From Maricaulis sp. (GTDB lineage Bacteria > Pseudomonadota > Alphaproteobacteria > Caulobacterales > Maricaulaceae): DNA of 64,000 bases. The stretch lies in contig JAEPND010000007.1 in NCBI GenBank assembly GCA_017643585.1, forward strand, positions 90,421 through 154,420. The letters are read 5' to 3'. Shown one piece after another: positions 1 to 64,000 of the stretch. Position 1 is the first letter of the stretch, and each line of letters opens with the position of its first letter. Under the pieces are notes generated by a model. The model searched no databases. It worked only from the letters and a program-made list of their open reading frames with translations, and was not told the origin of the DNA. Made by a program: the position numbers and the translations under genes.

Positions 1-352
1 GCATGTCGAATTCCGGATAGACCGTGAACCAGCCTTCTGGTTCGACCGCGAACGTTGTCACCACATTGGTCGGTTCGCGGAAATAGCCGCCAAACCAGTT
101 GGCATGGCTGGCAGCGGCAATTCCGTCCACGCTCTGAATTCGGTTGTAATAGGCGTAGGGCAGAGGCTGGGTAAAGTTGATTTTGTTCAGCGTCACCAGG
201 CGTGTCGGGGTCTGGGGCGGATCTTCCCAGAACTGATTGAAGGCCCCGAGGGCACCGTAGAGCAGGAAGGCAATCGCGATCGACAGCAGTAGCAGGGTCG
301 AGCGGGTCTTCTTGCGGAACAGGTTCTTGCGGACAAGGGTGAGCCGGTTCAT
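1..352 (-). CDS. ABC transporter permease, MacB/FtsX type (partial, C-terminus off window)
   Basis: The first 117 codons of a permease are visible; the gene runs off the left edge. It starts with [18 protein letters not shown], a short basic cytoplasmic segment, then one transmembrane helix (about residues 18-38), then a periplasmic region typical of the MacB periplasmic core domain. Its ATG overlaps the stop of the downstream-named ATPase gene by one base (TGATG), so the two are translationally coupled. With the ATPase and HlyD adaptor it forms a three-part export module. The substrate is unknown; MacB relatives export peptides, lipoproteins or macrolides. Confidence 0.85.
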   Translation of the reverse strand, partial: MNRLTLVRKNLFRKKTRSTLLLLSIAIAFLLYGALGAFNQFWEDPPQTPTRLVTLNKINFTQPLPYAYYNRIQSVDGIAAASHANWFGGYFREPTNVVTTFAVEPEGWFTVYPEFDM

Positions 353-1038
353 CAGGTGTTCTCCTTCGCCACGAAGCGCCCCTTGTCGAGATGCAGTTCC
401 TTGCTCGCATAGCCCGCAGCGGCCGGGTCGTGCGTGACCATGACGATGGTCTTGTTGAGCTCGCGGTTGAGCAGCTGCAGCGTCTCCAGAACTTCATCGG
501 CCGTATTGCGGTCCAGGTCACCGGTCGGCTCGTCACACAACAGGACTTTCGGGTCGGCGACGATGGCGCGGGCGATGCCCACACGCTGTTGCTGACCGCC
601 GGACAATTGCGCGGGGCGGTGTCCCTTGCGATCGAGAATGCCGACAATGTCGAGCGCGGTTTCCACCCGGCGTTTGCGTTCCTTGCCCGACAGATTGGTC
701 AGCAGCAGGGGAAGTTCGACATTCTGCGCCGCACTCAGCGTCGGCATGAGATTGTAGAACTGGAAGATGAAACCGACATGCTGGGAGCGCCATTTGGCAA
801 GCTTGCCCTCGGACAATTTGTCGACCCGGGTGCCTTCGCAATCGACAGCACCGGAGGAGGGGCGGTCGATGCCGCCGAGCAGGTTGAGCAAGGTCGTCTT
901 GCCTGAGCCTGAAGGCCCCATGATCGAGATGAAATCGCCCTGGTCGATCGTCATGTCGAGTTGCTCGAAGATCGTGATCGACTCCTTGCCCCGCGTATAG
1001 CGTTTGGACAGGTCAGTAAGCGTATACAGGGCGGTCAT
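352..1038 (-). CDS. ABC transporter ATP-binding protein, MacB/LolD family
   Basis: A 228-residue cytoplasmic ATPase that would power the FtsX-type permease encoded just after it. Walker A is GPSGSGKT at about residues 41-48, the signature LSGGQ at about 145-149, and Walker [13 protein letters not shown] at about 165-176. Full-length for the family (LolD is about 230 residues). It lies between the adaptor gene (51-bp gap) and the permease (1-bp overlap), all on the minus strand, so an operon adaptor-ATPase-permease is likely. Family assignment is firm; the transported substrate cannot be read from sequence. Confidence 0.95.
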
Positions 1039-1088
1039 CTCTATGTCCTTTCCGGGTATATCCAGAAACTTTAAATCACAAAGTGCTT

Positions 1089-2114
1089 TTATTCAACAAA
1101 AGTCACACGCGCAGCCATGTCCGGCAGAATCCGGTCGTCGCGTTCGTCGAAGGCGACGCGGACGCGGATGGTCGCGCGGCTGCGGTCTGCGGTGGGGATG
1201 ATCGCTTCCACATGAGCGGCAATGCGCCAGTCCGCATAGGCGTCCAGGCGGGCCTCGACCCTCTGATTGGGCACGACACGACCGATCTGGCTTTCATTGA
1301 CGTCGACTTCGATCTCCAGGGATTGCATGTCGACGAGGGTCGCAACACCGGTTCGTGTAAAGCCGCCGCCGGCAGAGGCAGGCGAAAGGATTTCTCCGAC
1401 CTGGGCGTTCTTGGCGATGACGACGCCGGCGAAGGGCGCCCGCACGATGTGGCGGTCAATCAGGTCTTCCTGCGAGCGGATCTGTTCGCGGATGCTGGCC
1501 GCGTCGGCGCGAGCGGCTGTGAGCTGCGCCTGCAGGCTGGACAGACGGGCCCGGGCGGCGGTGACGCTGGCCTCTGACCCGATTTCACGCTCCAGGAGAG
1601 TGGTCGCCCGGTCAAGCACGCGCTGTGCCTCTTCGACATCGGCGACCAGCGAGCGGCTCCGGGCCTGTGATGCCATCGACTGGGTGCGCAGGACGCTGAG
1701 CTGGATCTGAGCCCGTTCATCATCCAGTCGGGCGAGAACCTGGCCTTCTTCGACGACGGTGCCTTCCTCGACCAGAACTTCACGGATCCGCCCCGTCAGA
1801 TCAGCTGACACGGTCGCCTGCCGCCGCGCGACGACATAGCCGGAGGCGACCAGGCCGGATGATCGCTCGGGGCGTGTCGGCGCAGGCGTCGTTTCCTGCG
1901 GTGCGGGTGTCGGAGTTGTAGTTGCCGGCTGGGCGATGACTTCGGGCTGTGGTTCGCTCGCAGTGCCACGCATGAGCCACCAGGTGCCACCGGCCCCCAG
2001 AGCTGCCGCGACAATCGCTACCGTGGCAATGGTGCCGAAACCCGCGCCGGACGGGCTGTCGTCCTCGCTGCGGTCAATACTCAGGGAATGCAGTTGTGAA
2101 CTGCGATTAGACAT
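1089..2114 (-). CDS. HlyD/MacA-type periplasmic adaptor of efflux system
   Basis: A membrane-fusion protein of about 341 residues linking an inner-membrane ABC transporter to an outer-membrane channel. A short cytoplasmic N-terminus is followed by one transmembrane helix (about residues 28-48), a proline/threonine-rich linker, a split lipoyl/barrel-sandwich region and a central coiled-coil hairpin rich in Arg, Ala and Gln. I chose the ATG at 2114, preceded by GAGAGGGG, over an upstream in-frame ATG that would add 21 residues. First gene of the adaptor-ATPase-permease operon. The partner outer-membrane protein is not in the window. Confidence 0.9.
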   Translation of the reverse strand: MSNRSSQLHSLSIDRSEDDSPSGAGFGTIATVAIVAAALGAGGTWWLMRGTASEPQPEVIAQPATTTPTPAPQETTPAPTRPERSSGLVASGYVVARRQATVSADLTGRIREVLVEEGTVVEEGQVLARLDDERAQIQLSVLRTQSMASQARSRSLVADVEEAQRVLDRATTLLEREIGSEASVTAARARLSSLQAQLTAARADAASIREQIRSQEDLIDRHIVRAPFAGVVIAKNAQVGEILSPASAGGGFTRTGVATLVDMQSLEIEVDVNESQIGRVVPNQRVEARLDAYADWRIAAHVEAIIPTADRSRATIRVRVAFDERDDRILPDMAARVTFVE

Positions 2115-2206
2115 GTTGGGGCCCCTCTCAACTCGTGCGCGCATTATATTCCGCAAAACTAGGCGGAAGGCGAGCAATTTCGAGAGCGATGGGAAGGGGA
2201 TTCGAG

Positions 2207-2725
2207 TTAGTCGAAATACGCCGACCGCATCAGTTCCGACAGATCCCGGCCGCGATGGGCGAGGGCGCGGCGTTCGGCTTCGACCTGGGGCCCGCAGACG
2301 GCGCGGAAGCGCTGCTGGACACGATAGCCCTCATTGAAGCTGTCGATCAGCTGGTCGCGGCGCCCGCGTGATTCAGAGGCTTCCATCGCCAGGAGGGCGA
2401 TCATCTGTTCGCGCCACACCTGGGCTTCATTGCCGGAACAGGCATAGTCCAGATAGTGCAGCTCACCCAGCGTGTAGGCGAGATAGGGCAGTATGCGCTC
2501 GACATCGACACTCGGCTCGGCGGGTACTTCCTCGCGGAAGTCACGGCGGCTGTCGCGGCGATCATCGAACCGTCTATCCCTTTGCCGGTTTTGATCGGTC
2601 GGACTGTCCCGGAATGTCTGGTTGGTACGCAGGTCTATAGCCCTGCTGTCGCCGCGCTGAGGCTTCTGGGCTTCAGCAGCGATCGGCAAGAGACTCAGAC
2701 ACAGGATGACCGTCAGCGCGCGCAT
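2207..2725 (-). CDS. TIGR02301-like secreted protein
   Basis: 172 residues with a clear signal peptide (MRALTVILCLSLLPIAAEAQ), then a low-complexity Arg/Asp-rich stretch (about residues 35-70), then a helical domain with conserved-looking segments such as LHYLDYACSGNEAQVWR and FNEGYRVQQRFRAVC. The C-terminal domain and the adjacent NUDIX gene match my recollection of the alphaproteobacterial TIGR02301 family, which has no known function. The two cysteines (YACSG and AVCGP) may form a disulfide in the periplasm. It lies 5 bp after the NUDIX stop and is probably co-transcribed with it. Confidence 0.75.
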   Translation of the reverse strand: MRALTVILCLSLLPIAAEAQKPQRGDSRAIDLRTNQTFRDSPTDQNRQRDRRFDDRRDSRRDFREEVPAEPSVDVERILPYLAYTLGELHYLDYACSGNEAQVWREQMIALLAMEASESRGRRDQLIDSFNEGYRVQQRFRAVCGPQVEAERRALAHRGRDLSELMRSAYFD

Positions 2726-2730
2726 GATGT

Positions 2731-3186
2731 TTATTTCAACGCTGATTGTGGCGCCTGCAAGGCGTTGATCATTTTTATGGCACGGCCGATGACATCGCGG
2801 GTCTTGTCCCAGCGGGTCAGTGCCAGGGCTTCATCGAGCGGAAAAAACGCCGCCTCATCCACATCGTCCTGCGCCACCGGCTCGCCGGACACCCAGCGCG
2901 CCGCATAGTCGACCAGAAGATAGTGCCAGTCCCCCGGCTGTCCCTTTTCGCGCTGGCCGATACTGTCGATGACATCGATCAGACCGACAATCTCTGCCTT
3001 GATACCGGTTTCCTCCATCAGTTCGCGCAGAGCGGTCTCAGAGGTTGTTTCGCCATACTCGATCTTGCCGCCCGGAATGGACCATTCGCCCTGATAGGGC
3101 GGCTTGCCACGGCGGATCAGCAGGACTTCACTCTCGCCGCGGATTACGACAATACCGGCCGCGGGAACAGGGGCGCGATCAGACAT
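2731..3186 (-). CDS. NUDIX hydrolase
   Basis: A 151-residue NUDIX-fold pyrophosphohydrolase. The NUDIX box is intact: G-x5-E-x7-REL-MEETGI, starting at GGKIEYGE around residue 41. The protein ends shortly after the fold, as in small ADP-ribose or nucleotide pyrophosphatases. The likely start is one of two adjacent ATGs (3189 or 3186) inside the last codons of the VOC gene, giving an 8-11 bp overlap; a longer frame upstream is a shadow of that gene. Substrate is not predictable. Confidence 0.9.
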   Translation of the reverse strand: MSDRAPVPAAGIVVIRGESEVLLIRRGKPPYQGEWSIPGGKIEYGETTSETALRELMEETGIKAEIVGLIDVIDSIGQREKGQPGDWHYLLVDYAARWVSGEPVAQDDVDEAAFFPLDEALALTRWDKTRDVIGRAIKMINALQAPQSALK

Positions 3187-3541
3187 CATATTGCCCGTTG
3201 GGCGACCACACCGCCAGCTCATTGCCGCTGGGGTCCTTGAAGTGGAAACGTCGGCCACCCGGGAAGTTCTGACGGTCGAACACGGTTGAACCGGCTGCTT
3301 CAACACGGGTTTCCGCCGCTTCCAGATCTTCCGCCATGAGGATAATCAGCGCGCCGGTGGGAAAGGGCGTCTCCTCCAGGCGCAGCCCACCATCGAGGCC
3401 CGCATTCGTGAACGCCGCATAGCCCGGGCCATAATCCTCGAACGTCCAGCCGAAGGCATTGGCGTAGAACGCCTTGGCCGCGTCCATGTCTGTGACCGGG
3501 AGTTCGTTATAGTCGATTTTCAGTACGGGAGTGTCGCTCAT
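3179..3541 (-). CDS. VOC/glyoxalase-family protein
   Basis: 120 residues with a single vicinal-oxygen-chelate module pair: an N-terminal NELPVTDMDAAKAFYANAFG motif and a C-terminal FKDPSGNELAVW motif, as in glyoxalase/bleomycin-resistance-like proteins. It sits 6 bp after the hydroxybutyrate dehydrogenase gene and overlaps the NUDIX gene, so the four genes 2207-4348 are probably one minus-strand unit. Metal ligands would include the Glu of the C-terminal motif. The function is generic; the N-terminal ligand position is Asn rather than His, so glyoxalase I activity is doubtful. Confidence 0.88.
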   Translation of the reverse strand: MSDTPVLKIDYNELPVTDMDAAKAFYANAFGWTFEDYGPGYAAFTNAGLDGGLRLEETPFPTGALIILMAEDLEAAETRVEAAGSTVFDRQNFPGGRRFHFKDPSGNELAVWSPNGQYDV

Positions 3542-3547
3542 GTCCGC

Positions 3548-4348
3548 CTATTTGGCGGTCCATCCGCCATCCACGCTGATCCAGGAACCATTCATATTGG
3601 CTCCGGCGTCGGAGACAAGATAGAGCAGTGCGCCAGCGAGTTGTTCATAAGTGACGAACTGCTTGGTCGGCTGGGCGGCCAGCATGACATCGCGCACCAC
3701 TTCCTCTTCGGAAATACCGCGCGCCCTCGCCGTGTCGGCGATCTGGTTTTCCACCAGTGGTGTCTTCACATATCCCGGGCAGATGGCGTTACAGGTGATG
3801 CCGTCCTCGGCCACTTCCAGGGCCAGGGTCTTGGTAAAGCCCATTACGCCGTGTTTGGCCGCGACATAGGCGGATTTGAACGGGGAGGCGACAAGGCCGT
3901 GGGCCGAGGCCAGGTTAACGATGCGGCCCTTGCCCTGGCGTTTCATGATCGGGATGGCGGCTCGGGCGCCGTGGAAAACCGAGGACAGGTTGATAGCGAT
4001 GATCGCGTCCCATTTTTCGACCGGGAAATCCTCGACCGGGGAGACATGCTGGATGCCGGCATTGTTCATCAGGATGTCGAGGCGACCGAACTCTTTCTCG
4101 GTCGTGGCGACCATGTCGGCAATCTCGTCCGCCTTGAGCATGTTGGCGCCGTGGTAACGCACCTCGACACCATGATGGGCCGCGATCTTTGCCCGCAGCG
4201 CCTCGATTTCGTCGGCATCACCCAGCCCGTTGAGGACGATATGCGCACCATTCTCGGCCAGTGCCTCAGCCATAGCCGCGCCAATCCCGCTGGTCGAGCC
4301 GGTAACAATGGCCACCTGGCCGGTGAGATCGGTGCGAATTCCAGACAT
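3548..4348 (-). CDS. bdhA: 3-hydroxybutyrate dehydrogenase-type SDR
   Basis: A 266-residue classical short-chain dehydrogenase. The cofactor motif TGSTSGIG is at about residues 16-23, NNAG near residue 97, a catalytic Ser in ASAHG, and YVAAKHG carries Tyr and Lys. The C-terminal part (QFVTYEQLAGALLYLVSD and ISVDGGWTAK) closely resembles PHB-cycle D-3-hydroxybutyrate dehydrogenases, which convert (R)-3-hydroxybutyrate to acetoacetate with NAD. No PHB genes lie beside it. First gene of the bdhA-VOC-NUDIX-TIGR02301 cluster. Confidence 0.88.
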   Translation of the reverse strand: MSGIRTDLTGQVAIVTGSTSGIGAAMAEALAENGAHIVLNGLGDADEIEALRAKIAAHHGVEVRYHGANMLKADEIADMVATTEKEFGRLDILMNNAGIQHVSPVEDFPVEKWDAIIAINLSSVFHGARAAIPIMKRQGKGRIVNLASAHGLVASPFKSAYVAAKHGVMGFTKTLALEVAEDGITCNAICPGYVKTPLVENQIADTARARGISEEEVVRDVMLAAQPTKQFVTYEQLAGALLYLVSDAGANMNGSWISVDGGWTAK

Positions 4349-4679
4349 GAATGACCTTTCAAGTTTGTGCTGCGCGCAAGAAAGGGGATCAGGCGCGGGA
4401 GGTCAAGCTCATGATTAGGTGTTGTTCGGAAGGTTACAACCAATGAGGGTTTTTGTGTTCTAATGAAAACGCCGGCCCATTCAGGCCGGCGTCAATCCAA
4501 GGAGAGAGCAATGTTTCGGTTTCCGAAATGCACTCTAGTCCTTCGGGTGAGGAGAAATCGGATCGAAGGCTGGACGCTAGAGATCCGACTATCCATCGCC
4601 TAAAGGGCGGCCAATGGGAGCAGTTCGCACCTGTCCCGGCGGCTCTCGGAGCTTAACACAATGTGGGGGTGTGCGGAAG
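4349..4679. other. Intergenic region upstream of bdhA
   Basis: 331 bases without a convincing gene. It must hold the bdhA promoter (read leftward) and contains a perfect 9-bp hairpin (see terminator). A GGATC...GATCC dyad around 4559-4585 is the only other structure noticed. Small reading frames here have no ribosome-binding site or recognisable similarity. Confidence 0.5.
4462..4492 (-). terminator. Rho-independent terminator, probably for yaaA
   Basis: Perfect 9-bp stem (ACGCCGGCC, 4469-4477, with 4484-4492) and a 6-base loop. On the minus strand it is followed by TTTTC, so it terminates leftward transcription from yaaA, about 190 bp beyond the yaaA stop and before the bdhA start. Confidence 0.6.
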
Positions 4680-5471
4680 CTAAGCCGCCTTCTTCCCCGC
4701 CGCAGCCGGTTGGGGCCGCGTGAACAGAAGTTCGCCATCCTTGGAGCCGTCCGGTTCAAAGCGATACCCGCCGACATCGAACTTCACCAGATCAGCCGGA
4801 TCAGTAACGCGGTTTTCGATGACCCAGCGGGCCATCATGCCGCGGGCTTTCTTGGCATAGACCATGAGGGCGCGCAGCTGACCGTCCTTTTCTTCCTTGA
4901 AATTCGCGGTGATGACCCGCGCTTTCAGGGCCTTCCTGTCGACGGATTTGAAATACTCGTTCGAGGCCAGGTTGAGGATGACGGGGTCCGCGTCTCCGTC
5001 CATGGCGGCATTGAGATCCTTGGCAATGGTCTGGCCCCAGAAATCATAGAGGCTCTCGCCACGCCGCGTGTGCAGCTTGCGGCCCATTTCCAGGCGATAG
5101 GGGTGGATGCCATCCAGCGGACGCAGCGTGCCATACATGCCGGAGAGAAGACGCAGGTGGTCCTGGGCCCATTCGAGGTCCTCGGCGGAGAGGCTGGCGG
5201 CATCGAGGCCGCGATAGACCTCGCCATTGAACGCGAATGCGGCCTGTTTCTCGCCGGGCTGTTCGGCGTCAAAAGCCTGGAAACGTTCACGGTTCAATTT
5301 GGCCAGATCATCATTGATCTTCATCATCGTCTTGATCTTGGAGATCGTCAGGCCGCGTGTGGTTTTCGACAGGATGCGCGTCTCGTCGATCAGCGAGGGC
5401 TGCGTCTTGGGCAGGTCGCGATCAACCGGATCGAAATTCATGTTCTTGGCGGGCGACAACAATACGAGCAT
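4680..5471 (-). CDS. yaaA: Peroxide stress protein YaaA (DUF328/UPF0246)
   Basis: 263 residues beginning MLVLLSPAKNMNF, the hallmark N-terminus of YaaA. Other family segments are visible: LSGMYGTLRPLDGI near the middle and VILNLASNEYFKSV. In E. coli YaaA limits intracellular free iron and DNA damage under peroxide stress. The start at 5471 is preceded by AAGGAGAT at good spacing; a frame extending 26 codons upstream lacks this support. The tail ends in a short Ala/Lys-rich extension. Monocistronic between two terminators. Confidence 0.95.
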   Translation of the reverse strand: MLVLLSPAKNMNFDPVDRDLPKTQPSLIDETRILSKTTRGLTISKIKTMMKINDDLAKLNRERFQAFDAEQPGEKQAAFAFNGEVYRGLDAASLSAEDLEWAQDHLRLLSGMYGTLRPLDGIHPYRLEMGRKLHTRRGESLYDFWGQTIAKDLNAAMDGDADPVILNLASNEYFKSVDRKALKARVITANFKEEKDGQLRALMVYAKKARGMMARWVIENRVTDPADLVKFDVGGYRFEPDGSKDGELLFTRPQPAAAGKKAA

Positions 5472-5518
5472 CGAGCGAATCTCCTTTGATCCAGAGATAA
5501 GCACAGGCAGTCCAATAG

Positions 5519-5561
5519 GAAAGGGGCGCGCTGGTGTGTGATGCTGCACACCGGCGCGCCC
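5519..5561 (-). terminator. Strong hairpin terminator for the 5588-6076 gene
   Basis: A 15-bp stem (5524-5538 with 5547-5561, a single G-T pair) and an 8-base loop. On the minus strand it is followed by CTTTCCTATT. It lies 27 bp past the stop of the secreted-protein gene and before the yaaA start. Confidence 0.7.
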
Positions 5562-5587
5562 GCCTCACCCAGGTTTGGAGAACGGGC

Positions 5588-6076
5588 TTACCAGCGGCGT
5601 TCCAGGATGGAGGTGTCCACCCGGTTCCGGCGCGGCTGCTGGTAGGAGCTGAACAGCGATGTGAACGCCCGCACGTCGAGGGACTGGTCGCGGCAGATCA
5701 TCTGTCCGCGGTCATTGTAGACGCGCAGGTCCACATTCAGACCATCCGGCCCGGCGGACCAGCGGCCGTCGCGGCGCGAACTGTCTTCTTCTCGTGCGGT
5801 CAGGATGGTGCGCAGGAGGAGAGTCTCGCCCCAGGGATGCGGTGAAAACGTGCCGTCCGCCTCGATCAGTGTCTCGCGACCCTCGCGAATGCGGATGGAA
5901 TAGGATCCGGAGTGTTCGGTACGGGTTTTGGCGACCAGCTCGCCACTGCCATCGCGCTCATACCAGCGTACGGCGCAGTCCTCGCCGGGCTGCAGGGGCA
6001 GGCCGTAGGGTGCGCGTTGCGCATCGGCAGCAGCGGTAACGGCCAGGACAGCAAGGGCGGCAGTGAGGATTTTCAT
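5588..6076 (-). CDS. Secreted protein of unknown function
   Basis: 162 residues with a clean signal peptide (MKILTAALAVLAVTAAADAQ) and a soluble beta-rich domain; I do not recognise the family. Two cysteines, CAVRWYERD near the mature N-terminus and MICRDQS near the C-terminus, could form a periplasmic disulfide. The start at 6076 was chosen for the signal peptide; a longer frame upstream looks non-coding. A direct-repeat element shared with two glycine-zipper genes lies 44 bp upstream, suggesting common control. Transcribed alone, with its own strong terminator. Confidence 0.8.
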   Translation of the reverse strand: MKILTAALAVLAVTAAADAQRAPYGLPLQPGEDCAVRWYERDGSGELVAKTRTEHSGSYSIRIREGRETLIEADGTFSPHPWGETLLLRTILTAREEDSSRRDGRWSAGPDGLNVDLRVYNDRGQMICRDQSLDVRAFTSLFSSYQQPRRNRVDTSILERRW

Positions 6077-6119
6077 GGTCAAGCTCCGTGGTTTCGGAAC
6101 TGTTCTAGACCGGACCGGC

Positions 6120-6134
6120 TGAGCCAAGCCTGAG
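6120..6134 (-). promoter_or_regulatory. Candidate response-regulator site, copy 3
   Basis: On the minus strand this reads CTCAGGCTTGGCTCA: two CTCA half-sites exactly 11 bp apart. It resembles the sites at 23106 and 24795. A TCTAG sequence starts 10 bases downstream of the second half-site, the same offset as at 24795, and could be part of the -10 element. Confidence 0.45.
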
Positions 6135-6164
6135 TGGGGTGTTCATCTGGCGGACAGGGGCGCA

Positions 6165-7571
6165 TCAGCCCAGCAAGACCCGCGGGTTCATGATGCCTTT
6201 CGGGTCCAAGGCTGACTTGATTGCTCGCATCACCTTCACATCGACCGGTTTGCGGCTGGCCAGTTCTTCACGCTTGAGAATGCCGATGCCATGTTCCGCC
6301 GAGATGGAGCCGTCGAATTCGGCAACCGTGTCATAGACGATACCGGAAATACCGGCGGCGTGGGCCATGAATTCCTCGGCCTGACCCGGGCTGGGGGAGG
6401 CGAAGTTGAAGTGGACATTGCCGTCGCCGACATGGCCGAAACAGAACACCACCGCGTCCGGATAGGCCTGCGTCACGCGTGCACTGCCGCGTTCGATGAA
6501 CTCAGCCATACGGGACACCGGGATGGAGACATCATGCTTGACCGAGCGGCCATAGGCGCGTTCCGCTTCGGCAATGCTTTCGCGCAGGCGCCAGAAATCC
6601 CTGGCCTGGGTCTCGTTCTCGGCGATGGCGCCGTCCTTGATGAGGCCCTGTTCAAAGCCTTCACCCAGGGCTTCCTCCAGCGTTTCGCGGGCGCCGTCGG
6701 CGCGGCCGAAGCTGAGTTCGCACAGCACATACCAGGCCTGCTCGCTTTCCAGCGGGTCACGGGTGCCGGGCACGTGTTCCAGAACACGCTCCAGGGCAAT
6801 GCGGGGCAGGATCTCGAAGGCGGTCACAGCATTGCCGGACAGGCGCTTGGCCAGGCCCAGGAACGTCACGGCGTCCCCGACGCTGTCCATGCCGACGAAG
6901 GCCAGCTCGGTGCGGGCCGGGCGCGGGAAGAGTTTCAGCGTGGCCGCGGTGATAATACCGAGCGTGCCTTCGGCGCCGATCAGCAATTGCTTGAGGTCAT
7001 AGCCGGTATTGTCTTTGCGCAGACCGGTCAGACCGGACCAGATCGTGCCGTCGGGCAGCACCGCCTCAAGGCCCAGCACTAACTCCCTCGTCATGCCGTA
7101 ACGCAGGACCTGCACCCCGCCGGCATTGGTCGAGATCAGACCGCCAATCATGGCCGAGCCCTGTGAGCCCAGCGCCAGCGGGAACAAGCGGTCGGCATCG
7201 GCGGCGATATTCTGCAGGTTTTCCAGCACGCAGCCGGCCTCGACGGTCATCGAGTCATTGCCGATATCCATCTCGCGGACCCGGGTCATGCGCTTCAGCG
7301 AGATCAGCACTTCGCCTTGCGGCGTTGCGGCGCCACACAGCGAGGTATTGCCGCCCTGGGGGGTGATGGCGATGCCGGCTTCGGCGCAGATCCTGACGGC
7401 CGCCGAGACGTCTTCGGTTGAACCCGGCTTGAGCAGGATCGGGGTCGAGCCCTGATAACGGCCGCGCCAGTCCTCGACATGCGGGGCCAGTTCGCTGGCG
7501 TCCTCGCTCCAGCCCTTTGGTCCGAGCGCGTCCTTGAGGGCCTGGCGGATTTCCTCGGTCAATTGCGTCAT
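6165..7571 (-). CDS. FAD-binding oxidoreductase, D-2-hydroxyacid/2-hydroxyglutarate dehydrogenase type
   Basis: 468 residues with an N-terminal PCMH-type FAD-binding domain (PQGGNTSLCGAATPQGE near residues 70-86; GSAMIGGLISTNAGG near 140) and a C-terminal GlcD/D-LDH cap containing FCFGHVGDGNVHFN and SAEHGIGILKREEL. Members oxidise D-lactate, glycolate or D-2-hydroxyglutarate and pass electrons to the respiratory chain via a flavoprotein or quinone. The specific substrate is not decidable here. The stop of the sua5-type gene overlaps its start by one base (TGATG), so it is the second gene of that operon. Confidence 0.9.
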   Translation of the reverse strand: MTQLTEEIRQALKDALGPKGWSEDASELAPHVEDWRGRYQGSTPILLKPGSTEDVSAAVRICAEAGIAITPQGGNTSLCGAATPQGEVLISLKRMTRVREMDIGNDSMTVEAGCVLENLQNIAADADRLFPLALGSQGSAMIGGLISTNAGGVQVLRYGMTRELVLGLEAVLPDGTIWSGLTGLRKDNTGYDLKQLLIGAEGTLGIITAATLKLFPRPARTELAFVGMDSVGDAVTFLGLAKRLSGNAVTAFEILPRIALERVLEHVPGTRDPLESEQAWYVLCELSFGRADGARETLEEALGEGFEQGLIKDGAIAENETQARDFWRLRESIAEAERAYGRSVKHDVSIPVSRMAEFIERGSARVTQAYPDAVVFCFGHVGDGNVHFNFASPSPGQAEEFMAHAAGISGIVYDTVAEFDGSISAEHGIGILKREELASRKPVDVKVMRAIKSALDPKGIMNPRVLLG

Positions 7572-8518
7572 CAGCTATCTCTCGGGGCTGCAGCACGTTG
7601 CAGCCGGTCATTGATGGCCTCGCCCAGGCCGGTTGCGGGAATGGGTGCGACGGCAATTGTCGCCGCGCCGCTGGTATCGAGCTGTCTCAGGGCCGCGAAC
7701 AGGCCGGTGGCCGCCTCGGCCAGATCACCGGTTTCGGACAGGTTGAGATCGCCGGCAATCTCGCCGAAACCCAGCAGGATCTCGTCATTGCGCGCCTCGG
7801 TCGCGTTCAGGCGGACCTTTGCGCCGGGCGCGTAATGGCTTTTCAGCATGCCGGGGCTGGCCGGTGTGGCGCTGTCCGCGATCCGGGCCAGGGGACCGGT
7901 CAACGGTTCGATGGCGCCGCGATCAAGACCGCCGGGACGCAGCAGGCTGGCGGTCTCATCCTCGACCATGACCACGGTGGATTCGACACCGACCGGGCAG
8001 GCACCGCCATCCAGGATGAGGTCGATCTTGTGCCCCAGCCCTTCAAACACGTGTTGAGCAGTCGTCGGGCTGACTGCGCCGGACGGATTGGCGCTGGGCG
8101 CGACCAGCGGCCGGTCGACGGCGCGGATCAGCGCCTGCGCAGCCGGGTGTGCCGGGGCGCGGATGGCGACACTGTCGAGACCGGCATTGGCCAGGTCGCA
8201 GATCGGTGCCGTGGATTTTTTCGGCAGGACCAGCGTCAGCGGGCCGGGCCAGAAGGCCTGCATCAAGCCGCGCGCCAGTTCCGGTACATGCGCCAGCCGC
8301 GCCGCCATGGCCGCATCGGTGACATGGGCAATCAGCGGGTTAAAGCGCGGACGTCCCTTGGCCTCGTACAGACGAGCAACGGCATCCGCGTCGGCGGCAT
8401 TGGCGGCCAGGCCGTAAACCGTCTCGGTCGGGATGGCGACAAGTCCACCGCCGCGCAGAAGCTCTGCGGCGCGTTCAATGGCTTCGTCATGGCTGGCAGG
8501 GATGATCTCGGCACTCAT
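7571..8518 (-). CDS. L-threonylcarbamoyladenylate synthase (Sua5/YrdC family)
   Basis: 315 residues: an N-terminal YrdC domain (GGLVAIPTETVYGLAANA; SANPSGAVSPT) followed by a linker and the C-terminal Sua5 domain (ASPGMLKSHYAPGAKVRL). It makes threonylcarbamoyl-AMP from threonine, bicarbonate and ATP for t6A modification at position 37 of ANN-decoding tRNAs. Two-domain length matches Sua5 rather than single-domain TsaC. Cytoplasmic. Overlaps the following FAD-dehydrogenase gene by one base. Confidence 0.95.
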   Translation of the reverse strand: MSAEIIPASHDEAIERAAELLRGGGLVAIPTETVYGLAANAADADAVARLYEAKGRPRFNPLIAHVTDAAMAARLAHVPELARGLMQAFWPGPLTLVLPKKSTAPICDLANAGLDSVAIRAPAHPAAQALIRAVDRPLVAPSANPSGAVSPTTAQHVFEGLGHKIDLILDGGACPVGVESTVVMVEDETASLLRPGGLDRGAIEPLTGPLARIADSATPASPGMLKSHYAPGAKVRLNATEARNDEILLGFGEIAGDLNLSETGDLAEAATGLFAALRQLDTSGAATIAVAPIPATGLGEAINDRLQRAAAPRDS

Positions 8519-8556
8519 GCAGCACAGCTAGCGCCATGCTGCACTGCAACGCAAGC

Positions 8557-9099
8557 CTAGTTGGTGGCATCCGCCTCGATATGCAGCACAATTGTGACGT
8601 TCGCAGCGGTATCGCCCCATCCCGCAGCACCGACACCATAGTCGGCACGGGCAATTTCCAGCTCGGCATCGGCGACAGCGCGATTGCCATCGATGGTGAG
8701 GGTGAAGGGCAGGACAACCGCCTGGTCCGCGCCGCGAATGGTCAGCGTGCCGTGCGCTTCATAACCGGTGTCGGTCGCGCGGATATCTTCCGAGAGGAAA
8801 CGCGCAGCGGCATGGCTTTGCGGTGCGAGACCCTCTTCACCCAACATGGAATCATCCAGCTGGCCATTGCCGGTCGAGCCGCTGGCGGTGCCGACGCGGG
8901 CCTCGATACGGGCATTGGCGAGATCGGACGGATCCAGCGTGATCGCCGCCTCGTAATCGGTAAACTCACCGTCGACGGATCCGCCAAACGCCTCGGTAAC
9001 AAAGCCGACGCGGCTGGCATCGGTGTCGATGGTCCAGTCCTGCGCTGCGGCCGGTGCTGCGAGAAGGGCGATGGAGAGGGGGAGGAGGCTGCGCAACAT
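8557..9099 (-). CDS. YceI-family periplasmic protein
   Basis: 180 residues with signal peptide (MLRSLLPLSIALLAAPAAAQ) and a YceI lipocalin-like domain (WTIDTDASRVGFVTEAFG at the start, DYGVGAAGWGDTAANVTI near the end). The family binds polyisoprenoids or related lipids in the periplasm. It is the last gene of a minus-strand trio in which two YceI genes flank a cytochrome b561; the gap to b561 is 7 bp. Confidence 0.92.
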   Translation of the reverse strand: MLRSLLPLSIALLAAPAAAQDWTIDTDASRVGFVTEAFGGSVDGEFTDYEAAITLDPSDLANARIEARVGTASGSTGNGQLDDSMLGEEGLAPQSHAAARFLSEDIRATDTGYEAHGTLTIRGADQAVVLPFTLTIDGNRAVADAELEIARADYGVGAAGWGDTAANVTIVLHIEADATN

Positions 9100-9106
9100 T
9101 TTCGGT

Positions 9107-9682
9107 CTATCCTTTGAGGAAGGGGATCATGCGTCCCAACAGGTTGTCCCGGTTCAGGAACTGGTGTTTCAGCGCGGCTGCGGCGTGCAGGCCGACCAGG
9201 ATCAGGATGACCCAGCCACCCGCCCCGTGCGCCGAGCCCATGGTGCCGGCAAAGGCTTCGGTCTGTGGCACCGGCAGGCGCGGCAGGGTCAGTTCCGGAT
9301 TATTGAAGAGATAGGACGGAAAAGGCGAAGCGGAAGAGGCCATCCAGCCGCCGACCGGCATGCCAATCATGATCGCGTAGAAGACCATGTGCGTGCCGTG
9401 GGCGACCGTTTTCTCCCAGGGTTTCATTCCCTCGGGCAGGGCCGGGACCGGATGTGTGAACCGCCAGCCCAGCCGGATCAGGCTGAGCACCAGCACGATG
9501 ATGCCGGTGGTCTTGTGCATGTTGTAAGCGGTCTGGACTTCGGTGAGCGAAGTGCCACCGCCGCTCTGGGCGTCTTCCAGCAGGCCTTCCATGTACCAGC
9601 CATAAAAGACCATGCCGATCAGCAGAACGGCGAGCAGCCAGTGCAGAATAATCGCTACAGCGGAATAACGGGCCTCAGTCAT
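9107..9682 (-). CDS. Cytochrome b561-type membrane protein (YceJ-like)
   Basis: 191 residues with four predicted transmembrane helices and histidines positioned for haem b ligation (IILHWLLAVLL in helix 1; NMHKTTGIIVLV in helix 2; KTVAHGTHMVFYAIMIGM in helix 3; GLHAAAALKHQFL in helix 4). YceJ-type cytochromes move electrons to or from quinone and are commonly paired with yceI. The start overlaps the stop of the upstream YceI lipoprotein gene by 8 bp, indicating coupling. Confidence 0.93.
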   Translation of the reverse strand: MTEARYSAVAIILHWLLAVLLIGMVFYGWYMEGLLEDAQSGGGTSLTEVQTAYNMHKTTGIIVLVLSLIRLGWRFTHPVPALPEGMKPWEKTVAHGTHMVFYAIMIGMPVGGWMASSASPFPSYLFNNPELTLPRLPVPQTEAFAGTMGSAHGAGGWVILILVGLHAAAALKHQFLNRDNLLGRMIPFLKG

Positions 9683-10283
9683 CGAGCGCTCCTGTCCTTA
9701 AAAATTCGGCTTCGATCTCAATAAGCACATCCGGGCCGACAATGGATTGTGGCAAATTGCCGATGCCGAACTGGGTGCGATCGACCTGGAAGCGACCGCT
9801 GAAACCCAGCGCCCGACGCCCCTCCAGCGGATTGAGCACGCCGCCATGGAACACGATATCCATTACGGTCTCGACTTCCCGGCCATTCAGGAACAGCGTG
9901 CCGGTGGCCTGTCCGGAATTTTCGCCGGTCACGCTGATGGAGTGCGTTTCGAAACGGATCTGCGGATTGCTCTCGGCATTGAGCCAGGCATTGGCCAGAT
10001 CTGCGTCAAAGTCCGGGTCACCTGTTGAAATACTGTCCGCATCCACGCTGGCGACAAGGCGAGCGGATTGCGGGTCTGCGGGATCAAAATCCAGGCTCGC
10101 ATCCACTGTGTCGAAGCGGCCAACATACCAGGAGATGCCCATATGGCGGACGCGCCAGCTGACACTGGTGTGGCTGGGGTCGAGTTCCCAGCTACCTGCT
10201 GGCAGGCGCGCAGGCTCGGTGACGGGGGTAATGCAGGCGCTCAGAACCAGCGCGGCAAAAGGTATCAGATGACGTATACGCAT
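9675..10283 (-). CDS. YceI-family lipoprotein
   Basis: 202 residues: lipoprotein signal with lipobox LSAC (Cys at about residue 16), then a YceI domain beginning WELDPSHTSVSWRVRHMG and ending near FGIGNLPQSIVGPDVLIEIE. Unlike the paralog at 8557 it should be membrane-anchored. First gene of the YceI-b561-YceI operon; the promoter must lie in 10284-10410, which also serves the divergent acyl-CoA dehydrogenase gene. Confidence 0.92.
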   Translation of the reverse strand: MRIRHLIPFAALVLSACITPVTEPARLPAGSWELDPSHTSVSWRVRHMGISWYVGRFDTVDASLDFDPADPQSARLVASVDADSISTGDPDFDADLANAWLNAESNPQIRFETHSISVTGENSGQATGTLFLNGREVETVMDIVFHGGVLNPLEGRRALGFSGRFQVDRTQFGIGNLPQSIVGPDVLIEIEAEFLRTGALDD

Positions 10284-10410
10284 GGCCCCAATCTATTCCC
10301 ACACCTGCAGAATGTAACCGCTCTTGCCGTGAAAGCTGAGAAAATCACCTTTTCCAGTCTCGCAAGTTTCGTTTTGCGCGTTATGTTCGGGCCGCTGGTT
10401 GGAGGACTTC

Positions 10411-12171
10411 ATGACATATCAGGCACCCGTCGATGAGTTGCGTTTCACGCTCGAGGAAGTGGCTGCGGTAGGCGCAGTCAAATCCGGTGGCGCGTTTGCC
10501 GAGTTTTCCGAGGATCTCACCTTTGCGATCCTGGAAGAAGCCGCAAAACTGGCGGGGGGCGTGCTGGCTCCGCTCAATCGCACGGGCGATTTGCAGGGCT
10601 GTACGCTCAAGGATGGCGTCGTCACGACCCCTGAAGGCTTCAAGGACGCATACGCCCAGTTTGTCGAAGGTGGCTGGCAGGGGCTTCAATTCCCGGCTGA
10701 AGTGGGCGGCATGGGATTGCCGCGCGCGCTGGGTGTGGCCGTACTGGAAATGATCCAGTCCGCCAACATGGCCTTTGGTTTGGGGCCGATGCTGACCTAC
10801 GGCGCGATCGAGGCGCTGCTGGCGCACGGCACCCAGGAGCAGCGCGACCAGTACTTGCCCAAATTGCTGACCGGCGAGTGGACTGCAACGATGAACCTGA
10901 CCGAGCCGCAAGCCGGATCGGATGTCGGCGCGCTGCGCACCAAGGCCGAACCCAATCCTGACGGGTCGTGGTCCATCTCCGGGCAGAAAATCTACATCAC
11001 CTGGGGCGAGCACGACTGCACGGACAATATCATTCACCTGGTGCTGGCCCGCACGCCGGGATCGCCGGAAGGCACCAAGGGCATCTCGCTCTTCATAGTG
11101 CCGAAATTCCTGGACGACGGGACGCGCAATGCCGCGACCGCGATCGGGCTGGAGCACAAGCTGGGCATTCACGGCTCGCCGACCTGCACAATGGACTATG
11201 CCGGCGCCAAGGGCTGGCTGATCGGTGGCGAGAATGCCGGCATGCGCTGCATGTTCACGATGATGAATTCTGCCCGCCTCAATGTCGGTGTCCAGGGCGT
11301 GGGCATTGCCGAGCGCGCCTATCAACAGGCGCTGGCCTATGCCAAGGATCGCAAACAGGGCAAGGCCATCGAGGCCGATGGCCCCGGTCCGCACGCCATC
11401 ATCGAACATCCCGATATCCAGCGCACGCTCGCCATGATGCGGGCCAAGATCGCGGCGTCCCGCGCCATTTGCATCGCCACGGCGGTCGCCGCTGACCTGG
11501 CCGAACACGCCGAGGATGAGGAAGAGCGCGCCGCGGCCAAGCGCCGTGAAGAGCTGCTGACGCCGGTCGCCAAGGCCTGGTCGACCGATATCGGTGTCGA
11601 GGTTGCCTCCATGGGAATCCAGATCCATGGCGGCATGGGCTTTATCGAGGAAACCGGTGCCGCCCAGCATCTGCGCGATGCGCGCATCGCCCCGATCTAT
11701 GAGGGTACCAATGCCATCCAGGCGCTCGACCTGGCCGGACGCAAGCTCTCGATGGCGGGAGGCGCGGCGTTCGAGGAGCTCTACGCCGATATCGAACAGA
11801 CGATCGAGTCCTGCTCGACCTCGTCCCACCCCGACCTGCCGCCACTCGCCGAGCGTCTGGAAGATGGCCTGGACGCGCTCAAGGAAGCAGCCGCCTGGCT
11901 CAACACGTCCGATCCGGCTGACCGCCTGTCCGGTGCAACGCCCTTCCTGACCCTGGCGGGTGAGGTGATCGGTGGCTGGATGCTGTGTGTCGCAGCTGTT
12001 GCCGTACGTCGTCGCCAGAAAGAGAATATCGGTGACCCGAAATTCGCTGCCGAACGCATCGCCCTGGCCAATTTCTACGCCGAGGCCGTGCTGGCGCTGT
12101 CGCCGTCACGCGTCGACGACATCACGATTGGCTATGACATGATTTCGGAACTGGGTTTCGAGGCGGGCTGA
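10411..12171 (+). CDS. Acyl-CoA dehydrogenase with C-terminal extension domain
   Basis: 586 residues. Acyl-CoA dehydrogenase N-terminal, middle (TMNLTEPQAGSDVGALRTKA near residue 160) and C-terminal domains (GGMGFIEETGAAQHLRDARI; YEGTNAIQALDLAGRKL) are followed by about 120 extra residues of the ACAD C-terminal type seen in FadE-like enzymes of about 590 residues. It catalyses the first FAD-dependent step of fatty-acid beta-oxidation. The ATG at 10411 is preceded by GGAGGA; an in-frame TTG four codons upstream lies within that site. The gene ends flush against the convergent DUF4870 gene. Confidence 0.95.
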   Translation: MTYQAPVDELRFTLEEVAAVGAVKSGGAFAEFSEDLTFAILEEAAKLAGGVLAPLNRTGDLQGCTLKDGVVTTPEGFKDAYAQFVEGGWQGLQFPAEVGGMGLPRALGVAVLEMIQSANMAFGLGPMLTYGAIEALLAHGTQEQRDQYLPKLLTGEWTATMNLTEPQAGSDVGALRTKAEPNPDGSWSISGQKIYITWGEHDCTDNIIHLVLARTPGSPEGTKGISLFIVPKFLDDGTRNAATAIGLEHKLGIHGSPTCTMDYAGAKGWLIGGENAGMRCMFTMMNSARLNVGVQGVGIAERAYQQALAYAKDRKQGKAIEADGPGPHAIIEHPDIQRTLAMMRAKIAASRAICIATAVAADLAEHAEDEEERAAAKRREELLTPVAKAWSTDIGVEVASMGIQIHGGMGFIEETGAAQHLRDARIAPIYEGTNAIQALDLAGRKLSMAGGAAFEELYADIEQTIESCSTSSHPDLPPLAERLEDGLDALKEAAAWLNTSDPADRLSGATPFLTLAGEVIGGWMLCVAAVAVRRRQKENIGDPKFAAERIALANFYAEAVLALSPSRVDDITIGYDMISELGFEAG

Positions 12172-12546
12172 TCAGACCCACATCGTGGAGGCATTGCCGA
12201 CGCCGCGGCCGTCCAGCAGGCGGATGAAGCCGACGACATTGCGGATCAGCACCCACAGCCAGATCGCGGCATACCCCAGAAAGCCGATGGGCATCAGGAT
12301 AAAGGTGAAGATCATCACGGTAGAGAGGACCAGCGCCGCCCAGAAGGTGCGGATCTGGAATTCGTAGTGGGAGTGCAGCCAGTTTGGCGCCTGGTCTCTG
12401 CGGGCATAGCCGATGATGACGGCGATGATCGATGAGACGCCGATGATATTGCCCAGCAGCATGAGCACATAACCCAGCCCGGCAAATAGCTTGTCGTCGC
12501 GGTCTGCGGCCTTGTTGGACGGGGCTTCGTATATCGTGTCGCTCAT
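12172..12546 (-). CDS. DUF4870-type small membrane protein
   Basis: 124 residues with three or four hydrophobic helices and the segment NWLHSHYEFQIRTFW followed by IRNVVGFIRLLDGR, as in DUF4870/Tic20-like membrane proteins of unknown function. AAGGAGAT precedes the ATG at 12546; the longer upstream frame is unsupported. Its stop abuts the stop of the acyl-CoA dehydrogenase gene with no terminator between them. Confidence 0.85.
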   Translation of the reverse strand: MSDTIYEAPSNKAADRDDKLFAGLGYVLMLLGNIIGVSSIIAVIIGYARRDQAPNWLHSHYEFQIRTFWAALVLSTVMIFTFILMPIGFLGYAAIWLWVLIRNVVGFIRLLDGRGVGNASTMWV

Positions 12547-12743
12547 CAAGATCTCCTTTAGTCTGACTGTAAGCCGCCGCATTGGGAAGGGCAGAGGGAA
12601 TGCGTTCCTGCGCGTCCCGTGCGACACTGCTGCCACGTTGCGGCAAAATTTGGTCGTGTGAGTGCTCAAGGGGTTTCATGCCAGAGGGTTTCGATCTACC
12701 CATGGCGCTGGGGAGCCCTTGTGGGCCAAAGGGAGATCGGCGC

Positions 12744-12974
12744 GTGCGCCTGGACTGGATCAAGACGAACCGGAATCTGCTGCAGTTTGGGACAGGCCTT
12801 GCGGGCCTGCTCATTCTCATCCTGCTGCACCTGTTGTTCGGGATCAGCGTCGGCTGGCCCTGGGCCGTGATCGTGTTGATTTTTCCGGCCTTGATCGCGC
12901 TATCCCTGGCAGAACAATATCTCGCGGCCGAGCGGCTGTATGAGCAGGACATTACCGAGGAGAGCGCACAATGA
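12744..12974 (+). CDS. Small two-helix membrane protein
   Basis: 76 residues from a GTG start at 12744, eight bases after GGGAG (12731-12735). A short amphipathic N-terminus is followed by two transmembrane helices (about residues 15-32 and 38-54) and an acidic tail. I do not recognise a family. Its stop overlaps the YbjQ start by ATGA. Upstream ATGs at 12678 and 12702 would add a Pro/Gly-rich leader and seem less likely. It heads an operon with ybjQ and two signal peptidase genes. Confidence 0.65.
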   Translation: MRLDWIKTNRNLLQFGTGLAGLLILILLHLLFGISVGWPWAVIVLIFPALIALSLAEQYLAAERLYEQDITEESAQ

Positions 12975-13285
12975 TCGTCACCATGTCGGATCAGGTTCCA
13001 GGGCACGAAATCGACAGCGTTATCGGATTGGCGCGCGGCAATGTTGTCCGCGCACGCTTCTTCGGCCGGGATTTCATCGCCGGCCTGCGCAATCTCGTAG
13101 GTGGTGAGGTGCCCGAATACACCAAGCTGCTGGCCGAGAGTCGTGAACAGGCCATGGACCGCATGGTCCGCCACGCCGAGGAACTGGGCGCGGATGCGGT
13201 TATCACTTTCCGCCTGTCGACCGCGACTGTTATGGATGGGTCAGCAGAAATTCTCGCGTACGGAACGGCGGTAAAACTGAAATGA
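12971..13285 (+). CDS. ybjQ: YbjQ/UPF0145 family protein
   Basis: 104 residues matching the YbjQ (DUF74) fold: an initial strand, GLARGNVVRARFFGRDF, REQAMDRMVRHAEELGADAVI in the helix, and a final strand EILAYGTAVKL. The family forms pentameric or decameric rings of uncertain function. It overlaps both neighbours by ATGA (12971-12974 and 13282-13285), so it is translationally coupled to a membrane protein and a signal peptidase. Confidence 0.92.
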   Translation: MIVTMSDQVPGHEIDSVIGLARGNVVRARFFGRDFIAGLRNLVGGEVPEYTKLLAESREQAMDRMVRHAEELGADAVITFRLSTATVMDGSAEILAYGTAVKLK

Positions 13286-14067
13286 ATCCTCTCGTGCAGC
13301 GTTTGATGGACCGGGCTGCTGGCGAAGCGCTCGAAATCGTCCGCTTCTTTGGCGGTGTGATCGCCGTGTGGCTGGTTCTGGTCACCTTTATCTTTGCCGC
13401 TTTTCATATCCCGTCCGGCTCCATGAAGCCGAGCCTGGAAGTGGGCGATCGTGTGCTGGTGTCCAAATGGGCCTATGGCTATTCGCGTCACTCCCTGCCG
13501 CTGGGTATTGGCTATCTTTTGCCGAGCAGCTGGAATGGTCGCATCGCCTGGGCCGATCCTCAGCGCGGTGACGTCGTCGTGTTTCGCGATGAACGCCAGC
13601 GCGACGGGCGTCCACGCAATCTGATCAAGCGCGTGATCGGCATTGCCGGTGATACAATCGAAGTCCGTGATGGCAGGCTCTACATCAACGGCGAAGCGGC
13701 GCCGCGCGTGCTTGAAGAGGTCCGGACCTTCCGCGACGGCCGCAATGGCCCGCTGCGCACTGTGACGGCCTATTCCCAGGTCCTGCCCGGCGATATCGAG
13801 TTCGACATCTATGAAGTCTCTGACAATCACCCGGCTCCGGGCTGGTCACCTGATGACTATGGCCCGGTGACGGTGCTGCCGGGTACGGTGTTTGTGATGG
13901 GCGATAACCGCGATGCGTCCAATGACAGCCGCGCGCCGGACGGCCCGGGTCTCGTCCCGCTGGCCAATGTTGTCGGTCGCGCCGAAACCGTGATGTTCAC
14001 CATGGCGAGCTGTCGCCGTGAAGCGGATCTTTACTGTCCGACCGGCCGCGTCTGGAGAGGGCTCTAG
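13282..14067 (+). CDS. lepB: Signal peptidase I (first of tandem pair)
   Basis: 261 residues with one N-terminal transmembrane helix (about 20-41) and a periplasmic S26 catalytic domain. Ser47 in PSGSMKP is the nucleophile and Lys116 in LIKRVIG the general base; MGDNRDASNDSR is box E. It cleaves Sec and Tat signal peptides at the periplasmic face. The next gene is a close paralog three bases after the stop. The segment VSKWAYGYSRHSLPLG is identical in both copies, implying duplication. Confidence 0.95.
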   Translation: MNPLVQRLMDRAAGEALEIVRFFGGVIAVWLVLVTFIFAAFHIPSGSMKPSLEVGDRVLVSKWAYGYSRHSLPLGIGYLLPSSWNGRIAWADPQRGDVVVFRDERQRDGRPRNLIKRVIGIAGDTIEVRDGRLYINGEAAPRVLEEVRTFRDGRNGPLRTVTAYSQVLPGDIEFDIYEVSDNHPAPGWSPDDYGPVTVLPGTVFVMGDNRDASNDSRAPDGPGLVPLANVVGRAETVMFTMASCRREADLYCPTGRVWRGL

Positions 14068-14070
14068 GCC

Positions 14071-14850
14071 ATGTCCCGCACATTTCGAGTCTTGCGCAGA
14101 TTGCCCCGATGGGTGCGGGCAGGCTTGCGTGAAGGTATTGAGGCCGTTCGGTTTTTCTCGGGCGTTATCGCGATCTGGTTCGCCTGGACCTCGATCGCTT
14201 TCGCGACCTATTACATCCCCACGGAAAGCATGCAGCCCACCCTGGAAGTGGGTGACCGCATCATCGTGTCCAAATGGGCCTATGGCTATTCGCGGCATTC
14301 GTTGCCGCTGGGGCTGGGTGATGTGCTGCTCCCGGACTGGGACGGGCGTATCGGCTGGGCCGAGCCTCAGCGCGGTGACGTCATCGTACTGCAATCGCCC
14401 AGTGCTGACCTGGTGCTGATCAAGCGGGTGACCGGTGTGCCGGGGGATGTGGTGGAAGTTCGCGACGGGCGGCTGGTCATCAATGGCGATATGGTCGTGC
14501 GCGAGCAGAGCGAAATGCGCACCTATCGCCAGCACAATGGCATTCCGGCCGTTCTCGAGGTGATGGCCTTCGAAGAGGAATTGCCGGGCGGGCCGGTACA
14601 CTGGATCTATGAGCGTACGGACCGCCACCCGCTGGATGATTTCGGACCGGTACGCGTGCCGGACGGCCATGTTTTCCTGATGGGCGATAATCGCGACAAT
14701 TCCATCGACAGCCGGGCCCAGGGTGGACCGGGATTCGTTCCAATGGCGAATATTATCGGCCGCGCCGAGACGGTGCCGTTCACGCTGGAGCGCTGTCAGC
14801 GCGAGCCGGATCTTCATTGTCCGACAGGTCGGGTCTGGCGCCCGCTCTGA
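14071..14850 (+). CDS. Signal peptidase I (second of tandem pair)
   Basis: 259 residues, same architecture as the preceding gene: transmembrane helix at about 28-48, Ser53 in PTESMQP, Lys118 in LIKRVTG and MGDNRDNSIDSR, so all catalytic residues are kept. The catalytic Ser context (TESMQP versus SGSMKP) and the loop after the Lys differ from copy one, which may mean altered substrate range. The start is 3 bp after the lepB stop, with GGAGAGGG upstream. Confidence 0.93.
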   Translation: MSRTFRVLRRLPRWVRAGLREGIEAVRFFSGVIAIWFAWTSIAFATYYIPTESMQPTLEVGDRIIVSKWAYGYSRHSLPLGLGDVLLPDWDGRIGWAEPQRGDVIVLQSPSADLVLIKRVTGVPGDVVEVRDGRLVINGDMVVREQSEMRTYRQHNGIPAVLEVMAFEEELPGGPVHWIYERTDRHPLDDFGPVRVPDGHVFLMGDNRDNSIDSRAQGGPGFVPMANIIGRAETVPFTLERCQREPDLHCPTGRVWRPL

Positions 14851-14894
14851 TCCCGCACTAGTTTCCTGTACCTGATACAGGGCGGGAGACCAGA

Positions 14895-15776
14895 ATGAGC
14901 CTCAAGAACAAGACTATCTTCATCACCGGCGCCAGCCGCGGCATTGGCCTGGCGATCGCGGAGCGTTGTGCCCGTGACGGAGCGAATATCGTCATCGCGG
15001 CCAAGTCCGTAACCGAGGATTCCCGCCTGGGCGGAACGATCCACACGGCGGCAGAAGCGGTGGAAGCTGCGGGGGGGCAGGCCCTGGCGGTGCAGTGTGA
15101 TATCCGTGACGAAGCCAATGTGGAAGCCGCTGTCGCCCAGGCCGTCGAGCGCTTTGGCGGCATTGACGCGGTGGTCAACAACGCCTCGGCGATCTATCCG
15201 CGCGGTACCGCTGATGTGCCGATGAAACGCTATGACCTGATGCATGGCGTCAACGGGCGCGGCACCTTCCTGGTCACCCAGAAATGCCTGCCACACCTGG
15301 AGAAGGCCGAGAACCCGCACATCCTGGTCCTCTCGCCGCCGCTGGACATGCGTCCGCTCTGGTTCGGCCCGCACGTGGCCTATACCAGCGCCAAATACCA
15401 GATGAGCCTGTGTGTGCTGGGCTGGGGTGAGGAGTTCAAGGGGCGCATCGCGGCCAATGCCATCTGGCCGCGCACGGCTGTTGCCACCGCGGCGATCTCC
15501 AACGTGCTGGCCAATGACGAGGCAATGAAGACCTGTCGCAAGCCGGAGATCCTCGCCGACACCGCCTATGCCGTGCTGAACAAGCCGGCCAAGGAGTTCA
15601 CCGGCAATTTCCTGATCGACGACACTTTCCTCTATTCCGAGGGCGTGACCGATTTCGACCAGTATTCCGTCGAGCCGGGCACGGATCTGCTGCCGGACTT
15701 CTTTGTTCCTGAAGAGGACGAGGCACCAACCCCGCCGGGCGTGAAGATCATGGATCTGTCCGGCCTCGCCGGCTAA
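14895..15776 (+). CDS. Short-chain dehydrogenase, HSDL2-like
   Basis: 293 residues. Cofactor motif TGASRGIG near residue 11, NNASAIY near residue 97, catalytic YTSAK near residue 176. The N-terminal block (AAKSVTEDSRLGGTIHTAAE) and AIWPRTAVATAA are typical of hydroxysteroid dehydrogenase-like 2 SDRs, here without the C-terminal sterol-carrier domain. An acidic tail of about 50 residues follows. The natural substrate is unknown; a role in lipid metabolism is inference. The deacetylase gene follows after 4 bp. Confidence 0.9.
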   Translation: MSLKNKTIFITGASRGIGLAIAERCARDGANIVIAAKSVTEDSRLGGTIHTAAEAVEAAGGQALAVQCDIRDEANVEAAVAQAVERFGGIDAVVNNASAIYPRGTADVPMKRYDLMHGVNGRGTFLVTQKCLPHLEKAENPHILVLSPPLDMRPLWFGPHVAYTSAKYQMSLCVLGWGEEFKGRIAANAIWPRTAVATAAISNVLANDEAMKTCRKPEILADTAYAVLNKPAKEFTGNFLIDDTFLYSEGVTDFDQYSVEPGTDLLPDFFVPEEDEAPTPPGVKIMDLSGLAG

Positions 15777-15780
15777 CCCG

Positions 15781-16716
15781 ATGAGCGTCCTGATTGTCGA
15801 CAGTCCGGCCAGCGCCGGTCACAACGTGCCGCCGGACAATCCGGAGCATCCGGGGCGTTATGCGGCCGTCAGGGAGGCCCTCAAGACGCTGACCGGCCCG
15901 CAATGGATCGAGAGCCGGTCGGCCACGCGGGCGGAACTCGAGCGTTTCCATACCGCTGATCATGTGGAGCGCGTGCTCGTCGCCTGTGCGTCTGCGCAGG
16001 CGGGCGAGTGGCAGGGCCTGGACTGGGACACCCATGTCCAGCAATCCTCGGCTGCAGCGGGTCTGCACGCTGCCGGTGGAGCCCTGGAGGCGGTGGACCA
16101 GGTCATGGCCGGGCCGGTGCGCCGGGCCTTCTGCCTGGCACGACCGCCCGGGCACCATGCCGAACCGAACCGGGTGATGGGGTTTTGCCTGTTCAACTCT
16201 GTCGCCATCGCCGCCGAACATGCCCTGCAGGCCCACGGACTGGCGCGTGCGGCGATCATTGATATCGACGTGCACCACGGCAATGGCAGCCAGTGCCTCG
16301 CCGAGAACAATGAAAACGTCTTTTTCGCCTCCCTGCATCAGGCTCCGCTCTATCCGGGCACCGGGCGCGAGGGTGAAACGGGGCTGAATGGAAATGTCCT
16401 CAACCTGACATTTGCCGACAATGCCAGTGCGGCCCACTGGCGTCAGCGTTTCGAGGCCGAGGTGATGCCGGCGCTGGCCAGGTTTGCGCCGGACATCGTG
16501 CTGGTATCGGCCGGGTTTGATGCACATGAAGCCGATCCGCTGGGTGGATTGAACCTGACCGAAACGGATTATCGTTGGGTCGCCGGTCAGATTCGCACGT
16601 GTGCGGACAAATTTGCGGAATCCCGGCTTGTTTCCGTGCTGGAGGGGGGATACGACTGCCCCGCACTTGGCCGGGCCGCAGCGGCATTTGTCAGCGGCTT
16701 GTCGGGTGCGCCGTAG
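15781..16716 (+). CDS. Histone-deacetylase-family (class II-like) amidohydrolase
   Basis: 311 residues of the HDAC/acetoin-utilisation/acetylpolyamine amidohydrolase superfamily. Catalytic HH is at 125-126 (RPPGHHAEP). Zinc ligands appear to be Asp163 and His165 (IDIDVHHGNG) and Asp247 (SAGFDAHEADPLGG); EGGYD supplies the transition-state Tyr. All are intact. Bacterial members deacetylate polyamines, acetyl-lysine or other small molecules. Spacing suggests co-transcription with the SDR gene. The ribosome-binding site is weak. Confidence 0.93.
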   Translation: MSVLIVDSPASAGHNVPPDNPEHPGRYAAVREALKTLTGPQWIESRSATRAELERFHTADHVERVLVACASAQAGEWQGLDWDTHVQQSSAAAGLHAAGGALEAVDQVMAGPVRRAFCLARPPGHHAEPNRVMGFCLFNSVAIAAEHALQAHGLARAAIIDIDVHHGNGSQCLAENNENVFFASLHQAPLYPGTGREGETGLNGNVLNLTFADNASAAHWRQRFEAEVMPALARFAPDIVLVSAGFDAHEADPLGGLNLTETDYRWVAGQIRTCADKFAESRLVSVLEGGYDCPALGRAAAAFVSGLSGAP

Positions 16717-16764
16717 AACCGGGCTGTCCTCCGGTTCCGGCGAGTGCGAACTGGATGAGCGTGA

Positions 16765-17367
16765 ATGTCGAGCCCTGTCCCTGTAACCCCGCCCAGCATC
16801 CCCGGACGAATTACCGTCGCGCGGCATGGCAAGCCGGACGCGAACCGCGAGCAGGTTCTCGACTGGCGCGGGTATGAGGACTGGTGGGACAATATCTACC
16901 AGCCCGCACGCCTGGTGCCCGGACAGGATGCCTGTGACAATCTGAGGGCGGCCGCAGCAGCCTCTCACATTGTCTTTGCCTCAACACTGCGACGCGCCAT
17001 CGAGACGGCGCGGACGGCGGCTCCCGGTCGCGATCTGACAATCGACCCGGTGTTTGTCGAGGCAGAATTGCCTCCGCCGCCCATGCCGGGACGTTTCATG
17101 GCCAAGACCTGGGGCGTGTTTGCGCGTTGCAGCTGGTGGTTCGGGATGTCGCGCGGTCGCGAAAGCCGACTGGAGGCCGAAGCCCGTGCCGCTATGGCAG
17201 CGGCGCGTCTTGTCGAGGCTGCCCAGAGCGGTGACGTCACCGTCTGTGCCCATGGCTGGTTCAATCGGATGATGCGCCCGCATATCAAGGCGGCAGGCTG
17301 GAAATGCGTGCACGATGGCGGCGATACCTACTGGTCCTACCGCCAATACGAATATCGCGGTAATTGA
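16765..17367 (+). CDS. Histidine phosphatase family protein
   Basis: 200 residues of the phosphoglycerate mutase-like superfamily. The ARHGKP motif near residue 19 carries the phosphoacceptor His, STLRRAIETA supplies a second Arg, and VCAHGWFNRMM the second catalytic His. Shorter and more divergent than SixA or CobC, so the substrate cannot be named. The start ATG at 16765 is 49 bp after the deacetylase stop. Confidence 0.85.
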   Translation: MSSPVPVTPPSIPGRITVARHGKPDANREQVLDWRGYEDWWDNIYQPARLVPGQDACDNLRAAAAASHIVFASTLRRAIETARTAAPGRDLTIDPVFVEAELPPPPMPGRFMAKTWGVFARCSWWFGMSRGRESRLEAEARAAMAAARLVEAAQSGDVTVCAHGWFNRMMRPHIKAAGWKCVHDGGDTYWSYRQYEYRGN

Positions 17368-17424
17368 CGCGTTGCCCGCTTCGTCGAGCCTGCCTATGGT
17401 GCGGCGTGTCATGGAGAAGACTCA

Positions 17425-17676
17425 ATGCCTGAAACGCCCAATACCGACATCGCAGAGATGAATTTCGAGCAGGCCCTGGCGGAGCTGGAACGGATTGTCC
17501 AGCAGCTTGAAAGCGGCGAAGTTGAATTGGAGCGTTCCATCGCGATCTATGAACGTGGCGCTGCCCTGCGGGCCCATTGTGAGGGCAAGCTGAAGGATGC
17601 CGAGCTCAAGGTCGACAAGATCGTCAAGGGCGAAGACGGGAGCCTGTCGCTCGAACCGGCCCAGCTGGACCAGTAA
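17425..17676 (+). CDS. xseB: Exodeoxyribonuclease VII small subunit
   Basis: 83 residues of the XseB coiled-coil family (FEQALAELERIVQQLESGEV, then LERSIAIYERGAALRAHC), normal length. With XseA (not in the window) it forms the single-strand-specific exonuclease VII. GGAGAAGA precedes the ATG. The order xseB-ispA-dxs is a widely conserved operon. Confidence 0.95.
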   Translation: MPETPNTDIAEMNFEQALAELERIVQQLESGEVELERSIAIYERGAALRAHCEGKLKDAELKVDKIVKGEDGSLSLEPAQLDQ

Positions 17677-17752
17677 AGGCCCGACCGGGTTGGTGTTTTC
17701 ACGTGAGTTTGCTGCGGCCACACTGTCATGCCGCCCTGTCTGAGAGAGCCGC

Positions 17753-18646
17753 ATGAGCGCTGAGAGCTTCGAGCAGAAACTGAACGAGACGGCGGATCGG
17801 GTAACCGTCGCGCTGGACGCACTCCTGCCCCGTGCGGAAGGGCCGGAAGCCTCCTTGAATTCAGCCATGCGCTATGCGGCCCTGGGCCCGGGCAAGCGCC
17901 TGCGGCCCTTCCTGACAATGGAGCTGGGCAATCTGGTCCATGGTGATGAGCGTGGCCTGTTGCGGGCGGCCTGTGCAGTGGAGTGCATCCACGCCTATTC
18001 GCTGATCCATGACGACCTTCCCTGTATGGATGATGATGACCTGCGTCGCGGTCGTCCCACCGTGCACAAGGCCTATGATGAAGCCACGGCCGTCTTGGCC
18101 GGTGACGCCCTGCAGGCCATCGCCTATGAAATCCTGGCACACCCGGACACGCACCATCAGGGCGCTGTGCGTGCGCGCCTGGTGGAGAAGCTGGCGCGGG
18201 CCAGCGGCGCTGCCGGCATGGTGGGCGGGCAGATGATCGACATCATTGGTGAGCGTGAAACACTTGATATTTCAGTCGTTACGCGCATGCACCGGATGAA
18301 GACCGGGGCCCTGATCAATTTCGCGGCCGAGGCGGTCACGACGCTGAAGGATGTGGAAGATCATATCCGCCGGGCGCTAGAAGGGTTTGCGCACGATCTC
18401 GGCTTGGCTTATCAGATCACGGACGACCTTCTGGACGCCACGGGTGAAGCGGGCGAAGCGGGCAAGGCGGTCGGCAAGGATGCCGGTCAAGGAAAAGCCA
18501 CCTTTGTCACCATTCTGGGCATCGAAGGCGCCGAGGAACGGTCGCGACACTTGGCCGCGCAAGCCAAGGAGCACCTTGATCCTTTCGGCGAGAGAGCAAA
18601 TTTATTGAGGGAAGCGGTCGACTTTGTGTTGAAGCGCCGCTCTTGA
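17753..18646 (+). CDS. ispA: Farnesyl diphosphate synthase (polyprenyl synthetase family)
   Basis: 297 residues. The first aspartate-rich motif [10 protein letters not shown] starts at residue 87; the second, DDLLD, is at about 224-228. It condenses isopentenyl diphosphate with dimethylallyl and geranyl diphosphates to make farnesyl diphosphate. Bulky residues upstream of the first motif and the DDxxxxD spacing fit bacterial FPP/GPP synthases. It stands between xseB and dxs, coupling prenyl chain building to precursor synthesis. Confidence 0.95.
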
Positions 18647-18662
18647 AAGGCGGGTAGCCGGA

Positions 18663-20588
18663 ATGTCTGTGAAGACGCCGAATCTTGATCGAGTTCAAAA
18701 TCCTGCAGACCTCAAAAATCTCGACATAGACACGCTTAAGTCGGTTGCTGACGAATTGCGCGCCGAGACGATTGATGCCGTGTCCGCCACCGGTGGACAT
18801 CTGGGCTCGGCGTTGGGCGTGGTCGAGCTGACGACCGCCTTGCACCATGTCTTCGACACCCCGGACGACAAGCTGATCTGGGATGTGGGACACCAGTGTT
18901 ACCCGCACAAGATCCTGACCGAGCGCCGCGACCGTATACGTACCCTGCGACAGGGTGGCGGATTGTCTGGCTTCACCAAGCGCTCCGAGAGCGAATACGA
19001 CCCGTTTGGTGCGGCACATGCCTCGACGTCCATTTCCGCAGCGCTGGGTTACGCCGTGGCGCGTGATCTCAAGGACGAGAAGCGCAATGTGATCGCTGTC
19101 ATCGGCGACGGCTCGATGACGGCCGGCATGGCCTATGAGGCGATGAACAATGCCGGCGATCTCAATTCCCGCCTGATCGTCATCCTCAACGACAATGACA
19201 TGTCGATTGCGCCGCCGGTTGGCGCGATGAGCCATTACTTCTCCCGCCTGGTGTCCAGCCAGAGCTATCGCAATATCCGCAAGCTGGGCAAAGGCGTCGC
19301 CAAGGCGTTCCACGTCCAGGAGGCCGCGCGCCGCGCCGAGGAGTACATGCGCGGGATGGCCATGGGCGGCACGCTGTTCGAGGAGATGGGCTTTCGCTAT
19401 GTCGGTCCGATCGATGGCCATGACATGGACCAGCTGGTGCCGGTATTGCGCAATGTCCGCGACGGTGAGGAAGGCCCGGTCCTGATCCATGTGGTCACCC
19501 AGAAGGGCAAGGGCTACGCGCCGGCCGAGGCGGCGGCCGACAAGTATCACGGTGTCGCCAAGTTCAACGTGGTCACGGGTGAGCAGCAAAAATCCAAGGG
19601 CGGTGCGCCATCCTATACGGGCGTGTTTGCGCACCAGCTGATTAAGGAAGCCGAGGCCGACGACCGGGTCGTCGGCGTCACCGCGGCCATGCCCGGCGGT
19701 ACCGGCTTGGACAAGTTCGCCCAGCGTTTTCCCGATCGCATGTTTGATGTCGGCATTGCCGAACAGCATGCCGTGACCTTTGCCGGCGGTCTCGCCGCAG
19801 ACGGTATGAAACCCTATTGCGCGCTCTATTCCACCTTCCTGCAGCGCGGTTATGACCAGGTCGTGCACGATGTGGCGATCCAGAAACTGCCCGTGCGTTT
19901 TGCCATCGACCGGGCGGGCCTGGTCGGTGCGGACGGCTGCACCCACGCCGGTTCCTTCGACGTTGGATATCTTGGCGCCCTGCCGGGCATGGTGATCATG
20001 GCTGCGGCAGACGAGGCCGAGCTCTGCCACATGGTGGCGACCGCCAACCAGATCGATGATCGCCCGTCCGCCTTCCGCTATCCGCGTGGCAATGGCACCG
20101 GCGTTGACCTGCCGGACGTTGCGGACGTGCTGGAGATCGGCAAGGGCCGGATCGTGCGTGAGGGTGGCTCCATTGCCATTCTCTCGCTGGGCACGCGTCT
20201 GGAAGAATCCCTCAAGGCCGCCGACGAGCTCGCCGCCAAGGGTTTCCCGACCACGGTTGCTGATGCGCGTTTCGCCAAGCCGCTGGACGAGGATCTCATC
20301 CTCCGCCTGGCGCGGGAACACGAAGTGCTGATCACCGTGGAAGAGGGCGCTGTGGGCGGTTTCGGCGCCTTTGTCCTGCACATGCTGGCTGAACGTGGCG
20401 CGCTGGATCGCGGCCTCAAAATCCGCACCATGACCCTGCCGGACGTGTTCCAGGACCAGGACACCCCGTACAACATGTACGAAACCGCCGGCCTCAACGC
20501 CCGCCACATCGCGGCCAAGGCTCTGGAAGCCATGGGCCGCGATCACGATGCGGCGCAGGTGATGGCTGCGGGTGTGCAGGCTGAGTAA
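18663..20588 (+). CDS. dxs: 1-deoxy-D-xylulose-5-phosphate synthase
   Basis: 641 residues, full length. Thiamine-diphosphate motif [18 protein letters not shown] near residue 152, transketolase-like pyrimidine-binding domain with [17 protein letters not shown] near residue 362, and a C-terminal transketolase domain. It condenses pyruvate and glyceraldehyde 3-phosphate in the first step of the MEP isoprenoid pathway. It begins 16 bp after ispA. The nearby dyads downstream are weak and I see no clear terminator. Confidence 0.97.
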
Positions 20589-20778
20589 TTGTTGCTCCAG
20601 CTCGGTGGGTGGGCATCTACTGCCGGTTTTTCTGGTGAAACTGAGATCGCTTTAATGCTGGCGCGTGGGCTTGCGGCTGCCGGTAGGCGGCATCATTGCT
20701 GTGATTAGGACGAAGCCCCTGCAGATGTTGATCCAAATTCGATCCGATCCGTCGACGGGCGGGATGCGCGCGTAGACG

Positions 20779-21318
20779 TCAAGTGCGCCGCAAGCATTCC
20801 GGCACAGACCCGGATGAACGCCGCGTCTCATTGTGTAGTCGCAAGGCACGCTCGAGAGGTGAGCGGTTGTCGACGATCAGTGTCATGAACCAGCCCCTGT
20901 CCGGCCCATGCTCATGCGCTTGCCAGCCGCCCATGCGGCTTCTTCCAATCTCGCCCAGCGGTTGGTCCGCAGTAACTGACCATTGACCGGCTGCACCTCC
21001 GTCATTGCTCGTAAGAAGAAGGGTTGGGTGTCCGTTTTCGGTCAGCGCTATTTCCAAAGATGGAGTGGTTTGAGGCCGCGTGCCGGTCACCACCTCAATG
21101 ATGTCGCCGCTGATGTCGGGGCCGAGAGCGAGTTGTCTTGGCGTCTCGCTCCACTCGAAATCATCGAATGTTACGTACCATTCAGCCGCCCGGAAATCGC
21201 AGTGGGCCATACCGATATGAACGTGCACAGTCTGTGACGTTTGATGGGCAGCGGGCGATACACAAGCGGATGCGAGCGCTGCGGTTATTGCGATCATCCC
21301 GAAGCGGGCAGGCAGCAT
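20779..21318 (-). CDS. Putative lipoprotein of unknown function
   Basis: 179 residues beginning with a lipoprotein signal (MLPARFGMIAITAALASAC, Cys at about 19). The mature part has HCDFRAAEWYVTFDDFEW and many short beta-like segments but no family I recognise. GAGGGGA precedes the ATG. It is antisense to, and separates, dxs and tlyA, which are often adjacent in related genomes, so it may be a later insertion. The preceding 190 bp (20589-20778) hold no supported gene. Confidence 0.65.
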   Translation of the reverse strand: MLPARFGMIAITAALASACVSPAAHQTSQTVHVHIGMAHCDFRAAEWYVTFDDFEWSETPRQLALGPDISGDIIEVVTGTRPQTTPSLEIALTENGHPTLLLTSNDGGAAGQWSVTADQPLGEIGRSRMGGWQAHEHGPDRGWFMTLIVDNRSPLERALRLHNETRRSSGSVPECLRRT

Positions 21319-21481
21319 GGCGGTTCCCCTCGGTCGCTAGAATTGGGGTGTCGGGCGTCGTTCGGACAGTAATAGCGGGTAGGGTTGTTCGTGCAAAGCA
21401 AAATACCTCTTAGGTCCTCCCTCGGATTATCTAAGCGCTATTGGAGCTTGCGAACTGCCGGTGTTCGAGTGAAAAGATGCC

Positions 21482-22207
21482 ATGCGTGCAGACAAATACC
21501 TCGTTGAAAACGGCTATTTCGAAACCCGCGCGCGCGCGCAGGAAGCGATCGAGGCGGGGCTGGTGAAGCTGGACGGGGTGGCCTTGCGCAAGGCGTCTCA
21601 GAAAGTGCCGGCCGGCGCGAAAATCGAGGCCCAGGCCCTGCATCCCTATGTCAGTCGTGCGGCGCTGAAACTGGTGGGCGGGCTGGATGTCTTCGGCGTC
21701 GACCCGACGGGTCTGACCTGTCTGGATGTGGGCTCGTCCACGGGCGGTTTTACCGAGGTCCTGCTGGAACGCGGGGCGATGAAAGTCTACGCCGTGGATG
21801 TCGGCCGCGAGCAATTGCACGCGCGCCTGCGCGGAGATGATCGCGTGGTCTCGATGGAAGCGACCGATGCGCGGGATCTGACGGCCGAGGATTTTGACGC
21901 TCCGCCCTCGCTGATCGTCTGTGATGCGAGTTTCATCTCGCTCCTGAAAGTCATTCCCGTGCCCCTGTCCCTGGCCGCGGAGCGGGCGGTCTTTGTGGGG
22001 CTGATCAAACCCCAGTTCGAGGTCGGCCGCGACGGTATTGGCCGCGGCGGGCTGGTCCGGTCCGAGGACGAGGCCCTGCGCGCAGTGGACAGTGTCCGCA
22101 CCGCTCTGGACGGCATGGCAGGCTTTCGGGTCGACAATGTCATCCCCAGCCCGATCGCCGGTGGTGATGGCAATCAGGAATACCTGGTGGTGGCGCGGAA
22201 GGGGTAG
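21482..22207 (+). CDS. tlyA: TlyA-family rRNA 2'-O-methyltransferase
   Basis: 241 residues: N-terminal S4 RNA-binding domain (MRADKYLVENGYFETRARAQEA and following) and an FtsJ-like Rossmann methyltransferase domain with the SAM motif LDVGSSTGGFTEVLLERGA near residue 81 and LIKPQFEVGR. TlyA methylates 16S and 23S rRNA at cytidine 2'-OH in mycobacteria; older annotations call it hemolysin. It commonly follows dxs, as here after one intervening antisense gene. Confidence 0.95.
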   Translation: MRADKYLVENGYFETRARAQEAIEAGLVKLDGVALRKASQKVPAGAKIEAQALHPYVSRAALKLVGGLDVFGVDPTGLTCLDVGSSTGGFTEVLLERGAMKVYAVDVGREQLHARLRGDDRVVSMEATDARDLTAEDFDAPPSLIVCDASFISLLKVIPVPLSLAAERAVFVGLIKPQFEVGRDGIGRGGLVRSEDEALRAVDSVRTALDGMAGFRVDNVIPSPIAGGDGNQEYLVVARKG

Positions 22208-22228
22208 GGGCCGCCCCCACAAACAAAA

Positions 22229-22252
22229 CGGCGACCCGTTTCCGGATCGCCG
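22229..22252 (-). terminator. Terminator between tlyA and the glycine-zipper gene
   Basis: 10-bp stem with one mismatch (CGGCGACCCG, 22229-22238, with 22243-22252) and a TTTC loop. The minus strand continues TTTTGTTTG, so it mainly stops the 22279 gene. It may act on tlyA from the other side too. Confidence 0.75.
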
Positions 22253-22278
22253 CTTCGTGTTCGCACTACTCTACTGAA

Positions 22279-23037
22279 CTAGTTGCCGACAATCGTGTCG
22301 TAGGGGCGCCAGATGCCGTCATTGCCCTGGCACATATAGACCTGGACCTCACCGACATAACCATCCGAGCCGCGGCGGCGGGTGGTCTGGTATTCGCAGA
22401 CCCAGTCGGCGGAATTATAGCTGGCGCCGGAACTGTAACCGGACGAGGCGTTGTAGGTGCGGGCGTTCTGGCTGGGCTGGGCGCCGCCGAGCAGCTCACC
22501 GTTTGAATAGCTGTCGGATCCGTCGGTATAGCCATAATCATCCGAGGAATACCCGTCATCATAATAGCTGTCCTGGTAGCGATCATCCGGCTTGCCGGAG
22601 TAACGATCATCATACCGGTCGTCATAACGGCGGTCATAACGGTCATTATAGCGGTTATCGCGATAACGCAGGTTCTCGCAATCATCCCCGCTGGCGATAC
22701 CGGCGCCGATCAGGGCACCGACGCCGGCTCCGGCGACCGTAGCGGCGTCGTCATCGCCGGCATCTCGATGATGGCGGCGACGGTGATGATATCCACCGCG
22801 GCGGTGATGGCGGCCACGATGGGCGCGGCGCTCGCGGCGGTTATCGATGTTCTCGTCAGCGATCTCGCTGCCGATGACAGCGCCCAGAATGCCACCGATC
22901 AACGCGCCGGCGACCTGTCGGCCCTGGCGGTCCGAGACACACTCCTCATAGGACTGGTATTGCGTCTGCGCCTGGGCCGTACCGCCGATCATGGCGATGG
23001 CACTGGCGGACAAGAGGGCGGTCGTGAGCATTTTCAT
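22279..23037 (-). CDS. Secreted glycine-zipper protein with His/Arg- and Tyr/Asp-rich regions
   Basis: 252 residues: signal peptide to about residue 24, glycine zipper GALIGGILGAVIGSEIA (44-60), a His/Arg-rich stretch (about 67-92), a second zipper VAGAGVGALIGAGIASG (101-117), a Tyr/Asp/Arg/Ser-rich low-complexity stretch (about 124-200) and a C-terminal domain (208-252) with CEYQ, VYMCQ and GIWRPY. Similar in plan to the next gene. Envelope location likely; function unknown. A shared direct-repeat element lies 69 bp upstream of the start. Confidence 0.8.
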   Translation of the reverse strand: MKMLTTALLSASAIAMIGGTAQAQTQYQSYEECVSDRQGRQVAGALIGGILGAVIGSEIADENIDNRRERRAHRGRHHRRGGYHHRRRHHRDAGDDDAATVAGAGVGALIGAGIASGDDCENLRYRDNRYNDRYDRRYDDRYDDRYSGKPDDRYQDSYYDDGYSSDDYGYTDGSDSYSNGELLGGAQPSQNARTYNASSGYSSGASYNSADWVCEYQTTRRRGSDGYVGEVQVYMCQGNDGIWRPYDTIVGN

Positions 23038-23105
23038 GGGCGGTCTCCTCGCGAGCTGTAACCCAGCAGCACTTTGGTTCTGTCAGCAAGATACGGGCCG
23101 CGCGA

Positions 23106-23120
23106 TGAGCCCAACATGAA
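23106..23120 (-). promoter_or_regulatory. Candidate response-regulator site, copy 1
   Basis: Minus strand reads TTCATGTTGGGCTCA. It is part of a 22-base block identical except for one base to the block upstream of the 24730 start. Half-sites TTCA and CTCA are 11 bp apart, which suits tandem binding of an OmpR-type regulator. It lies 69 bp before the ATG at 23037. Confidence 0.5.
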
Positions 23121-23152
23121 CGGTCTGGCCTGGAACATTACAAACAAGAAAA

Positions 23153-23176
23153 GGCCGGCCCCTTGCGGAGCCGGCC
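23153..23176 (-). terminator. Terminator of the arginine-rich gene
   Basis: GGCCGGC stem (23153-23159 with 23170-23176) extended by two further pairs. The minus strand continues CTTTTCTTGTTTG. It separates the two glycine-zipper genes into independent transcripts. Confidence 0.75.
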
Positions 23177-23200
23177 CAGCCTCGTGTGGTCTTGCGAGGT

Positions 23201-24730
23201 TTACTGGCGGCGGGCGACTTGCCATTCGCCGTAGGCGTCGCGGCACATGCGAACCTCGTCGAGACGATAGGTGCCGTCCGGCATGTAAATCTCCGCATCA
23301 CCCCAGCGACATTCATTGCCGCCGTAACGATAATTCTCGCGGATGACGATCGAGCCACGGATGCCTGAATGCGGGTTGGCCCAGTAGTAAGGCTCGCCGT
23401 ATTCGAAGGCATAGTTCATCGCGTACTGGTACTGGGCGCGGTCACAATCATCGAACCGGTCAATGCTGTTGCCCAGGGCCGCGCCGAAGCCTGCACCCAG
23501 CAGGATGCCGACAGCGGTGTCATCGTCATTGGCGGCGGCGCCGCCGATGATGGCGCCGAGGATGGCTCCGATGACGGCGCCGTCATTATTGCCGTCATAG
23601 CGGCACAGGCCGTCATAATAGGCAAAGCGGCGGCGGTCATACCCGTGGTTATAATAGCGCGTGTGGTAGCGCCAGCGGCTGGACGGACCCCAGTGGCCGT
23701 AATAGCGCGAATTGCTCCAGCCGTGGTTCATGTGGCGGATCCAGCGGGTCTGCTGACGCAGGCGGCGCTGGTCCCGGTAGAAATCACGGCGACGTTCAGC
23801 GCGGCGCCAGCGGCGCTCATCCCGGCGATCGCGACGATATTCCCGCCGGTCCCGGCGGTTTTCCCAGCGGCGGTCCCGACGTTCTTCCCAGCGATGATCC
23901 CGGCGATCCCGGCGGGCTTCATAACGGTCCCGACGGTCTTCCCGACGATAGTCCCGGCGGTCCTCTCGACGATCGCGTCGCGTGTCACGACGGTCTTCGC
24001 GACGGTCCCGGCGGTTCTCAACGCGATCGCGGCGACGGTCCTGGCGGTCCTCTACACGGTCACGGCGCGTTTCCCGACGGTCTTCGCGACGATCCCGACG
24101 GTTTTCCACCCGGTCCCGGCGGTTGTCACGACGGGTCTCGCGACGGTTTTCCTGGTTGCGTTCGCGGTTGAACTGCTCGAAGGCCTCGCGGCGACGTTCG
24201 AAGCGATTGCTCGTGCCGCCAGCCGTTTCATTGGCGCGAACGCGTTCACGGTCGCGGCGCGCTTCGCCTCGTCCGCGATTATTCTGGATGCGGTCCTGGA
24301 CCTGTTCACGACGGTCCTGGCGCGCACCGCCACGGTTTTCACGGCGCTGCTGGCGGTTATCACCGCGGTTCTCGCGTCGTTGTTGTCGGTTTTCACCACG
24401 GTTTTCACGACGCTGTTCGCGGTTCTCGGAACGGTTTTCATTTCGACGTTGCTGGCGGTTTTCACCGCGGTTCTCACGGCGTTGCTGACGGTTTTCCGAA
24501 CGGCCTTCTCGTCGGTTCTGACGATTCTCGGCGCGGTTCTGGCGTCGTTCCTGCCGGTTTTCGCTGCGTCGCTCCTGATTGGCGCGAATGCGGCGTTCAT
24601 TGATTTCCTGCTGAACCTCGAAAGCAGCGTCGTCGACGATCGCGGACGCTTCCGCAGAGCCGATGAACATCACGGCGGGCAGCAGGGCGGCAGCCATTAG
24701 TGCGGCTTTGGAGAAGTGTTTCTGGTTCAT
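23201..24730 (-). CDS. Arginine-rich repeat secreted protein with glycine zipper
   Basis: 509 residues. Signal peptide about 1-28; then about 300 residues (45-340) made of Arg with Asn/Gln/Glu, later Arg with Asp/Glu, in short repeats such as RRENRGENRQQ and RRDRREDRRD; then an aromatic Tyr/Trp/His segment, a glycine zipper (384-420) and a C-terminal domain with NECRW, VRMCRD and GEWQVA resembling that of the neighbouring gene. Strongly basic, so it may bind anionic polymers (LPS, DNA, polyphosphate); that is inference. A long reading frame on the opposite strand is a by-product of codon bias. Confidence 0.8.
   Translation of the reverse strand: MNQKHFSKAALMAAALLPAVMFIGSAEASAIVDDAAFEVQQEINERRIRANQERRSENRQERRQNRAENRQNRREGRSENRQQRRENRGENRQQRRNENRSENREQRRENRGENRQQRRENRGDNRQQRRENRGGARQDRREQVQDRIQNNRGRGEARRDRERVRANETAGGTSNRFERRREAFEQFNRERNQENRRETRRDNRRDRVENRRDRREDRRETRRDRVEDRQDRRRDRVENRRDRREDRRDTRRDRREDRRDYRREDRRDRYEARRDRRDHRWEERRDRRWENRRDRREYRRDRRDERRWRRAERRRDFYRDQRRLRQQTRWIRHMNHGWSNSRYYGHWGPSSRWRYHTRYYNHGYDRRRFAYYDGLCRYDGNNDGAVIGAILGAIIGGAAANDDDTAVGILLGAGFGAALGNSIDRFDDCDRAQYQYAMNYAFEYGEPYYWANPHSGIRGSIVIRENYRYGGNECRWGDAEIYMPDGTYRLDEVRMCRDAYGEWQVARRQ
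23711..24598 (-). repeat. Degenerate tandem repeats encoding the arginine-rich region
   Basis: On the plus strand short units such as CGGTTTTC, CGACGGTC and CACGGCG recur at 9-15 base spacing. They encode (R/E/N)-rich then (R/D)-rich repeats. Period and unit vary, so this is coding low complexity and not a CRISPR or VNTR with fixed spacers. Prone to slippage. Confidence 0.7.
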
Positions 24731-24794
24731 CTCGATCGCTCCCTGTCGATAAGCCGGGTGTTCCGGCGTTATCAGGAAGCTAGACGGAGGTCGA

Positions 24795-24809
24795 TGAGCC
24801 CAGCATGAA
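24795..24809 (-). promoter_or_regulatory. Candidate response-regulator site, copy 2
   Basis: Minus strand reads TTCATGCTGGGCTCA, 65 bp before the ATG of the arginine-rich gene. TCTAG follows 10 bases after the second half-site. It is also the right arm of an imperfect hairpin with CCCAACATGAA just upstream (to 24828), which is not seen at the other two sites. Confidence 0.5.
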
Positions 24810-24830
24810 CGGTTGTTTCATGTTGGGATA

Positions 24831-25922
24831 TTACCAGGCCGCCTGGGCTTCGTGACGCAGCTTTTGATCTGCCAGGACAAGCGCGGCCATGGCTTCACCC
24901 ACGGGGACGGCGCGGATGGCGACACACGGGTCGTGCCGACCATGGGTGACGATCTGGGTTTCCTCGTAAGACCGGTCCAGCGTGTCACGTGGCACGCGAA
25001 TCGAGGAGGTCGGCTTGACCGCAAACCGCACCACAAGGTCCTGACCCGTGGAAATTCCGCCGAGCACGCCACCATTATGATTGGAGCGGAATTGCGCACC
25101 GTCTTCACCCATCTGCATCTCGTCGGCCGCTGTCTCTCCGCGCAGGGCGGCAGAGGCAAAGCCAGCGCCGATCTCCACGCCTTTCACGGCGTTGATCGTC
25201 ATCATGGCTGCGGCGATCTCGCTATCCAGCTTGGCATAGATCGGCGCGCCCCAACCGGCTGGCAGGCCCGAGACGACAACTTCGACGATGCCGCCCGTGG
25301 AACTGCCATCCCGGCGCAGCTGGTCCATGTCCGCTTCCCACAAGCTTGCCGTCTCGGCATCCGGACAGAAGAAGGGGTTGTTCGCCACCTCGTCCCAGTT
25401 CCAGCGCGCACGGTCGATGGAGCGCTCACCGATCTGGATCAGCGCGGCGCGGATAGTGATATCCTCGCCCAGCACCTTGCGGGCAATGCCGCCGGCAGCG
25501 ACGCGCATGGCGGTCTCACGCGCGGACGAACGCCCGCCGCCGCGATAATCGCGCACGCCGTATTTCATGTCGTAGGTAAAGTCCGCGTGGCCGGGCCGCC
25601 ACTTGTCGCGGATGTCGCTGTAATCCTTGGACCGGGCATCGACATTCTCGATCATCAGGCTGATCGGTGTGCCGGTTGTGACCGGGCCGTCGGTGCGGTC
25701 ATCCTCGAACACGCCGGACAGGATGCGGACCTGGTCGGGCTCCTGGCGCGGGGTCACATGCCGGCTGGTGCCCGGGCGACGCAGGTCCAGCCAGGGCTGA
25801 AGGTCAGCAGCACTCAGCGGAATTCCCGCCGGACAGCCATCCACGACCGCTCCGATCGCCGGACCGTGACTTTCCCCCCAGGTCGTGACCCGGAACATAT
25901 GACCAAATGTGTTGTGAGACAT
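24831..25922 (-). CDS. aroC: Chorismate synthase
   Basis: 363 residues, full length, beginning [20 protein letters not shown], the classic chorismate synthase N-terminus; [20 protein letters not shown] and the final [17 protein letters not shown] signature are present. It converts 5-enolpyruvylshikimate 3-phosphate to chorismate using reduced FMN. The J-domain gene is upstream on the same strand with a 46-bp gap; aroC may be its operon partner. Confidence 0.98.
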
Positions 25923-25968
25923 GATTCATCCGCCGTTTGCGCGAGATTAGCGACGGGAGCTCTAACCG

Positions 25969-26475
25969 TCACGCTACGGACTGCGAATTCCGGATCCAGC
26001 GCGCAAATCGTGACATGGGCGAGGGGCGGGAAAACTCGTCGACGAAGTTGGACAGCGCCTCGTCATCATTCTCCCCGATCAACGCGTCCCAACGCTCTGC
26101 CGTCTCGCGAATGGAGATCGTCACCATGACATTGTCCTCGCCGACCGCGGCAAGCTGGGCGCCATTCTCGGTGCCGGCGGGAATCCGGACAATGACCGGC
26201 TTGTCACCCAGTTTCAGGGCGCGGGAGACCCCCTTGCGGGCATCGGCTGCTGAAATCTCGATCTCAAGACAGGCAGGGCGGTTGGCCTCGATCAAGCGGA
26301 TCGCGGCAACGATATCAGCCAGTTCCGACAGCGTATCCGGTGATGGCGTCGTGATATCGGGGTGCAGGCGTTTCGCGGCATCTCTGAAGGCCGTTTTCGC
26401 AGCTTTGAACCCCGCACCCGGTTCCAGTCCGAGCACGGCATAAGCTTCACGAATACTCCCAACACGCGATGTCAT
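25969..26475 (-). CDS. Small J-domain protein with truncated DnaJ-like C-terminus
   Basis: 168 residues. The N-terminal J-domain runs EAYAVLGLEPGAGFKAAKTAF then AKRLHPD, with the HPD motif that stimulates DnaK ATPase. After about residue 75 comes CLEIEISAADARKGVSRAL then VIVRIPAGTENGAQL, resembling one DnaJ C-terminal substrate-binding module. The Gly/Phe and zinc-finger regions are absent, so it is a compact type II/III J-protein. It is divergent from pdxH, with starts 86 bp apart. Confidence 0.8.
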   Translation of the reverse strand: MTSRVGSIREAYAVLGLEPGAGFKAAKTAFRDAAKRLHPDITTPSPDTLSELADIVAAIRLIEANRPACLEIEISAADARKGVSRALKLGDKPVIVRIPAGTENGAQLAAVGEDNVMVTISIRETAERWDALIGENDDEALSNFVDEFSRPSPMSRFARWIRNSQSVA

Positions 26476-26561
26476 GCCGAGCAGAATAAAACCGAAAGAT
26501 TCCCGAAAGGTTGACGCGCTGTGTGGGGCAGCTAACTAGCGGGGTAGACAAAGGAGCCGTC

Positions 26562-27230
26562 ATGTCCAAGGACCCGCTCATCCCGCCTACGCCAAGCGAA
26601 GCCGAGTACCAGAACACCGCTGATGCCAATGCGGTTGAAATCTTCGATCGCGAAGATCCGTTCGAGCTGTTCTCGCACTGGCTGGAGGACGCCAAGAAGA
26701 AAGAGCCCAATGACGCCAATGCCATGGCCTTGGCGACAGCGGATCAGGACGGCCTGCCCGATGTGCGCATGGTTCTCTTGAAAGGGGTCGATGAGCGCGG
26801 CTTCATCTTCTACACCAATCTGGAAAGCGCCAAGGGGCAGCAACTGGCCGAGAATGCCCAGGCGGCGTTGTGTTTCCACTGGAAATCCCTGCGTCGGCAG
26901 GTTCGGGTCCGGGGACAGGTTGAGGCGGTGCCGCAGGACGAGGCGGATGCCTATTTTGCGTCCAGGGCGCGCGATAGCCGTATCGGTGCCTGGGCGTCAA
27001 AACAGTCCCGTCCCCTGGAAAGCCGGTTCGCACTGGAGAAATCCGTGGCGCGCGAAGCGGCGCGATTCGGACTGGGGGAGGTCCCCCGGCCGGAGCATTG
27101 GTCCGGATTTGTCATCCGCCCCAAGAGCTTGGAGTTCTGGCGTGACCGGCCTTTCCGACTGCACGACAGAATGACATTCCAGCGACAGGATTTTTCCTCG
27201 CCATGGACGGTCTCCCGGTTGTATCCTTGA
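26562..27230 (+). CDS. pdxH: Pyridoxamine/pyridoxine 5'-phosphate oxidase
   Basis: 222 residues. FMN-binding split barrel with [19 protein letters not shown] near residue 67, [29 protein letters not shown] and the C-terminal [15 protein letters not shown] then W..SRLYP end. It oxidises pyridoxine or pyridoxamine phosphate to pyridoxal phosphate. The ATG at 26562 has AAGGAG six bases upstream; the frame is open 17 codons further but unsupported. Confidence 0.97.
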
Positions 27231-27258
27231 GCCTCAAACAGGGCTGAGGGGGTAGACG

Positions 27259-28131
27259 ATGGGCCGGATCGTAGCGGTTCTTCGTGCAAGCGTGTCTGTG
27301 CTGACATGGTGGTGCGGCGTGTTGATGCTGCTGGTGCCGCTCTGGTTCCTGTTGGCCAGTTTCGGCGTCAAGTTCGACTTCATTGAGTGGCAGGTCGGCC
27401 TGGAGCTGATGATCAACCAGCTGGGGCTGAGTGTGCTGCTGACCAGCATTGTGTCCGGAGCACTCGCGCTCTTGCTCATTCTGGTGCACCGGCTTGTGTC
27501 GAAAAAGATGTTCGGAGTTCTGGCCACTCCGATCTGGGCGGTCCTGATCGGTGCGACAGGCGTGGGCTGGATGACGTTGGTGATCGATCAGCGTGATGAG
27601 ACACCCTATCTGATCGATGTTTCGACCGATGCGGCAGATCCGCCCGGCTTCACGCAATCCCATATTCGGCGCCGCCTCGTCACGGACCAGGCGCTGGATT
27701 ATTCGAGCAAGCAGGCGGCAGACGGCCGTAGCTTCGCCGATCTACAGGCCGAACACTATCCCGGGCTGGCCAGCCTTTATCTGGAGCTGGATACGGATGT
27801 CGCCTTCCGCCGTGCCCTGATCACTGCGCGGGACATGGGCTGGCATGTCGGTTCAGCCTCTCATGAGGCCGGCATGTTCGAGGCAACGGCTGAGAGTTTC
27901 TGGTTCGGCTTTACCGATGACATTGCTGTGCGCGTCCGGGGCGCAGACGATGGAGACGGCACGCTGATCGATGTGCGGTCGCTGTCACGCCGGGAGATGC
28001 ACGATCTCGGACGCAACGCCCAGCGTGTCGCGGCCTTTCTGGCGGCTGTTCAACTTGAACCCGTTGACGTGGATGCCTGGTCGGAGGCCGGGGCTCAGGA
28101 CAGAGCTCAGGCCGGGACCGGAAGCGAGTAA
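27259..28131 (+). CDS. DUF1499-family membrane protein
   Basis: 290 residues: three transmembrane helices in the first 125 residues, then a soluble DUF1499 domain (AESFWFGFTDDIAVRVR; GTLIDVRSLSRREMHDLG; NAQRVAAFL). Function unknown; the family often occurs as a soluble module or fused to helices as here. It lies 28 bp after pdxH. Its 3' end overlaps the convergent metallo-hydrolase gene by 25 bp. Confidence 0.88.
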   Translation: MGRIVAVLRASVSVLTWWCGVLMLLVPLWFLLASFGVKFDFIEWQVGLELMINQLGLSVLLTSIVSGALALLLILVHRLVSKKMFGVLATPIWAVLIGATGVGWMTLVIDQRDETPYLIDVSTDAADPPGFTQSHIRRRLVTDQALDYSSKQAADGRSFADLQAEHYPGLASLYLELDTDVAFRRALITARDMGWHVGSASHEAGMFEATAESFWFGFTDDIAVRVRGADDGDGTLIDVRSLSRREMHDLGRNAQRVAAFLAAVQLEPVDVDAWSEAGAQDRAQAGTGSE

Positions 28132-29015
28132 CGCGCCTGCAGGTCCAGCTCGCCCTCGGCGATGACCTGGTCGGTTTCAACCAGATGAATCATGTGCGCC
28201 AGCACGGAGTGCGCGGCCGCCGGGTGGAGGCGTTTGTCCACATCCGCGTACATGACCGCGACCATGTCCTTGATGTTGCTCAGACCGGCGCGAAGCTGAA
28301 CGAGGATCTGCTCCTCGCGCTGCAAGCGATGATCGATATAGGTCTGGATGAATTGGGACGGGTTTTCGACGGCAGGGCCGTGGGTCGGCCACAGGCGGTC
28401 ATACTGCTTGTCCCGGATACGCGCCAATTCGCGCAGGTAATCACCCATATGTCCGTCAGGCGGGGAGATGACGCTGGTCGACCAGGCCATGACATGATCG
28501 CCACAGAACAGGGTGTTCTCCTCTTCCAGCGCGTAACAGACATGATTGGACGTGTGGCCAGGGGTGTGCAGGGCGCGGACGGACCAGTTTGATCCGGAAA
28601 AGACCTGCTCATCCTTGACCTGGATATCCGGCTGGAAACCCACATCATCACCGGCTTCCAGCCGCACTTCGCCGCCTGTTGGGGCGATATTCTGGGGGCC
28701 GAAGCCGTAAACTTTTGCACCGTGCTTCTGCGCCAGCGGGTGGGCGAGCGGCGAATGGTCGAGATGGTGATGCGTCACGAAGACATGGGTGACACGCTGT
28801 CCGTCTAGGGCCTTGTCGAGCGCGGCGATATGGTCGTCCTGGACCGGACCCGGATCGATCACGGCGACATCATCTGTGCCGATGATATAGACGCCGGTGC
28901 CGGTATAGGTGAACGGGCCTGGATTCTGTGCGACGACCCGCCGGATGAGCGGCGATAACTGATCGCAGCGACCGTATTCGAAGTCGAATTCACGCACAAA
29001 AGGAATACTTGTCAT
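28107..29015 (-). CDS. MBL-fold metallo-hydrolase
   Basis: 302 residues of the metallo-beta-lactamase superfamily, LACTB2/glyoxalase II-like. The metal motif THHHLDHSPLAH is near residue 82, VRALHTPGHTSNHVCYALE supplies the next His, and FCGDHVMAWS the bridging Asp. The C-terminal winged-helix-like tail (HLVETDQVIAEGELDL) is typical of LACTB2-type hydrolases or endoribonucleases. Its start abuts the stop of the ATP-grasp-like gene (TAAATG), so the two are one unit. Confidence 0.92.
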   Translation of the reverse strand: MTSIPFVREFDFEYGRCDQLSPLIRRVVAQNPGPFTYTGTGVYIIGTDDVAVIDPGPVQDDHIAALDKALDGQRVTHVFVTHHHLDHSPLAHPLAQKHGAKVYGFGPQNIAPTGGEVRLEAGDDVGFQPDIQVKDEQVFSGSNWSVRALHTPGHTSNHVCYALEEENTLFCGDHVMAWSTSVISPPDGHMGDYLRELARIRDKQYDRLWPTHGPAVENPSQFIQTYIDHRLQREEQILVQLRAGLSNIKDMVAVMYADVDKRLHPAAAHSVLAHMIHLVETDQVIAEGELDLQARYSLPVPA

Positions 29016-29957
29016 TTAGTTCAGGCCCCGAGCATTGGAAGTTGATGCTTCCAGATACTCCAAAAATGCGTCTGCCAAACGCCGAGTCACGCGGATTTTA
29101 TCATCAAGTGACATTGCGATAGGTGGTCCCATGTCGGTCTTGTTAACGTCGACGACGTAAAGTCGGCCATCGCTGCGGTCCCGCAGCACGTCCAGTCCAC
29201 CCCAATCCAGGCCCATGGCCCGGGTGAATTTCGCGAGCATGTCCTGTTCCTCGCGTGAGAGGACCTTGTCGGTCTCACAGATCAGGACTTCGTCATTGGA
29301 ATTCGAGAACCGCTCTGCAACACGGCGACGCTTGGGCAGGACCAGTGGTATGCGGCCGCCGATCGTCGGACAGCGCAGGTCCTCGACCAGGCCGCGATCA
29401 ATCCGGTTATCAATGACCCGCTGATAGACATAGCCCTCTACAGCCTCGCAAGGCCCGTGAACGATACGGCCGTCATGGGCGCCGTTTTTCTCTGACTTCA
29501 TGACCATCGCGCCGTTCCACGTGCTCGGATCGACGCTGAGGGAATAGCCAAACACCTGCTCGAAAACCTTGGTGACATGGCTTTTGGCAATACTGGCGCA
29601 ATGCTGGTTGATGACACGGGCGCCGGGCGGCGGCGGGGTGTCGTCACACGTGGTGCTGTCGTCAAAATAGAACACCACATCGGCCTGGGCCGGTGATCGG
29701 GCGATCGAGGCGCCTGCCGCGTGCAGCACACTCCAGATCAGGTACCAGGGGCGAGGGCGGTCCGGCGCGAACCAGATTTTCGGCCCAGTTTGGGACGGCG
29801 TTTTCAGACGCCAGGACTCCACCACGAAATAGAATGGGAACCAGCTGAGCACCTCACCGATGAGCCCGGGCTCGATTGGCAGGCGCGCACCCGTCTTCTT
29901 CACGGTGACAATACCGTTTGAAAATTCGAAATCGTTCCACCACAGCGCGCTGTGCAT
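29016..29957 (-). CDS. ATP-grasp-like protein of unknown function
   Basis: 313 residues. The C-terminal third looks like the end of an ATP-grasp fold: GLDWGGLDVLRDRSDGRLYV then DVNKTDMGPP has the acidic and Asn residues that bind Mg-ATP. A middle segment GAMVMKSEKNGAHDGRIV could carry the ATP-binding Lys. The N-terminal half (DVVFYFDDSTTCDD, INQHCASIAKSHVTKVF) may be a pre-grasp and substrate domain. No named family recognised. It is the first gene of a pair with an MBL hydrolase. Confidence 0.7.
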   Translation of the reverse strand: MHSALWWNDFEFSNGIVTVKKTGARLPIEPGLIGEVLSWFPFYFVVESWRLKTPSQTGPKIWFAPDRPRPWYLIWSVLHAAGASIARSPAQADVVFYFDDSTTCDDTPPPPGARVINQHCASIAKSHVTKVFEQVFGYSLSVDPSTWNGAMVMKSEKNGAHDGRIVHGPCEAVEGYVYQRVIDNRIDRGLVEDLRCPTIGGRIPLVLPKRRRVAERFSNSNDEVLICETDKVLSREEQDMLAKFTRAMGLDWGGLDVLRDRSDGRLYVVDVNKTDMGPPIAMSLDDKIRVTRRLADAFLEYLEASTSNARGLN

Positions 29958-30083
29958 GGTTGATATCCTTCTACTCCGCGCGACACATCCAATTTAGGAG
30001 ATTGCTTCGTGCCTGCAAATCACACCGCATCACACCCGGCCCAGATCTTGCTAACAGGTTAACAAGATCACAGAAAGGTGAAT

Positions 30084-30263
30084 GTGAAGGTGGTTCGATT
30101 TCTCAACAGGCGGTTTCTGCGATTGGCTTGGCTTTTGGTCGGGATGGTCGCGATTAACATGGTCTGGGTGGCACTGCAGCCCGACCGCCCGAGCAGTCGA
30201 TCTGTGTCGATTACACCTTTAACCGCAACCGATGCTGCGGTGCAACGGCATCCAGTTGATTGA
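30084..30263 (+). CDS. Possible small membrane protein upstream of oppB
   Basis: 59 residues from a GTG at 30084 (GTG 30078 is an alternative), preceded by AGAAAGG. It has a basic N-terminus (KVVRFLNRRFLRLAW), one hydrophobic helix and a polar tail. No homology recognised. The only support is the ribosome-binding site and the membrane-protein-like composition, so it may be spurious. The oppB start is 57 bp further on. Confidence 0.35.
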   Translation: MKVVRFLNRRFLRLAWLLVGMVAINMVWVALQPDRPSSRSVSITPLTATDAAVQRHPVD

Positions 30264-30320
30264 CAAGTGCGTCGCGAAATTGAAACTGCACGCCTGATTT
30301 AAAGAGCTGCGTCACAATTT

Positions 30321-31253
30321 ATGTTCTCCTTTGTACTGCGAAGATTACTCGTCGCCATCCCGACCCTGATTGTGATCACGGCTCTGGCCTTCTTCATGAT
30401 GAAGGTCGCACCGGGTGGTCCATTCGATCTTGAGCGGCCGATGCCGGACGAGATCCGTGAGCGCCTGCTTGAGCGCTACGGCATGGATCAGCCCGTCTGG
30501 AAACAATATCTCGACTATATGGTGAACCTCGCCCAGGGCGATCTGGGACCGTCTTTGAAATTCCACGACAAGGATGTGGCCGAACTGATCGGTGAGGGTT
30601 TCCCGGTTTCGATCATGATCGGTGCGCTGGCCATGTTGCTCGCCGTGTTTGTTGGAACATTCCTGGGTGCCATAGCCGCGCTGCGTCAGAACAAGCCGAG
30701 TGACTACGCGGTCATGGGCTTTGCCATGATCGGCGTGTCTATCCCGCCGCTGGTCATGGGGCCCATCCTGGCCCTTGTGCTCGGCCTGTACATGAACCTG
30801 CTGCCGACGGGCGGGCTGAATTTCAATCGATACGGGCTCAGTGTTCTGGTCCTGCCGGTGATCACCCTGGCCCTGCCGCAAATCGCGATCATCGCGCGCC
30901 TGATGCGCGCCAGCATGATCGAGGTGATCCGCTCCAACTATATCCGCACGGCCCGGGCCAAGGGCCTGTCAGCGCCGGCGGTGATTATCCGCCACGCCCT
31001 GCGTTCGGCTGTGCTGCCGCTGGTCAGCTATCTCGGGCCGGCCTCGGCGGCCGTGATTTCCGGTTCGCTGGTGATCGAGCGCGTCTTCCAGCTGCCGGGC
31101 ATGGGGGCCTATTTCGTCGATGCCGCCCTCCAGCGTGACTATACGCTGGTGATGGGGGTTGTCGTTGTCTATGCCAGCCTGATCATTTTCCTGAACCTGT
31201 TGGCAGACCTGCTCTACAGCGTACTTAATCCAAGGGTGAAGTTCGACACATGA
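30321..31253 (+). CDS. oppB: Oligopeptide ABC transporter permease OppB type
   Basis: 310 residues with six transmembrane helices and the BPD_transp_1 signature near residue 205 (YIRTARAKGLSAPAVIIRHAL), preceded by the typical N-terminal FVLRRLLVAIPTL. It forms the inner-membrane channel with OppC for uptake of peptides. Overlaps oppC by ATGA. Confidence 0.95.
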   Translation: MFSFVLRRLLVAIPTLIVITALAFFMMKVAPGGPFDLERPMPDEIRERLLERYGMDQPVWKQYLDYMVNLAQGDLGPSLKFHDKDVAELIGEGFPVSIMIGALAMLLAVFVGTFLGAIAALRQNKPSDYAVMGFAMIGVSIPPLVMGPILALVLGLYMNLLPTGGLNFNRYGLSVLVLPVITLALPQIAIIARLMRASMIEVIRSNYIRTARAKGLSAPAVIIRHALRSAVLPLVSYLGPASAAVISGSLVIERVFQLPGMGAYFVDAALQRDYTLVMGVVVVYASLIIFLNLLADLLYSVLNPRVKFDT

Positions 31254-32158
31254 CCACGATCGTCAATCCCAAGGAAAAAGAAGAAATGCTGACCCAGGCG
31301 GCGGTCCGTGGCCGTTCGCTGTGGGACGATGCCCGCGGGCGCCTGATGCGCAACAAGGCGGCCGTGACCTCCATGTTCGTCCTGGCGGTCCTGATCGTGC
31401 TGGCGATCATCGGTCAGCTGGGCATCTGGGTACACGATTACGACACGATCTATCGTGACCGTGTTTCGATCCCGCCAACCTTCGAGAACTGGCACATCCT
31501 GGGAACGGATGCGCAGGGGCGTGACCTGCTGGCACGAACCCTGGTCGGGCTCGGCGTCTCGCTGATGGTCGGCGTGGTCGCGACAATCGTCTCCCTGGTC
31601 ATCGGCGTGACCTGGGGCGCAACGGCCGGCTTTGTCGGTGGTCGCGTGGACCAGATCATGATGCGCTTCGTCGATATCCTGTATTCACTGCCCTTCATTT
31701 TCTTCGTGATCATCCTGATGGTCGTTTTCGGGCGGAATATCGTGCTTATTTTCGTGGCCATCGGCGCCGTGGAATGGCTGACCATGGCACGTATCGTGCG
31801 CGGACAGACCCTGGCGCTGGTCAAGATGGAGTTTGTCGAGGCGGCCGAGGCTGCAGGTGTGTCGCGCGGCAAGATTATCCAGCGTCACATCATCCCGAAC
31901 GTGCTGGGTCCGGTTGTGGTCTATGTGACCCTGATGATCCCGGTCGTGGTGCTGGCCGAGAGTTTCCTGTCCTTCCTGGGCCTGGGTGTGCAGGAGCCGC
32001 TGACCTCGCTGGGTCGCCTGATCTCGACGGGTGCCCAGGATATGGAAGTCGCGCCTTGGACGCTGATCGTACCGGCCGTGACCATGATGGTGACGCTGTT
32101 CTGCCTAAACTTCATCGGTGATGGCTTGCGTGACGCCATCGACCCTAAGGACCGCTAG
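31250..32158 (+). CDS. oppC: Oligopeptide ABC transporter permease OppC type
   Basis: 302 residues: an N-terminal OppC_N segment with one helix, the sequence LGTDAQGRDLLARTL characteristic of OppC/DppC, and the permease domain with EFVEAAEAAGVSRGKIIQRH. It pairs with OppB. No OppD/OppF ATPase follows; a strong terminator does, so the ATPases must be supplied from elsewhere. Confidence 0.95.
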   Translation: MTTIVNPKEKEEMLTQAAVRGRSLWDDARGRLMRNKAAVTSMFVLAVLIVLAIIGQLGIWVHDYDTIYRDRVSIPPTFENWHILGTDAQGRDLLARTLVGLGVSLMVGVVATIVSLVIGVTWGATAGFVGGRVDQIMMRFVDILYSLPFIFFVIILMVVFGRNIVLIFVAIGAVEWLTMARIVRGQTLALVKMEFVEAAEAAGVSRGKIIQRHIIPNVLGPVVVYVTLMIPVVVLAESFLSFLGLGVQEPLTSLGRLISTGAQDMEVAPWTLIVPAVTMMVTLFCLNFIGDGLRDAIDPKDR

Positions 32159-32213
32159 ACGGTTACAGCTACCGGTCCGGAACAAAGACATCCGGCACCA
32201 AACCCGTCGGAAT

Positions 32214-32244
32214 AAAAAAAAGGGCCGCGTTTGCGGCCCTTTTT
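32214..32244. terminator. Bidirectional terminator between oppC and the 32267 gene
   Basis: GGGCCGC/GCGGCCC stem (32222-32228 with 32233-32239), loop GTTT, flanked by an A run on the left and a T run on the right, so it can serve both converging genes. Confidence 0.9.
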
Positions 32245-32266
32245 CTGTGCATGTCAGCGTCCCGGT

Positions 32267-32938
32267 TTAGTCGCCCTGGCGGCGGACGCGAATGGCGCTG
32301 CCCTCACCATTGATGCGCATGAGATAGCTGCCCAGCGAGGCGACACGGATATCAGCGAACAGCTCTCCGCTCGGCACACGGACGCGGTCCGAACCCTGCT
32401 GGCGCCATACCTGGCCGTTCTCCATGGTGAAGACGTGGGTGCCGTATCCGACGACGCGATAGCTGCGGATCGGCATGCGAACGCGGGTGACTTCACCACG
32501 ATCATTGCGTTCGAGAACCTGGGCACCTTCGGCGAAGGGCGCGTCCGAGATCGCATAGCCGTGCGGCTGTGTGTGCTGGCCGAATTCCTCGACGGCGTCA
32601 TCACCGGATTCCAGGACTTCCGCAGTTTGCTGTTCGCCGCGATTGCCCAGTCCCGGGATCAGGCGACGGATGCCAAATCCGCGGCGTTCCTGGGCGGGCG
32701 GAGTGACTTCTGGTGTCGGAGCGCGCTGCGGGGCGCCGAATTGTTCGGTTTCATTGACCGTTTCGGCGACGGAATCAGCCAGGCGATCATAACAGGTCAG
32801 GCGCGCCATATTGTCGACCTGGGCGCGGCAGGCGGCCAAGCCATCGCGCGAATTCTCCTGTGCCAGCGCGGGAGTCGCCGCAAGCGCGGTCAGTCCCGTG
32901 GTGCATGCGAGCAGGATCGAGAGGCGGGAAATCATCAT
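32267..32938 (-). CDS. Secreted protein with CYD motif
   Basis: 223 residues with a signal peptide (ISRLSILLACTTGLTALAATPALA) and an N-terminal motif GLAACRAQVDNMARLTCYDR, a Cys-spaced element seen in many proteobacterial secreted proteins including VasI-like ones. A Pro/Gln/Glu-rich linker leads to a C-terminal beta-rich domain (VFTMENGQVWRQQ; LGSYLMRINGEGSAIRVRR). Start at 32938 (or the next ATG) with TGGAG upstream. It faces oppC and is divergent from oppA. Function unknown. Confidence 0.75.
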   Translation of the reverse strand: MMISRLSILLACTTGLTALAATPALAQENSRDGLAACRAQVDNMARLTCYDRLADSVAETVNETEQFGAPQRAPTPEVTPPAQERRGFGIRRLIPGLGNRGEQQTAEVLESGDDAVEEFGQHTQPHGYAISDAPFAEGAQVLERNDRGEVTRVRMPIRSYRVVGYGTHVFTMENGQVWRQQGSDRVRVPSGELFADIRVASLGSYLMRINGEGSAIRVRRQGD

Positions 32939-33062
32939 TGACACTCCAGTACGGACGTTTACTTGCCAATCACAAGCGGTGGTCGAGTGTCGACCACTTG
33001 GCGATGTTAGTCTAGAACTACCGCTGAAATCCATCTTACGTATCGGAGGGGAGACCGAACTC

Positions 33063-34688
33063 GTGTTGCGCAACCGTTTCATCAAAGCTGCATTTGTCAC
33101 CACATCCTTGCTCGCATTGGCCGCCTGTGGCGGGGGTCAACCGAACAATAGTGATTCAATCACTCTGCACCGTGGCAACAATGCCGAGCCCCTGTCGCTC
33201 GACCCCCACCGCGCCAGTGGTACCTGGGAAAACAACATCATCGGCGACATGTTCATCGGCCTGTACACCGAGGACGCCAGTGGCAATCCGGTCCCCGGAA
33301 TGGCGGAAAGCTTTGAAGTCAGCGAAGACGGTCTGACCTGGACCTTCACCCTGCGCGAAGCCAGCTGGTCCGATGGCCAGCCGGTCACAGCACACGATTT
33401 TGTGTTCGCATGGCGTCGCATTGCTGACCCGCAGACAGGTGCCCAATACGTGTCCCTGCTGTTCCCGATCGCCGGCGTGGCTGAAGCCAGCCGCGGCGAG
33501 GCCTCTCCCGACCAGATCGGTGCGCGTGCTGTTGACGACCGGACGCTGGAAGTGACGCTGGAAAACCCGGCGCCTTACCTGCCGGGCCTGCTGACGCACT
33601 ACACGTCTTTCCCGATGCCGTCGCATGTTGTCGAACAATATGGCGATGAATGGGTTCGCCCGGAAAACATCCAGACCAATGGTGCGTTCCGTCTCGCCGA
33701 CTGGCGGACGAACAACTATGTCCACCTGGTGCGCAATGAGAGCTTCTACGACAACGAGAATGTCTGTCTTGACGAGGTCTTCTTCTACCCGACCGTGGAT
33801 AACAGCGCGGCGAGCCGTCGTGTTCGTAATGGCGAACTCGACCTGAACATGGAATTCCCGGGCCAGCAGCTCGAATTCCTGCAGCGTGAAATTCCTGAAT
33901 ATGTCCGCGTGCATCCGTTCATGGGCACGATCTATTTCTCCCTGAATACGACGCTGGACCAGTTCGAGGATCCGCAGGTGCGTAATGCGCTGGGCATGGC
34001 GATTGACCGTGAGTTCATCGCCGAGGAAATCCTCCAGGCTGGCCAGCCGCCGGCCTATTCCATGGTGCCTCCGGGCGTCGCCAACTATCCCGGCGGCGTT
34101 GAGGTGAACTGGGCGGATATCCCGGTTGAGCAGCGCCGCGAGACTGCGCGCGAGATCCTGGAAGCCGCCGGTTACGGCCCGGACAATCCGCTGCGCTTTG
34201 AATACACCTATCGCGCGACGGGCGATAACCCGCGTATCGCGCCGGTCGTCCAGAATGACTGGTCCTCGATCGCAGAATGGGTCGAGCCGGTCCTGATCGT
34301 GAACGACACCCAGATTCACTATGACAATCTGCGTGCCGGTGATTTCCAGGTCGCTGACGGTGGCTGGATTGCGGACTATAACGACCCGTACAACTTCCTC
34401 TTCCTCGGTGAGTTCCGCTCGGTTCCGATGAATTACTCGCGCTACAATAATCCCGAGTATGACGCACTCGTGCTCGAGGCGAACCGCGAGCTGGACCTGA
34501 CGGCGCGCGGCCAGATGATGGCCGAGGCCGAGCAGATGATGATGGATGACATGCCGATCATCCCGATCGTCTTCTACGTCAACAAGGCTCTGGTGAGCCC
34601 GCGCGTCACCGGCTGGGTCGACAATGTCGTCAACATCCACCGCTCGCGTTACATCTGCTTCAACGACCTGGACAACGCGGCAGAATAA
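33063..34688 (+). CDS. oppA: Peptide ABC transporter substrate-binding lipoprotein OppA type
   Basis: 541 residues from a GTG at 33063, nine bases after GGAGGGGAG. Lipobox LAAC at about residue 22 (Cys followed by GGG) marks a lipoprotein. The SBP_bac_5 domain has EPLSLDPHRASGTWE near the N-terminus and LTWTFTLREASWSDGQPV; the C-terminal half matches periplasmic oligopeptide binders. It delivers peptides to OppBC. It is separated from oppBC by a gene on the other strand and has its own promoter in 32939-33062. Confidence 0.93.
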   Translation: MLRNRFIKAAFVTTSLLALAACGGGQPNNSDSITLHRGNNAEPLSLDPHRASGTWENNIIGDMFIGLYTEDASGNPVPGMAESFEVSEDGLTWTFTLREASWSDGQPVTAHDFVFAWRRIADPQTGAQYVSLLFPIAGVAEASRGEASPDQIGARAVDDRTLEVTLENPAPYLPGLLTHYTSFPMPSHVVEQYGDEWVRPENIQTNGAFRLADWRTNNYVHLVRNESFYDNENVCLDEVFFYPTVDNSAASRRVRNGELDLNMEFPGQQLEFLQREIPEYVRVHPFMGTIYFSLNTTLDQFEDPQVRNALGMAIDREFIAEEILQAGQPPAYSMVPPGVANYPGGVEVNWADIPVEQRRETAREILEAAGYGPDNPLRFEYTYRATGDNPRIAPVVQNDWSSIAEWVEPVLIVNDTQIHYDNLRAGDFQVADGGWIADYNDPYNFLFLGEFRSVPMNYSRYNNPEYDALVLEANRELDLTARGQMMAEAEQMMMDDMPIIPIVFYVNKALVSPRVTGWVDNVVNIHRSRYICFNDLDNAAE

Positions 34689-34756
34689 GCCGTCTTGCAG
34701 ACAAACCCGACCCGACCTAGCCTGCACACAAGTGCAGCGCAGGTCGGGGTAGGGTT

Positions 34757-35998
34757 ATGTCAGGCGCAGATACAGTTACCGATGCCATTGTCGCCGGCTC
34801 CGGAGCCGGCGAACTGGAAGACGCCATCCGCGCGTCGAAACGAACCAAGCGGGATCGCAATTCCGCCTTCCAATCCCCAACGGCTGAAGGGCTTTGTTCC
34901 AATTGCGGAACGGAATTGTCCGGTCCGGTCTGTCACAGTTGTGGCCAGACCGCAGACAGTTTCCATCGCCCGGTCTGGGAATTGTTGGCCGAGATTTTCG
35001 ACGGCCTGTTTGGCTTTGAAGGCCGCATGTGGCGCACCATTCCGCCGCTTCTCTATCGCCCGGGGCATATCACCCGCCAATACCTGTCCGGTGTTCGCGC
35101 GCGCTATGTCATGCCCTTCCGCCTCTATCTGACGGCGAGTGTTCTCTTTTTCCTGGTCGTTTTCGGCGCGACGAATATCGGTGCGCCGGATGTTCCGTCT
35201 CCCGAGGAGATGGCGGCAGCGCAAGAAGCAACAGCCGCCGAGCTGGAAAACGCCCGCCAGCAGATGGAGGCGAACGGGATAGACACCTCCGAACTGGACC
35301 AGGCGCTTGCCGCAGCCGAAGCGGGGCAGGACGCGCTGACCGAGGTCGCCAATGATCCGGTGCTGCAGGCGGCTCGGGAGGAAAGCTGGAAACGCAATGC
35401 GATTGACGGTGTTCGAGTTGTGCTGGTGCCGGAACTCTATCCCGAACTGGTCGAGGAGTTCGAAGAGCGCAGTGATGGACGTGTCTCCGACGGGGTGATC
35501 GAGCTGGAGGAGGGGTTCTCGGTCAGCCTGGGCGAAGACGTTTCCGACATGCCCCTGGAAGTTCGCCGTTTCCTGGCCAACCAGGCGATCAGTGTCATCA
35601 ATGATGATGGCCAGATGATGCAGCGAGAGCTGAAAACCTGGATTCCGCGCGTCATGTTTGTCCTGGTCCCGGTTTATGGCCTGCTGCTGGCCTTCATGCA
35701 TTTCTACAAGCGCGGTTACTTCTTCTATGACCACATGGTGGTCTCGCTGCACTTCCACGCCTTCCTGTATCTCTTCCTGCTGGTGACCATGGTGCTGTCC
35801 GCCATTATCGGGCCCGGCTGGGGCATCGTGATCCTGCTGGTGTGGTCGAATTTCTATCTCTATCGAATACACCGGCGCGTCTACGACCATGGTCGTTTCT
35901 CATCGGCCCTGCGCGTGATCACGCTGAATTTCGCCTACACGATCCTGCTGGCCATCGGCACGATCGTGGCGCTGTTCCTGGCTTTCCTGAGCGGGTAG
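34757..35998 (+). CDS. DUF3667-type membrane protein with N-terminal zinc ribbon
   Basis: 413 residues: a zinc-ribbon-like CSNCGTELSGPVCHSCGQ near residue 48, then the DUF3667 signature (LFGFEGRMWRTIPPLLYRPG; YLSGVRARYVMPFRLYL), one helix, a charged loop of about 170 residues, and three or four helices at the C-terminus. Function unknown. The loop is acidic and Ala/Glu-rich, possibly coiled coil. It is followed at once by a strong terminator. Confidence 0.88.
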   Translation: MSGADTVTDAIVAGSGAGELEDAIRASKRTKRDRNSAFQSPTAEGLCSNCGTELSGPVCHSCGQTADSFHRPVWELLAEIFDGLFGFEGRMWRTIPPLLYRPGHITRQYLSGVRARYVMPFRLYLTASVLFFLVVFGATNIGAPDVPSPEEMAAAQEATAAELENARQQMEANGIDTSELDQALAAAEAGQDALTEVANDPVLQAAREESWKRNAIDGVRVVLVPELYPELVEEFEERSDGRVSDGVIELEEGFSVSLGEDVSDMPLEVRRFLANQAISVINDDGQMMQRELKTWIPRVMFVLVPVYGLLLAFMHFYKRGYFFYDHMVVSLHFHAFLYLFLLVTMVLSAIIGPGWGIVILLVWSNFYLYRIHRRVYDHGRFSSALRVITLNFAYTILLAIGTIVALFLAFLSG

Positions 35999-36020
35999 GG
36001 GCGTTCGGTTGTCGCCAAAC

Positions 36021-36051
36021 AAAAAAGGGCCCGCCAGCTGGCGGGCCCTTT
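36021..36051. terminator. Terminator shared by the DUF3667 gene and sppA
   Basis: Perfect 10-bp GC stem (36027-36036 with 36039-36048) with AAAAAA on the left and TTTC on the right. It lies between two converging genes. Confidence 0.9.
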
Positions 36052-36072
36052 CGTGTGTGGTGACAGGACGAC

Positions 36073-37857
36073 CTAGCGCGGCTGCGGTGCGTTGGCGCGC
36101 AGCTGAATGCCCTGGGCGTCCATTTGCTGGCGGGCTTCCAGGGCCGCCTGGACTTCCGGCAATTCCATTAGCGCATTCATGCGCGCCATGGCTTCTGCAC
36201 TGTCCGCGGAGACACCGAAGAGCTGCTGGAAAGCCTCGAAGCCGGTCAGCGGCTCGGGATAGCGGCGCAAGCGGAAATCGCCTTCCGGCGCGATACCGGC
36301 GAGTTCCTTGGCAGCTGCAACGGCATCGCGGAAACCACCGATCTCGTCGACCAGGCCGAGATCCAGCGCCTGCGCACCGGTCCAGACACGCCCGCGGGCG
36401 ATCTCCAGAACCCGCTCGAGCGGCAGGTCACGGCCATCGGCAACGCGAGAGGTGAAGTCCTCGTAGATGTCTTCCATCTGCTGGCGATAGGCGTCGCGCT
36501 GGCTGTCGGTCCAGCTCTGCTGGCCCGAGAAAGCCGTGGCGTATTCGCCGCCGACGGAGACAGAATCAGTGCTCAGACCCAGGCGGGCATAGGTGCCGGA
36601 CAGGTCGACCTTGCCACCCAGGACACCGATCGAGCCGGTGATGGTCGTGGCGTGAGCCAGAATGTAATCGGCCGGCGCGGCCAAGTAGTAACCACCGGAC
36701 GCTGCGGCATTGGCCATGGAGATTACGACCGGCTTGCCAGCTTCACGCGCGCGAATGACGGCGTGCCAGATCTGGTCGGATGCGATGGCAGAGCCGCCAC
36801 CGGAATCAACACGGATGATGATGGCCCGGACATTGGGATCTTCCGCTGCCGCCAGGATATTCTCGGACATGCGGTCGCCACCGATCATCTCGCTGCCGCC
36901 GAAGGGACTGGCATCGCCGCCGCCGGTGACGATCGGGCCCTGGCCTTCAATCAGTGCAATGACCGGAGCCGAGCTGAACGGAGCCGGCTGGGCGGCATAA
37001 TCAGACAGTGCGACGCCGCTGGAACCCGCGCCAGCACGCGCCAGGGCGGCTTCACGGGCTTCGATGACGTGACCCAGACGGTCAACCATGCCGACCGACT
37101 GCGCGGTTTCAGCCGTGTGCGGCGAGGTCTCGAACACCTCGGCGATGGCCGCTGTCGTGGTGCCGCGGTCATCGGCAATCGAAGCAACGGCTGTGTCATA
37201 GATCGATCCGATATAGGACGTCATCGCCTCGCGATGCGCCTCGGTCAGACCGGTCTGTGTGTACTGGTTGGCGGCGTTCTTGTACTCGTAGAACTGCTCG
37301 AACTGCGGAACCGCATCGAATTGTTCGAACAATCCGCCCAGGAAGGTGACTTCGGCAGCCAGTCCGGCCGGGGTGAAGCTGGCCGTGTCCTGCAGCCAGA
37401 TCTCGTCCGATCCGGCCACGGCATAATAATTGGTCACAGACGTGCCTTCAAAGCCCTGGGCGTGGGTTAGGACGAAACGACCGGAAGCCTGGAAGTTTTC
37501 GATCGCGAGGCGCATTTCCTCGGCCGTGGCCGGCGACATGCCAAACTCGTTGGCGCGAATGAAGAGGCCGCGAACACGCTCATCCGTCTCGGCGCGTTCC
37601 AGCGTGCGGACAACATCCACAACCGAAAGCGGCTCGGCGAAGGCGAAAGGCGAACTGGACGGGCTGTCCAGGCGACCGGCGCGCAGGTCCAGCTCAAGAA
37701 CAATGCCGTCTGCGGGAAGGGCGACTTCATTCTCCGCACTGCTGAGTGCAGAGGCGAACAACCCGAACACCATGAAGGTGAACAGGATGACTGCGAGTAC
37801 CGATCCGATAATTACGCCGAAGATCGAACCAAAGAAGGTGATCCAGAACTGTTTCAT
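36073..37857 (-). CDS. sppA: Signal peptide peptidase SppA (67K type)
   Basis: 594 residues with an N-terminal transmembrane helix (about 8-37) and two tandem ClpP-like S49 domains, the long form as in E. coli. The catalytic dyad is Lys193 (YEYKNAAN, first domain) and Ser409 (TITGSIGVLG, second domain). It degrades released signal peptides in the membrane. It reads leftward from a promoter in 37858-38075, where nothing else was found. Confidence 0.95.
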   Translation of the reverse strand: MKQFWITFFGSIFGVIIGSVLAVILFTFMVFGLFASALSSAENEVALPADGIVLELDLRAGRLDSPSSSPFAFAEPLSVVDVVRTLERAETDERVRGLFIRANEFGMSPATAEEMRLAIENFQASGRFVLTHAQGFEGTSVTNYYAVAGSDEIWLQDTASFTPAGLAAEVTFLGGLFEQFDAVPQFEQFYEYKNAANQYTQTGLTEAHREAMTSYIGSIYDTAVASIADDRGTTTAAIAEVFETSPHTAETAQSVGMVDRLGHVIEAREAALARAGAGSSGVALSDYAAQPAPFSSAPVIALIEGQGPIVTGGGDASPFGGSEMIGGDRMSENILAAAEDPNVRAIIIRVDSGGGSAIASDQIWHAVIRAREAGKPVVISMANAAASGGYYLAAPADYILAHATTITGSIGVLGGKVDLSGTYARLGLSTDSVSVGGEYATAFSGQQSWTDSQRDAYRQQMEDIYEDFTSRVADGRDLPLERVLEIARGRVWTGAQALDLGLVDEIGGFRDAVAAAKELAGIAPEGDFRLRRYPEPLTGFEAFQQLFGVSADSAEAMARMNALMELPEVQAALEARQQMDAQGIQLRANAPQPR

Positions 37858-38075
37858 TTTAACCCCTTAATGTCGCTGACGAGCGATCCGCCCCAGGTGC
37901 ACGTCCCTGTTTGGGGGCGAGCGTGCAAGAACTGGTCCGCTTTGAGGGTAAATCTAGTGACCCTGAACAGTACGGTCGAGGGGGATTGGCGGGAAATTTG
38001 TCCGCCTACGAATCTCTATAGCGCAGCGTGGCGCAAACGTCGCAGCAGGGGATCAAGAAAGGGCGGGAAATTGAG

Positions 38076-38152
38076 TGGTCGGAGTGGCGAGATTCGAACT
38101 CACGACCCCTGCCTCCCGAAGACAGTGCTCTACCAGGCTGAGCTACACTCCG
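38076..38152 (-). tRNA. tRNA-Pro(CGG)
   Basis: 77 bases including encoded CCA. Acceptor CGGAGTG pairs with CACTCCG; the D-loop contains AGCCTGGTAGAGC, the anticodon loop is TTCGGGA (anticodon CGG, reads CCG) and the T-arm carries GTTCGAATC. Confidence 0.95.
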
Positions 38153-38356
38153 AACCGAGGCGCGGCTTATAGCCAACTATGTTCACAGGTGCAACGCGCT
38201 AATTTCAGCCAGTCGCATATGAAGTGCAGCAATGGCCTGTTCACTGTTTCCCGGCAGCAGTCGTCTGCAATTGAACGGAAATTTACCGCACAGACCCGTT
38301 GCATCATCTCAGCCGAGTCGTTATTTAGCCCGCTCCGCTGAAAACGCGGAACCGGT

Positions 38357-38431
38357 TGGGGCATCGCCAAGTGGTAAGGCATCGGTTTTTGGTACCGACA
38401 TTCCCAGGTTCGAATCCTGGTGCCCCAGCCA
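38357..38431 (+). tRNA. tRNA-Gln(TTG)
   Basis: 75 bases including encoded CCA. Acceptor TGGGGCA pairs with TGCCCCA, giving the U1-A72 pair usual for tRNA-Gln. The anticodon loop is TTTTGGT (anticodon TTG, reads CAA) and the T-loop GTTCGAATC. Divergent from tRNA-Pro, 204 bp away. Confidence 0.95.
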
Positions 38432-38522
38432 ACTCTTCAAGAAAATTTGTAGAAACTTTCCGCGCCCTGTCCGATTTGTGACCTTGCACACCCAAAATCG
38501 TGCCCGAGATGTCACGCTTCAT

Positions 38523-38535
38523 TGATAAATTATCA
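38523..38535. promoter_or_regulatory. AT-rich palindrome, possible operator
   Basis: TGATAA-A-TTATCA, a perfect 6-1-6 palindrome. It somewhat resembles half of an iron-responsive (Fur-type) site and lies about 420 bp upstream of the TonB operon. Distance and shortness make this tentative. Confidence 0.25.
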
Positions 38536-38609
38536 TTGCAGGGACAGGCCGGCCTCAGCTCACAGTAATCTGCTATCTGCAGGCGAGCTCACGACTATTG
38601 TAGGTCCTC

Positions 38610-38795
38610 TCAGGCGAATTTGGGTCGAAAAAGCGCAGTTATGGGATGGATCAGCCCACATTGCTCTATTGATCGGCGCACTTCGCTGGTGTTAGCGTTC
38701 CTCCAAATTTCAAGCGGCGTGTCTGCGCCTATGAGTCGGTGGAGCAACCATCGCGTTGTCGAGTGAACTGCATTCCGTTGGGGATTAGTAACCAC
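38610..38795 (-). pseudogene. Possible remnant of a ParS/MbcA-type antitoxin gene
   Basis: A 61-codon frame whose middle reads TRWLLHRLIGADTPLEIWRN then EVRRSIEQ, loosely like the toxin-binding domain of Xre/MbcA/ParS antitoxins (W-L...G-TPLE...V). It lacks the N-terminal half of such a protein, a clear ribosome-binding site and a toxin partner. May be chance. Confidence 0.2.
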
Positions 38796-38957
38796 TCGTC
38801 CAGAATTAAGCGCTATGTCGGCGTTATCGACGACGGCGTCAGTGCCGTTTGAATTTAGGGTAGGGGGCCAAACCGGCAGGCTGATGTCGGTTCAGCACGA
38901 AATTAGTAAGCGGGAAACCCGGAGGGGGGGCCCGCATTGACCATTGTGAGGCGAGAA

Positions 38958-39752
38958 ATGGTGAACTTGAAGAATTTGGTTCGCGCGTCGCTTATGGCGA
39001 CGGTAGCGACGGCGGCCTTTGGGGGTGTTGCTAGCGCGCAAAGCGCAGTGCTCAACCAGACGCTGGACGTCGCAGAGCAGAGCACGGTTGCAGGTCGTCA
39101 GACCCAGCAGCGTGTTGATCAGCTCGATGACCAGCGCACGGACATCGAACTGGAATACCGCGCTCTGCTGCAGCAGATCGAATCCCAGCGTCTGTTCGTT
39201 GAACAGCAGCAGGTGTTCATCCGCTCGCAGGAGAACGAGCTGACGTCACTGCAGCAGCAGATTGAACGTGTAGACAATATCGAGCGTGACCTCGCTCCGA
39301 TGATGCGCGAAATGGTCACCCAGCTTGACCAGTTCGTAAATCTCGACCTGCCTTTCCAGCTGGAAGGTGAAGATGGTCGCCTGGCCCGCATCGAGCGTCT
39401 GTACGAGCTCGTTGATGATGCCGAGGTTTCCCAGGCTGAGCGCTATCGCGTGATCCTGAACGCCTACGAGATCGAAGCGTCCTACGGTCGCTCCGTTGTT
39501 GTTTTCGAGGAAACGGTTCTTGAAAACGGCGCACCGGTCATCGTTGACGTGCTGCGTATCGGCCGTGTGGCCATGATCCGCCGCGCTCGCGACGACCAGG
39601 GTCTCTCGATCCTCTATGCAGGTGCTTCGGACTGGCAAGATGTGCCGTCCAGCGCCCTGTCCAACGTAAACCGTGCCTTCCGCATCGCGGAAGAAATCAC
39701 GACCCCGTCTGTCTTCCTGGTCCCGCTTCCGGGCCCGTCGGCCGCTCAGTAA
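38958..39752 (+). CDS. DUF3450 periplasmic coiled-coil protein of TonB locus
   Basis: 264 residues: signal peptide (MVNLKNLVRASLMATVATAAFGGVASA, shown by position 1-27), long Gln/Glu-rich coiled coil (about 45-115), then a globular tail. DUF3450 proteins stand at the head of TonB2-type loci next to TtpC-like genes. The ATG at 38958 follows GAGGCGAG; a TTG seven codons upstream is less likely. First gene of a seven-gene operon, gap 24 bp to the next. Confidence 0.88.
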   Translation: MVNLKNLVRASLMATVATAAFGGVASAQSAVLNQTLDVAEQSTVAGRQTQQRVDQLDDQRTDIELEYRALLQQIESQRLFVEQQQVFIRSQENELTSLQQQIERVDNIERDLAPMMREMVTQLDQFVNLDLPFQLEGEDGRLARIERLYELVDDAEVSQAERYRVILNAYEIEASYGRSVVVFEETVLENGAPVIVDVLRIGRVAMIRRARDDQGLSILYAGASDWQDVPSSALSNVNRAFRIAEEITTPSVFLVPLPGPSAAQ

Positions 39753-39776
39753 CGGTCAGGTACGGAGAGTAGAACG

Positions 39777-41168
39777 ATGAAAACGACGATGAAAATCCTC
39801 GCAGCCGCAATGTCCTTCGGCCTTGCCCTGTCCGCCGGCGCAGAAGCTTACGCTCAAACGCAGCCGGCTACGTCCCTTAACGAGCTGCTGAACCGCGTCC
39901 GTCAGGACACGCGTGAAGCCAGCCAGGAAAACCAGCAGCGCCTGAACGAGTTCCAGAGCTCGCGCAACCAGCAGCAGTCCCTGCTGTCCCAGGCGCGCAG
40001 CGAACTGTCCTCGCTAGAGCGCCAGGCCGACCAGCTGTCCGCTCAGTTCGATGCCAACCAGATTGCCATCGACGAGCAGGCTGACATCCTCCGCCAGCGC
40101 CAGGGTGCGTTCGGTGAGGTCTTCGGTACGGCCCGTCAGGTTGCCGGCGAATTCGCCGCAGTGATCGACGGCTCGATTGTTTCCGCTCAGTTCCCGGGTC
40201 GCGCTGACGCCCTGGACGCGCTGGCGAACTCCAATGTTCTGCCGACGCGTGAAGAGCTGGACTTCATCCCGCGCCGCGTGATCGAGGAAATGATCCACCA
40301 GCAGTCGGTCACCACTTTCAACTCTGTTGTCTATGGCATCAATAACGGTGAGCCGGTTTCGGTTACCCGCGTTGGTCCGTTCGTGGCCTTCTCGAATAAC
40401 AACAACAACCAGCGTTTCGCGCTGTGGTCCCAGGAAGACACCACCAATGAGTGGCGCCTCTCCGACCTCGCTCGTCAGCCCCCGGCCCAGTTCGCCGGTG
40501 GTGCATCTGCACTGTTCAACGCAGCGCCGGGTGAAGTTGTCATGGGTGTTCTTGACCCGTCTCGTGGCCCGCTCCTCGAAATCTACAAGGACGTTCCGAA
40601 CATCAACGAGCGTATCGACCAGTCCGGTAACGTTGGTCTGGTGATCATCGGCCTCCTGATCCTGTCTGCTGCCTTCGGTCTGTTCCGCATCTTCATGCTG
40701 TTCACCACCCAGGCTGCCGTGAACGGTCAGAAGCGTTCGTCCAAGGCCAAGAAGGGTAACCCGCTCGGCCGCGTCATGCTCGCTTACGAATCTGTCAAGG
40801 ATCGTGACACCGAGACCATCGAGCTGAAGCTCGACAACGCCATCCTGCAGGAAACGCCGAAGCTCGACTTTGGTCTGAACTTCCTGAAGCTTGCCGCTGG
40901 TATTGCTCCGCTGCTGGGTCTGCTCGGTACGGTTACCGGTATGATCAAGACCTTCACCCAGATTACCCTGTTCGGTACGGGTGACCCGAAGGTTATGGCC
41001 GGCGGTATCTCCGAAGCCCTGATGACCACGGTGCTTGGCCTTATTGCTGCCATTCCGCTGCTGTTCATTCACAGCTTCGCAGCCAGCTTCGCGCGTGGTG
41101 TACAGGCTGTCCTGGAAGAACAGGCGGCTGGCATGGTTGCCCGTCACGCTGAAGAATCCAACGGCTGA
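39777..41168 (+). CDS. TtpC-like MotA/TolQ/ExbB protein with periplasmic coiled coil
   Basis: 463 residues: signal sequence, a coiled-coil periplasmic domain of about 250 residues, a transmembrane helix near 282-305, then a MotA/TolQ/ExbB channel domain (LKLAAGIAPLLGLLGTVTGM near residue 360; GGISEALMTTVLGLIAAIP). This layout matches TtpC, the fourth component of Vibrio TonB2 systems, which couples ExbB/ExbD to TonB2. Probably stabilises or gates the energising complex. Confidence 0.88.
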   Translation: MKTTMKILAAAMSFGLALSAGAEAYAQTQPATSLNELLNRVRQDTREASQENQQRLNEFQSSRNQQQSLLSQARSELSSLERQADQLSAQFDANQIAIDEQADILRQRQGAFGEVFGTARQVAGEFAAVIDGSIVSAQFPGRADALDALANSNVLPTREELDFIPRRVIEEMIHQQSVTTFNSVVYGINNGEPVSVTRVGPFVAFSNNNNNQRFALWSQEDTTNEWRLSDLARQPPAQFAGGASALFNAAPGEVVMGVLDPSRGPLLEIYKDVPNINERIDQSGNVGLVIIGLLILSAAFGLFRIFMLFTTQAAVNGQKRSSKAKKGNPLGRVMLAYESVKDRDTETIELKLDNAILQETPKLDFGLNFLKLAAGIAPLLGLLGTVTGMIKTFTQITLFGTGDPKVMAGGISEALMTTVLGLIAAIPLLFIHSFAASFARGVQAVLEEQAAGMVARHAEESNG

Positions 41169-41182
41169 TCGGAGGAAGCACG

Positions 41183-41710
41183 ATGGATTTCCAGGCCGTA
41201 TATTCCGGCCTTCAGGAGTTCCTCGAACGCGGGGGCCCCGTATTGGTCGTCATCATGATCACGACCTTTATTATGTGGGCCTTCATGCTCGAGCGCTTCG
41301 CTTACTTCTTCTTCGCCCAGAAGGGTGATGCGGATAGAGCGTTGCGGGAGTGGGCAGCACGTGCAGACAAACAGTCTTGGTATGCACATGCGATCCGCGA
41401 CCAGCTCATCTCGGAGGTCAAGGCAAGCGCCGATCAGAATGTCGAGCTCATAAAGACGCTCGTCGCTGTGGCGCCGCTCTTCGGACTGTTGGGGACAGTG
41501 ACCGGCATGGTCTCAGTCTTTGACGTAATGTCCATTTCCGGTTCGTCCGATGCACAGGCCATGTCGGCCGGTGTGTCCCGTGCGACGATCCCGACCATGG
41601 CTGGCATGGTTGCGTCCCTGTCGGGTCTCATCCTCGCCAATTACATCGAGCGTATGGCAAAGCGCCGCACTGCGGTTCTCGCCAGCGATCTCGAGATTGA
41701 GGAGGGCTAG
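41183..41710 (+). CDS. exbB: ExbB-family proton channel subunit
   Basis: 175 residues with three transmembrane helices and the family motif VAVAPLFGLLGTVTGMVSVF near residue 92, followed by MSAGVSRATIPTMAGMVASL. It forms the inner-membrane proton channel with ExbD and energises TonB. Short version, as in TonB2-type loci. Begins 14 bp after the TtpC-like gene and ends 2 bp before the first exbD. Confidence 0.93.
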   Translation: MDFQAVYSGLQEFLERGGPVLVVIMITTFIMWAFMLERFAYFFFAQKGDADRALREWAARADKQSWYAHAIRDQLISEVKASADQNVELIKTLVAVAPLFGLLGTVTGMVSVFDVMSISGSSDAQAMSAGVSRATIPTMAGMVASLSGLILANYIERMAKRRTAVLASDLEIEEG

Positions 41711-41712
41711 CC

Positions 41713-42126
41713 ATGCGTCGTCGTAAGCAACAAGGAGATGATCAGGCAGAAGTAAACATGACGCCGATGCTCGACATCGTCTTCATTCTCCTGATCTTCT
41801 TCATCGTAACGGCTACGTTCCTCAACGAGGAAGGTATCAACATGCAGCCGCCGCCGGAGACAACTGAGCCGCCGGATGCGGATGCTCCGTCACCGATCGT
41901 GGTCCAGGTCGACGAGGACAATAATATCTTCGTCAACCGTGTCCGCACCGATGTGGATCGTGTGATTTCAGCCGTTAACCGTTTCCGTGCCGAGTCTGCC
42001 GGCAGTGCAGTTCTGATCGAAGCCAACGATGAAGCCTCTCACGGCATCATTGTTCGGATTTGGGATGACATGTCTGCCAATGGCGTACCGGTCTCGCTGA
42101 CCCGCGCAAGCGGTCAGCAGGAATAA
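41713..42126 (+). CDS. exbD: ExbD-family protein, first copy
   Basis: 137 residues: cytoplasmic N-terminus, one transmembrane helix containing the essential Asp in VNMTPMLDIVFILLIFFIVT (Asp25), and a periplasmic domain. A Pro-rich segment (MQPPPETTEPPDADAPSP) follows the helix. It works with ExbB to harness the proton gradient. Confidence 0.94.
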   Translation: MRRRKQQGDDQAEVNMTPMLDIVFILLIFFIVTATFLNEEGINMQPPPETTEPPDADAPSPIVVQVDEDNNIFVNRVRTDVDRVISAVNRFRAESAGSAVLIEANDEASHGIIVRIWDDMSANGVPVSLTRASGQQE

Positions 42127-42142
42127 CCGGGGAGGTGAGTTA

Positions 42143-42547
42143 ATGGCTCGTCGCACAAGCCGAGTATCAACAGACGATAGTGATGTTGAACTGGACATGA
42201 CGCCCATGCTGGACGTCGTCTTCATCCTTCTCATCTTCTTTATCGTTACGTCCGTCTTCATCAAGGAACCGGGCACGGATGTCATCCGTCCCGAGGCCCT
42301 GACGCAAGACGATCTCAACCCGTCCATGCTCGTTGCCGTTACGTCGGAAAGCGAGATCTGGGTCAACCGACGCTCTTATGAAATGGCCGAAATGCGTCCG
42401 GTAATCGAGCAGCTGCTGCAAGAGAACCCGCGCGCACGTGCCACAATTCAGGGCGATGAAGAGGCCGAAATCGGCGTCGTACTCGATGTCCAGGAATTGC
42501 TCCTGGAAATGGGTGTCGATGTTACGATCTCGACCTTGCAGGATTAA
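42143..42547 (+). CDS. ExbD-family protein, second copy
   Basis: 134 residues, same topology, with the helix and essential Asp in LDMTPMLDVVFILLIFFIVT (Asp24). The periplasmic part diverges from the first copy (IRPEALTQDDLNPSMLVAVT). Two consecutive exbD genes occur in several TonB2-type loci and may form a heteromeric stator. It is 16 bp after the first copy and 11 bp before tonB. Confidence 0.93.
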   Translation: MARRTSRVSTDDSDVELDMTPMLDVVFILLIFFIVTSVFIKEPGTDVIRPEALTQDDLNPSMLVAVTSESEIWVNRRSYEMAEMRPVIEQLLQENPRARATIQGDEEAEIGVVLDVQELLLEMGVDVTISTLQD

Positions 42548-42558
42548 GGAGAGGAATA

Positions 42559-43176
42559 ATGGGTAGTATTGTTCGTCTCGTTATCGGTGTCCCGATTGCA
42601 GCCTTGGTGACGGTTGTTCTCTTCGTGATCATGTACAATCTCATCGTTCCCGATGCGGTTGAGATCGAAGAGGCCAGCGATAACCTGCGTATCTCGATCA
42701 ATGATGAGGTTGCAGAGGTGGAAGCTCGTCGTCGTGACACCACGATTGACGATGTGGATCAGATTGATCCGCCGCCCCCGCCGCCGCAGATCGAGCGCCA
42801 GGCTGCCGAGCAGCCGACAGAAGGTCTCGACACCATTGTGGGTCAGATTCCTGAATTCGACACACCTCAGCTCGCGTCTGACAGCGTCAGCTTCTCGGTC
42901 TCTGACCGTGATGCCCAGCCGCTGGTCCGGATCGAGCCGCAATACCCGCCGCGCGCTGCGGAGCGGGGTGTTGAGGGTACGTGTGCCGTTCGTTTCGATG
43001 TGACGCCGGACGGTACGCCGACCAACGTCACCATCATGAGCTGTTCCAGCTCGATGTTCGAACGCGCATCCATCCGTGCTGTCGAGCGTTGGCGTTATAA
43101 TCCGAAGGTCGAGAACGGTGTTCCGGTTGCCCGTCGTGGCGTGGAAACCCAGTTCAACTTCGAACTCGCGGATTAA
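42559..43176 (+). CDS. tonB: TonB-family energy transducer
   Basis: 205 residues: N-terminal transmembrane helix (about 5-27), a short linker with DPPPPPPQIERQ, and a C-terminal TonB domain (PLVRIEPQYPPRAAERGVEG; SIRAVERWRYNPKVENG) containing a Cys pair (GTCAVRF, SCSSS). It contacts TonB boxes of outer-membrane receptors. The linker is much shorter than in E. coli TonB, as in TonB2. Confidence 0.93.
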   Translation: MGSIVRLVIGVPIAALVTVVLFVIMYNLIVPDAVEIEEASDNLRISINDEVAEVEARRRDTTIDDVDQIDPPPPPPQIERQAAEQPTEGLDTIVGQIPEFDTPQLASDSVSFSVSDRDAQPLVRIEPQYPPRAAERGVEGTCAVRFDVTPDGTPTNVTIMSCSSSMFERASIRAVERWRYNPKVENGVPVARRGVETQFNFELAD

Positions 43177-43308
43177 GCAGTAGTCAGAGGTGGTTCTGCC
43201 CCCGGGCAGGCCACCTCATCTTCCGGCCCTGCCGCTGCGTCTTGAGACGTCGTTGCCAGGCCAGAGAACACCAGTCCGGGGAGAGGGACTGGTATGAAGG
43301 AGCCATCG

Positions 43309-44826
43309 ATGACCCGTTTTGACGGATTCGATCTAGCGAAATTCACGCGCTCTGCGTCGATGATCGTTCTCGCCGGTGTGCTGTTCGGAACGGCTGTTTC
43401 CGATGCTGACGCACAGCGCCGCAATCGCCGTGATGCCGAGCAATCGGAAGAAGATGCTGCTGAACGCGTCTTCTCCGCTGCGATCGGTGAAATCGTCCTG
43501 GCGGCCCAGGAACAGCAGGGCCTGGAACTGTTTGCCGAGTCGATCGAGACGCTGAACCGCGCGCTCAACACCAGCGGCATCAACCCGTATGAGCGGTCGA
43601 TCGTGCTGCAGATGCGTGGTCGCGCCTTTTACGAGCAGGAGCAGGTCCAGCGGGCGATTACGGATTGGGAAACTGCAATCACCACCGGCGCCATGCTGAC
43701 GTCGGAAATCGCGAACCTGCGCATCAATATCGGCCAGCTGTACATCACAGAGGGCCAGTACGATCAGGGTATCAACACGCTTGAGGCGGCCATCCGCGAT
43801 GCCGGTCCGGACATCGTGACTGCACCGCTGGCCCGTATGCTGTCCCAGGCCTATGCCCAGGCCGAACGCTATCAAGATGGCCTGCGCTGGGCCGAGGCGT
43901 TCTGGGAACTGCATCCCTATGCCGATCGTAGCCGCGGCGATTACTCGCTGATGCTGTTCTACTATCAGCAGCTGGACATGATCCCGCAGCAGATGGAAAT
44001 CGTCGAAGCCATGGTTGCCCGCTGGCCCGACGAAAAGCGTAACTGGACGTCCTACGCGTCCCTGCTGGCCCAGACGAACCGTGAAACGGACGCGTTTGAA
44101 GCCAACAAGATCATGTACATCAACGGCATGCTGACCGAGAGTGCAGAGATCGAGCGGGTCTCGCAGTACTATTCCTACTTCGAATATCCCTATCGCGGTG
44201 CAGCCATCCTCGAGCGTGAGATGAATGCCGGTCGTGTCGATCGCGACCAGGGCAATCTCCAGCTGCTCGCCAATATGTGGCGTCAGGCACGTGAGTGGGA
44301 GCGGGCCATCCCGGTTCTGCGTCAGCTGGCTCAGCTGACCGGTGACGGTGATGACTGGGTGAAACTGGCCGAGGCCCTCTACCAGGAGGACCAGCTGTCA
44401 GAAGCGGAGACCGCGTTCCAGGAAGCGCTCAACCGCGGCGGCATCAACCGTCCGGGTGATACCTGGAACCTGCTGGGCACCGTGCGTTACGAGCTCGGCC
44501 GTCGCCAGTCCGCGATTGCCGCCTTCCAGGAAGGTGCTCGTTTCCCGTATGCCCGTCGTACGGCAAATGGTTGGGCGACCTTCATTCGCGCCGAGATCAA
44601 TGGTGAAGCAGAGCGTGCACGCCTGCGTCGCCGTATTGCCCGGGACGAGTGCGGGTTCACCATTACCGACCTGGTCAATGGTGCGCGCCTGTTCGGTGAT
44701 GTTGATGAGGAAGGCCGCGTGAACATCGATGTTCCCGAGCGTTGCCAGCCCTTCTACAACCGCTTTGGCGAGCCGATCGAAGAGGTCGCTGCCAATGATG
44801 CGGCCGCGGAATCGGATAACGGCTAA
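43309..44826 (+). CDS. TPR-repeat periplasmic protein of TonB locus
   Basis: 505 residues from the ATG at 43309 (AAGGAG upstream; ATG 43294 is an alternative). A signal peptide ending near ADAQ is followed by a series of TPR-like helices (VQRAITDWETAITTGAMLTS; YDQGINTLEAAIRDAG; LSEAETAFQEALNRGG) and a C-terminal region with two cysteines. TPR proteins end TonB2-type operons and may contact TonB or the receptor. Last gene before a strong terminator. Confidence 0.88.
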   Translation: MTRFDGFDLAKFTRSASMIVLAGVLFGTAVSDADAQRRNRRDAEQSEEDAAERVFSAAIGEIVLAAQEQQGLELFAESIETLNRALNTSGINPYERSIVLQMRGRAFYEQEQVQRAITDWETAITTGAMLTSEIANLRINIGQLYITEGQYDQGINTLEAAIRDAGPDIVTAPLARMLSQAYAQAERYQDGLRWAEAFWELHPYADRSRGDYSLMLFYYQQLDMIPQQMEIVEAMVARWPDEKRNWTSYASLLAQTNRETDAFEANKIMYINGMLTESAEIERVSQYYSYFEYPYRGAAILEREMNAGRVDRDQGNLQLLANMWRQAREWERAIPVLRQLAQLTGDGDDWVKLAEALYQEDQLSEAETAFQEALNRGGINRPGDTWNLLGTVRYELGRRQSAIAAFQEGARFPYARRTANGWATFIRAEINGEAERARLRRRIARDECGFTITDLVNGARLFGDVDEEGRVNIDVPERCQPFYNRFGEPIEEVAANDAAAESDNG

Positions 44827-44852
44827 GCCCGGACACTCCGTTCGAAAAGATC

Positions 44853-44882
44853 AACGCCCCGGCCATCGCCGGGGCGTTTTTC
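44853..44882 (+). terminator. Terminator of the TonB operon
   Basis: 11-bp stem (44853-44863 with 44868-44878), loop CATC, then a TTT(T) tract. It lies 27 bp after the TPR stop and closes the operon 38958-44826. Confidence 0.9.
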
Positions 44883-45018
44883 TATTGCGGGTATACACTG
44901 CTCACTTCTTGCAATCTCTGCGCGCCTTATTCTCGCCACCAGATGGCAGGAAGCTTTCCACATCATGACAGCATGCACCGGGGCTGGGGAGTTCGTGTCA
45001 TGAATTGGGGAGGTGCAC

Positions 45019-46461
45019 ATGATGGGACAGACCCGTCACTCCGGCCTGACCGGAGCCTTGAGCGCAATCGCGCTGATGCTGACCGCCGCACCGGTCAGCG
45101 CTCTTGAAGTTCATATCGCACAGGAAGACAGCCAGGTCCTGCGTCCGCGCGTCGGCGACCAGATCCTGCGCTATATTGAGGCCGAGCAGGAAGGGCTCTG
45201 GCGCGATGCGGCCAATGGCTATACCGCGATGCTGGAGGAGGGGCGGCTTGAACCGTTTGAGCACGCCACCGTCCTGCAGCTGCGTGGAAGGGTGTTCTAC
45301 GAGCTCGACGACCCGTTAGGCGCGGTCTCGGACTGGCGCGCGGCAGTGGCGCTCAATGCGCTGGGCCCGGAGACCGAGAATACGCTGCGGCTCAATGCCG
45401 GCCAGTTGCTGATCGGCGAGGGCGACTATGCCGCCGGCACGCAATTGATCGAAACCGCGCTGGCGCTGGGTGCGCCGCTGAGTGGTGACATCGCCATGCG
45501 CATGGCGCAGGCCTATGGCCAGATGAGCGATTATGCCTCCGGACTGCCCTTTGCGCGCCAGGCTTTCGATCTCGCCGACAATCGGCAGCAGAGCCATTAT
45601 TCGCTGTTGCTTTTCTACTTCGAGAATCTGGGCCTGGAGGAGGATCAGCTCGACCTGATCGTCGACATGGTCGAGCTCTGGCCGGAGGAAAAGCGTTACT
45701 GGACCCGCTGGGCCGCCTTGCTGGGCCGTCAGGACCGGGTCGAGGAAGCCTTCAACGTCAATGTTGTTATGTATAATAACGGCCTGCTCACCGAAAATGA
45801 CGAGCTGGTGCGGTTGGTCCAGTATTATGCCTATAACGGTTATCCCTTCCGGGCCGGCGATATCCTCTCGCGGGAAATCAATTCCGGCCGCGTCGAGGGC
45901 ACCCCGCAGAACCTGCGCATGCTGGCCAGTTACTGGCGCCAGGCGCGGGAATGGGACCGGGCCCTGCCGGTCCTGCACCGGGTCGCCACGACGACCGGCT
46001 TCGGCCCCGATTACGAGGCCCTGGGCGAGGCGCTTTATCAGCGCGGACAGTTCGCCGAGGCCGAGGTGATGTTCGTCCAGGCCCTGGAACAGGGCAATAT
46101 CCGCCGCCCCGGCGATACCATGACCCTCGTTGGCAATGCGCGCTACGAGCAGCATGATTTCGAAGGTGCCATCGATGCCTTTGAACGTGCCTTGAGCTGG
46201 GAATATTCGCGGGCAACCGCCCAAGGCTGGATCGACTTTATCGAACGCCGCATCGCCATCATCCGCCGGGGTGAGGAACTGGTCCACGTGACAGCGATCG
46301 AACGCTGCGAGATCTGGCTGGAAGCGGAACGGCGATCTGTGCCCACCGATGACACCGAGTTCACGGACGACAATCGCCGTGTGTTCGAACTGCCCAGTGA
46401 ATGCGGTACCTATTTCAACCGCGTAGGCGAACGCTTGCCGGACTGGGTCGGGTATCTTTAG
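45019..46461 (+). CDS. TPR-repeat periplasmic protein, paralog
   Basis: 480 residues, homologous along its length to the TPR protein at 43309 (shared blocks include WPEEKRYWTRWAALLGRQ versus WPDEKRNWTSYASLLAQ, and AREWDRALPVL versus AREWERAIPVL). A signal peptide is followed by about seven TPR-like units. GGGGAGG lies five bases before the ATG at 45019. It begins a second unit with a small TPR gene and a second tonB. Confidence 0.87.
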   Translation: MMGQTRHSGLTGALSAIALMLTAAPVSALEVHIAQEDSQVLRPRVGDQILRYIEAEQEGLWRDAANGYTAMLEEGRLEPFEHATVLQLRGRVFYELDDPLGAVSDWRAAVALNALGPETENTLRLNAGQLLIGEGDYAAGTQLIETALALGAPLSGDIAMRMAQAYGQMSDYASGLPFARQAFDLADNRQQSHYSLLLFYFENLGLEEDQLDLIVDMVELWPEEKRYWTRWAALLGRQDRVEEAFNVNVVMYNNGLLTENDELVRLVQYYAYNGYPFRAGDILSREINSGRVEGTPQNLRMLASYWRQAREWDRALPVLHRVATTTGFGPDYEALGEALYQRGQFAEAEVMFVQALEQGNIRRPGDTMTLVGNARYEQHDFEGAIDAFERALSWEYSRATAQGWIDFIERRIAIIRRGEELVHVTAIERCEIWLEAERRSVPTDDTEFTDDNRRVFELPSECGTYFNRVGERLPDWVGYL

Positions 46462-46472
46462 GGAGGACGGGC

Positions 46473-47102
46473 ATGTTGAGCGTGTTGGGAGTGGTGTTGG
46501 CCGTGGGGCTGGCCAGTGAAGATCCGGTGCCCGACGACATGTGTCGCCCCCGGATCTCCTTTGACACGTTGGCAACAGGAACGATTGCCCATGACGATTT
46601 GCAGACGCTGTACGCACAAGAAATTCTTGATGTAATTCTACGCACTCACCCGGAAGACTGGCGTCAATCCGTGTTGGAGCTGGAACGTGCGCTGGCCCGA
46701 CCCGCTTTCGGGGCAATCGAGCTGAATTTGCGGGCTAGGGCGCTGGCCTACGTTTATCTTGGCGGCGCTTATTACAATCTGGATCAAGTAGATGCGGCTC
46801 TAGCTTATTGGGAACAAGCTGTTTCGACCCGGATGCTTTCCCCGGAAGAGGCGGCCAACGTTCATTTTAATCTGGCTCAGCTTTATGTTCGGACTGGGGA
46901 CGTGCGCGACACGATCTTCAATTTACGGGCCACGGTGTGTTTGACGGAGGTCGAGATGGAGCTGCCTGATCGGTTCGCTGAAGTTGTCGGCCACGTCTCC
47001 CGCGTGGAGGTGGCCCACCCAACGCTTCTGACTTGGCAGGAGCAGCTCGGTTTGATCGCCTTGAGACAGCGCCCAAATTCTCCCCCAAATGATCACAATT
47101 GA
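46473..47102 (+). CDS. Small TPR-like secreted protein
   Basis: 209 residues from an ATG at 46473 with GGGAGG upstream, 11 bp after the preceding stop. Short signal peptide, then TPR-like helices (ARALAYVYLGGAYYNLDQVD; DAALAYWEQAV; AANVHFNLAQLYVRTGDV). Unlike its neighbours it contains many AT-rich codons (for example around 46600-46640 and 46790-46890), hinting at a different origin or relaxed selection. It is probably a shortened relative of the long TPR proteins. Confidence 0.75.
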   Translation: MLSVLGVVLAVGLASEDPVPDDMCRPRISFDTLATGTIAHDDLQTLYAQEILDVILRTHPEDWRQSVLELERALARPAFGAIELNLRARALAYVYLGGAYYNLDQVDAALAYWEQAVSTRMLSPEEAANVHFNLAQLYVRTGDVRDTIFNLRATVCLTEVEMELPDRFAEVVGHVSRVEVAHPTLLTWQEQLGLIALRQRPNSPPNDHN

Positions 47103-47288
47103 TCTCAATCGCGGCACGCTTTCGCCGTGGCGCCGGGGTCTGATGAGGATGTGGGGCGGTGCTGAGTTATAGCGCTGCTTCGCCCTCGCCAGACGGGTCA
47201 GAGGGGTTTTGATCCGGGGATATGGCGAGGCTTCGGGGCGTTTGCCCGGTTGGGCCATGACGGCATCTGCCCATGGGGAGGTAGAACC

Positions 47289-47897
47289 GTGAATACTGCA
47301 CTTAGAACACCCTTGGTCCTGCCCTTGGCGGCAGGCGTGACCGTCGGGCTTTTCCTGTTGATGCGGGCGCTGATCGATATCGGCCCGGTTGTCTTTGAAG
47401 AGGCACCGCCAGAGCTCCGGGTCGAGATGAACCTGGAGGTCGAGCCCTATAATCACACGCGCGGCCGCGAATTCATTGAGCCTGAAGCGATTGATCCACC
47501 GCCTGCGGTTCGTCCGACACCGGTCGACCCGGCTGTTCCTGACGAGACCGCGTCGATGGTGAATTATGATGTCCCGACCATCGACCTGCCCGTTGTGCGC
47601 AACACGTCGGGGCCGATCCGCGTGGATGGTGATCCGACACCGGTCGTGCGGATCAATCCAGCCTATCCAACCAACCTGGCCCAGCGCGGTATCGAGGGCC
47701 AGTGCGACATGATTTTCGACATCCTGCCCAATGGCACGACGGCGAATGTAAGGGCGCTGTCCTGTAGCAATCGTGGATTTGAACGCGCATCGGTCAGTGC
47801 CATTCAGCGCTGGCGTTACAACCCGCAGGTCCGCAATGGCCAGCCGATCACCTATCAGGGCGCCCGCACCCAGCTCCTCTATTCGCTGGACGGCTAG
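47289..47897 (+). CDS. Second TonB-family protein
   Basis: 202 residues from a GTG at 47289 preceded by GGGGAGG. One N-terminal helix (about 9-30), a Pro-containing linker (DPPPAVRPTPVDPAVPDE) and a TonB C-terminal domain (TPVVRINPAYPTNLAQRGIE; SAIQRWRYNPQVRNGQP) with the same Cys positions as the tonB at 42559. Probably shares the ExbB/ExbD motor of the first operon. The preceding 186 bp (47103-47288) may hold its own promoter. Confidence 0.9.
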   Translation: MNTALRTPLVLPLAAGVTVGLFLLMRALIDIGPVVFEEAPPELRVEMNLEVEPYNHTRGREFIEPEAIDPPPAVRPTPVDPAVPDETASMVNYDVPTIDLPVVRNTSGPIRVDGDPTPVVRINPAYPTNLAQRGIEGQCDMIFDILPNGTTANVRALSCSNRGFERASVSAIQRWRYNPQVRNGQPITYQGARTQLLYSLDG

Positions 47898-47944
47898 AGA
47901 CAGCCTGGTTCTCGTTCTTTCTGTGGTCTTGCGAGGACCGGGTC

Positions 47945-47980
47945 GCCCGCTGCGTGGTCGCAACGCAGCGGGCACTTTTT
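47945..47980 (+). terminator. Terminator after the second tonB
   Basis: Perfect 11-bp stem (47945-47955 with 47963-47973), 7-base loop, then AC and a run of six T. Confidence 0.9.
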
Positions 47981-47987
47981 TGATCTC

Positions 47988-48128
47988 ACGCCAACTCGCT
48001 GCGCTCCCCCCCCATCGCCCCTTCGGGGCACTTCTCTCCATGGGGGAGAAGGATAACATCTGATCATCCCTCTCCCCCACGGGGAGAGGTCGAGCGAAGC
48101 GAGGGTGAGGGGGCGTGAGCGCAGCGAA
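47988..48128. repeat. Imperfect inverted-repeat intergenic element
   Basis: Two arms of about 60 bases, each with a CTCTCCCCCA-type hairpin and a distal GCGCAGCGA/TCGCTGCGC block, arranged head to head around 48060. Elements of this look are common between genes in alphaproteobacteria. It separates the second tonB from the convergent oligopeptidase gene. Confidence 0.6.
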
Positions 48129-48160
48129 CAAAAAAGGCGCGGACCTTTCAGCCCGCGCCT
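48128..48160 (-). terminator. Terminator of the oligopeptidase gene
   Basis: 8-bp stem AGGCGCGG (48135-48142 with 48153-48160). On the minus strand it is followed by a run of T (48129-48135), ideal for the gene ending at 48184. Confidence 0.85.
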
Positions 48161-48183
48161 TTCCTTTAAACCCGGGAGCTCAA

Positions 48184-50445
48184 TCACTCCGCGGCGATGT
48201 CCTCGACCTCGCCATCGGCCAGGCCGGTGACCATCAGGGCGAAGGCCCAGTTGAGGGCGGTTTCGCGCAGGCTGTCGAAACGGCCGGATGCGCCGCCATG
48301 GCCGGCACCCATATTCATCTTCAAGAGGGTGAGACCGTCATCGGTGCGACGATCGCGCATGCGGGCGACGTATTTGGTCGGTTCCCAATAAGTCACGCGG
48401 GGATCGGTCAGGCCACCGGTGGCCAGGATATGCGGATAGGCCGTCTCGGTGATCTGGTCGTACGGGCTGTACTCGATCATCGTCTGGTAATCCTCGGCAC
48501 TCTCGATCGGATTGCCCCATTCCGGCCATTCCGGCGGGGTCAGCGGCAGTTCGGCGTCGGACATGGTGTTGATCACGTCGACAAAGGGAACGGCGGCAAT
48601 GGCGCCGGCAAACAGGTCCGGCTGCAGATTGACCGCTGCACCGACCAGAAGGCCACCGGCGGAGCCGCCATAGGCGACGATGTTGCCGCGCGAGGTGTAA
48701 CCCTCAGCAGCCAGCGCTTCACCGGCCGAGACGAAGTCACGGAAAGTGTTCATCTTCAGCTCGAGCTTGCCGTCCAGATACCACTGGTAACCGCGCGCCA
48801 TGGAGCCACGGATGTGGGCGATGGCGTAGACCATGCCGCGATCTGCCAGCGACAGCGGGGTCACACGGAAGCTGGCCGGGATGGTGATGCCATAGGAGCC
48901 GTAGCCATAGAGCATCAGCGGCGCAGAGCCATCGATCGGCGTGTCGCGGTGATGCAGGATGGTGACCGGGATCTCCACGCCATCATGACCGGGCGCCATG
49001 ATGCGGCGCACGACATAGTCGTCCGGATTGTGTCCGGAGGGGACTTCCTGGCGCTTGCGCAGCACACGCTCGCGCGAGCGCATGTTGTAGTCATAGGTCT
49101 CTTCCGGCGTGGACGGGCTTTCATAGGAGAAGCGCAGGCGGTCGACGGCGAACTCGTAGCCGCCTGACATGCCTAGCGAATAGGCCTCTTCCTCGAAGGC
49201 GATCTCGTGCTCCTCGCCGGTGGCGTATTCATGCACGACAATGCGCGGCAGGGCGTTTTCACGCTCGGAACGCACCAGCCAGTTCTCAAAGCCGATGACA
49301 CCATTGACCAGCACGCCCGGACGGTGGGCGACAAAGTCTTCCCAGTTCTCTCGGCCCGGATTGTCCAGCGGCGCAGAGACGATCTTGAAGTCGACGGCGC
49401 CGTCCGCATTGGTGCGGAAGTAGAAACGGTCCGTGGCCTCGGTGAGATAGTATTCCACACCCTCTTCGCGTGCGGCGATCAGGGTCGGCTCGCCGGCCGG
49501 ATCGGCCGCGTCGATGACGCGGATCTCGTTGGAGGTGTGACCGCCGGCATTGATGACGATGTAGTTCTCGCCGTCAGACGAACCGACGCTGACAAAGAAA
49601 CCCGGATCTTCCTCGTCATAGATCAGCTCGGACGTGCCGCCATCGCGGTTCTGGCGGTAAACCCGCTTGGAGCGGCCATTATCATCGCGCCACACCCAGT
49701 AGAGGGTGGAGCTGTCATTGGCCCAGACAAAATCGCCCGTGCTCTCATCCGTCAGCGTGGCGATGACCGAACCGGTGGCGACTTCGCGGATGATGATCTC
49801 ATAGTATTCCGAACCGCGTGTATCGACGGCATAGGCCACGAATTCATGGTTCGGGCTGTGCTCGACATTGCCAAAGTCCAGATAGTCGAAATCACCCGCC
49901 TCGGCATCGCCATCGATGAGGATCTCTTCCTCGCCGGCCGGTTCACCGGTTTCCGGATCGATCGGACGACGCGAGAAGACCGGATACTGGCCACCTTCAC
50001 GATAGCGGGTGAAGTATTCGTAGTTACCGTGCGGCTGCGGGACAGAGCTGTCGTCTTCCTTGATACGACCGCGGATCTCCTGGAAAATCCGCTCCTGCAG
50101 CGCCTCGGTCGGCTCCATGACAGCGTCGAGATAGCTGTTTTCGGCATCCAGCACGGCGCGGATGTCTTCCTGCAGCGTCTCAGGCTCGCGCATGACCTGC
50201 TGCCAGTTCTCGTCCTTGATCCACTGGAATTCGTCCACACGTGTGAAGCCTACCTGTTCAATGGTCACCGGGCGCTGTTCCACCTGCGGGGCTTCCAGCC
50301 CCCGGGCGCGCTCGATGAGGGCGGAGCTCGCCGTTTGAGGTGTCTCTGAGTTCATGGAAGTCTCCTGGCTGCAGGCGGCAAGGGTGACGGCCGCAAAGCC
50401 GGTCACCACGCCCCTCAGCATGGTCGTCGATAATCTGTGTTTCAC
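48184..50445 (-). CDS. Prolyl oligopeptidase family lipoprotein, oligopeptidase B-like (S9A)
   Basis: 753 residues from a GTG at 50445 preceded by GGGGGAG. A lipoprotein signal ends in LAAC, so the enzyme is exported. A seven-bladed propeller region (about 60-450) precedes the catalytic alpha/beta-hydrolase domain with Ser595 (YGGSAGG), Asp681 (GLTDPRVTYWEP) and His716 (GAGHGG). The WEPTKYVARMR context is oligopeptidase B-like, which cleaves after basic residues in short peptides. May feed peptides to the opp system (inference). Confidence 0.92.
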   Translation of the reverse strand: MKHRLSTTMLRGVVTGFAAVTLAACSQETSMNSETPQTASSALIERARGLEAPQVEQRPVTIEQVGFTRVDEFQWIKDENWQQVMREPETLQEDIRAVLDAENSYLDAVMEPTEALQERIFQEIRGRIKEDDSSVPQPHGNYEYFTRYREGGQYPVFSRRPIDPETGEPAGEEEILIDGDAEAGDFDYLDFGNVEHSPNHEFVAYAVDTRGSEYYEIIIREVATGSVIATLTDESTGDFVWANDSSTLYWVWRDDNGRSKRVYRQNRDGGTSELIYDEEDPGFFVSVGSSDGENYIVINAGGHTSNEIRVIDAADPAGEPTLIAAREEGVEYYLTEATDRFYFRTNADGAVDFKIVSAPLDNPGRENWEDFVAHRPGVLVNGVIGFENWLVRSERENALPRIVVHEYATGEEHEIAFEEEAYSLGMSGGYEFAVDRLRFSYESPSTPEETYDYNMRSRERVLRKRQEVPSGHNPDDYVVRRIMAPGHDGVEIPVTILHHRDTPIDGSAPLMLYGYGSYGITIPASFRVTPLSLADRGMVYAIAHIRGSMARGYQWYLDGKLELKMNTFRDFVSAGEALAAEGYTSRGNIVAYGGSAGGLLVGAAVNLQPDLFAGAIAAVPFVDVINTMSDAELPLTPPEWPEWGNPIESAEDYQTMIEYSPYDQITETAYPHILATGGLTDPRVTYWEPTKYVARMRDRRTDDGLTLLKMNMGAGHGGASGRFDSLRETALNWAFALMVTGLADGEVEDIAAE

Positions 50446-50471
50446 TTTACTCTCCCCCGACCCGAAGACGT

Positions 50472-50873
50472 TCAATCCTGTTCGGGTCGAAAATCCAGAA
50501 CGTTCCCATTGATGCAGTATCGCAGGCCATCGGGACCGGGGCCATCGGGGAAAACATGTCCCAGATGTGCGCCGCAATTGGCGCAATGCACCTCGGTGCG
50601 TGGCAGGGCCAGCTTGAGGTCTTCCTTGGTCTCCACCGCGCCCTGGCGAGCGACCTGGGAGAAGGAAGGCCAACCCGAGCCTGAATCATATTTGTCGTTG
50701 GCGGCAAACAGGAATTCACCGCAGACCGTGCAGTGATACTCACCGGGGCGTTTCTCGGTGTAGAGCGGGTGGGAGAAGGCGTATTCCGTGGCCTCGGCAA
50801 AAGCGATCGCGTCTTCTTCCGGGCTCAGCTTCTCGCGCAGCCGGGCGATCTCGGCTTCACTCAGTCTTGGCAT
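50472..50873 (-). CDS. msrB: Peptide methionine (R)-S-oxide reductase
   Basis: 133 residues. Zinc-binding CxxC pairs are at 48/51 and 97/100; SGSGWPSF near 65-71, CGAHLGHVFPDGP and the catalytic Cys120 in RYCINGN are present. It reduces methionine-R-sulfoxide in proteins. No signal peptide, so cytoplasmic. It overlaps the MFS gene by 17 bp and is 26 bp from the oligopeptidase start. Confidence 0.96.
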   Translation of the reverse strand: MPRLSEAEIARLREKLSPEEDAIAFAEATEYAFSHPLYTEKRPGEYHCTVCGEFLFAANDKYDSGSGWPSFSQVARQGAVETKEDLKLALPRTEVHCANCGAHLGHVFPDGPGPDGLRYCINGNVLDFRPEQD

Positions 50874-52167
50874 TCTCGCTCTCCTTCGGCTCGTGCTTGA
50901 GCGCCACCGGTTCGGCGCGCTTCACCGACAAGATAGGTGTTGCGATGGAAATGAGAACCAGCACCAGGCCCAGACCGACCATCGGAATGAGGGCCGCCGG
51001 GCGTGCGCCGATGGCACCGACGATCGGTCCCATCAACAGGATCCCTGCCGGCATGCCGCCGAACAGGCCCAGCTGATAGACGGACATGACCCGCGCCAGC
51101 TTGTCCTGCGGGGCCTGTTCCTGGACCACAGAGCGGCTCAGCGAGATGGCAATGCCCGCGCCCAGCCCCCAGGCAAAGACCAGGCCGTAGAGCGACCAGA
51201 AGGGGATGGGGGCAGCAAAGGCGCCCACGGCCAGTACGGTAACACCCTGGGCGGCGATCAGCGCCCGGCCGGGGCGCTCGATCTGTCCGAACTTCACCAG
51301 CAGGACATTGGCCACGAAGGCGCCGAGCCAGAAGGTGACCATCAGACTGGAGAGTTCCGGATATCCACCGCCATAGGCATCGCGGATCAGGATGGGGATC
51401 AGCACCAGGAAAGCGCCGCCGACGATAAAGATCCCGATCGCAACCATGATCGCCGTCATCGGCATCAACACCGGCGAGTGCAGCACGGCATCCAGCCCGT
51501 CCTTGAGGTCGCGCAGCGGGTGTTCGGTCGACTTGTTGCGCTTGGACCCCAGGCGCGGCAGGAAGGCGGCCGACAGGCCCCCGATGACCAGGCCGACACC
51601 CATCATCAGGAAGAGCGGTCCGGGCCCCGTGATCGCGGCGAAATAGCCGGCGGCCATGCCGGCGATCTGGGCGCCGAACTGGACGGCAGAGGCCATCACC
51701 ACGGCGCGCTGCAGCTCGATCCCGCCATGACGGGTCTTGGCGGAAATGCGCACGATGGGATTGATGGCGCTGTCCCGCGCCGGCATCACGAACCCGCCCG
51801 CCACGCCGACAAGGGCGGCGAAGATGACCAGATTCATATAGGTCAGGATATCGCTCATCATCATGGCGGCGAGGCCGATCGTGCACAAGCCGGCAAACAG
51901 GTAGAAATAGAAGATGATGCCGCGCCGGTCCTTGCGCTCGGCCAGCACTCCGGCGGCGGGCAGCAACAACGCCATGGGGGCGGTGAGGGCGGCCTGGGCG
52001 AAACTCAGTCGTTCCGGACTTTCCATCAGGGTGAAGGTGATCACGCCGGGAAACAGGGTGGTCTGCAGTCCGAAACCGAAAAACCAGCCCGCCACCAGTA
52101 CCAGGTATGCGCCGAAGGGCGGCATGCGCAGCTTGCGGTTACCGGCAAGGGGACGAAACAGCGGCAA
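50857..52167 (-). CDS. MFS transporter
   Basis: 436 residues with about 12 predicted transmembrane helices and a cytoplasmic loop after helix 2 (AERKDRRGIIFYFYL) in MFS style. The N-terminal half resembles the MFS_3 group (enterobactin exporter/EntS-like), generally exporters. Substrate unknown. The start at 52167 shows no strong ribosome-binding site. First gene of an MFS-msrB-peptidase run. Confidence 0.88.
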   Translation of the reverse strand: MPLFRPLAGNRKLRMPPFGAYLVLVAGWFFGFGLQTTLFPGVITFTLMESPERLSFAQAALTAPMALLLPAAGVLAERKDRRGIIFYFYLFAGLCTIGLAAMMMSDILTYMNLVIFAALVGVAGGFVMPARDSAINPIVRISAKTRHGGIELQRAVVMASAVQFGAQIAGMAAGYFAAITGPGPLFLMMGVGLVIGGLSAAFLPRLGSKRNKSTEHPLRDLKDGLDAVLHSPVLMPMTAIMVAIGIFIVGGAFLVLIPILIRDAYGGGYPELSSLMVTFWLGAFVANVLLVKFGQIERPGRALIAAQGVTVLAVGAFAAPIPFWSLYGLVFAWGLGAGIAISLSRSVVQEQAPQDKLARVMSVYQLGLFGGMPAGILLMGPIVGAIGARPAALIPMVGLGLVLVLISIATPILSVKRAEPVALKHEPKESENAKTE

Positions 52168-52297
52168 AACGGCTTTTCCTGGTTATCCTCACAAGTCCGC
52201 CAAGCGCTCGTGATGGAGTGTGATTGGTATTGCATCCTGTCTAGCAACATGTAGGGCTTAAGCAAATTCATCGACTGCAGGCCAAGGAGAGACTGCA

Positions 52298-52729
52298 ATG
52301 AAAATGGTTCGTCTGGGTGGCAGCGTAATCCTCGCGCTCTTCATGTTGTTCATGGGGTCGCAGAAGTTCGGCGCCTCTAATCCGGTCTTCTCCTATCTCG
52401 CGGCCAATTCCGGCATCGAGCTGTTCGAGCCTGTAATCCGCACCGCCACCGGTGTGGCCGAGATCGTCGCGGCGCTGCTGCTTCTGGCCGGCGTGTTCGC
52501 CGGCAAGTTCCGTGGTCTCGGTGCGCTGTTATCGCTTGGCGTCATCGGTGGGGCGATCGTCTTCCACCTGACCCCGTGGCTGGGCATCAATGCCCCGGTC
52601 GCCTTTGCCGAGGGCGGAGGCTATGAGTTCAGCCCCATGCTGTTCGGCATGGCCGTCGTGTTCGGGGCCCTGTCTGCTGTGCTGACGGTCATAGACCGCG
52701 AGCACCTGCCGTTGATCGGCAAGGCGTAG
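52298..52729 (+). CDS. DoxX-like small membrane protein
   Basis: 143 residues with four hydrophobic helices; the start (LGGSVILALFMLFMGSQKFG) and TGVAEIVAALLLLAGV resemble DoxX/DoxD-like proteins. Role unknown, often redox or sulfur linked. AAGGAGAG precedes the ATG. It is divergent from the MFS gene and ends 17 bp before a repeat cluster. Confidence 0.75.
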   Translation: MKMVRLGGSVILALFMLFMGSQKFGASNPVFSYLAANSGIELFEPVIRTATGVAEIVAALLLLAGVFAGKFRGLGALLSLGVIGGAIVFHLTPWLGINAPVAFAEGGGYEFSPMLFGMAVVFGALSAVLTVIDREHLPLIGKA

Positions 52730-52746
52730 GGGCAAGAGTCTTAAGC

Positions 52747-52860
52747 TTGTCATCCCGGACGAATGTCCCGCGAAAGCGGGACGCAGGTCTCGGACCTATC
52801 GCGCTTGCAGTTCCCCGCTCTCCGCCCCGGTCAAGCCGGGGCCTCCGGCGGGAATGACAA
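52747..52860. repeat. MITE/REP-like element with GIY-YIG unit ends (no gene)
   Basis: 114 bases starting TTGTCATCCC and ending GGGAATGACAA (inverted ends). The left half holds a perfect GTCCCGC-GAAA-GCGGGAC hairpin and the right half a GCCCCGG/CCGGGGC hairpin. Left and right halves match those of the 491-bp unit next door, but only 13 bases lie between them instead of the nuclease gene. Confidence 0.8.
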
Positions 52861-52934
52861 ACTGAGTAGGTTCCAGAGTTAATCTTGTCATCCCGGACGG
52901 ATGTCCCGCGAAAGCGGGACGCAGATCCGGGACC
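52810..52934 (+). repeat. 125-bp direct repeat, left copy
   Basis: Right end of the small element, the 24-base spacer and the left end of the nuclease unit. It matches 53325-53449 at 124 of 125 positions (the only difference is A versus G in GGGRATGACAA). Confidence 0.9.
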
Positions 52935-53375
52935 TCTACGCTATCGATGCCGTTCCCGCATCCGCAATCCGGCGGGCACGATTTCGTCAGGGTCCGCGCC
53001 GCCCAGCTCAAAATAGAGATCACGCCACTGCGGGTTGGAATGTTCGATCAGTTCGATCTTCCAAGCCCTTCTCCAGCGTTTGATTCGCTTCTCGCGCGTG
53101 ATCGCATTGTTGATGAGTTCGTGGCTTTCAAACCAGACCAGCCGGGTCACGTTGTACCGGGCTGTAAAACCCTGCTCCGTCTTGGTCTTGTGTTGGTAGA
53201 CACGCCCCAGCAGATCATTGGTGACGCCGCAATACAGCGTCCCATGTCGTTTCGAGGCGAGCAGGTAGACGAAATACATGCGGCAATTATAGATTGCATC
53301 GTGTATTTCGTCACGCATCGCGTGGTTCCCCGCTCTCCGCCCCGGTCAAGCCGGGGCCTCCGGCGGGGATGACAA
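52885..53375. mobile_element. GIY-YIG nuclease unit with inverted ends
   Basis: 491 bases from TTGTCATCCC (52885-52894) to GGGGATGACAA (ending 53375). The ends are inverted over 10 bases. Inside are the left hairpin (GTCCCGC-GAAA-GCGGGAC, 52903-52920), the nuclease gene on the minus strand and the right hairpin region (53340-53358). Flanked on both sides by the same 24-base spacer (52861-52884 and 53376-53399). No target-site duplication can be separated from the spacer repeat. That this unit is or was mobile is inference. Confidence 0.6.
52941..53279 (-). CDS. GIY-YIG nuclease family protein (COG2827-like)
   Basis: 112 residues starting MYFVYLLASKRHGTLYCGVT, a single GIY-YIG domain (YFVYLL...LYCGVT), with Arg in GRVYQH, the Glu/Lys-rich ITREKRIKRWRR segment and a short tail. 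Such one-domain proteins resemble the UvrC/homing nuclease core but their biological role is unclear. The ATG at 53279 gives the canonical N-terminus; 13 codons upstream are open but lie toward the repeat. The stop is 7 bases from the left-end repeat, whose hairpin may act as terminator. Confidence 0.88.
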   Translation of the reverse strand: MYFVYLLASKRHGTLYCGVTNDLLGRVYQHKTKTEQGFTARYNVTRLVWFESHELINNAITREKRIKRWRRAWKIELIEHSNPQWRDLYFELGGADPDEIVPAGLRMRERHR

Positions 53376-53449
53376 ACTGAGTAGGTTCCAGAGTTAATCT
53401 TGTCATCCCGGACGGATGTCCCGCGAAAGCGGGACGCAGATCCGGGACC
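53325..53449 (+). repeat. 125-bp direct repeat, right copy
   Basis: Right end of the nuclease unit, spacer, and a third left end. It is 515 bases from the left copy with one mismatch, so homologous recombination between them would delete the nuclease gene. Confidence 0.9.
53400..53449 (+). repeat. Solo left end of the same element
   Basis: 50 bases equal to 52885-52934: TTGTCATCCC, the GAAA-loop hairpin and GATCCGGGACC. No right end follows. It ends 97 bases before the DUF2336 gene start, so its hairpin lies in that gene's promoter or leader region. Confidence 0.8.
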
Positions 53450-53546
53450 CGAGGGCCGACACTTTCCCAACAATCCACCCCCGCCCGCGCACGCTTTCTT
53501 AACACCACACGGCCAGTCTGCTTGTGAACAATACGGACCCAGCCCG

Positions 53547-54635
53547 ATGGCCCAAGCTGAACCCTTTGACCTGGATCAGCCCGTCACCTCACGTGCGCGG
53601 GCTGTTCTGGCGCGCCGGTTGGCAGACATTGTCGGGCTGCCGTCCTCGCGGCTGACCCCGCGCGAGCGCTGGATTGTCGGGGACTTGCTGCATGATCTTT
53701 TGCGTTCCGGTGACGAGGAGTTGCGCAAGCGCGTCGCCCAGCGCCTGGCGGGTTTGAACGAAGCGCCGCACAGATTGCTGCGCATGCTGGCGGTCGACAA
53801 GTTCGAGATTGCCGAGCCCATTCTCGAAGACTGCATGGCGCTGACCGATTTCGACATGCTGGAGATCGTGCAGGGCGGCACCGTGGATCACCGCCTGGTG
53901 ATCGCGCGGCGGGAAAACCTGTCCGAGACGGTGGCGGCGGCGCTGGCCGCCTATGGCGAAACGGCTGTTGTCAAACGCTTGCTGAAGAACAAGACCGCAG
54001 TGTTGGCCGCGCCGACAGTCGATCATATCGTCGCGGCGACGCGGGACGAGCCCAGCTATGCCCCCCTGATCATCCGCCGCGGTGAATTGCGTCCGGCCCA
54101 GGCCTTCCGGCTGTTCTGGGGCTGTGACCATGAAAACCGGCTGGATATCCTCGAGCGTTTCGCCGTGGATCGGACCATTCTCATTGATGCCTCGGAGGAT
54201 ATTTTCCCGATGGCTCGGGAGGAGGGCTGGTCCGACCCGCTGGTACGACGCATCCTGCGCTATATCGACCGGCGTCAGCGCAATCGTGAGGCCGTGACGC
54301 TCAGCCCGTTCGACAGCCTGGAAGGTGCTCTGGAGGCCATGCGTGTGGCTGGACCTCGCCAGGATATAGTCAGCGAGATCGCGACCCTGTCGGGCATTGA
54401 TATCGGGCTGATGCGCAAGCTTGTGGACGACATGTCCGGCGAGCCCTTTGCGGTGCTGTGCAAGGCGACCGGATTGAAATGGCCATCCTTCGAGGCCTTC
54501 TGGCTCGGACAGGGGCGGGCAATCGAGTCCGACCTGGCTGAGCAGGCGCGGCATGTCTATGACATGCTGTCGGTCGAAAAGGCGCAGACGGTGCTGCGCT
54601 ACTGGAACCTGTCCAGCGAGACCGGCGTACACTGA
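53547..54635 (+). CDS. DUF2336-family protein
   Basis: 362 residues, alpha-helical, HEAT-like. Segments such as LADIVGLPSSRLTPRERWIV, ILEDCMALTDFDMLEIVQ and HRLVIARRENLSETVAAAL match the alphaproteobacterial DUF2336 family, of unknown function but including proteins tied to cell-cycle or motility signalling. Start at 53547 by family-like N-terminus; the frame is open upstream through repeat sequence. No membrane segments or signal peptide. Confidence 0.88.
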   Translation: MAQAEPFDLDQPVTSRARAVLARRLADIVGLPSSRLTPRERWIVGDLLHDLLRSGDEELRKRVAQRLAGLNEAPHRLLRMLAVDKFEIAEPILEDCMALTDFDMLEIVQGGTVDHRLVIARRENLSETVAAALAAYGETAVVKRLLKNKTAVLAAPTVDHIVAATRDEPSYAPLIIRRGELRPAQAFRLFWGCDHENRLDILERFAVDRTILIDASEDIFPMAREEGWSDPLVRRILRYIDRRQRNREAVTLSPFDSLEGALEAMRVAGPRQDIVSEIATLSGIDIGLMRKLVDDMSGEPFAVLCKATGLKWPSFEAFWLGQGRAIESDLAEQARHVYDMLSVEKAQTVLRYWNLSSETGVH

Positions 54636-54896
54636 TCTCGCCGTGGCCGCATCCGGGTGATTCTCTTCGAACCGGGTCAAATTCGCTTTTCGGGCTCATA
54701 TCGGTGTGGTTTGACCGGGAAGAAATTAGGGGCTTTCAGGCGCGTTTTGCCTGTCAGGGCACGCAATACCAGCCCAACCGATCACAATTTCCAGATACAC
54801 TGTGGGTCCGTGTGCGAATTCCTGCCGGTTTGTCTGGCCAAGCCAATCCCTGATCGCTAATAACCGTTACTGAGCGTTAACGCGCGGGGAGATTCC

Positions 54897-55400
54897 ATGG
54901 CTTATGGTGTCGGCCTCACTGCCGTCCTGGTGGTGTTGTGGCTTGTTTTATCCGGTTCCTACACCTTGTCCGGCGACCATTCGGTCCTGCTGGTCATGTT
55001 TGTATTGAGCATTGCGGCGGCAGTTTATCTGACCATCCGCATGCGCATTCTTGATCGCGAAACGGTGCCCCTGGCGCCCGCCCTGGCCCTGTTCGGGTAT
55101 TGGGGCTGGCTCGGCCGGGAAATCGTTGCGGCCAACCTGGCGGTTGTTCGCTTGATCATGAAACCCGAAATCGAGGTCGAACCACGATTGATTCGTGTGC
55201 CGGTCGACCTGCGAACGGGACTGGCGCGCTGTGTCTTTGCCAACTCGATCACGCTGACACCGGGAACGGTGACCGTGGATATCGAGGAGGACGGTTTCCT
55301 CGTGCACGCGCTGGACAATTCCTTCACTGCGCCCGAGGGTTTTGCCGAGATGGCGGCCCGCACGGATGAAGCGTCTGACGGACGCCGGGAGGCCGAATAA
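54897..55400 (+). CDS. mrpE: Mrp-type cation/proton antiporter subunit E
   Basis: 167 residues: two N-terminal helices, then a soluble domain with IEVEPRLIRVPVDLRTGLAR, ANSITLTPGTVTVDIEEDGF and the His/Ala of VHALDN, the MrpE signature. Start after GGGGAGATT. First of a ten-gene operon; the 261 bp before it (54636-54896) contain GGTCAAA/TTTGACC arms 27 bases apart (54676-54717) and an AT-rich stretch with GTTAAC near the start, but no gene. Stop overlaps mrpF (TAATG). Confidence 0.95.
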   Translation: MAYGVGLTAVLVVLWLVLSGSYTLSGDHSVLLVMFVLSIAAAVYLTIRMRILDRETVPLAPALALFGYWGWLGREIVAANLAVVRLIMKPEIEVEPRLIRVPVDLRTGLARCVFANSITLTPGTVTVDIEEDGFLVHALDNSFTAPEGFAEMAARTDEASDGRREAE

Positions 55401-55717
55401 TGGATCTCGTGAACTTTCTCATTGCACTGGGTGTGGCCGGGGCGATGGCGATCATGCTCGCCCGCCTGTTTGCCGGGCCGACCTTGTATGACCGCGTCCT
55501 GGCCGCCAACTCGTTTGGTACCAAGACGGTTTTGTTCCTGCTGGTCTTTTCCGCGATTGCGGGGCGTCAGGATGCCATCGATATCGCGCTGCTTTACGCG
55601 CTGATCAACTTCGTGGCGACCATCGCGATCCTGAAATTCTTCCGCTATCGCTCGCTTGAAATCGCCCTGGCGCGGATGTCCTTGCGTAAGGCCGTTGATG
55701 GAGATTTCGACGAATGA
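55400..55717 (+). CDS. mrpF: Mrp-type antiporter subunit F
   Basis: 105 residues with three transmembrane helices and the MrpF sequence ARLFAGPTLYDRVLAANSFG then AIAGRQDAIDIALLYALINF. The C-terminal tail is longer than usual (about 15 residues, basic then acidic). Overlaps mrpE by one base and mrpG by four (ATGA). Confidence 0.95.
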   Translation: MDLVNFLIALGVAGAMAIMLARLFAGPTLYDRVLAANSFGTKTVLFLLVFSAIAGRQDAIDIALLYALINFVATIAILKFFRYRSLEIALARMSLRKAVDGDFDE

Positions 55718-56085
55718 GCTGGGTCGAGATCGGACAACACACACTCTTTGCCATCGCCGTCGGGTCCATGACCCTCGGCCTGATGCTGGTTCTGGCGGGC
55801 GCCATCGGCGTAATCCGCCTGCCGGATTTCTACACGCGCATGCACGCGGCTGGCGTCACCGACACGCTGGGCGCCGAGCTGATCATTCTCGGCCTGATCC
55901 TGCAGGCCGGTGACTGGCAGACCATGGCCAAGCTGGCGCTTGTCGGCCTGCTGCTCTTCCTGACCAGTCCGACAGCGACGCATGCGGTTGCAAATGCCGC
56001 CCACCGGGCCGGCCAGAAGCCGGACCTGTCCAAGTTCAAGCCGGAGCATCCCCGTGATGCCGTGAAAGAGGAGAGCGCGTCGTGA
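55714..56085 (+). CDS. mrpG: Mrp-type antiporter subunit G
   Basis: 123 residues, three helices, with GAIGVIRLPDFYTRMHAAGV then TDTLGAELII and LFLTSPTATHAVANAAHRAG, the PhaG/MrpG hallmark. Short charged tail. Overlaps both neighbours by four bases. Confidence 0.95.
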   Translation: MSWVEIGQHTLFAIAVGSMTLGLMLVLAGAIGVIRLPDFYTRMHAAGVTDTLGAELIILGLILQAGDWQTMAKLALVGLLLFLTSPTATHAVANAAHRAGQKPDLSKFKPEHPRDAVKEESAS

Positions 56086-56648
56086 CCGGTGCTGATCTCA
56101 CTCAATTCCTGGACTACACGCTGATTGCCATGTTGCTGGCCGTCGGTTTTGCCATTGTCCGCCTGCGCAACCTGTTCGCGGTCGTCATGCTGACCGGGGT
56201 GTATTCACTTCTGTCCGCGGCCTGGTTCGTGTCCCTGGACGCGGTCGATGTCGCCTTTACCGAGGCTGCCGTCGGCGCAGGTATCTCAACCGTTCTGATG
56301 CTGGGCGCGATGCTGTTGACCGCGCGCGAGGCCGAGCCGGCCGGCGCTGGTCGCCACTGGGCCGCCTTTGCGGTTGTTGCCGTGGCTGGACTGGCGCTCT
56401 TCTTCGCCATTCCGGACATGCCGGTTTATGGCGATGCGCACTCTCCGGCCAATGCGGGCGTGGGCATGGAATACATGACCCGTACGCCGAACGAGATCTC
56501 GGTGCCCAACGTGGTCACGGCCGTCCTGGCCAGCTATCGGGGTTATGACACCTTCGGCGAGGTGGTGGTGATCTTCACCGCCGCGCTGGGCGTTATCCTT
56601 CTGCTGGGCTTCGGCAATGGCCGCAAGAAGGGGGAGGGCAAGTCATGA
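56082..56648 (+). CDS. Stand-alone MrpA C-terminal (MbhD/MbhE-like, DUF4040) subunit
   Basis: 188 residues, about five helices. FAVVMLTGVYSLLSAAWFVS then DAVDVAFTEAAVGAGISTVL is the DUF4040/MbhD motif normally near the end of long MrpA; the second half with SVPNVVTAVLASYRGYDTFG then EVVVIFTAALGV is MbhE-like. It is thus the C-terminal portion of MrpA encoded as its own gene. The Glu of FTEAAVGAG is the conserved candidate ion-path residue. Confidence 0.9.
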   Translation: MTGADLTQFLDYTLIAMLLAVGFAIVRLRNLFAVVMLTGVYSLLSAAWFVSLDAVDVAFTEAAVGAGISTVLMLGAMLLTAREAEPAGAGRHWAAFAVVAVAGLALFFAIPDMPVYGDAHSPANAGVGMEYMTRTPNEISVPNVVTAVLASYRGYDTFGEVVVIFTAALGVILLLGFGNGRKKGEGKS

Positions 56649-57103
56649 ACCCGCACCTGATCCTTCGCGTTGTTTCCAAACTGCTGATCCCGATGATCGT
56701 CGTGTTCGGCTTTTATGTTCAGTTCCACGGTGATTATGGTCCCGGTGGCGGTTTCCAGGCCGGTGTGATCATCGCTGTTTCCGTCATTCTCTACGCCCTG
56801 ATCTTCGGCATTGAAGAAGCCCAGAAGGCGGTTCCGCCAAATGTTGCGCGCATCGGCGCGGCAACAGGCGTTCTGATCTATGCCGGTGTGGGCGTGGCGA
56901 CGCTCTTTCTGCCGTTCGCGGGCGAGGCGGTGAACTTCCTCGATTATGACGCGCTGCATCCAGACCAGGGGCACCACAGCGGCCAGCACTACGGCATCCT
57001 GCTGATCGAGCTGGGCGTTCTGACGACGGTCGCCTCGGTCATGCTGGCGATCTTCTACGCCTTTGCCGGCCGTGTGCCGGATATTCCGGACGAGGAGTGG
57101 TAA
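56645..57103 (+). CDS. mrpB: Mrp-type antiporter subunit B
   Basis: 152 residues of the MnhB domain: ISKLL-like start (LRVVSKLLIPMIVVFGFYVQ), FHGDYGPGGGFQAGVIIAVS, and HYGILLIELGVLTTVASVML. Four helices. A His/Asp-rich loop (DYDALHPDQGHHSGQHYG) sits between helices three and four. ATGA overlap with the preceding gene. Confidence 0.95.
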   Translation: MNPHLILRVVSKLLIPMIVVFGFYVQFHGDYGPGGGFQAGVIIAVSVILYALIFGIEEAQKAVPPNVARIGAATGVLIYAGVGVATLFLPFAGEAVNFLDYDALHPDQGHHSGQHYGILLIELGVLTTVASVMLAIFYAFAGRVPDIPDEEW

Positions 57104-57104
57104 G

Positions 57105-57677
57105 ATGCTCGATATCATCCTCGAACGTTTCAACTATATCCCGATCATTATCCTGATGATGACGGGCCTGTATGTGGTCATTGCGACCGGCAATCTGGTC
57201 AAGCGACTGGTTGGCCTGTCGCTGTTCCAGACCTCGGTCTTCCTGCTCTACATAACCATCGGCAAGGTGTTTGGCGGCCAGCCGCCCATTCTCGATGGAG
57301 CCCATCACGGCGATGAAGAGGGCTCCCACGGTGCCGGTTACGCTGCTGCGGGGCACGGCGAGGCAGGCGGTGACCACGCTGCCGCGGAAAGTCACGCCGA
57401 ACCGGCTGCGGACGCCCATGCCGGCGATCACGCAGCTGAGGCTGTCGAGCACGCGTCCGATTATGCCGCCGGTGCTGATGCCGCGCATCACGCCAGCGAA
57501 GTGCTCTATTCCAACCCGCTGCCGCACGTATTGATCCTCACCGCGATCGTCGTCGGCGTCGCGACCCTGGCTGTTGGCCTGGCCCTGGTGGTCCGGATCC
57601 GCGAAGTCTATGGAACCATTGAAGATGATGGGCTCAACGCCGCGGACTACAACCGCGAGACGGGGGGCAGTGAATAA
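57105..57677 (+). CDS. mrpC: Mrp-type antiporter subunit C with His-rich insertion
   Basis: 190 residues versus about 110-125 typical. The NuoK-like core is present (GLYVVIATGNLVKRLVGLSL then FQTSVFLLYITIG; NPLPHVLILTAIVVGVATLA). Between helix two and three lies an extra segment (about residues 66-131) of Ala, Gly, Asp, Glu and 11 His. Start at 57105, two bases after the mrpB stop. Overlaps mrpD by one base (TAATG). Confidence 0.93.
   Translation: MLDIILERFNYIPIIILMMTGLYVVIATGNLVKRLVGLSLFQTSVFLLYITIGKVFGGQPPILDGAHHGDEEGSHGAGYAAAGHGEAGGDHAAAESHAEPAADAHAGDHAAEAVEHASDYAAGADAAHHASEVLYSNPLPHVLILTAIVVGVATLAVGLALVVRIREVYGTIEDDGLNAADYNRETGGSE
57303..57494 (+). other. His/Ala/Asp-rich insertion within mrpC
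   Basis: Encodes residues about 67-130 of MrpC: 11 His and many Asp/Glu in an Ala/Gly background, with patterns such as GDHAAAESHAEP and DAHAGDHAAEAVEHASD. It is in frame, with no sign of frameshift. Expected in the loop joining the second and third helices. Confidence 0.85.
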
Positions 57678-59200
57678 TGGATTTTCTGGTCAATCTTCTT
57701 CCTTCCGGACTGGCTCACCACGCTCCGGCGCTGGTGATTGTCATCCCGCTCGTCGCCGCGGCTGTCGCAGCGCTGATGCCAAACGGCCGTCTCGGCTGGA
57801 TCGTTGCCATGGTCACAGCCTCGCTGGTGGCCTTCTTCTCGCTTGTCGTCCTTGGCCTGGTGCTGAGCGACGGGCTGATCAGCTATCACATGGGGGGCTG
57901 GGAGCCGCCCTATGGCATCGAGCTGCGTGTTGATGCGCTCAACGCCGTCGTCCTCGCCCTTGTCGGGGTGATGGGACTGCTCTGTGTGATCTTTGCCCTG
58001 CCCAGCGTGGGTGACGAGATCGAAGAGGGCAAGCAGGCGCTCTTCTACTCCGCCTTCCTGGTGGCGCTGGCTGGTCTGCTCGGTGTGACGATCACGGGCG
58101 ATGCCTTCAACGTCTTTGTCTTCCTCGAGATCTCCTCGATCTCGACCTACACCATCATCGCCATGGGCGCCGGCAAGGATCGCCGCGCCCTGACCGCGTC
58201 CTACAACTACCTCATCCTCGGCACGATCGGCGCGACCTTCTTCGTGATCGGTGTCGGTTTCCTCTACATGGCGACCGGTTCGCTCAACATGGCCGATATC
58301 GGCCAGATCCTGCAGGAACAGGGGTATAACCGGGTCACCCAGGCGGCCTTTGCCTTCATCGTGGTCGGGCTGGGCCTGAAGGCCGCGATGTTCCCGCTGC
58401 ATGTCTGGCTGCCCAATGCCTATGCGTTCGCACCGAATTTCGTGACGGCCTTCCTGGCGTCGACAGCGACCAAGGTCGCCTTCTACGCCCTGATCCGCTT
58501 TCTCTTCTCGGTCTTCCACCCGGATGTAGCCTTTGTCGAACTGTCCTTCACCTGGGTCTTCGCAGCCGTTGGCGTCATCGCCATGATGGTGGCGTCCAGC
58601 CAGGCAATCTTCCAGACCGATGCGCGGCGTCTGCTCGCCTATTCCTCTGTTGCCCAGGTGGGCTACATGATGCTGGGTCTGGGCATGGGGACGGCGGCAG
58701 GCCTGTCGGCCGGTATCCTGCACCTGATCAATCACGCCATCATGAAGGGCGCGCTGTTCATGGCGCTCGGCGCGTTTGCGCTGCATTTCGGCGTCCGTCA
58801 GATCCGTGACCTCAACGGTCTTGGCCGCACCATGCCGGCGTCGGCAGGGGCGTTCACCATTGCCGGCCTGTCGCTGGTCGGTGTGCCGCTGACGATCGGC
58901 TTTACCTCGAAATGGTATCTCATCACCGCAGCGCTGGAGCGCGGCTGGTGGTGGGCGGTGGCCGCCCTGATCATCTCCTCGCTGATGGCGCTGGCCTATG
59001 TGGCTCGTATGCTCTCGGCGATCTGGATGGAAAGCCCGCCAGAACATCACGGTGCCAAGCCCGCCGCGCGTCATGCGTTTTACATGGTGCTGGTGCCGAT
59101 GGGCATCCTGGCCTTTGCCAATCTGTATTTCTTCTTCCACGCCGATGTTCTGGTCGGTCTGGCCGAGGCTGCGGCGAACGCCGTGACGGGAGGGCATTAA
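57677..59200 (+). CDS. mrpD: Mrp-type antiporter subunit D (first large antiporter-like subunit)
   Basis: 507 residues, about 14 helices, proton_antipo_M family (NuoL/M/N-like). Visible are the Glu of VFVFLEISSISTYTIIAMG near residue 153, Lys of GLGLKAAMFPLHVWLPNAYA near residue 234, and LLAYSSVAQVGYMMLGLGMG near 330. One of three homologous large subunits here. TAATG overlap with mrpC; 3 bp gap to the next. Confidence 0.95.
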   Translation: MDFLVNLLPSGLAHHAPALVIVIPLVAAAVAALMPNGRLGWIVAMVTASLVAFFSLVVLGLVLSDGLISYHMGGWEPPYGIELRVDALNAVVLALVGVMGLLCVIFALPSVGDEIEEGKQALFYSAFLVALAGLLGVTITGDAFNVFVFLEISSISTYTIIAMGAGKDRRALTASYNYLILGTIGATFFVIGVGFLYMATGSLNMADIGQILQEQGYNRVTQAAFAFIVVGLGLKAAMFPLHVWLPNAYAFAPNFVTAFLASTATKVAFYALIRFLFSVFHPDVAFVELSFTWVFAAVGVIAMMVASSQAIFQTDARRLLAYSSVAQVGYMMLGLGMGTAAGLSAGILHLINHAIMKGALFMALGAFALHFGVRQIRDLNGLGRTMPASAGAFTIAGLSLVGVPLTIGFTSKWYLITAALERGWWWAVAALIISSLMALAYVARMLSAIWMESPPEHHGAKPAARHAFYMVLVPMGILAFANLYFFFHADVLVGLAEAAANAVTGGH

Positions 59201-59203
59201 GCC

Positions 59204-60679
59204 ATGTGGTCTGCTGAACTCTCTCTCGCCCTGGCCCTGACCATTCCGGCCGTTGGCGGTGTCTTCGTGGCGCTGCTGGGCAATAAACCCAATCTGCGCG
59301 AGGGCGCGACCCTGGTCTCGGCCGTGCTGCTGGCAATCAATGTCGCCTATCTCGTTGAGATCGCGCCGAGCGAACCGACCCTGGTCCTGGCCAATATCGC
59401 GCCGGGCCTGCAGCTGACCTTCAAGCTGGAACCGCTGGGCGCGATCTTCGCGGCTGTGGCCTCCGGCCTGTGGATCGTCAACTCGCTCTATTCCATCGGC
59501 TATATGCGCGGAAACAACGAGAAGAACCAGACGCGTTTCTATGTCTGTTTCTGTATCGCCATCGCCTCGGCCATGGGTGTCGCACTGTCCGGCAACCTGT
59601 TGACCATGTTCCTCTTTTACGAGGTGCTGTCGCTGTCGACCTATCCGCTGGTCACGCACAAGGGCGATGAAAACGCCAAGCGCGGCGGCAAGATCTACCT
59701 GACCATCCTGATGGGGACCTCGATCGGTCTCTTCCTGCCGGCGGTCATCGCGACGCATTTCCTGGCAGGCTCCACCGATTTCGTGGCCGGTGGCCTGCTG
59801 GCGCTTAATGACGTCCAGCCGATGATTGCGGGCATCCTCCTGATCATGTTCGCCTTTGGTATCGGCAAGGCGGCGCTGATGCCGATGCACCCCTGGCTGC
59901 CCAATGCCATGGTCGCGCCGACCCCGGTCTCTGCACTCCTGCACGCTGTGGCGGTTGTGAAGGCCGGCGTCTTCTCCATCCTCAAGGTGGGCACCTATAT
60001 CTTCGGGCCGGCCCTGATCGCTGCGGCACCGAGTTCGGAACCGTTGGCCTGGATTGCCGCGATTTCCATTGTGTTGGCCTCCGTGGTCGCCATCACCAAG
60101 GATAATCTCAAGGCGCGTCTGGCCTTCTCCACCGTCTCCCAGCTTTCCTATGTGACGCTGGGTGTGATGCTGGCCTCGCCGCTGGCAATGCTCGGCGCTG
60201 CGCTGCAGATCATCATGCACGCCTGGGGCAAGATCACGCTCTTCATGAGTGCCGGTGCGATCTATACCGCGACCAAGAAAACCGAGATCTCGCAAATGCG
60301 CGGTCTGGGCAAGTACATGCCCTGGCTGTTTGGCGCCTATACGGTCGGTGCGCTGTCGATCATCGGTCTGCCACCGCTGGGTGGTTCTTGGCCCAAGCTC
60401 TTCCTGATGCAGGGCGCGTGGGATGCCGGGCAGGCGATCATGATCGTGGCCCTGGTCGCATCTTCCATTCTCAATGTGGCCTATCTTCTGCCGCTCTCGG
60501 CGCGGGGCTTCTTTGCTCCGGCTGACGAAGCCAAGCTGAAGAAACAGCCGCCGGCCCTGGTCATCCTCCCGCCGGTCATCACCGCTGCGGGCGTGATCGT
60601 GCTCTTCTTCCTGATCGGGCCGATCCGTGACTATCTCGAACCCGTCTTCATGCCGCTGGCCAGCGCAGGAGCTCTGTGA
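59204..60679 (+). CDS. Second large antiporter-like subunit (MrpD/MrpA-N family)
   Basis: 491 residues, about 14 helices, with EVLSLSTYPLVTHKGDENAK near 142, GIGKAALMPMHPWLPNAMVA then PTPVSALLHAVAVVKAGVF near 222-260, and ARLAFSTVSQLSYVTLGVML near 304. The AVVKAG lysine region is well kept. Could supply the N-terminal MrpA function, though it lacks the long C-terminus. ATGA overlap with the next gene. Confidence 0.92.
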   Translation: MWSAELSLALALTIPAVGGVFVALLGNKPNLREGATLVSAVLLAINVAYLVEIAPSEPTLVLANIAPGLQLTFKLEPLGAIFAAVASGLWIVNSLYSIGYMRGNNEKNQTRFYVCFCIAIASAMGVALSGNLLTMFLFYEVLSLSTYPLVTHKGDENAKRGGKIYLTILMGTSIGLFLPAVIATHFLAGSTDFVAGGLLALNDVQPMIAGILLIMFAFGIGKAALMPMHPWLPNAMVAPTPVSALLHAVAVVKAGVFSILKVGTYIFGPALIAAAPSSEPLAWIAAISIVLASVVAITKDNLKARLAFSTVSQLSYVTLGVMLASPLAMLGAALQIIMHAWGKITLFMSAGAIYTATKKTEISQMRGLGKYMPWLFGAYTVGALSIIGLPPLGGSWPKLFLMQGAWDAGQAIMIVALVASSILNVAYLLPLSARGFFAPADEAKLKKQPPALVILPPVITAAGVIVLFFLIGPIRDYLEPVFMPLASAGAL

Positions 60680-60984
60680 TGAGTGACGACAACAAGAAAA
60701 ACAACGAGCTGATCCATCCGGTCGCCCGTCCCTTCCTGTGGCTGGACGCCAAATGGCTGAAGTCCTCGATGATCTGGATTTTCGGCATCCTGACCGTGGC
60801 CTTTGTCGCGGCGGACATTTTTCACCCGCGCCATGAATATGTGCACCTGGCTGAAATCACCGGCTTTTACGCCATGTGGGGTTTCGGTGCCTTTGTCCTG
60901 GCCGTGATGATCGGCTGGATCGTCATCCGCGGTGTGCTCGGTCGCGAGGAAAACTACTGGGACGAGGAGGGTGACAATGATTGA
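60676..60984 (+). CDS. Small membrane protein of the antiporter operon
   Basis: 102 residues: cytoplasmic polar N-terminus, one helix (about 33-50), a His-containing loop (DIFHPRHEYVHLAEITGFYA) and a second helix, then an acidic tail. I know it only as an uncharacterised companion of such operons. Overlaps the second large subunit by 4 bases and the third by 8, so it is probably structural. Confidence 0.85.
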   Translation: MMSDDNKKNNELIHPVARPFLWLDAKWLKSSMIWIFGILTVAFVAADIFHPRHEYVHLAEITGFYAMWGFGAFVLAVMIGWIVIRGVLGREENYWDEEGDND

Positions 60985-62716
60985 GACCTTCCACATTGAA
61001 AGCCTGGCGCATGTGTCCCCGGCCTGGCCGGTCATCATTGCCGGCCTTGTTGCCGCGCTGATCTCGCACAATCATGTACGCAAGGCGCTGGCTTTGCTGG
61101 CCCCGATCCTGGCCCTGCTGCTGTGGTTCAATCCGACCACGACCGGCACGTTTGGCCTGATCGAGTTTGGCGGGTTCACTCTCGAGACCTTCCGCTACGA
61201 CAACCTGTCCCGCATCTGGTCGCTGGTCTTCATCATCGCTGCCTTCATCAACGGGCTCTACGGCCTGCACGAGAAGGATCGCCTGGCCGATGTGATGGGG
61301 CTGATCTATTCCGGCGCCGGCCTGGGCGCCGTGTTTGCCGGTGACTTGCTGACGCTGTTCTTCTTCTGGGAGCTGACGGCGATCTCCTCCGTCTTCCTGA
61401 TCTGGGGTTCGCGCAACAACGCGTCCTACAAGGCGGGCCTGCGCTATCTGGGCATCCACATCCTGTCCGGCGTCCTGCTGCTGGCCGGCGCGGTGATCCG
61501 CGCCAGCGAAACCGGCAGCTGGGCCTTTGACGGCAGCTTGTCGATCGACACCATTGGCGGTTTCCTGATCTTCATCGCCTTCGGCATCAAATGCGCCTTC
61601 CCCTTCCTGCACAACTGGCTGCAGGACGCTTATCCCAAGGCGACGATCACCGGCGCTGTCGTCCTGTCTGCCTTCACCACCAAGCTGGCCGTTTACGCCC
61701 TGGCGCGCGGTTATGCCGGCACGGAGATCCTGATCTATATCGGCGCCGTGATGACGGCCTTCCCGGTCTTCTTTGCCGTGGTCGAGAATGATCTGCGCAA
61801 GGTTCTGTCCTACTCCCTCAATAACCAGCTCGGCTTCATGGTTGTCGGTATCGGTGTCGGCACCGAGCTGGCACTCAATGGCGCCGCAGCGCACGCCTTC
61901 GTGCACATCATCTACAAGGCGTTGTTGTTCATGAGCATGGGCGCGGTTCTGCACCGCGTGGGCACGGTCAAGGGCTCTGAACTGGGTGGTCTGTTCAAGT
62001 CCATGCCGGCGACGACCTTCTTCTGTCTGATCGGGGCCGCCTCGATCTCGGCCTTCCCGCTGTTCTCGGGCTTTGTCGCCAAGGCGCTGACGCTCGCCGC
62101 AGTGGCCCAGGAACACCACACCCTGGTCTGGCTGGTCCTGGTCTTTGCCTCTGCGGGTGTGCTGGAGCACTCGGGTATCAAGATCCCGTATTTCGCCTTC
62201 TTCGCTCACGACAAGGGGCTGCGCGTACGCGAAGCGCCCGTGAACATGTTGATGGCGATGGGGCTGGCTGCACTGCTGTGTGTCTATCTCGGCATCCATT
62301 ACGGCGTGCTCTACGAGCTGGTCCCGTATCCGGAGGCTGCGCTTTACTACGAGCCCTATACCTTCGATCACATCGTGGGGCAGATGCAGTTGCTATTGGC
62401 GGCGATGTTCGCCTTCACGGTTCTGGTCAGGTTCAAGCTATATCCGGAGGAGAAGCGCTCGGTGAATGTCGATTTCGACTGGATCTATCGCCGTTTCCTC
62501 GACGGGGCGGCACGCTGGGCCTGGCAGATGATTGACCGCCTCAATGCCGCTGTCGGCAATGTGGTCAGCTCTGTACAGTTCCGCATGGGCGGCAAGGCCT
62601 TTGAGATCTTCAGTCCGGGCGGTCAGCTCAGCCGGGATATCCCGAGTGGTGTCCTGGCGATCTGGACCAGTGCGCTCTTGGCGGTGGTCCTGCTCATCGC
62701 ATACCTGGCGCCCTGA
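60977..62716 (+). CDS. Third large antiporter-like subunit
   Basis: 579 residues from the ATG at 60977 (GAGGAGGG upstream). Proton_antipo_M core with LLTLFFFWELTAISSVFLIW near 131, GIKCAFPFLHNWLQDAYPKA near 208 and VLSYSLNNQLGFMVVGIGVG near 280; an extra C-terminal domain of about 150 residues ends in one more helix (AIWTSALLAVVLLIAYLAP). HxxxLHNW differs from the Pro-containing motif of the other two. Last gene of the operon. Confidence 0.92.
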   Translation: MIETFHIESLAHVSPAWPVIIAGLVAALISHNHVRKALALLAPILALLLWFNPTTTGTFGLIEFGGFTLETFRYDNLSRIWSLVFIIAAFINGLYGLHEKDRLADVMGLIYSGAGLGAVFAGDLLTLFFFWELTAISSVFLIWGSRNNASYKAGLRYLGIHILSGVLLLAGAVIRASETGSWAFDGSLSIDTIGGFLIFIAFGIKCAFPFLHNWLQDAYPKATITGAVVLSAFTTKLAVYALARGYAGTEILIYIGAVMTAFPVFFAVVENDLRKVLSYSLNNQLGFMVVGIGVGTELALNGAAAHAFVHIIYKALLFMSMGAVLHRVGTVKGSELGGLFKSMPATTFFCLIGAASISAFPLFSGFVAKALTLAAVAQEHHTLVWLVLVFASAGVLEHSGIKIPYFAFFAHDKGLRVREAPVNMLMAMGLAALLCVYLGIHYGVLYELVPYPEAALYYEPYTFDHIVGQMQLLLAAMFAFTVLVRFKLYPEEKRSVNVDFDWIYRRFLDGAARWAWQMIDRLNAAVGNVVSSVQFRMGGKAFEIFSPGGQLSRDIPSGVLAIWTSALLAVVLLIAYLAP

Positions 62717-62874
62717 TATTTCCTCGCCTTAGGCCGGAAAGTTCAGAAATGCACGCCTTGCGTGTATTTTCTGGCTTTGCGTGGACAATAGGAATATAAT
62801 CCACATCAGGGCGTAGCCTCCTAGCATGAGGCGCGAGGCCGATAGCGGCCTCGTGACCAGAACGGGAGAGCAAG

Positions 62875-63228
62875 ATGATGGTTCCTCAGGGACGTCACGA
62901 CGAGGCCAGGCGCCAGGATCGCGCCTGTGCCCAGCTGACCGCTAGCGCGGTCGCCTATTCATTCGGGATTGCGCCCCAGGATGTGGTGGCGCCGACCCGG
63001 CGCTCGCGCGAAGCGGCCTTCGCTCGCCAGATCGCCATGTATCTGATGCACATATCCTTTGGCCTGCCACTCGCCCGCGTGGCCCTGGCGTTCGATCGCG
63101 ACCGCTCCACAGCAGTCCATGCCTGTCACCGGGTCGAGGACCGGCGCGACAATCAGGATTTCGACGCCTGCCTTGACCAGCTGGAAGCCTGTTTGCGCTC
63201 GGCGCCCCGGCCGGAGGGCCTGCAGTGA
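62875..63228 (+). CDS. DnaA domain IV-like helix-turn-helix protein
   Basis: 117 residues. The region RRSREAAFARQIAMYLMHIS then FGLPLARVALAFDRDRSTAVHACHRVEDRR resembles the DnaA C-terminal DNA-binding domain (helix-turn-helix followed by D(R/H)STV-type basic contact motif). The AAA+ domain is absent. It may bind DnaA-box-like DNA. The GTGA overlap with the next gene links the two. The 158 bp before it (62717-62874) probably contain its promoter. Confidence 0.85.
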   Translation: MMVPQGRHDEARRQDRACAQLTASAVAYSFGIAPQDVVAPTRRSREAAFARQIAMYLMHISFGLPLARVALAFDRDRSTAVHACHRVEDRRDNQDFDACLDQLEACLRSAPRPEGLQ

Positions 63229-63938
63229 CCACCGCTCCGGCCCGCTGGGAGCGCTGCCTGGCCCGGCCACGGGCACAGCTCCTGCCCATGCCGGGGGCAT
63301 CGGACCGACTGGGCGTCTTTCCCGACGGGGACCAGCGCCGGCGCCCGCTGGCCCGGCTGGACAAGGCCCAGACACAGCAGGCGATCTCCGAAGGACGCCT
63401 GGAAACCGATGGCGATACCTATCGCCAGACCGAGGCTGGCCGGCTGGCGGTCAAACGGGAGCGCAGCGGTTTCAACAACCAGCACCGGGTGCTGGCCCTG
63501 CGCGAGATCATCGACCGCACCGGGCGTGTCTCCCGCGTGTTCGCCAACACCCGCGAAAGCCCGGTCGGACGCTGGGCGCATTTCCTGACCCCAGCCCAGA
63601 TCAATGCTGCGGAACGTTTCATCGCTGACTATAACCGTTCAACACTGGCACCGTCGGTCACGCGCAATTGGAGCCTCGATGCCCAGGTCCGCGCGCCAGG
63701 GCGGGGTGAGGGTGCCGAGACTGGCGCCCTGGGCCGGATCGAGGCGACGAAACGGATTATGCGTTCGCTCGACAGCCTGGGGCGTCGCGATGGCGAGATT
63801 GTCACTGCAGCCCTGATCCGCGAGGACAGCCTGGCGGCACTGGGACGGTGTTACGCCGGCAATCCGCGCCGTGGCCGGCAGGTGGTCGCGAGTGCGTTGG
63901 ACCGTCTGGTGGCCGTGACTAGCTGTGAGTTCTCATAA
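63225..63938 (+). CDS. DUF6456-family protein
   Basis: 237 residues from a GTG overlapping the preceding stop. It has a winged-helix-like N-terminal half (LDKAQTQQAISEGRLETDGD then TYRQTEAGRLAVKRE) and a C-terminal conserved block (RAHFLTPAQ-type: GRWAHFLTPAQINAAERFIA; RIMRSLDSLGRRDGEIVTAA) that I associate with DUF6456. Probably a DNA-binding regulator working with the DnaA-like protein. No function is established to my knowledge. Confidence 0.75.
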   Translation: MTTAPARWERCLARPRAQLLPMPGASDRLGVFPDGDQRRRPLARLDKAQTQQAISEGRLETDGDTYRQTEAGRLAVKRERSGFNNQHRVLALREIIDRTGRVSRVFANTRESPVGRWAHFLTPAQINAAERFIADYNRSTLAPSVTRNWSLDAQVRAPGRGEGAETGALGRIEATKRIMRSLDSLGRRDGEIVTAALIREDSLAALGRCYAGNPRRGRQVVASALDRLVAVTSCEFS

Positions 63939-64000
63939 GGTTGTTCACCCGGGCTGAAGCCTTGAGACTGGTTGATGCGAAGCAAACAGCGATCAAGGAG

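Follow-up and report, generated by a model that had tools for sequence, protein, structure and literature searches.

One-domain GIY-YIG nuclease genes are associated, gene by gene, with CGTC-type REP palindromes in a Maricaulis genome and across bacteria

Introduction

An intergenic locus of Maricaulis sp. carries a gene for a small GIY-YIG nuclease between inverted palindromes and, next to it, the same palindromes without a gene. The question raised by this arrangement is whether the nuclease is the enzyme that serves the repeats. Palindromes of the CGTC type are known from five phyla, including the dRS3 repeats of Neisseria and the RPE repeats of Rickettsia, and were described as REPs that "apparently lack a dedicated transposase" (Di Nocera et al. 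2013, PMC3733652). The accessible part of that paper reports no associated transposase and does not mention "GIY"; the accessible part of a 2025 REP survey (PMC12306157) contains none of the words "transposase", "nuclease" or "RAYT", and in that of a GIY-YIG survey (PMC1564403) we found no link to REPs. Among the matches listed by our literature search, whose scope stopped short of bioRxiv and most subscription papers, none joined one-domain GIY-YIG genes with REPs. For Caulobacter, the available text of PMC1839093 describes three small COG2827 genes and leaves their role open.

Results

A tandem array of hairpin ends surrounds a one-domain GIY-YIG gene

The window, that is, the whole 64-kb stretch of DNA analysed here, holds the locus in intergenic DNA with a DoxX_2 gene on one side and a DUF2336 gene on the other (Pfam). 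Its features are as follows.

52747..52797, plus strand: left-end palindrome, copy 1, of the gene-less unit; direct repeat D2; hairpin z -2.15
52810..52860, minus strand: right-end palindrome, copy 1, closing the 114-bp gene-less unit; 125-bp direct repeat D1
52861..52884, no strand: 24-bp spacer, first copy, identical to 53376-53399; within D1
52885..52936, plus strand: left-end palindrome, copy 2, opening the 491-bp unit; direct repeat; z -3.66
52941..53279, minus strand: one-domain GIY-YIG nuclease gene (start possibly 53318); PF01541; AF2 model pLDDT 89.8
53325..53375, minus strand: right-end palindrome, copy 2, closing the 491-bp unit; direct repeat; z -3.92
53376..53399, no strand: 24-bp spacer, second copy; within D1
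53400..53451, plus strand: left-end palindrome, copy 3 (solo); direct repeat; z -3.53

A preliminary description, made from the letters of the window, had proposed a one-domain GIY-YIG gene within a 491-bp unit whose inverted ends carry TTGTCATCCC, a 114-bp unit with the same two ends and no gene, and a third, solo left end. All three are real, at 52885-53375, at 52747-52860 and at 53400, with left-end copies beginning at 52747, 52885 and 53400 on the plus strand and inverted right-end copies finishing at 52860 and 53375. The window contains five copies of TTGTCATCCC against 0.13 expected, a number that none of 100 shuffles reached, and four of the five are heads of the locus ends. We folded four ends as single-stranded DNA: three gave z-scores of -3.5 to -3.9, and the first (52745-52800), which has an altered outer stem, gave -2.15. 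The ends form a two-level hairpin terminating in CCT or CCC, where the CGTC REP tail is usually CCA. The block made of right end, 24-bp spacer and left end is a 125-bp direct repeat (52810-52934 and 53325-53449, 99% identity), so the locus is a tandem array of the form L-R-spacer-L-gene-R-spacer-L.

The fifth TTGTCATCCC, at 57738-57747, lies in no visible palindrome. Elsewhere in the window, 23201-24730 (minus strand) encodes a 509-aa protein with a long repetitive region rich in Arg, Glu, Asn and Asp and a glycine-zipper 2TM domain, and two direct repeats (72% and 86% identity) lie 807 bp from each other at 13393-13580 and 14200-14387; they are possibly tandem paralogous genes.

The GIY-YIG protein

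The open reading frame (minus strand, stop 52941, start 53279 or 53318) matched PF01541 with 55.7 bits (cut-off 22.6), the only match that the profile search found in the protein, which makes it a member of the GIY-YIG superfamily. An alignment of 29 sequences showed R26, H30, E63 and N82 to be invariant and Y5 and Y16 nearly so; we take these six to be the catalytic-type residues of GIY-YIG enzymes. The AF2 model is confident (mean pLDDT 89.8). By sequence, the nearest solved structures are the small UPF0213 GIY-YIG proteins 1zg2 (3.9e-9) and 1ywl (2.1e-5), for which we know of no function. Foldseek likewise placed 1zg2 at the top (8.2e-4), followed by Slx1 entries with weak E-values of at least 0.12. 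PHROGs and PADLOC returned no family for the three one-domain GIY-YIG proteins of the source genome, hence no phage or defence match, and NCBIfam and Rfam gave no match. The one-domain genes are under purifying selection, with dN/dS of 0.01-0.15 in 15 of 16 gene pairs from the genus and 0.41 in the least diverged pair.

Repeats of the source genome

The source genome (G000; 3.10 Mb, 46 contigs) has four PF01541 matches, one in a UvrC-length frame and three in one-domain genes, and all three full-length one-domain genes are flanked on both sides by GTCATCCC-headed palindromes. The stems differ from gene to gene (the two-level hairpin in the window, CCCAACG at L001, CCCGACG at L003), and an unpaired CGTC/TGTC head is present at each, TGTC in the window and CGTC at the two other loci. 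A check proposed in the preliminary description, a search for the ends in the rest of the genome, came out in its favour, with eight gene-less dimers of the window class and one single end at other places. One dimer (L014) is common to the closest relative, G010, and its two sides are not syntenic in other genomes. No match to Y1_Tnp was found in G000. A further partial GIY-YIG match, at C42:63661-63831, may be a remnant. The genome also holds five copies of a short REP type, GTCATCCCTGCGAAGGCAGGGACCCA (C6, C11, C33). Their stem is unlike that of the REPs at any of the three GIY-YIG genes, and they may be an orphan family.

Related species have the sites empty

The DoxX_2 and DUF2336 genes are adjacent in 15 other genomes of the genus, and in 13 of these the gap between them measures 67-137 bp and contains no such repeat. 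The gap of G014 holds a dimer of the window type, while that of the similar G013 spans 83 bp with no dimer; in G010 a different palindrome occupies the gap. Empty sites in related species, which the preliminary description had put forward as a check, were therefore found. We examined a second site, that of the L018 dimer, in 17 relatives: four were empty or nearly so, three carried a GTCAT dimer, six another repeat class, and four were unresolved (L299, L305, L307, L308). The segment absent from G010 at this site includes ~450 bp besides the dimer. Comparison of occupied and empty sites gave no clean joints, and it established neither a target-site duplication nor the exact point of insertion. 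Presence and absence at these sites are more simply read as gain; the empty ones could be deletions. The repeat class at the L018 spot in L296-L298, L303, L304 and L306 is CCTTGATGGGGAAGGTGG-like, as if this spot drew several repeat families.

Whole units at non-orthologous loci and clade-specific heads in the genus

Across 19 genomes of the genus, non-UvrC matches to PF01541 range from none (G011) to seven (G003, G009), and a UvrC-length frame is present in 18 of them, with a shorter one in G007. For some of these GIY-YIG genes the locus is orthologous between several species; for others, nothing beyond the REP-gene-REP unit is shared. Homology between L035 and L058 starts at CCACCGTCATCC and stops at GGATGACGGTGG, with unrelated DNA outside, and that between L032 and L051 starts 5-6 bases ahead of the GTCAT head. 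The boundaries of the units thus coincide with REP heads at non-orthologous loci.

The type of head follows the type of protein. Counted with a loose GTCAT regex and a TTTCCC regex devised after viewing the flanks concerned, "GVT" genes have GTCAT/CTCAT-type heads on both sides in 26 of 34 cases, on at least one side in 33, and TTTCCC heads on both sides in none, while "GRT" genes have TTTCCC heads on both sides in seven of nine, on at least one side in all nine, and GTCAT heads on both sides in one. These counts cover 43 of the 49 non-UvrC PF01541 matches of the genus, omitting L055 (another subfamily), one gene of the L048/L065 tandem pair, and L034, L037, L044 and L052, missed by the alignment HMM. 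The GRT-type paralogues were considered as a negative control and dropped: the GTC detector scored two of their 10 entries, yet their own flanks matched in 90% (59% when swapped), because the palindromes around them are of a different class, headed by TTTCCC. GRT-type genes between TTTCCC-headed palindromes are found at L057, L059, L062, L063 and L065-L068, and apparently form a second nuclease-repeat pairing.

The strict GTC detector found no hairpin at 10 of 35 genus entries. A comparison of flanks free of any motif showed that the two flanks of a gene match in 71% of 34 cases, against 24% when swapped. A pattern with a fixed 12-base gap, the wrong spacing for these repeats, matched once in the 19 genomes, and a variable gap was used instead.

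Hairpins flank relatives of the gene in the class and in other phyla

In 190 alphaproteobacterial genomes the gene is present in 55 (E <= 1e-15), at 103 places, of which 89 were used for flank analysis after omission of four in G000 and the 10 weakest others. A GTCAYYCC regex missed 47 of the 89 genes, and many of the missed flanks show other GTC-headed palindromes; we therefore adopted a structural detector and the motif-free comparison. The first detector (GTC head, stem of at least 7, CCA tail), designed after viewing the class flanks, found hairpins near 56 of the 89 genes (both sides 37, one side 19, neither 33), at a density of 2.40/kb near the genes, 0.30/kb far from them and 0.06/kb in shuffled sequence. 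In the motif-free comparison of 88 genes, the two own flanks scored above the 99% level of shuffled sequence for 70%; swapped pairs did so in 7%, and 26 of the 88 genes had unmatched flanks.

An all-bacteria set, the best 80 of at least 590 matches to a protein pattern, was gathered later and by protein, and so provides an independent check of this detector. A GTC-stem-loop-CCA hairpin lies at most 350 bp from 74 of these best 80 genes (both sides 53, one side 21, neither six), at 3.84/kb near against 0.217/kb far. For 77 of the 80 (three loci with short flanks were omitted), own flanks match in 84%, random placements (n = 616) in 3.7% and swapped flanks in 31%; the last figure reflects one repeat type being common. 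With densities restricted to noncoding DNA, the excess is 14-fold in the class (3.47 vs 0.24/kb) and 9-fold among the best 80 of at least 590 (6.19 vs 0.67/kb). Controls were swapped flanks, random placements, distant flanks and these noncoding-only densities; UvrC loci are too short to serve as a two-sided flank control. Sixteen loci were printed, and palindromes stand on both sides in Vampirovibrionales, Chloroflexi, Rhodothermales, Nitrospira, Desulfobacterales, Calditrichota and Shapirobacteria, and downstream only in two Planctomycetota records and an Elusimicrobia record; since many of the all-bacteria records are metagenome bins, the taxon titles may err. An association of the ends with GIY-YIG genes, raised as a check at the outset, holds in the source genome, in the genus, in the class and across phyla.

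A second detector, applied to the class set and the best 80 together (169 genes), placed hairpins on both sides of 96 genes, oriented >gene< in 61, <gene> in 20, >gene> in nine and <gene< in six. The >gene< unit has a median length of 390 bp (344-610). Among 367 GTC-anchored hairpins near relatives, GTCAT occurs in 301, CGTC in 225 and TGTC in 115, the loop is 4 or 5 in 279 and a CCA tail is present in 250. The general unit is a palindrome with a constant GTC head, a usual CCA tail and a gene-specific stem, with the gene within or between dimers.

Other GIY-YIG types have surroundings of their own. At L160 and L168 (G181) another type lies between CCCTTCG / TTCGACAAGCTCAGG-like palindromes, and at L161 and L169 (G099) a further type lies by apparent tRNA genes, judged by eye, and a long CCTTCGCTCGCTTCGCAAGC-like palindrome.

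Genes match their own repeats, and repeat-rich genomes carry the gene

Twelve genomes chosen for multiple copies contribute 53 genes to a comparison of paralogues. Scores had a median of 28 for the two flanks of one gene and of 9 for flanks of different paralogues within a genome, and 77% of own against 17% of cross comparisons passed the threshold (Mann-Whitney p = 1.8e-17, with pairs treated as independent). This test keeps the genome background constant and is thus the strongest single argument for cognate pairs.

We called a genome repeat-rich when it had at least five matches of GTCATYCC-N(8-38)-GGRAYCCA, a pattern whose backward control gave 0 or 1 per strand. The gene is present in 31 of 39 repeat-rich and 24 of 151 other alphaproteobacterial genomes (odds ratio 20, p = 1e-13), the 24 being genomes with the gene and fewer than five pattern matches; with one genome per family the counts are 24 of 30 and 20 of 117. 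Eight repeat-rich genomes lack the gene: two of them encode one-domain GIY-YIG proteins of other kinds, and in six the only matches are UvrC-length, two of these six being less than 90% complete. Y1_Tnp is found in 14 of the 39 repeat-rich and 30 of the 151 other genomes (odds ratio 2.3, p = 0.05), a weak link between IS200/RAYT-type transposases and repeat richness. Together, the data strongly support an association, gene by gene, of one-domain GIY-YIG nucleases with CGTC-type REPs.

Discussion

The repeats fit the "CGTC" REP superfamily. In the available part of its description (PMC3733652) these REPs have a CGTC/TGTC head, usually a CCA tail, a stem of 8-9 bp and a loop of 4-5, form head-to-head dimers and occur mainly in Alphaproteobacteria. 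Our repeats share the head, the dimers and the main occurrence and agree in part in stem, loop and tail; the window class differs in being longer, with an inner hairpin. The closest parallel in organisation is the REPtron, in which a RAYT/TnpA_REP gene is accompanied by GTAG-tagged REPs and REPINs. As far as the accessible text of PMC3116915 and PMC8266576 goes, both systems have a gene flanked by its own REP class, a conserved head followed by a hairpin, REPs in inverted pairs, and gene-less dimers dispersed in intergenic DNA. For Pseudomonas, deep sequencing of populations has been used to follow the loss and gain of REPINs (PMC3116915). The parallel to REP sequences and RAYT enzymes, drawn in the preliminary description, is supported by the gene lying between its own REP class and by the dispersed gene-less dimers. 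In contrast to REPtrons, the enzyme has a GIY-YIG and not an HUH/Y1 fold, the head is GTC(AT) or TTTCCC and not GTAG, and there are several genes per genome, in variable copy number, with the gene often within the dimer. The system would thus act in the manner of a REPtron, yet it stands outside that family, because enzyme and head motif differ; membership of RAYT/TnpA_REP was rejected with no HUH/Y1 domain and no GTAG head present. Pairs of insertion sequences and MITEs also combine a gene-bearing unit with gene-less units that share its inverted ends, but here the ends are hairpins, the unit is ~350-610 bp long and no transposase domain was found; an insertion sequence with MITEs was likewise set aside as no known transposase domain was found at the locus. 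A homing endonuclease was rejected as well, since the gene is intergenic, not in an intron or intein, and whole units recur at non-homologous loci.

We consider it probable that the GIY-YIG gene forms, with the palindromes on its two sides, a REP-associated nuclease system whose protein is dedicated to one cognate REP class, which it nicks and helps to spread. The observations behind this reading are the association, the gene-by-gene specificity, the presence and absence of dimers at orthologous sites and the purifying selection; binding of the REP, its cutting, and its copying by host repair or template switching are what we infer from them. The nuclease would recognise the unpaired GTC(AT) head and the hairpin of its own REP class, probably on a hairpin extruded in single-stranded DNA, and would nick beside the head or hairpin. 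We know of no strand joining by GIY-YIG enzymes. Host repair, replication or template switching may then copy REP dimers to new intergenic sites and, more rarely, the gene-bearing unit in the same way, so that ">REP-gene-REP<" would be the autonomous form and the gene-less dimers its non-autonomous progeny. The pattern of an autonomous element with an internally deleted derivative, which had been suggested from the window, is supported in outline, and as a general one, by the recurrence of the ends, their association with GIY-YIG genes and the empty sites.

The nuclease and its hairpins might instead be a functional pair with no part in mobility, the enzyme trimming or resolving extruded REP hairpins in repair or replication, as Slx1 might, or the hairpins regulating the nuclease transcript, while the REPs spread by other means. 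The constraint on the genes and the position of Slx1 entries directly after UPF0213 in the structural comparison, at weak E-values of at least 0.12, would suit such a role. We regard it as unlikely, given that copy number varies from 0 to 7 per genome within one genus, that whole REP-gene-REP units stand at non-orthologous loci and that each paralogue has a separate repeat, features that look like an element with its enzyme and not like housekeeping.

It is very unlikely, in our estimate, that a RAYT/Y1 or other transposase moves the repeats in trans with the GIY-YIG gene as cargo: the slightly higher frequency of Y1_Tnp in repeat-rich genomes (14/39 vs 30/151, p = 0.05) speaks for it, but 25 of the 39 have no Y1_Tnp, G000 has dispersed dimers and no Y1_Tnp match, and tyrosine-transposase genes are reported, in the accessible text of PMC3733652, not to be flanked by CGTC repeats. 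Least likely of all is chance or hitchhiking, in which REPs simply accumulate in the long intergenic flanks of short genes, or the gene inserts into REPs. Some insertion sequences are known to land in REPs (PMC1525189, in its available part), and a common repeat type does explain part of the matching, as the 31% swapped-flank rate (77 of the best 80 of at least 590) indicates. Against this stand the noncoding-only excess in the class and in the best 80 of at least 590, the contrast of own and cross flanks inside one genome, the head type that tracks the protein clade, and REPs that are whole on both sides, with none split.

Returning to the REP-associated nuclease reading, the recurring pairing of gene and repeat suggests that a common class of bacterial repeats owes its spread to the GIY-YIG enzyme, its hitherto missing partner. 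The chances seem to us evenly balanced for the wider proposal that enzymes able to mobilise REPs evolved a second time, independently, as stand-alone GIY-YIG nucleases, that their 350-610 bp units are among the smallest autonomous mobile elements, and that their clades serve different palindrome superfamilies (GTCAT, TTTCCC, possibly TTCGACAAGCTCAGG-type). The repeat that matches a candidate enzyme can be read beside its gene, and the mover of CGTC REPs thereby becomes directly testable. If the proposal is true, REP-type repeats would have arisen with two unrelated enzymes, a RAYT-like system having been built on an unrelated nuclease, and the common annotation "GIY-YIG nuclease family protein" would gain a role. 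It would also help to account for the spread of short repeats in intergenic DNA, and many of the short palindromes in bacterial genomes that so far lack an explanation would be put down to a single protein family.
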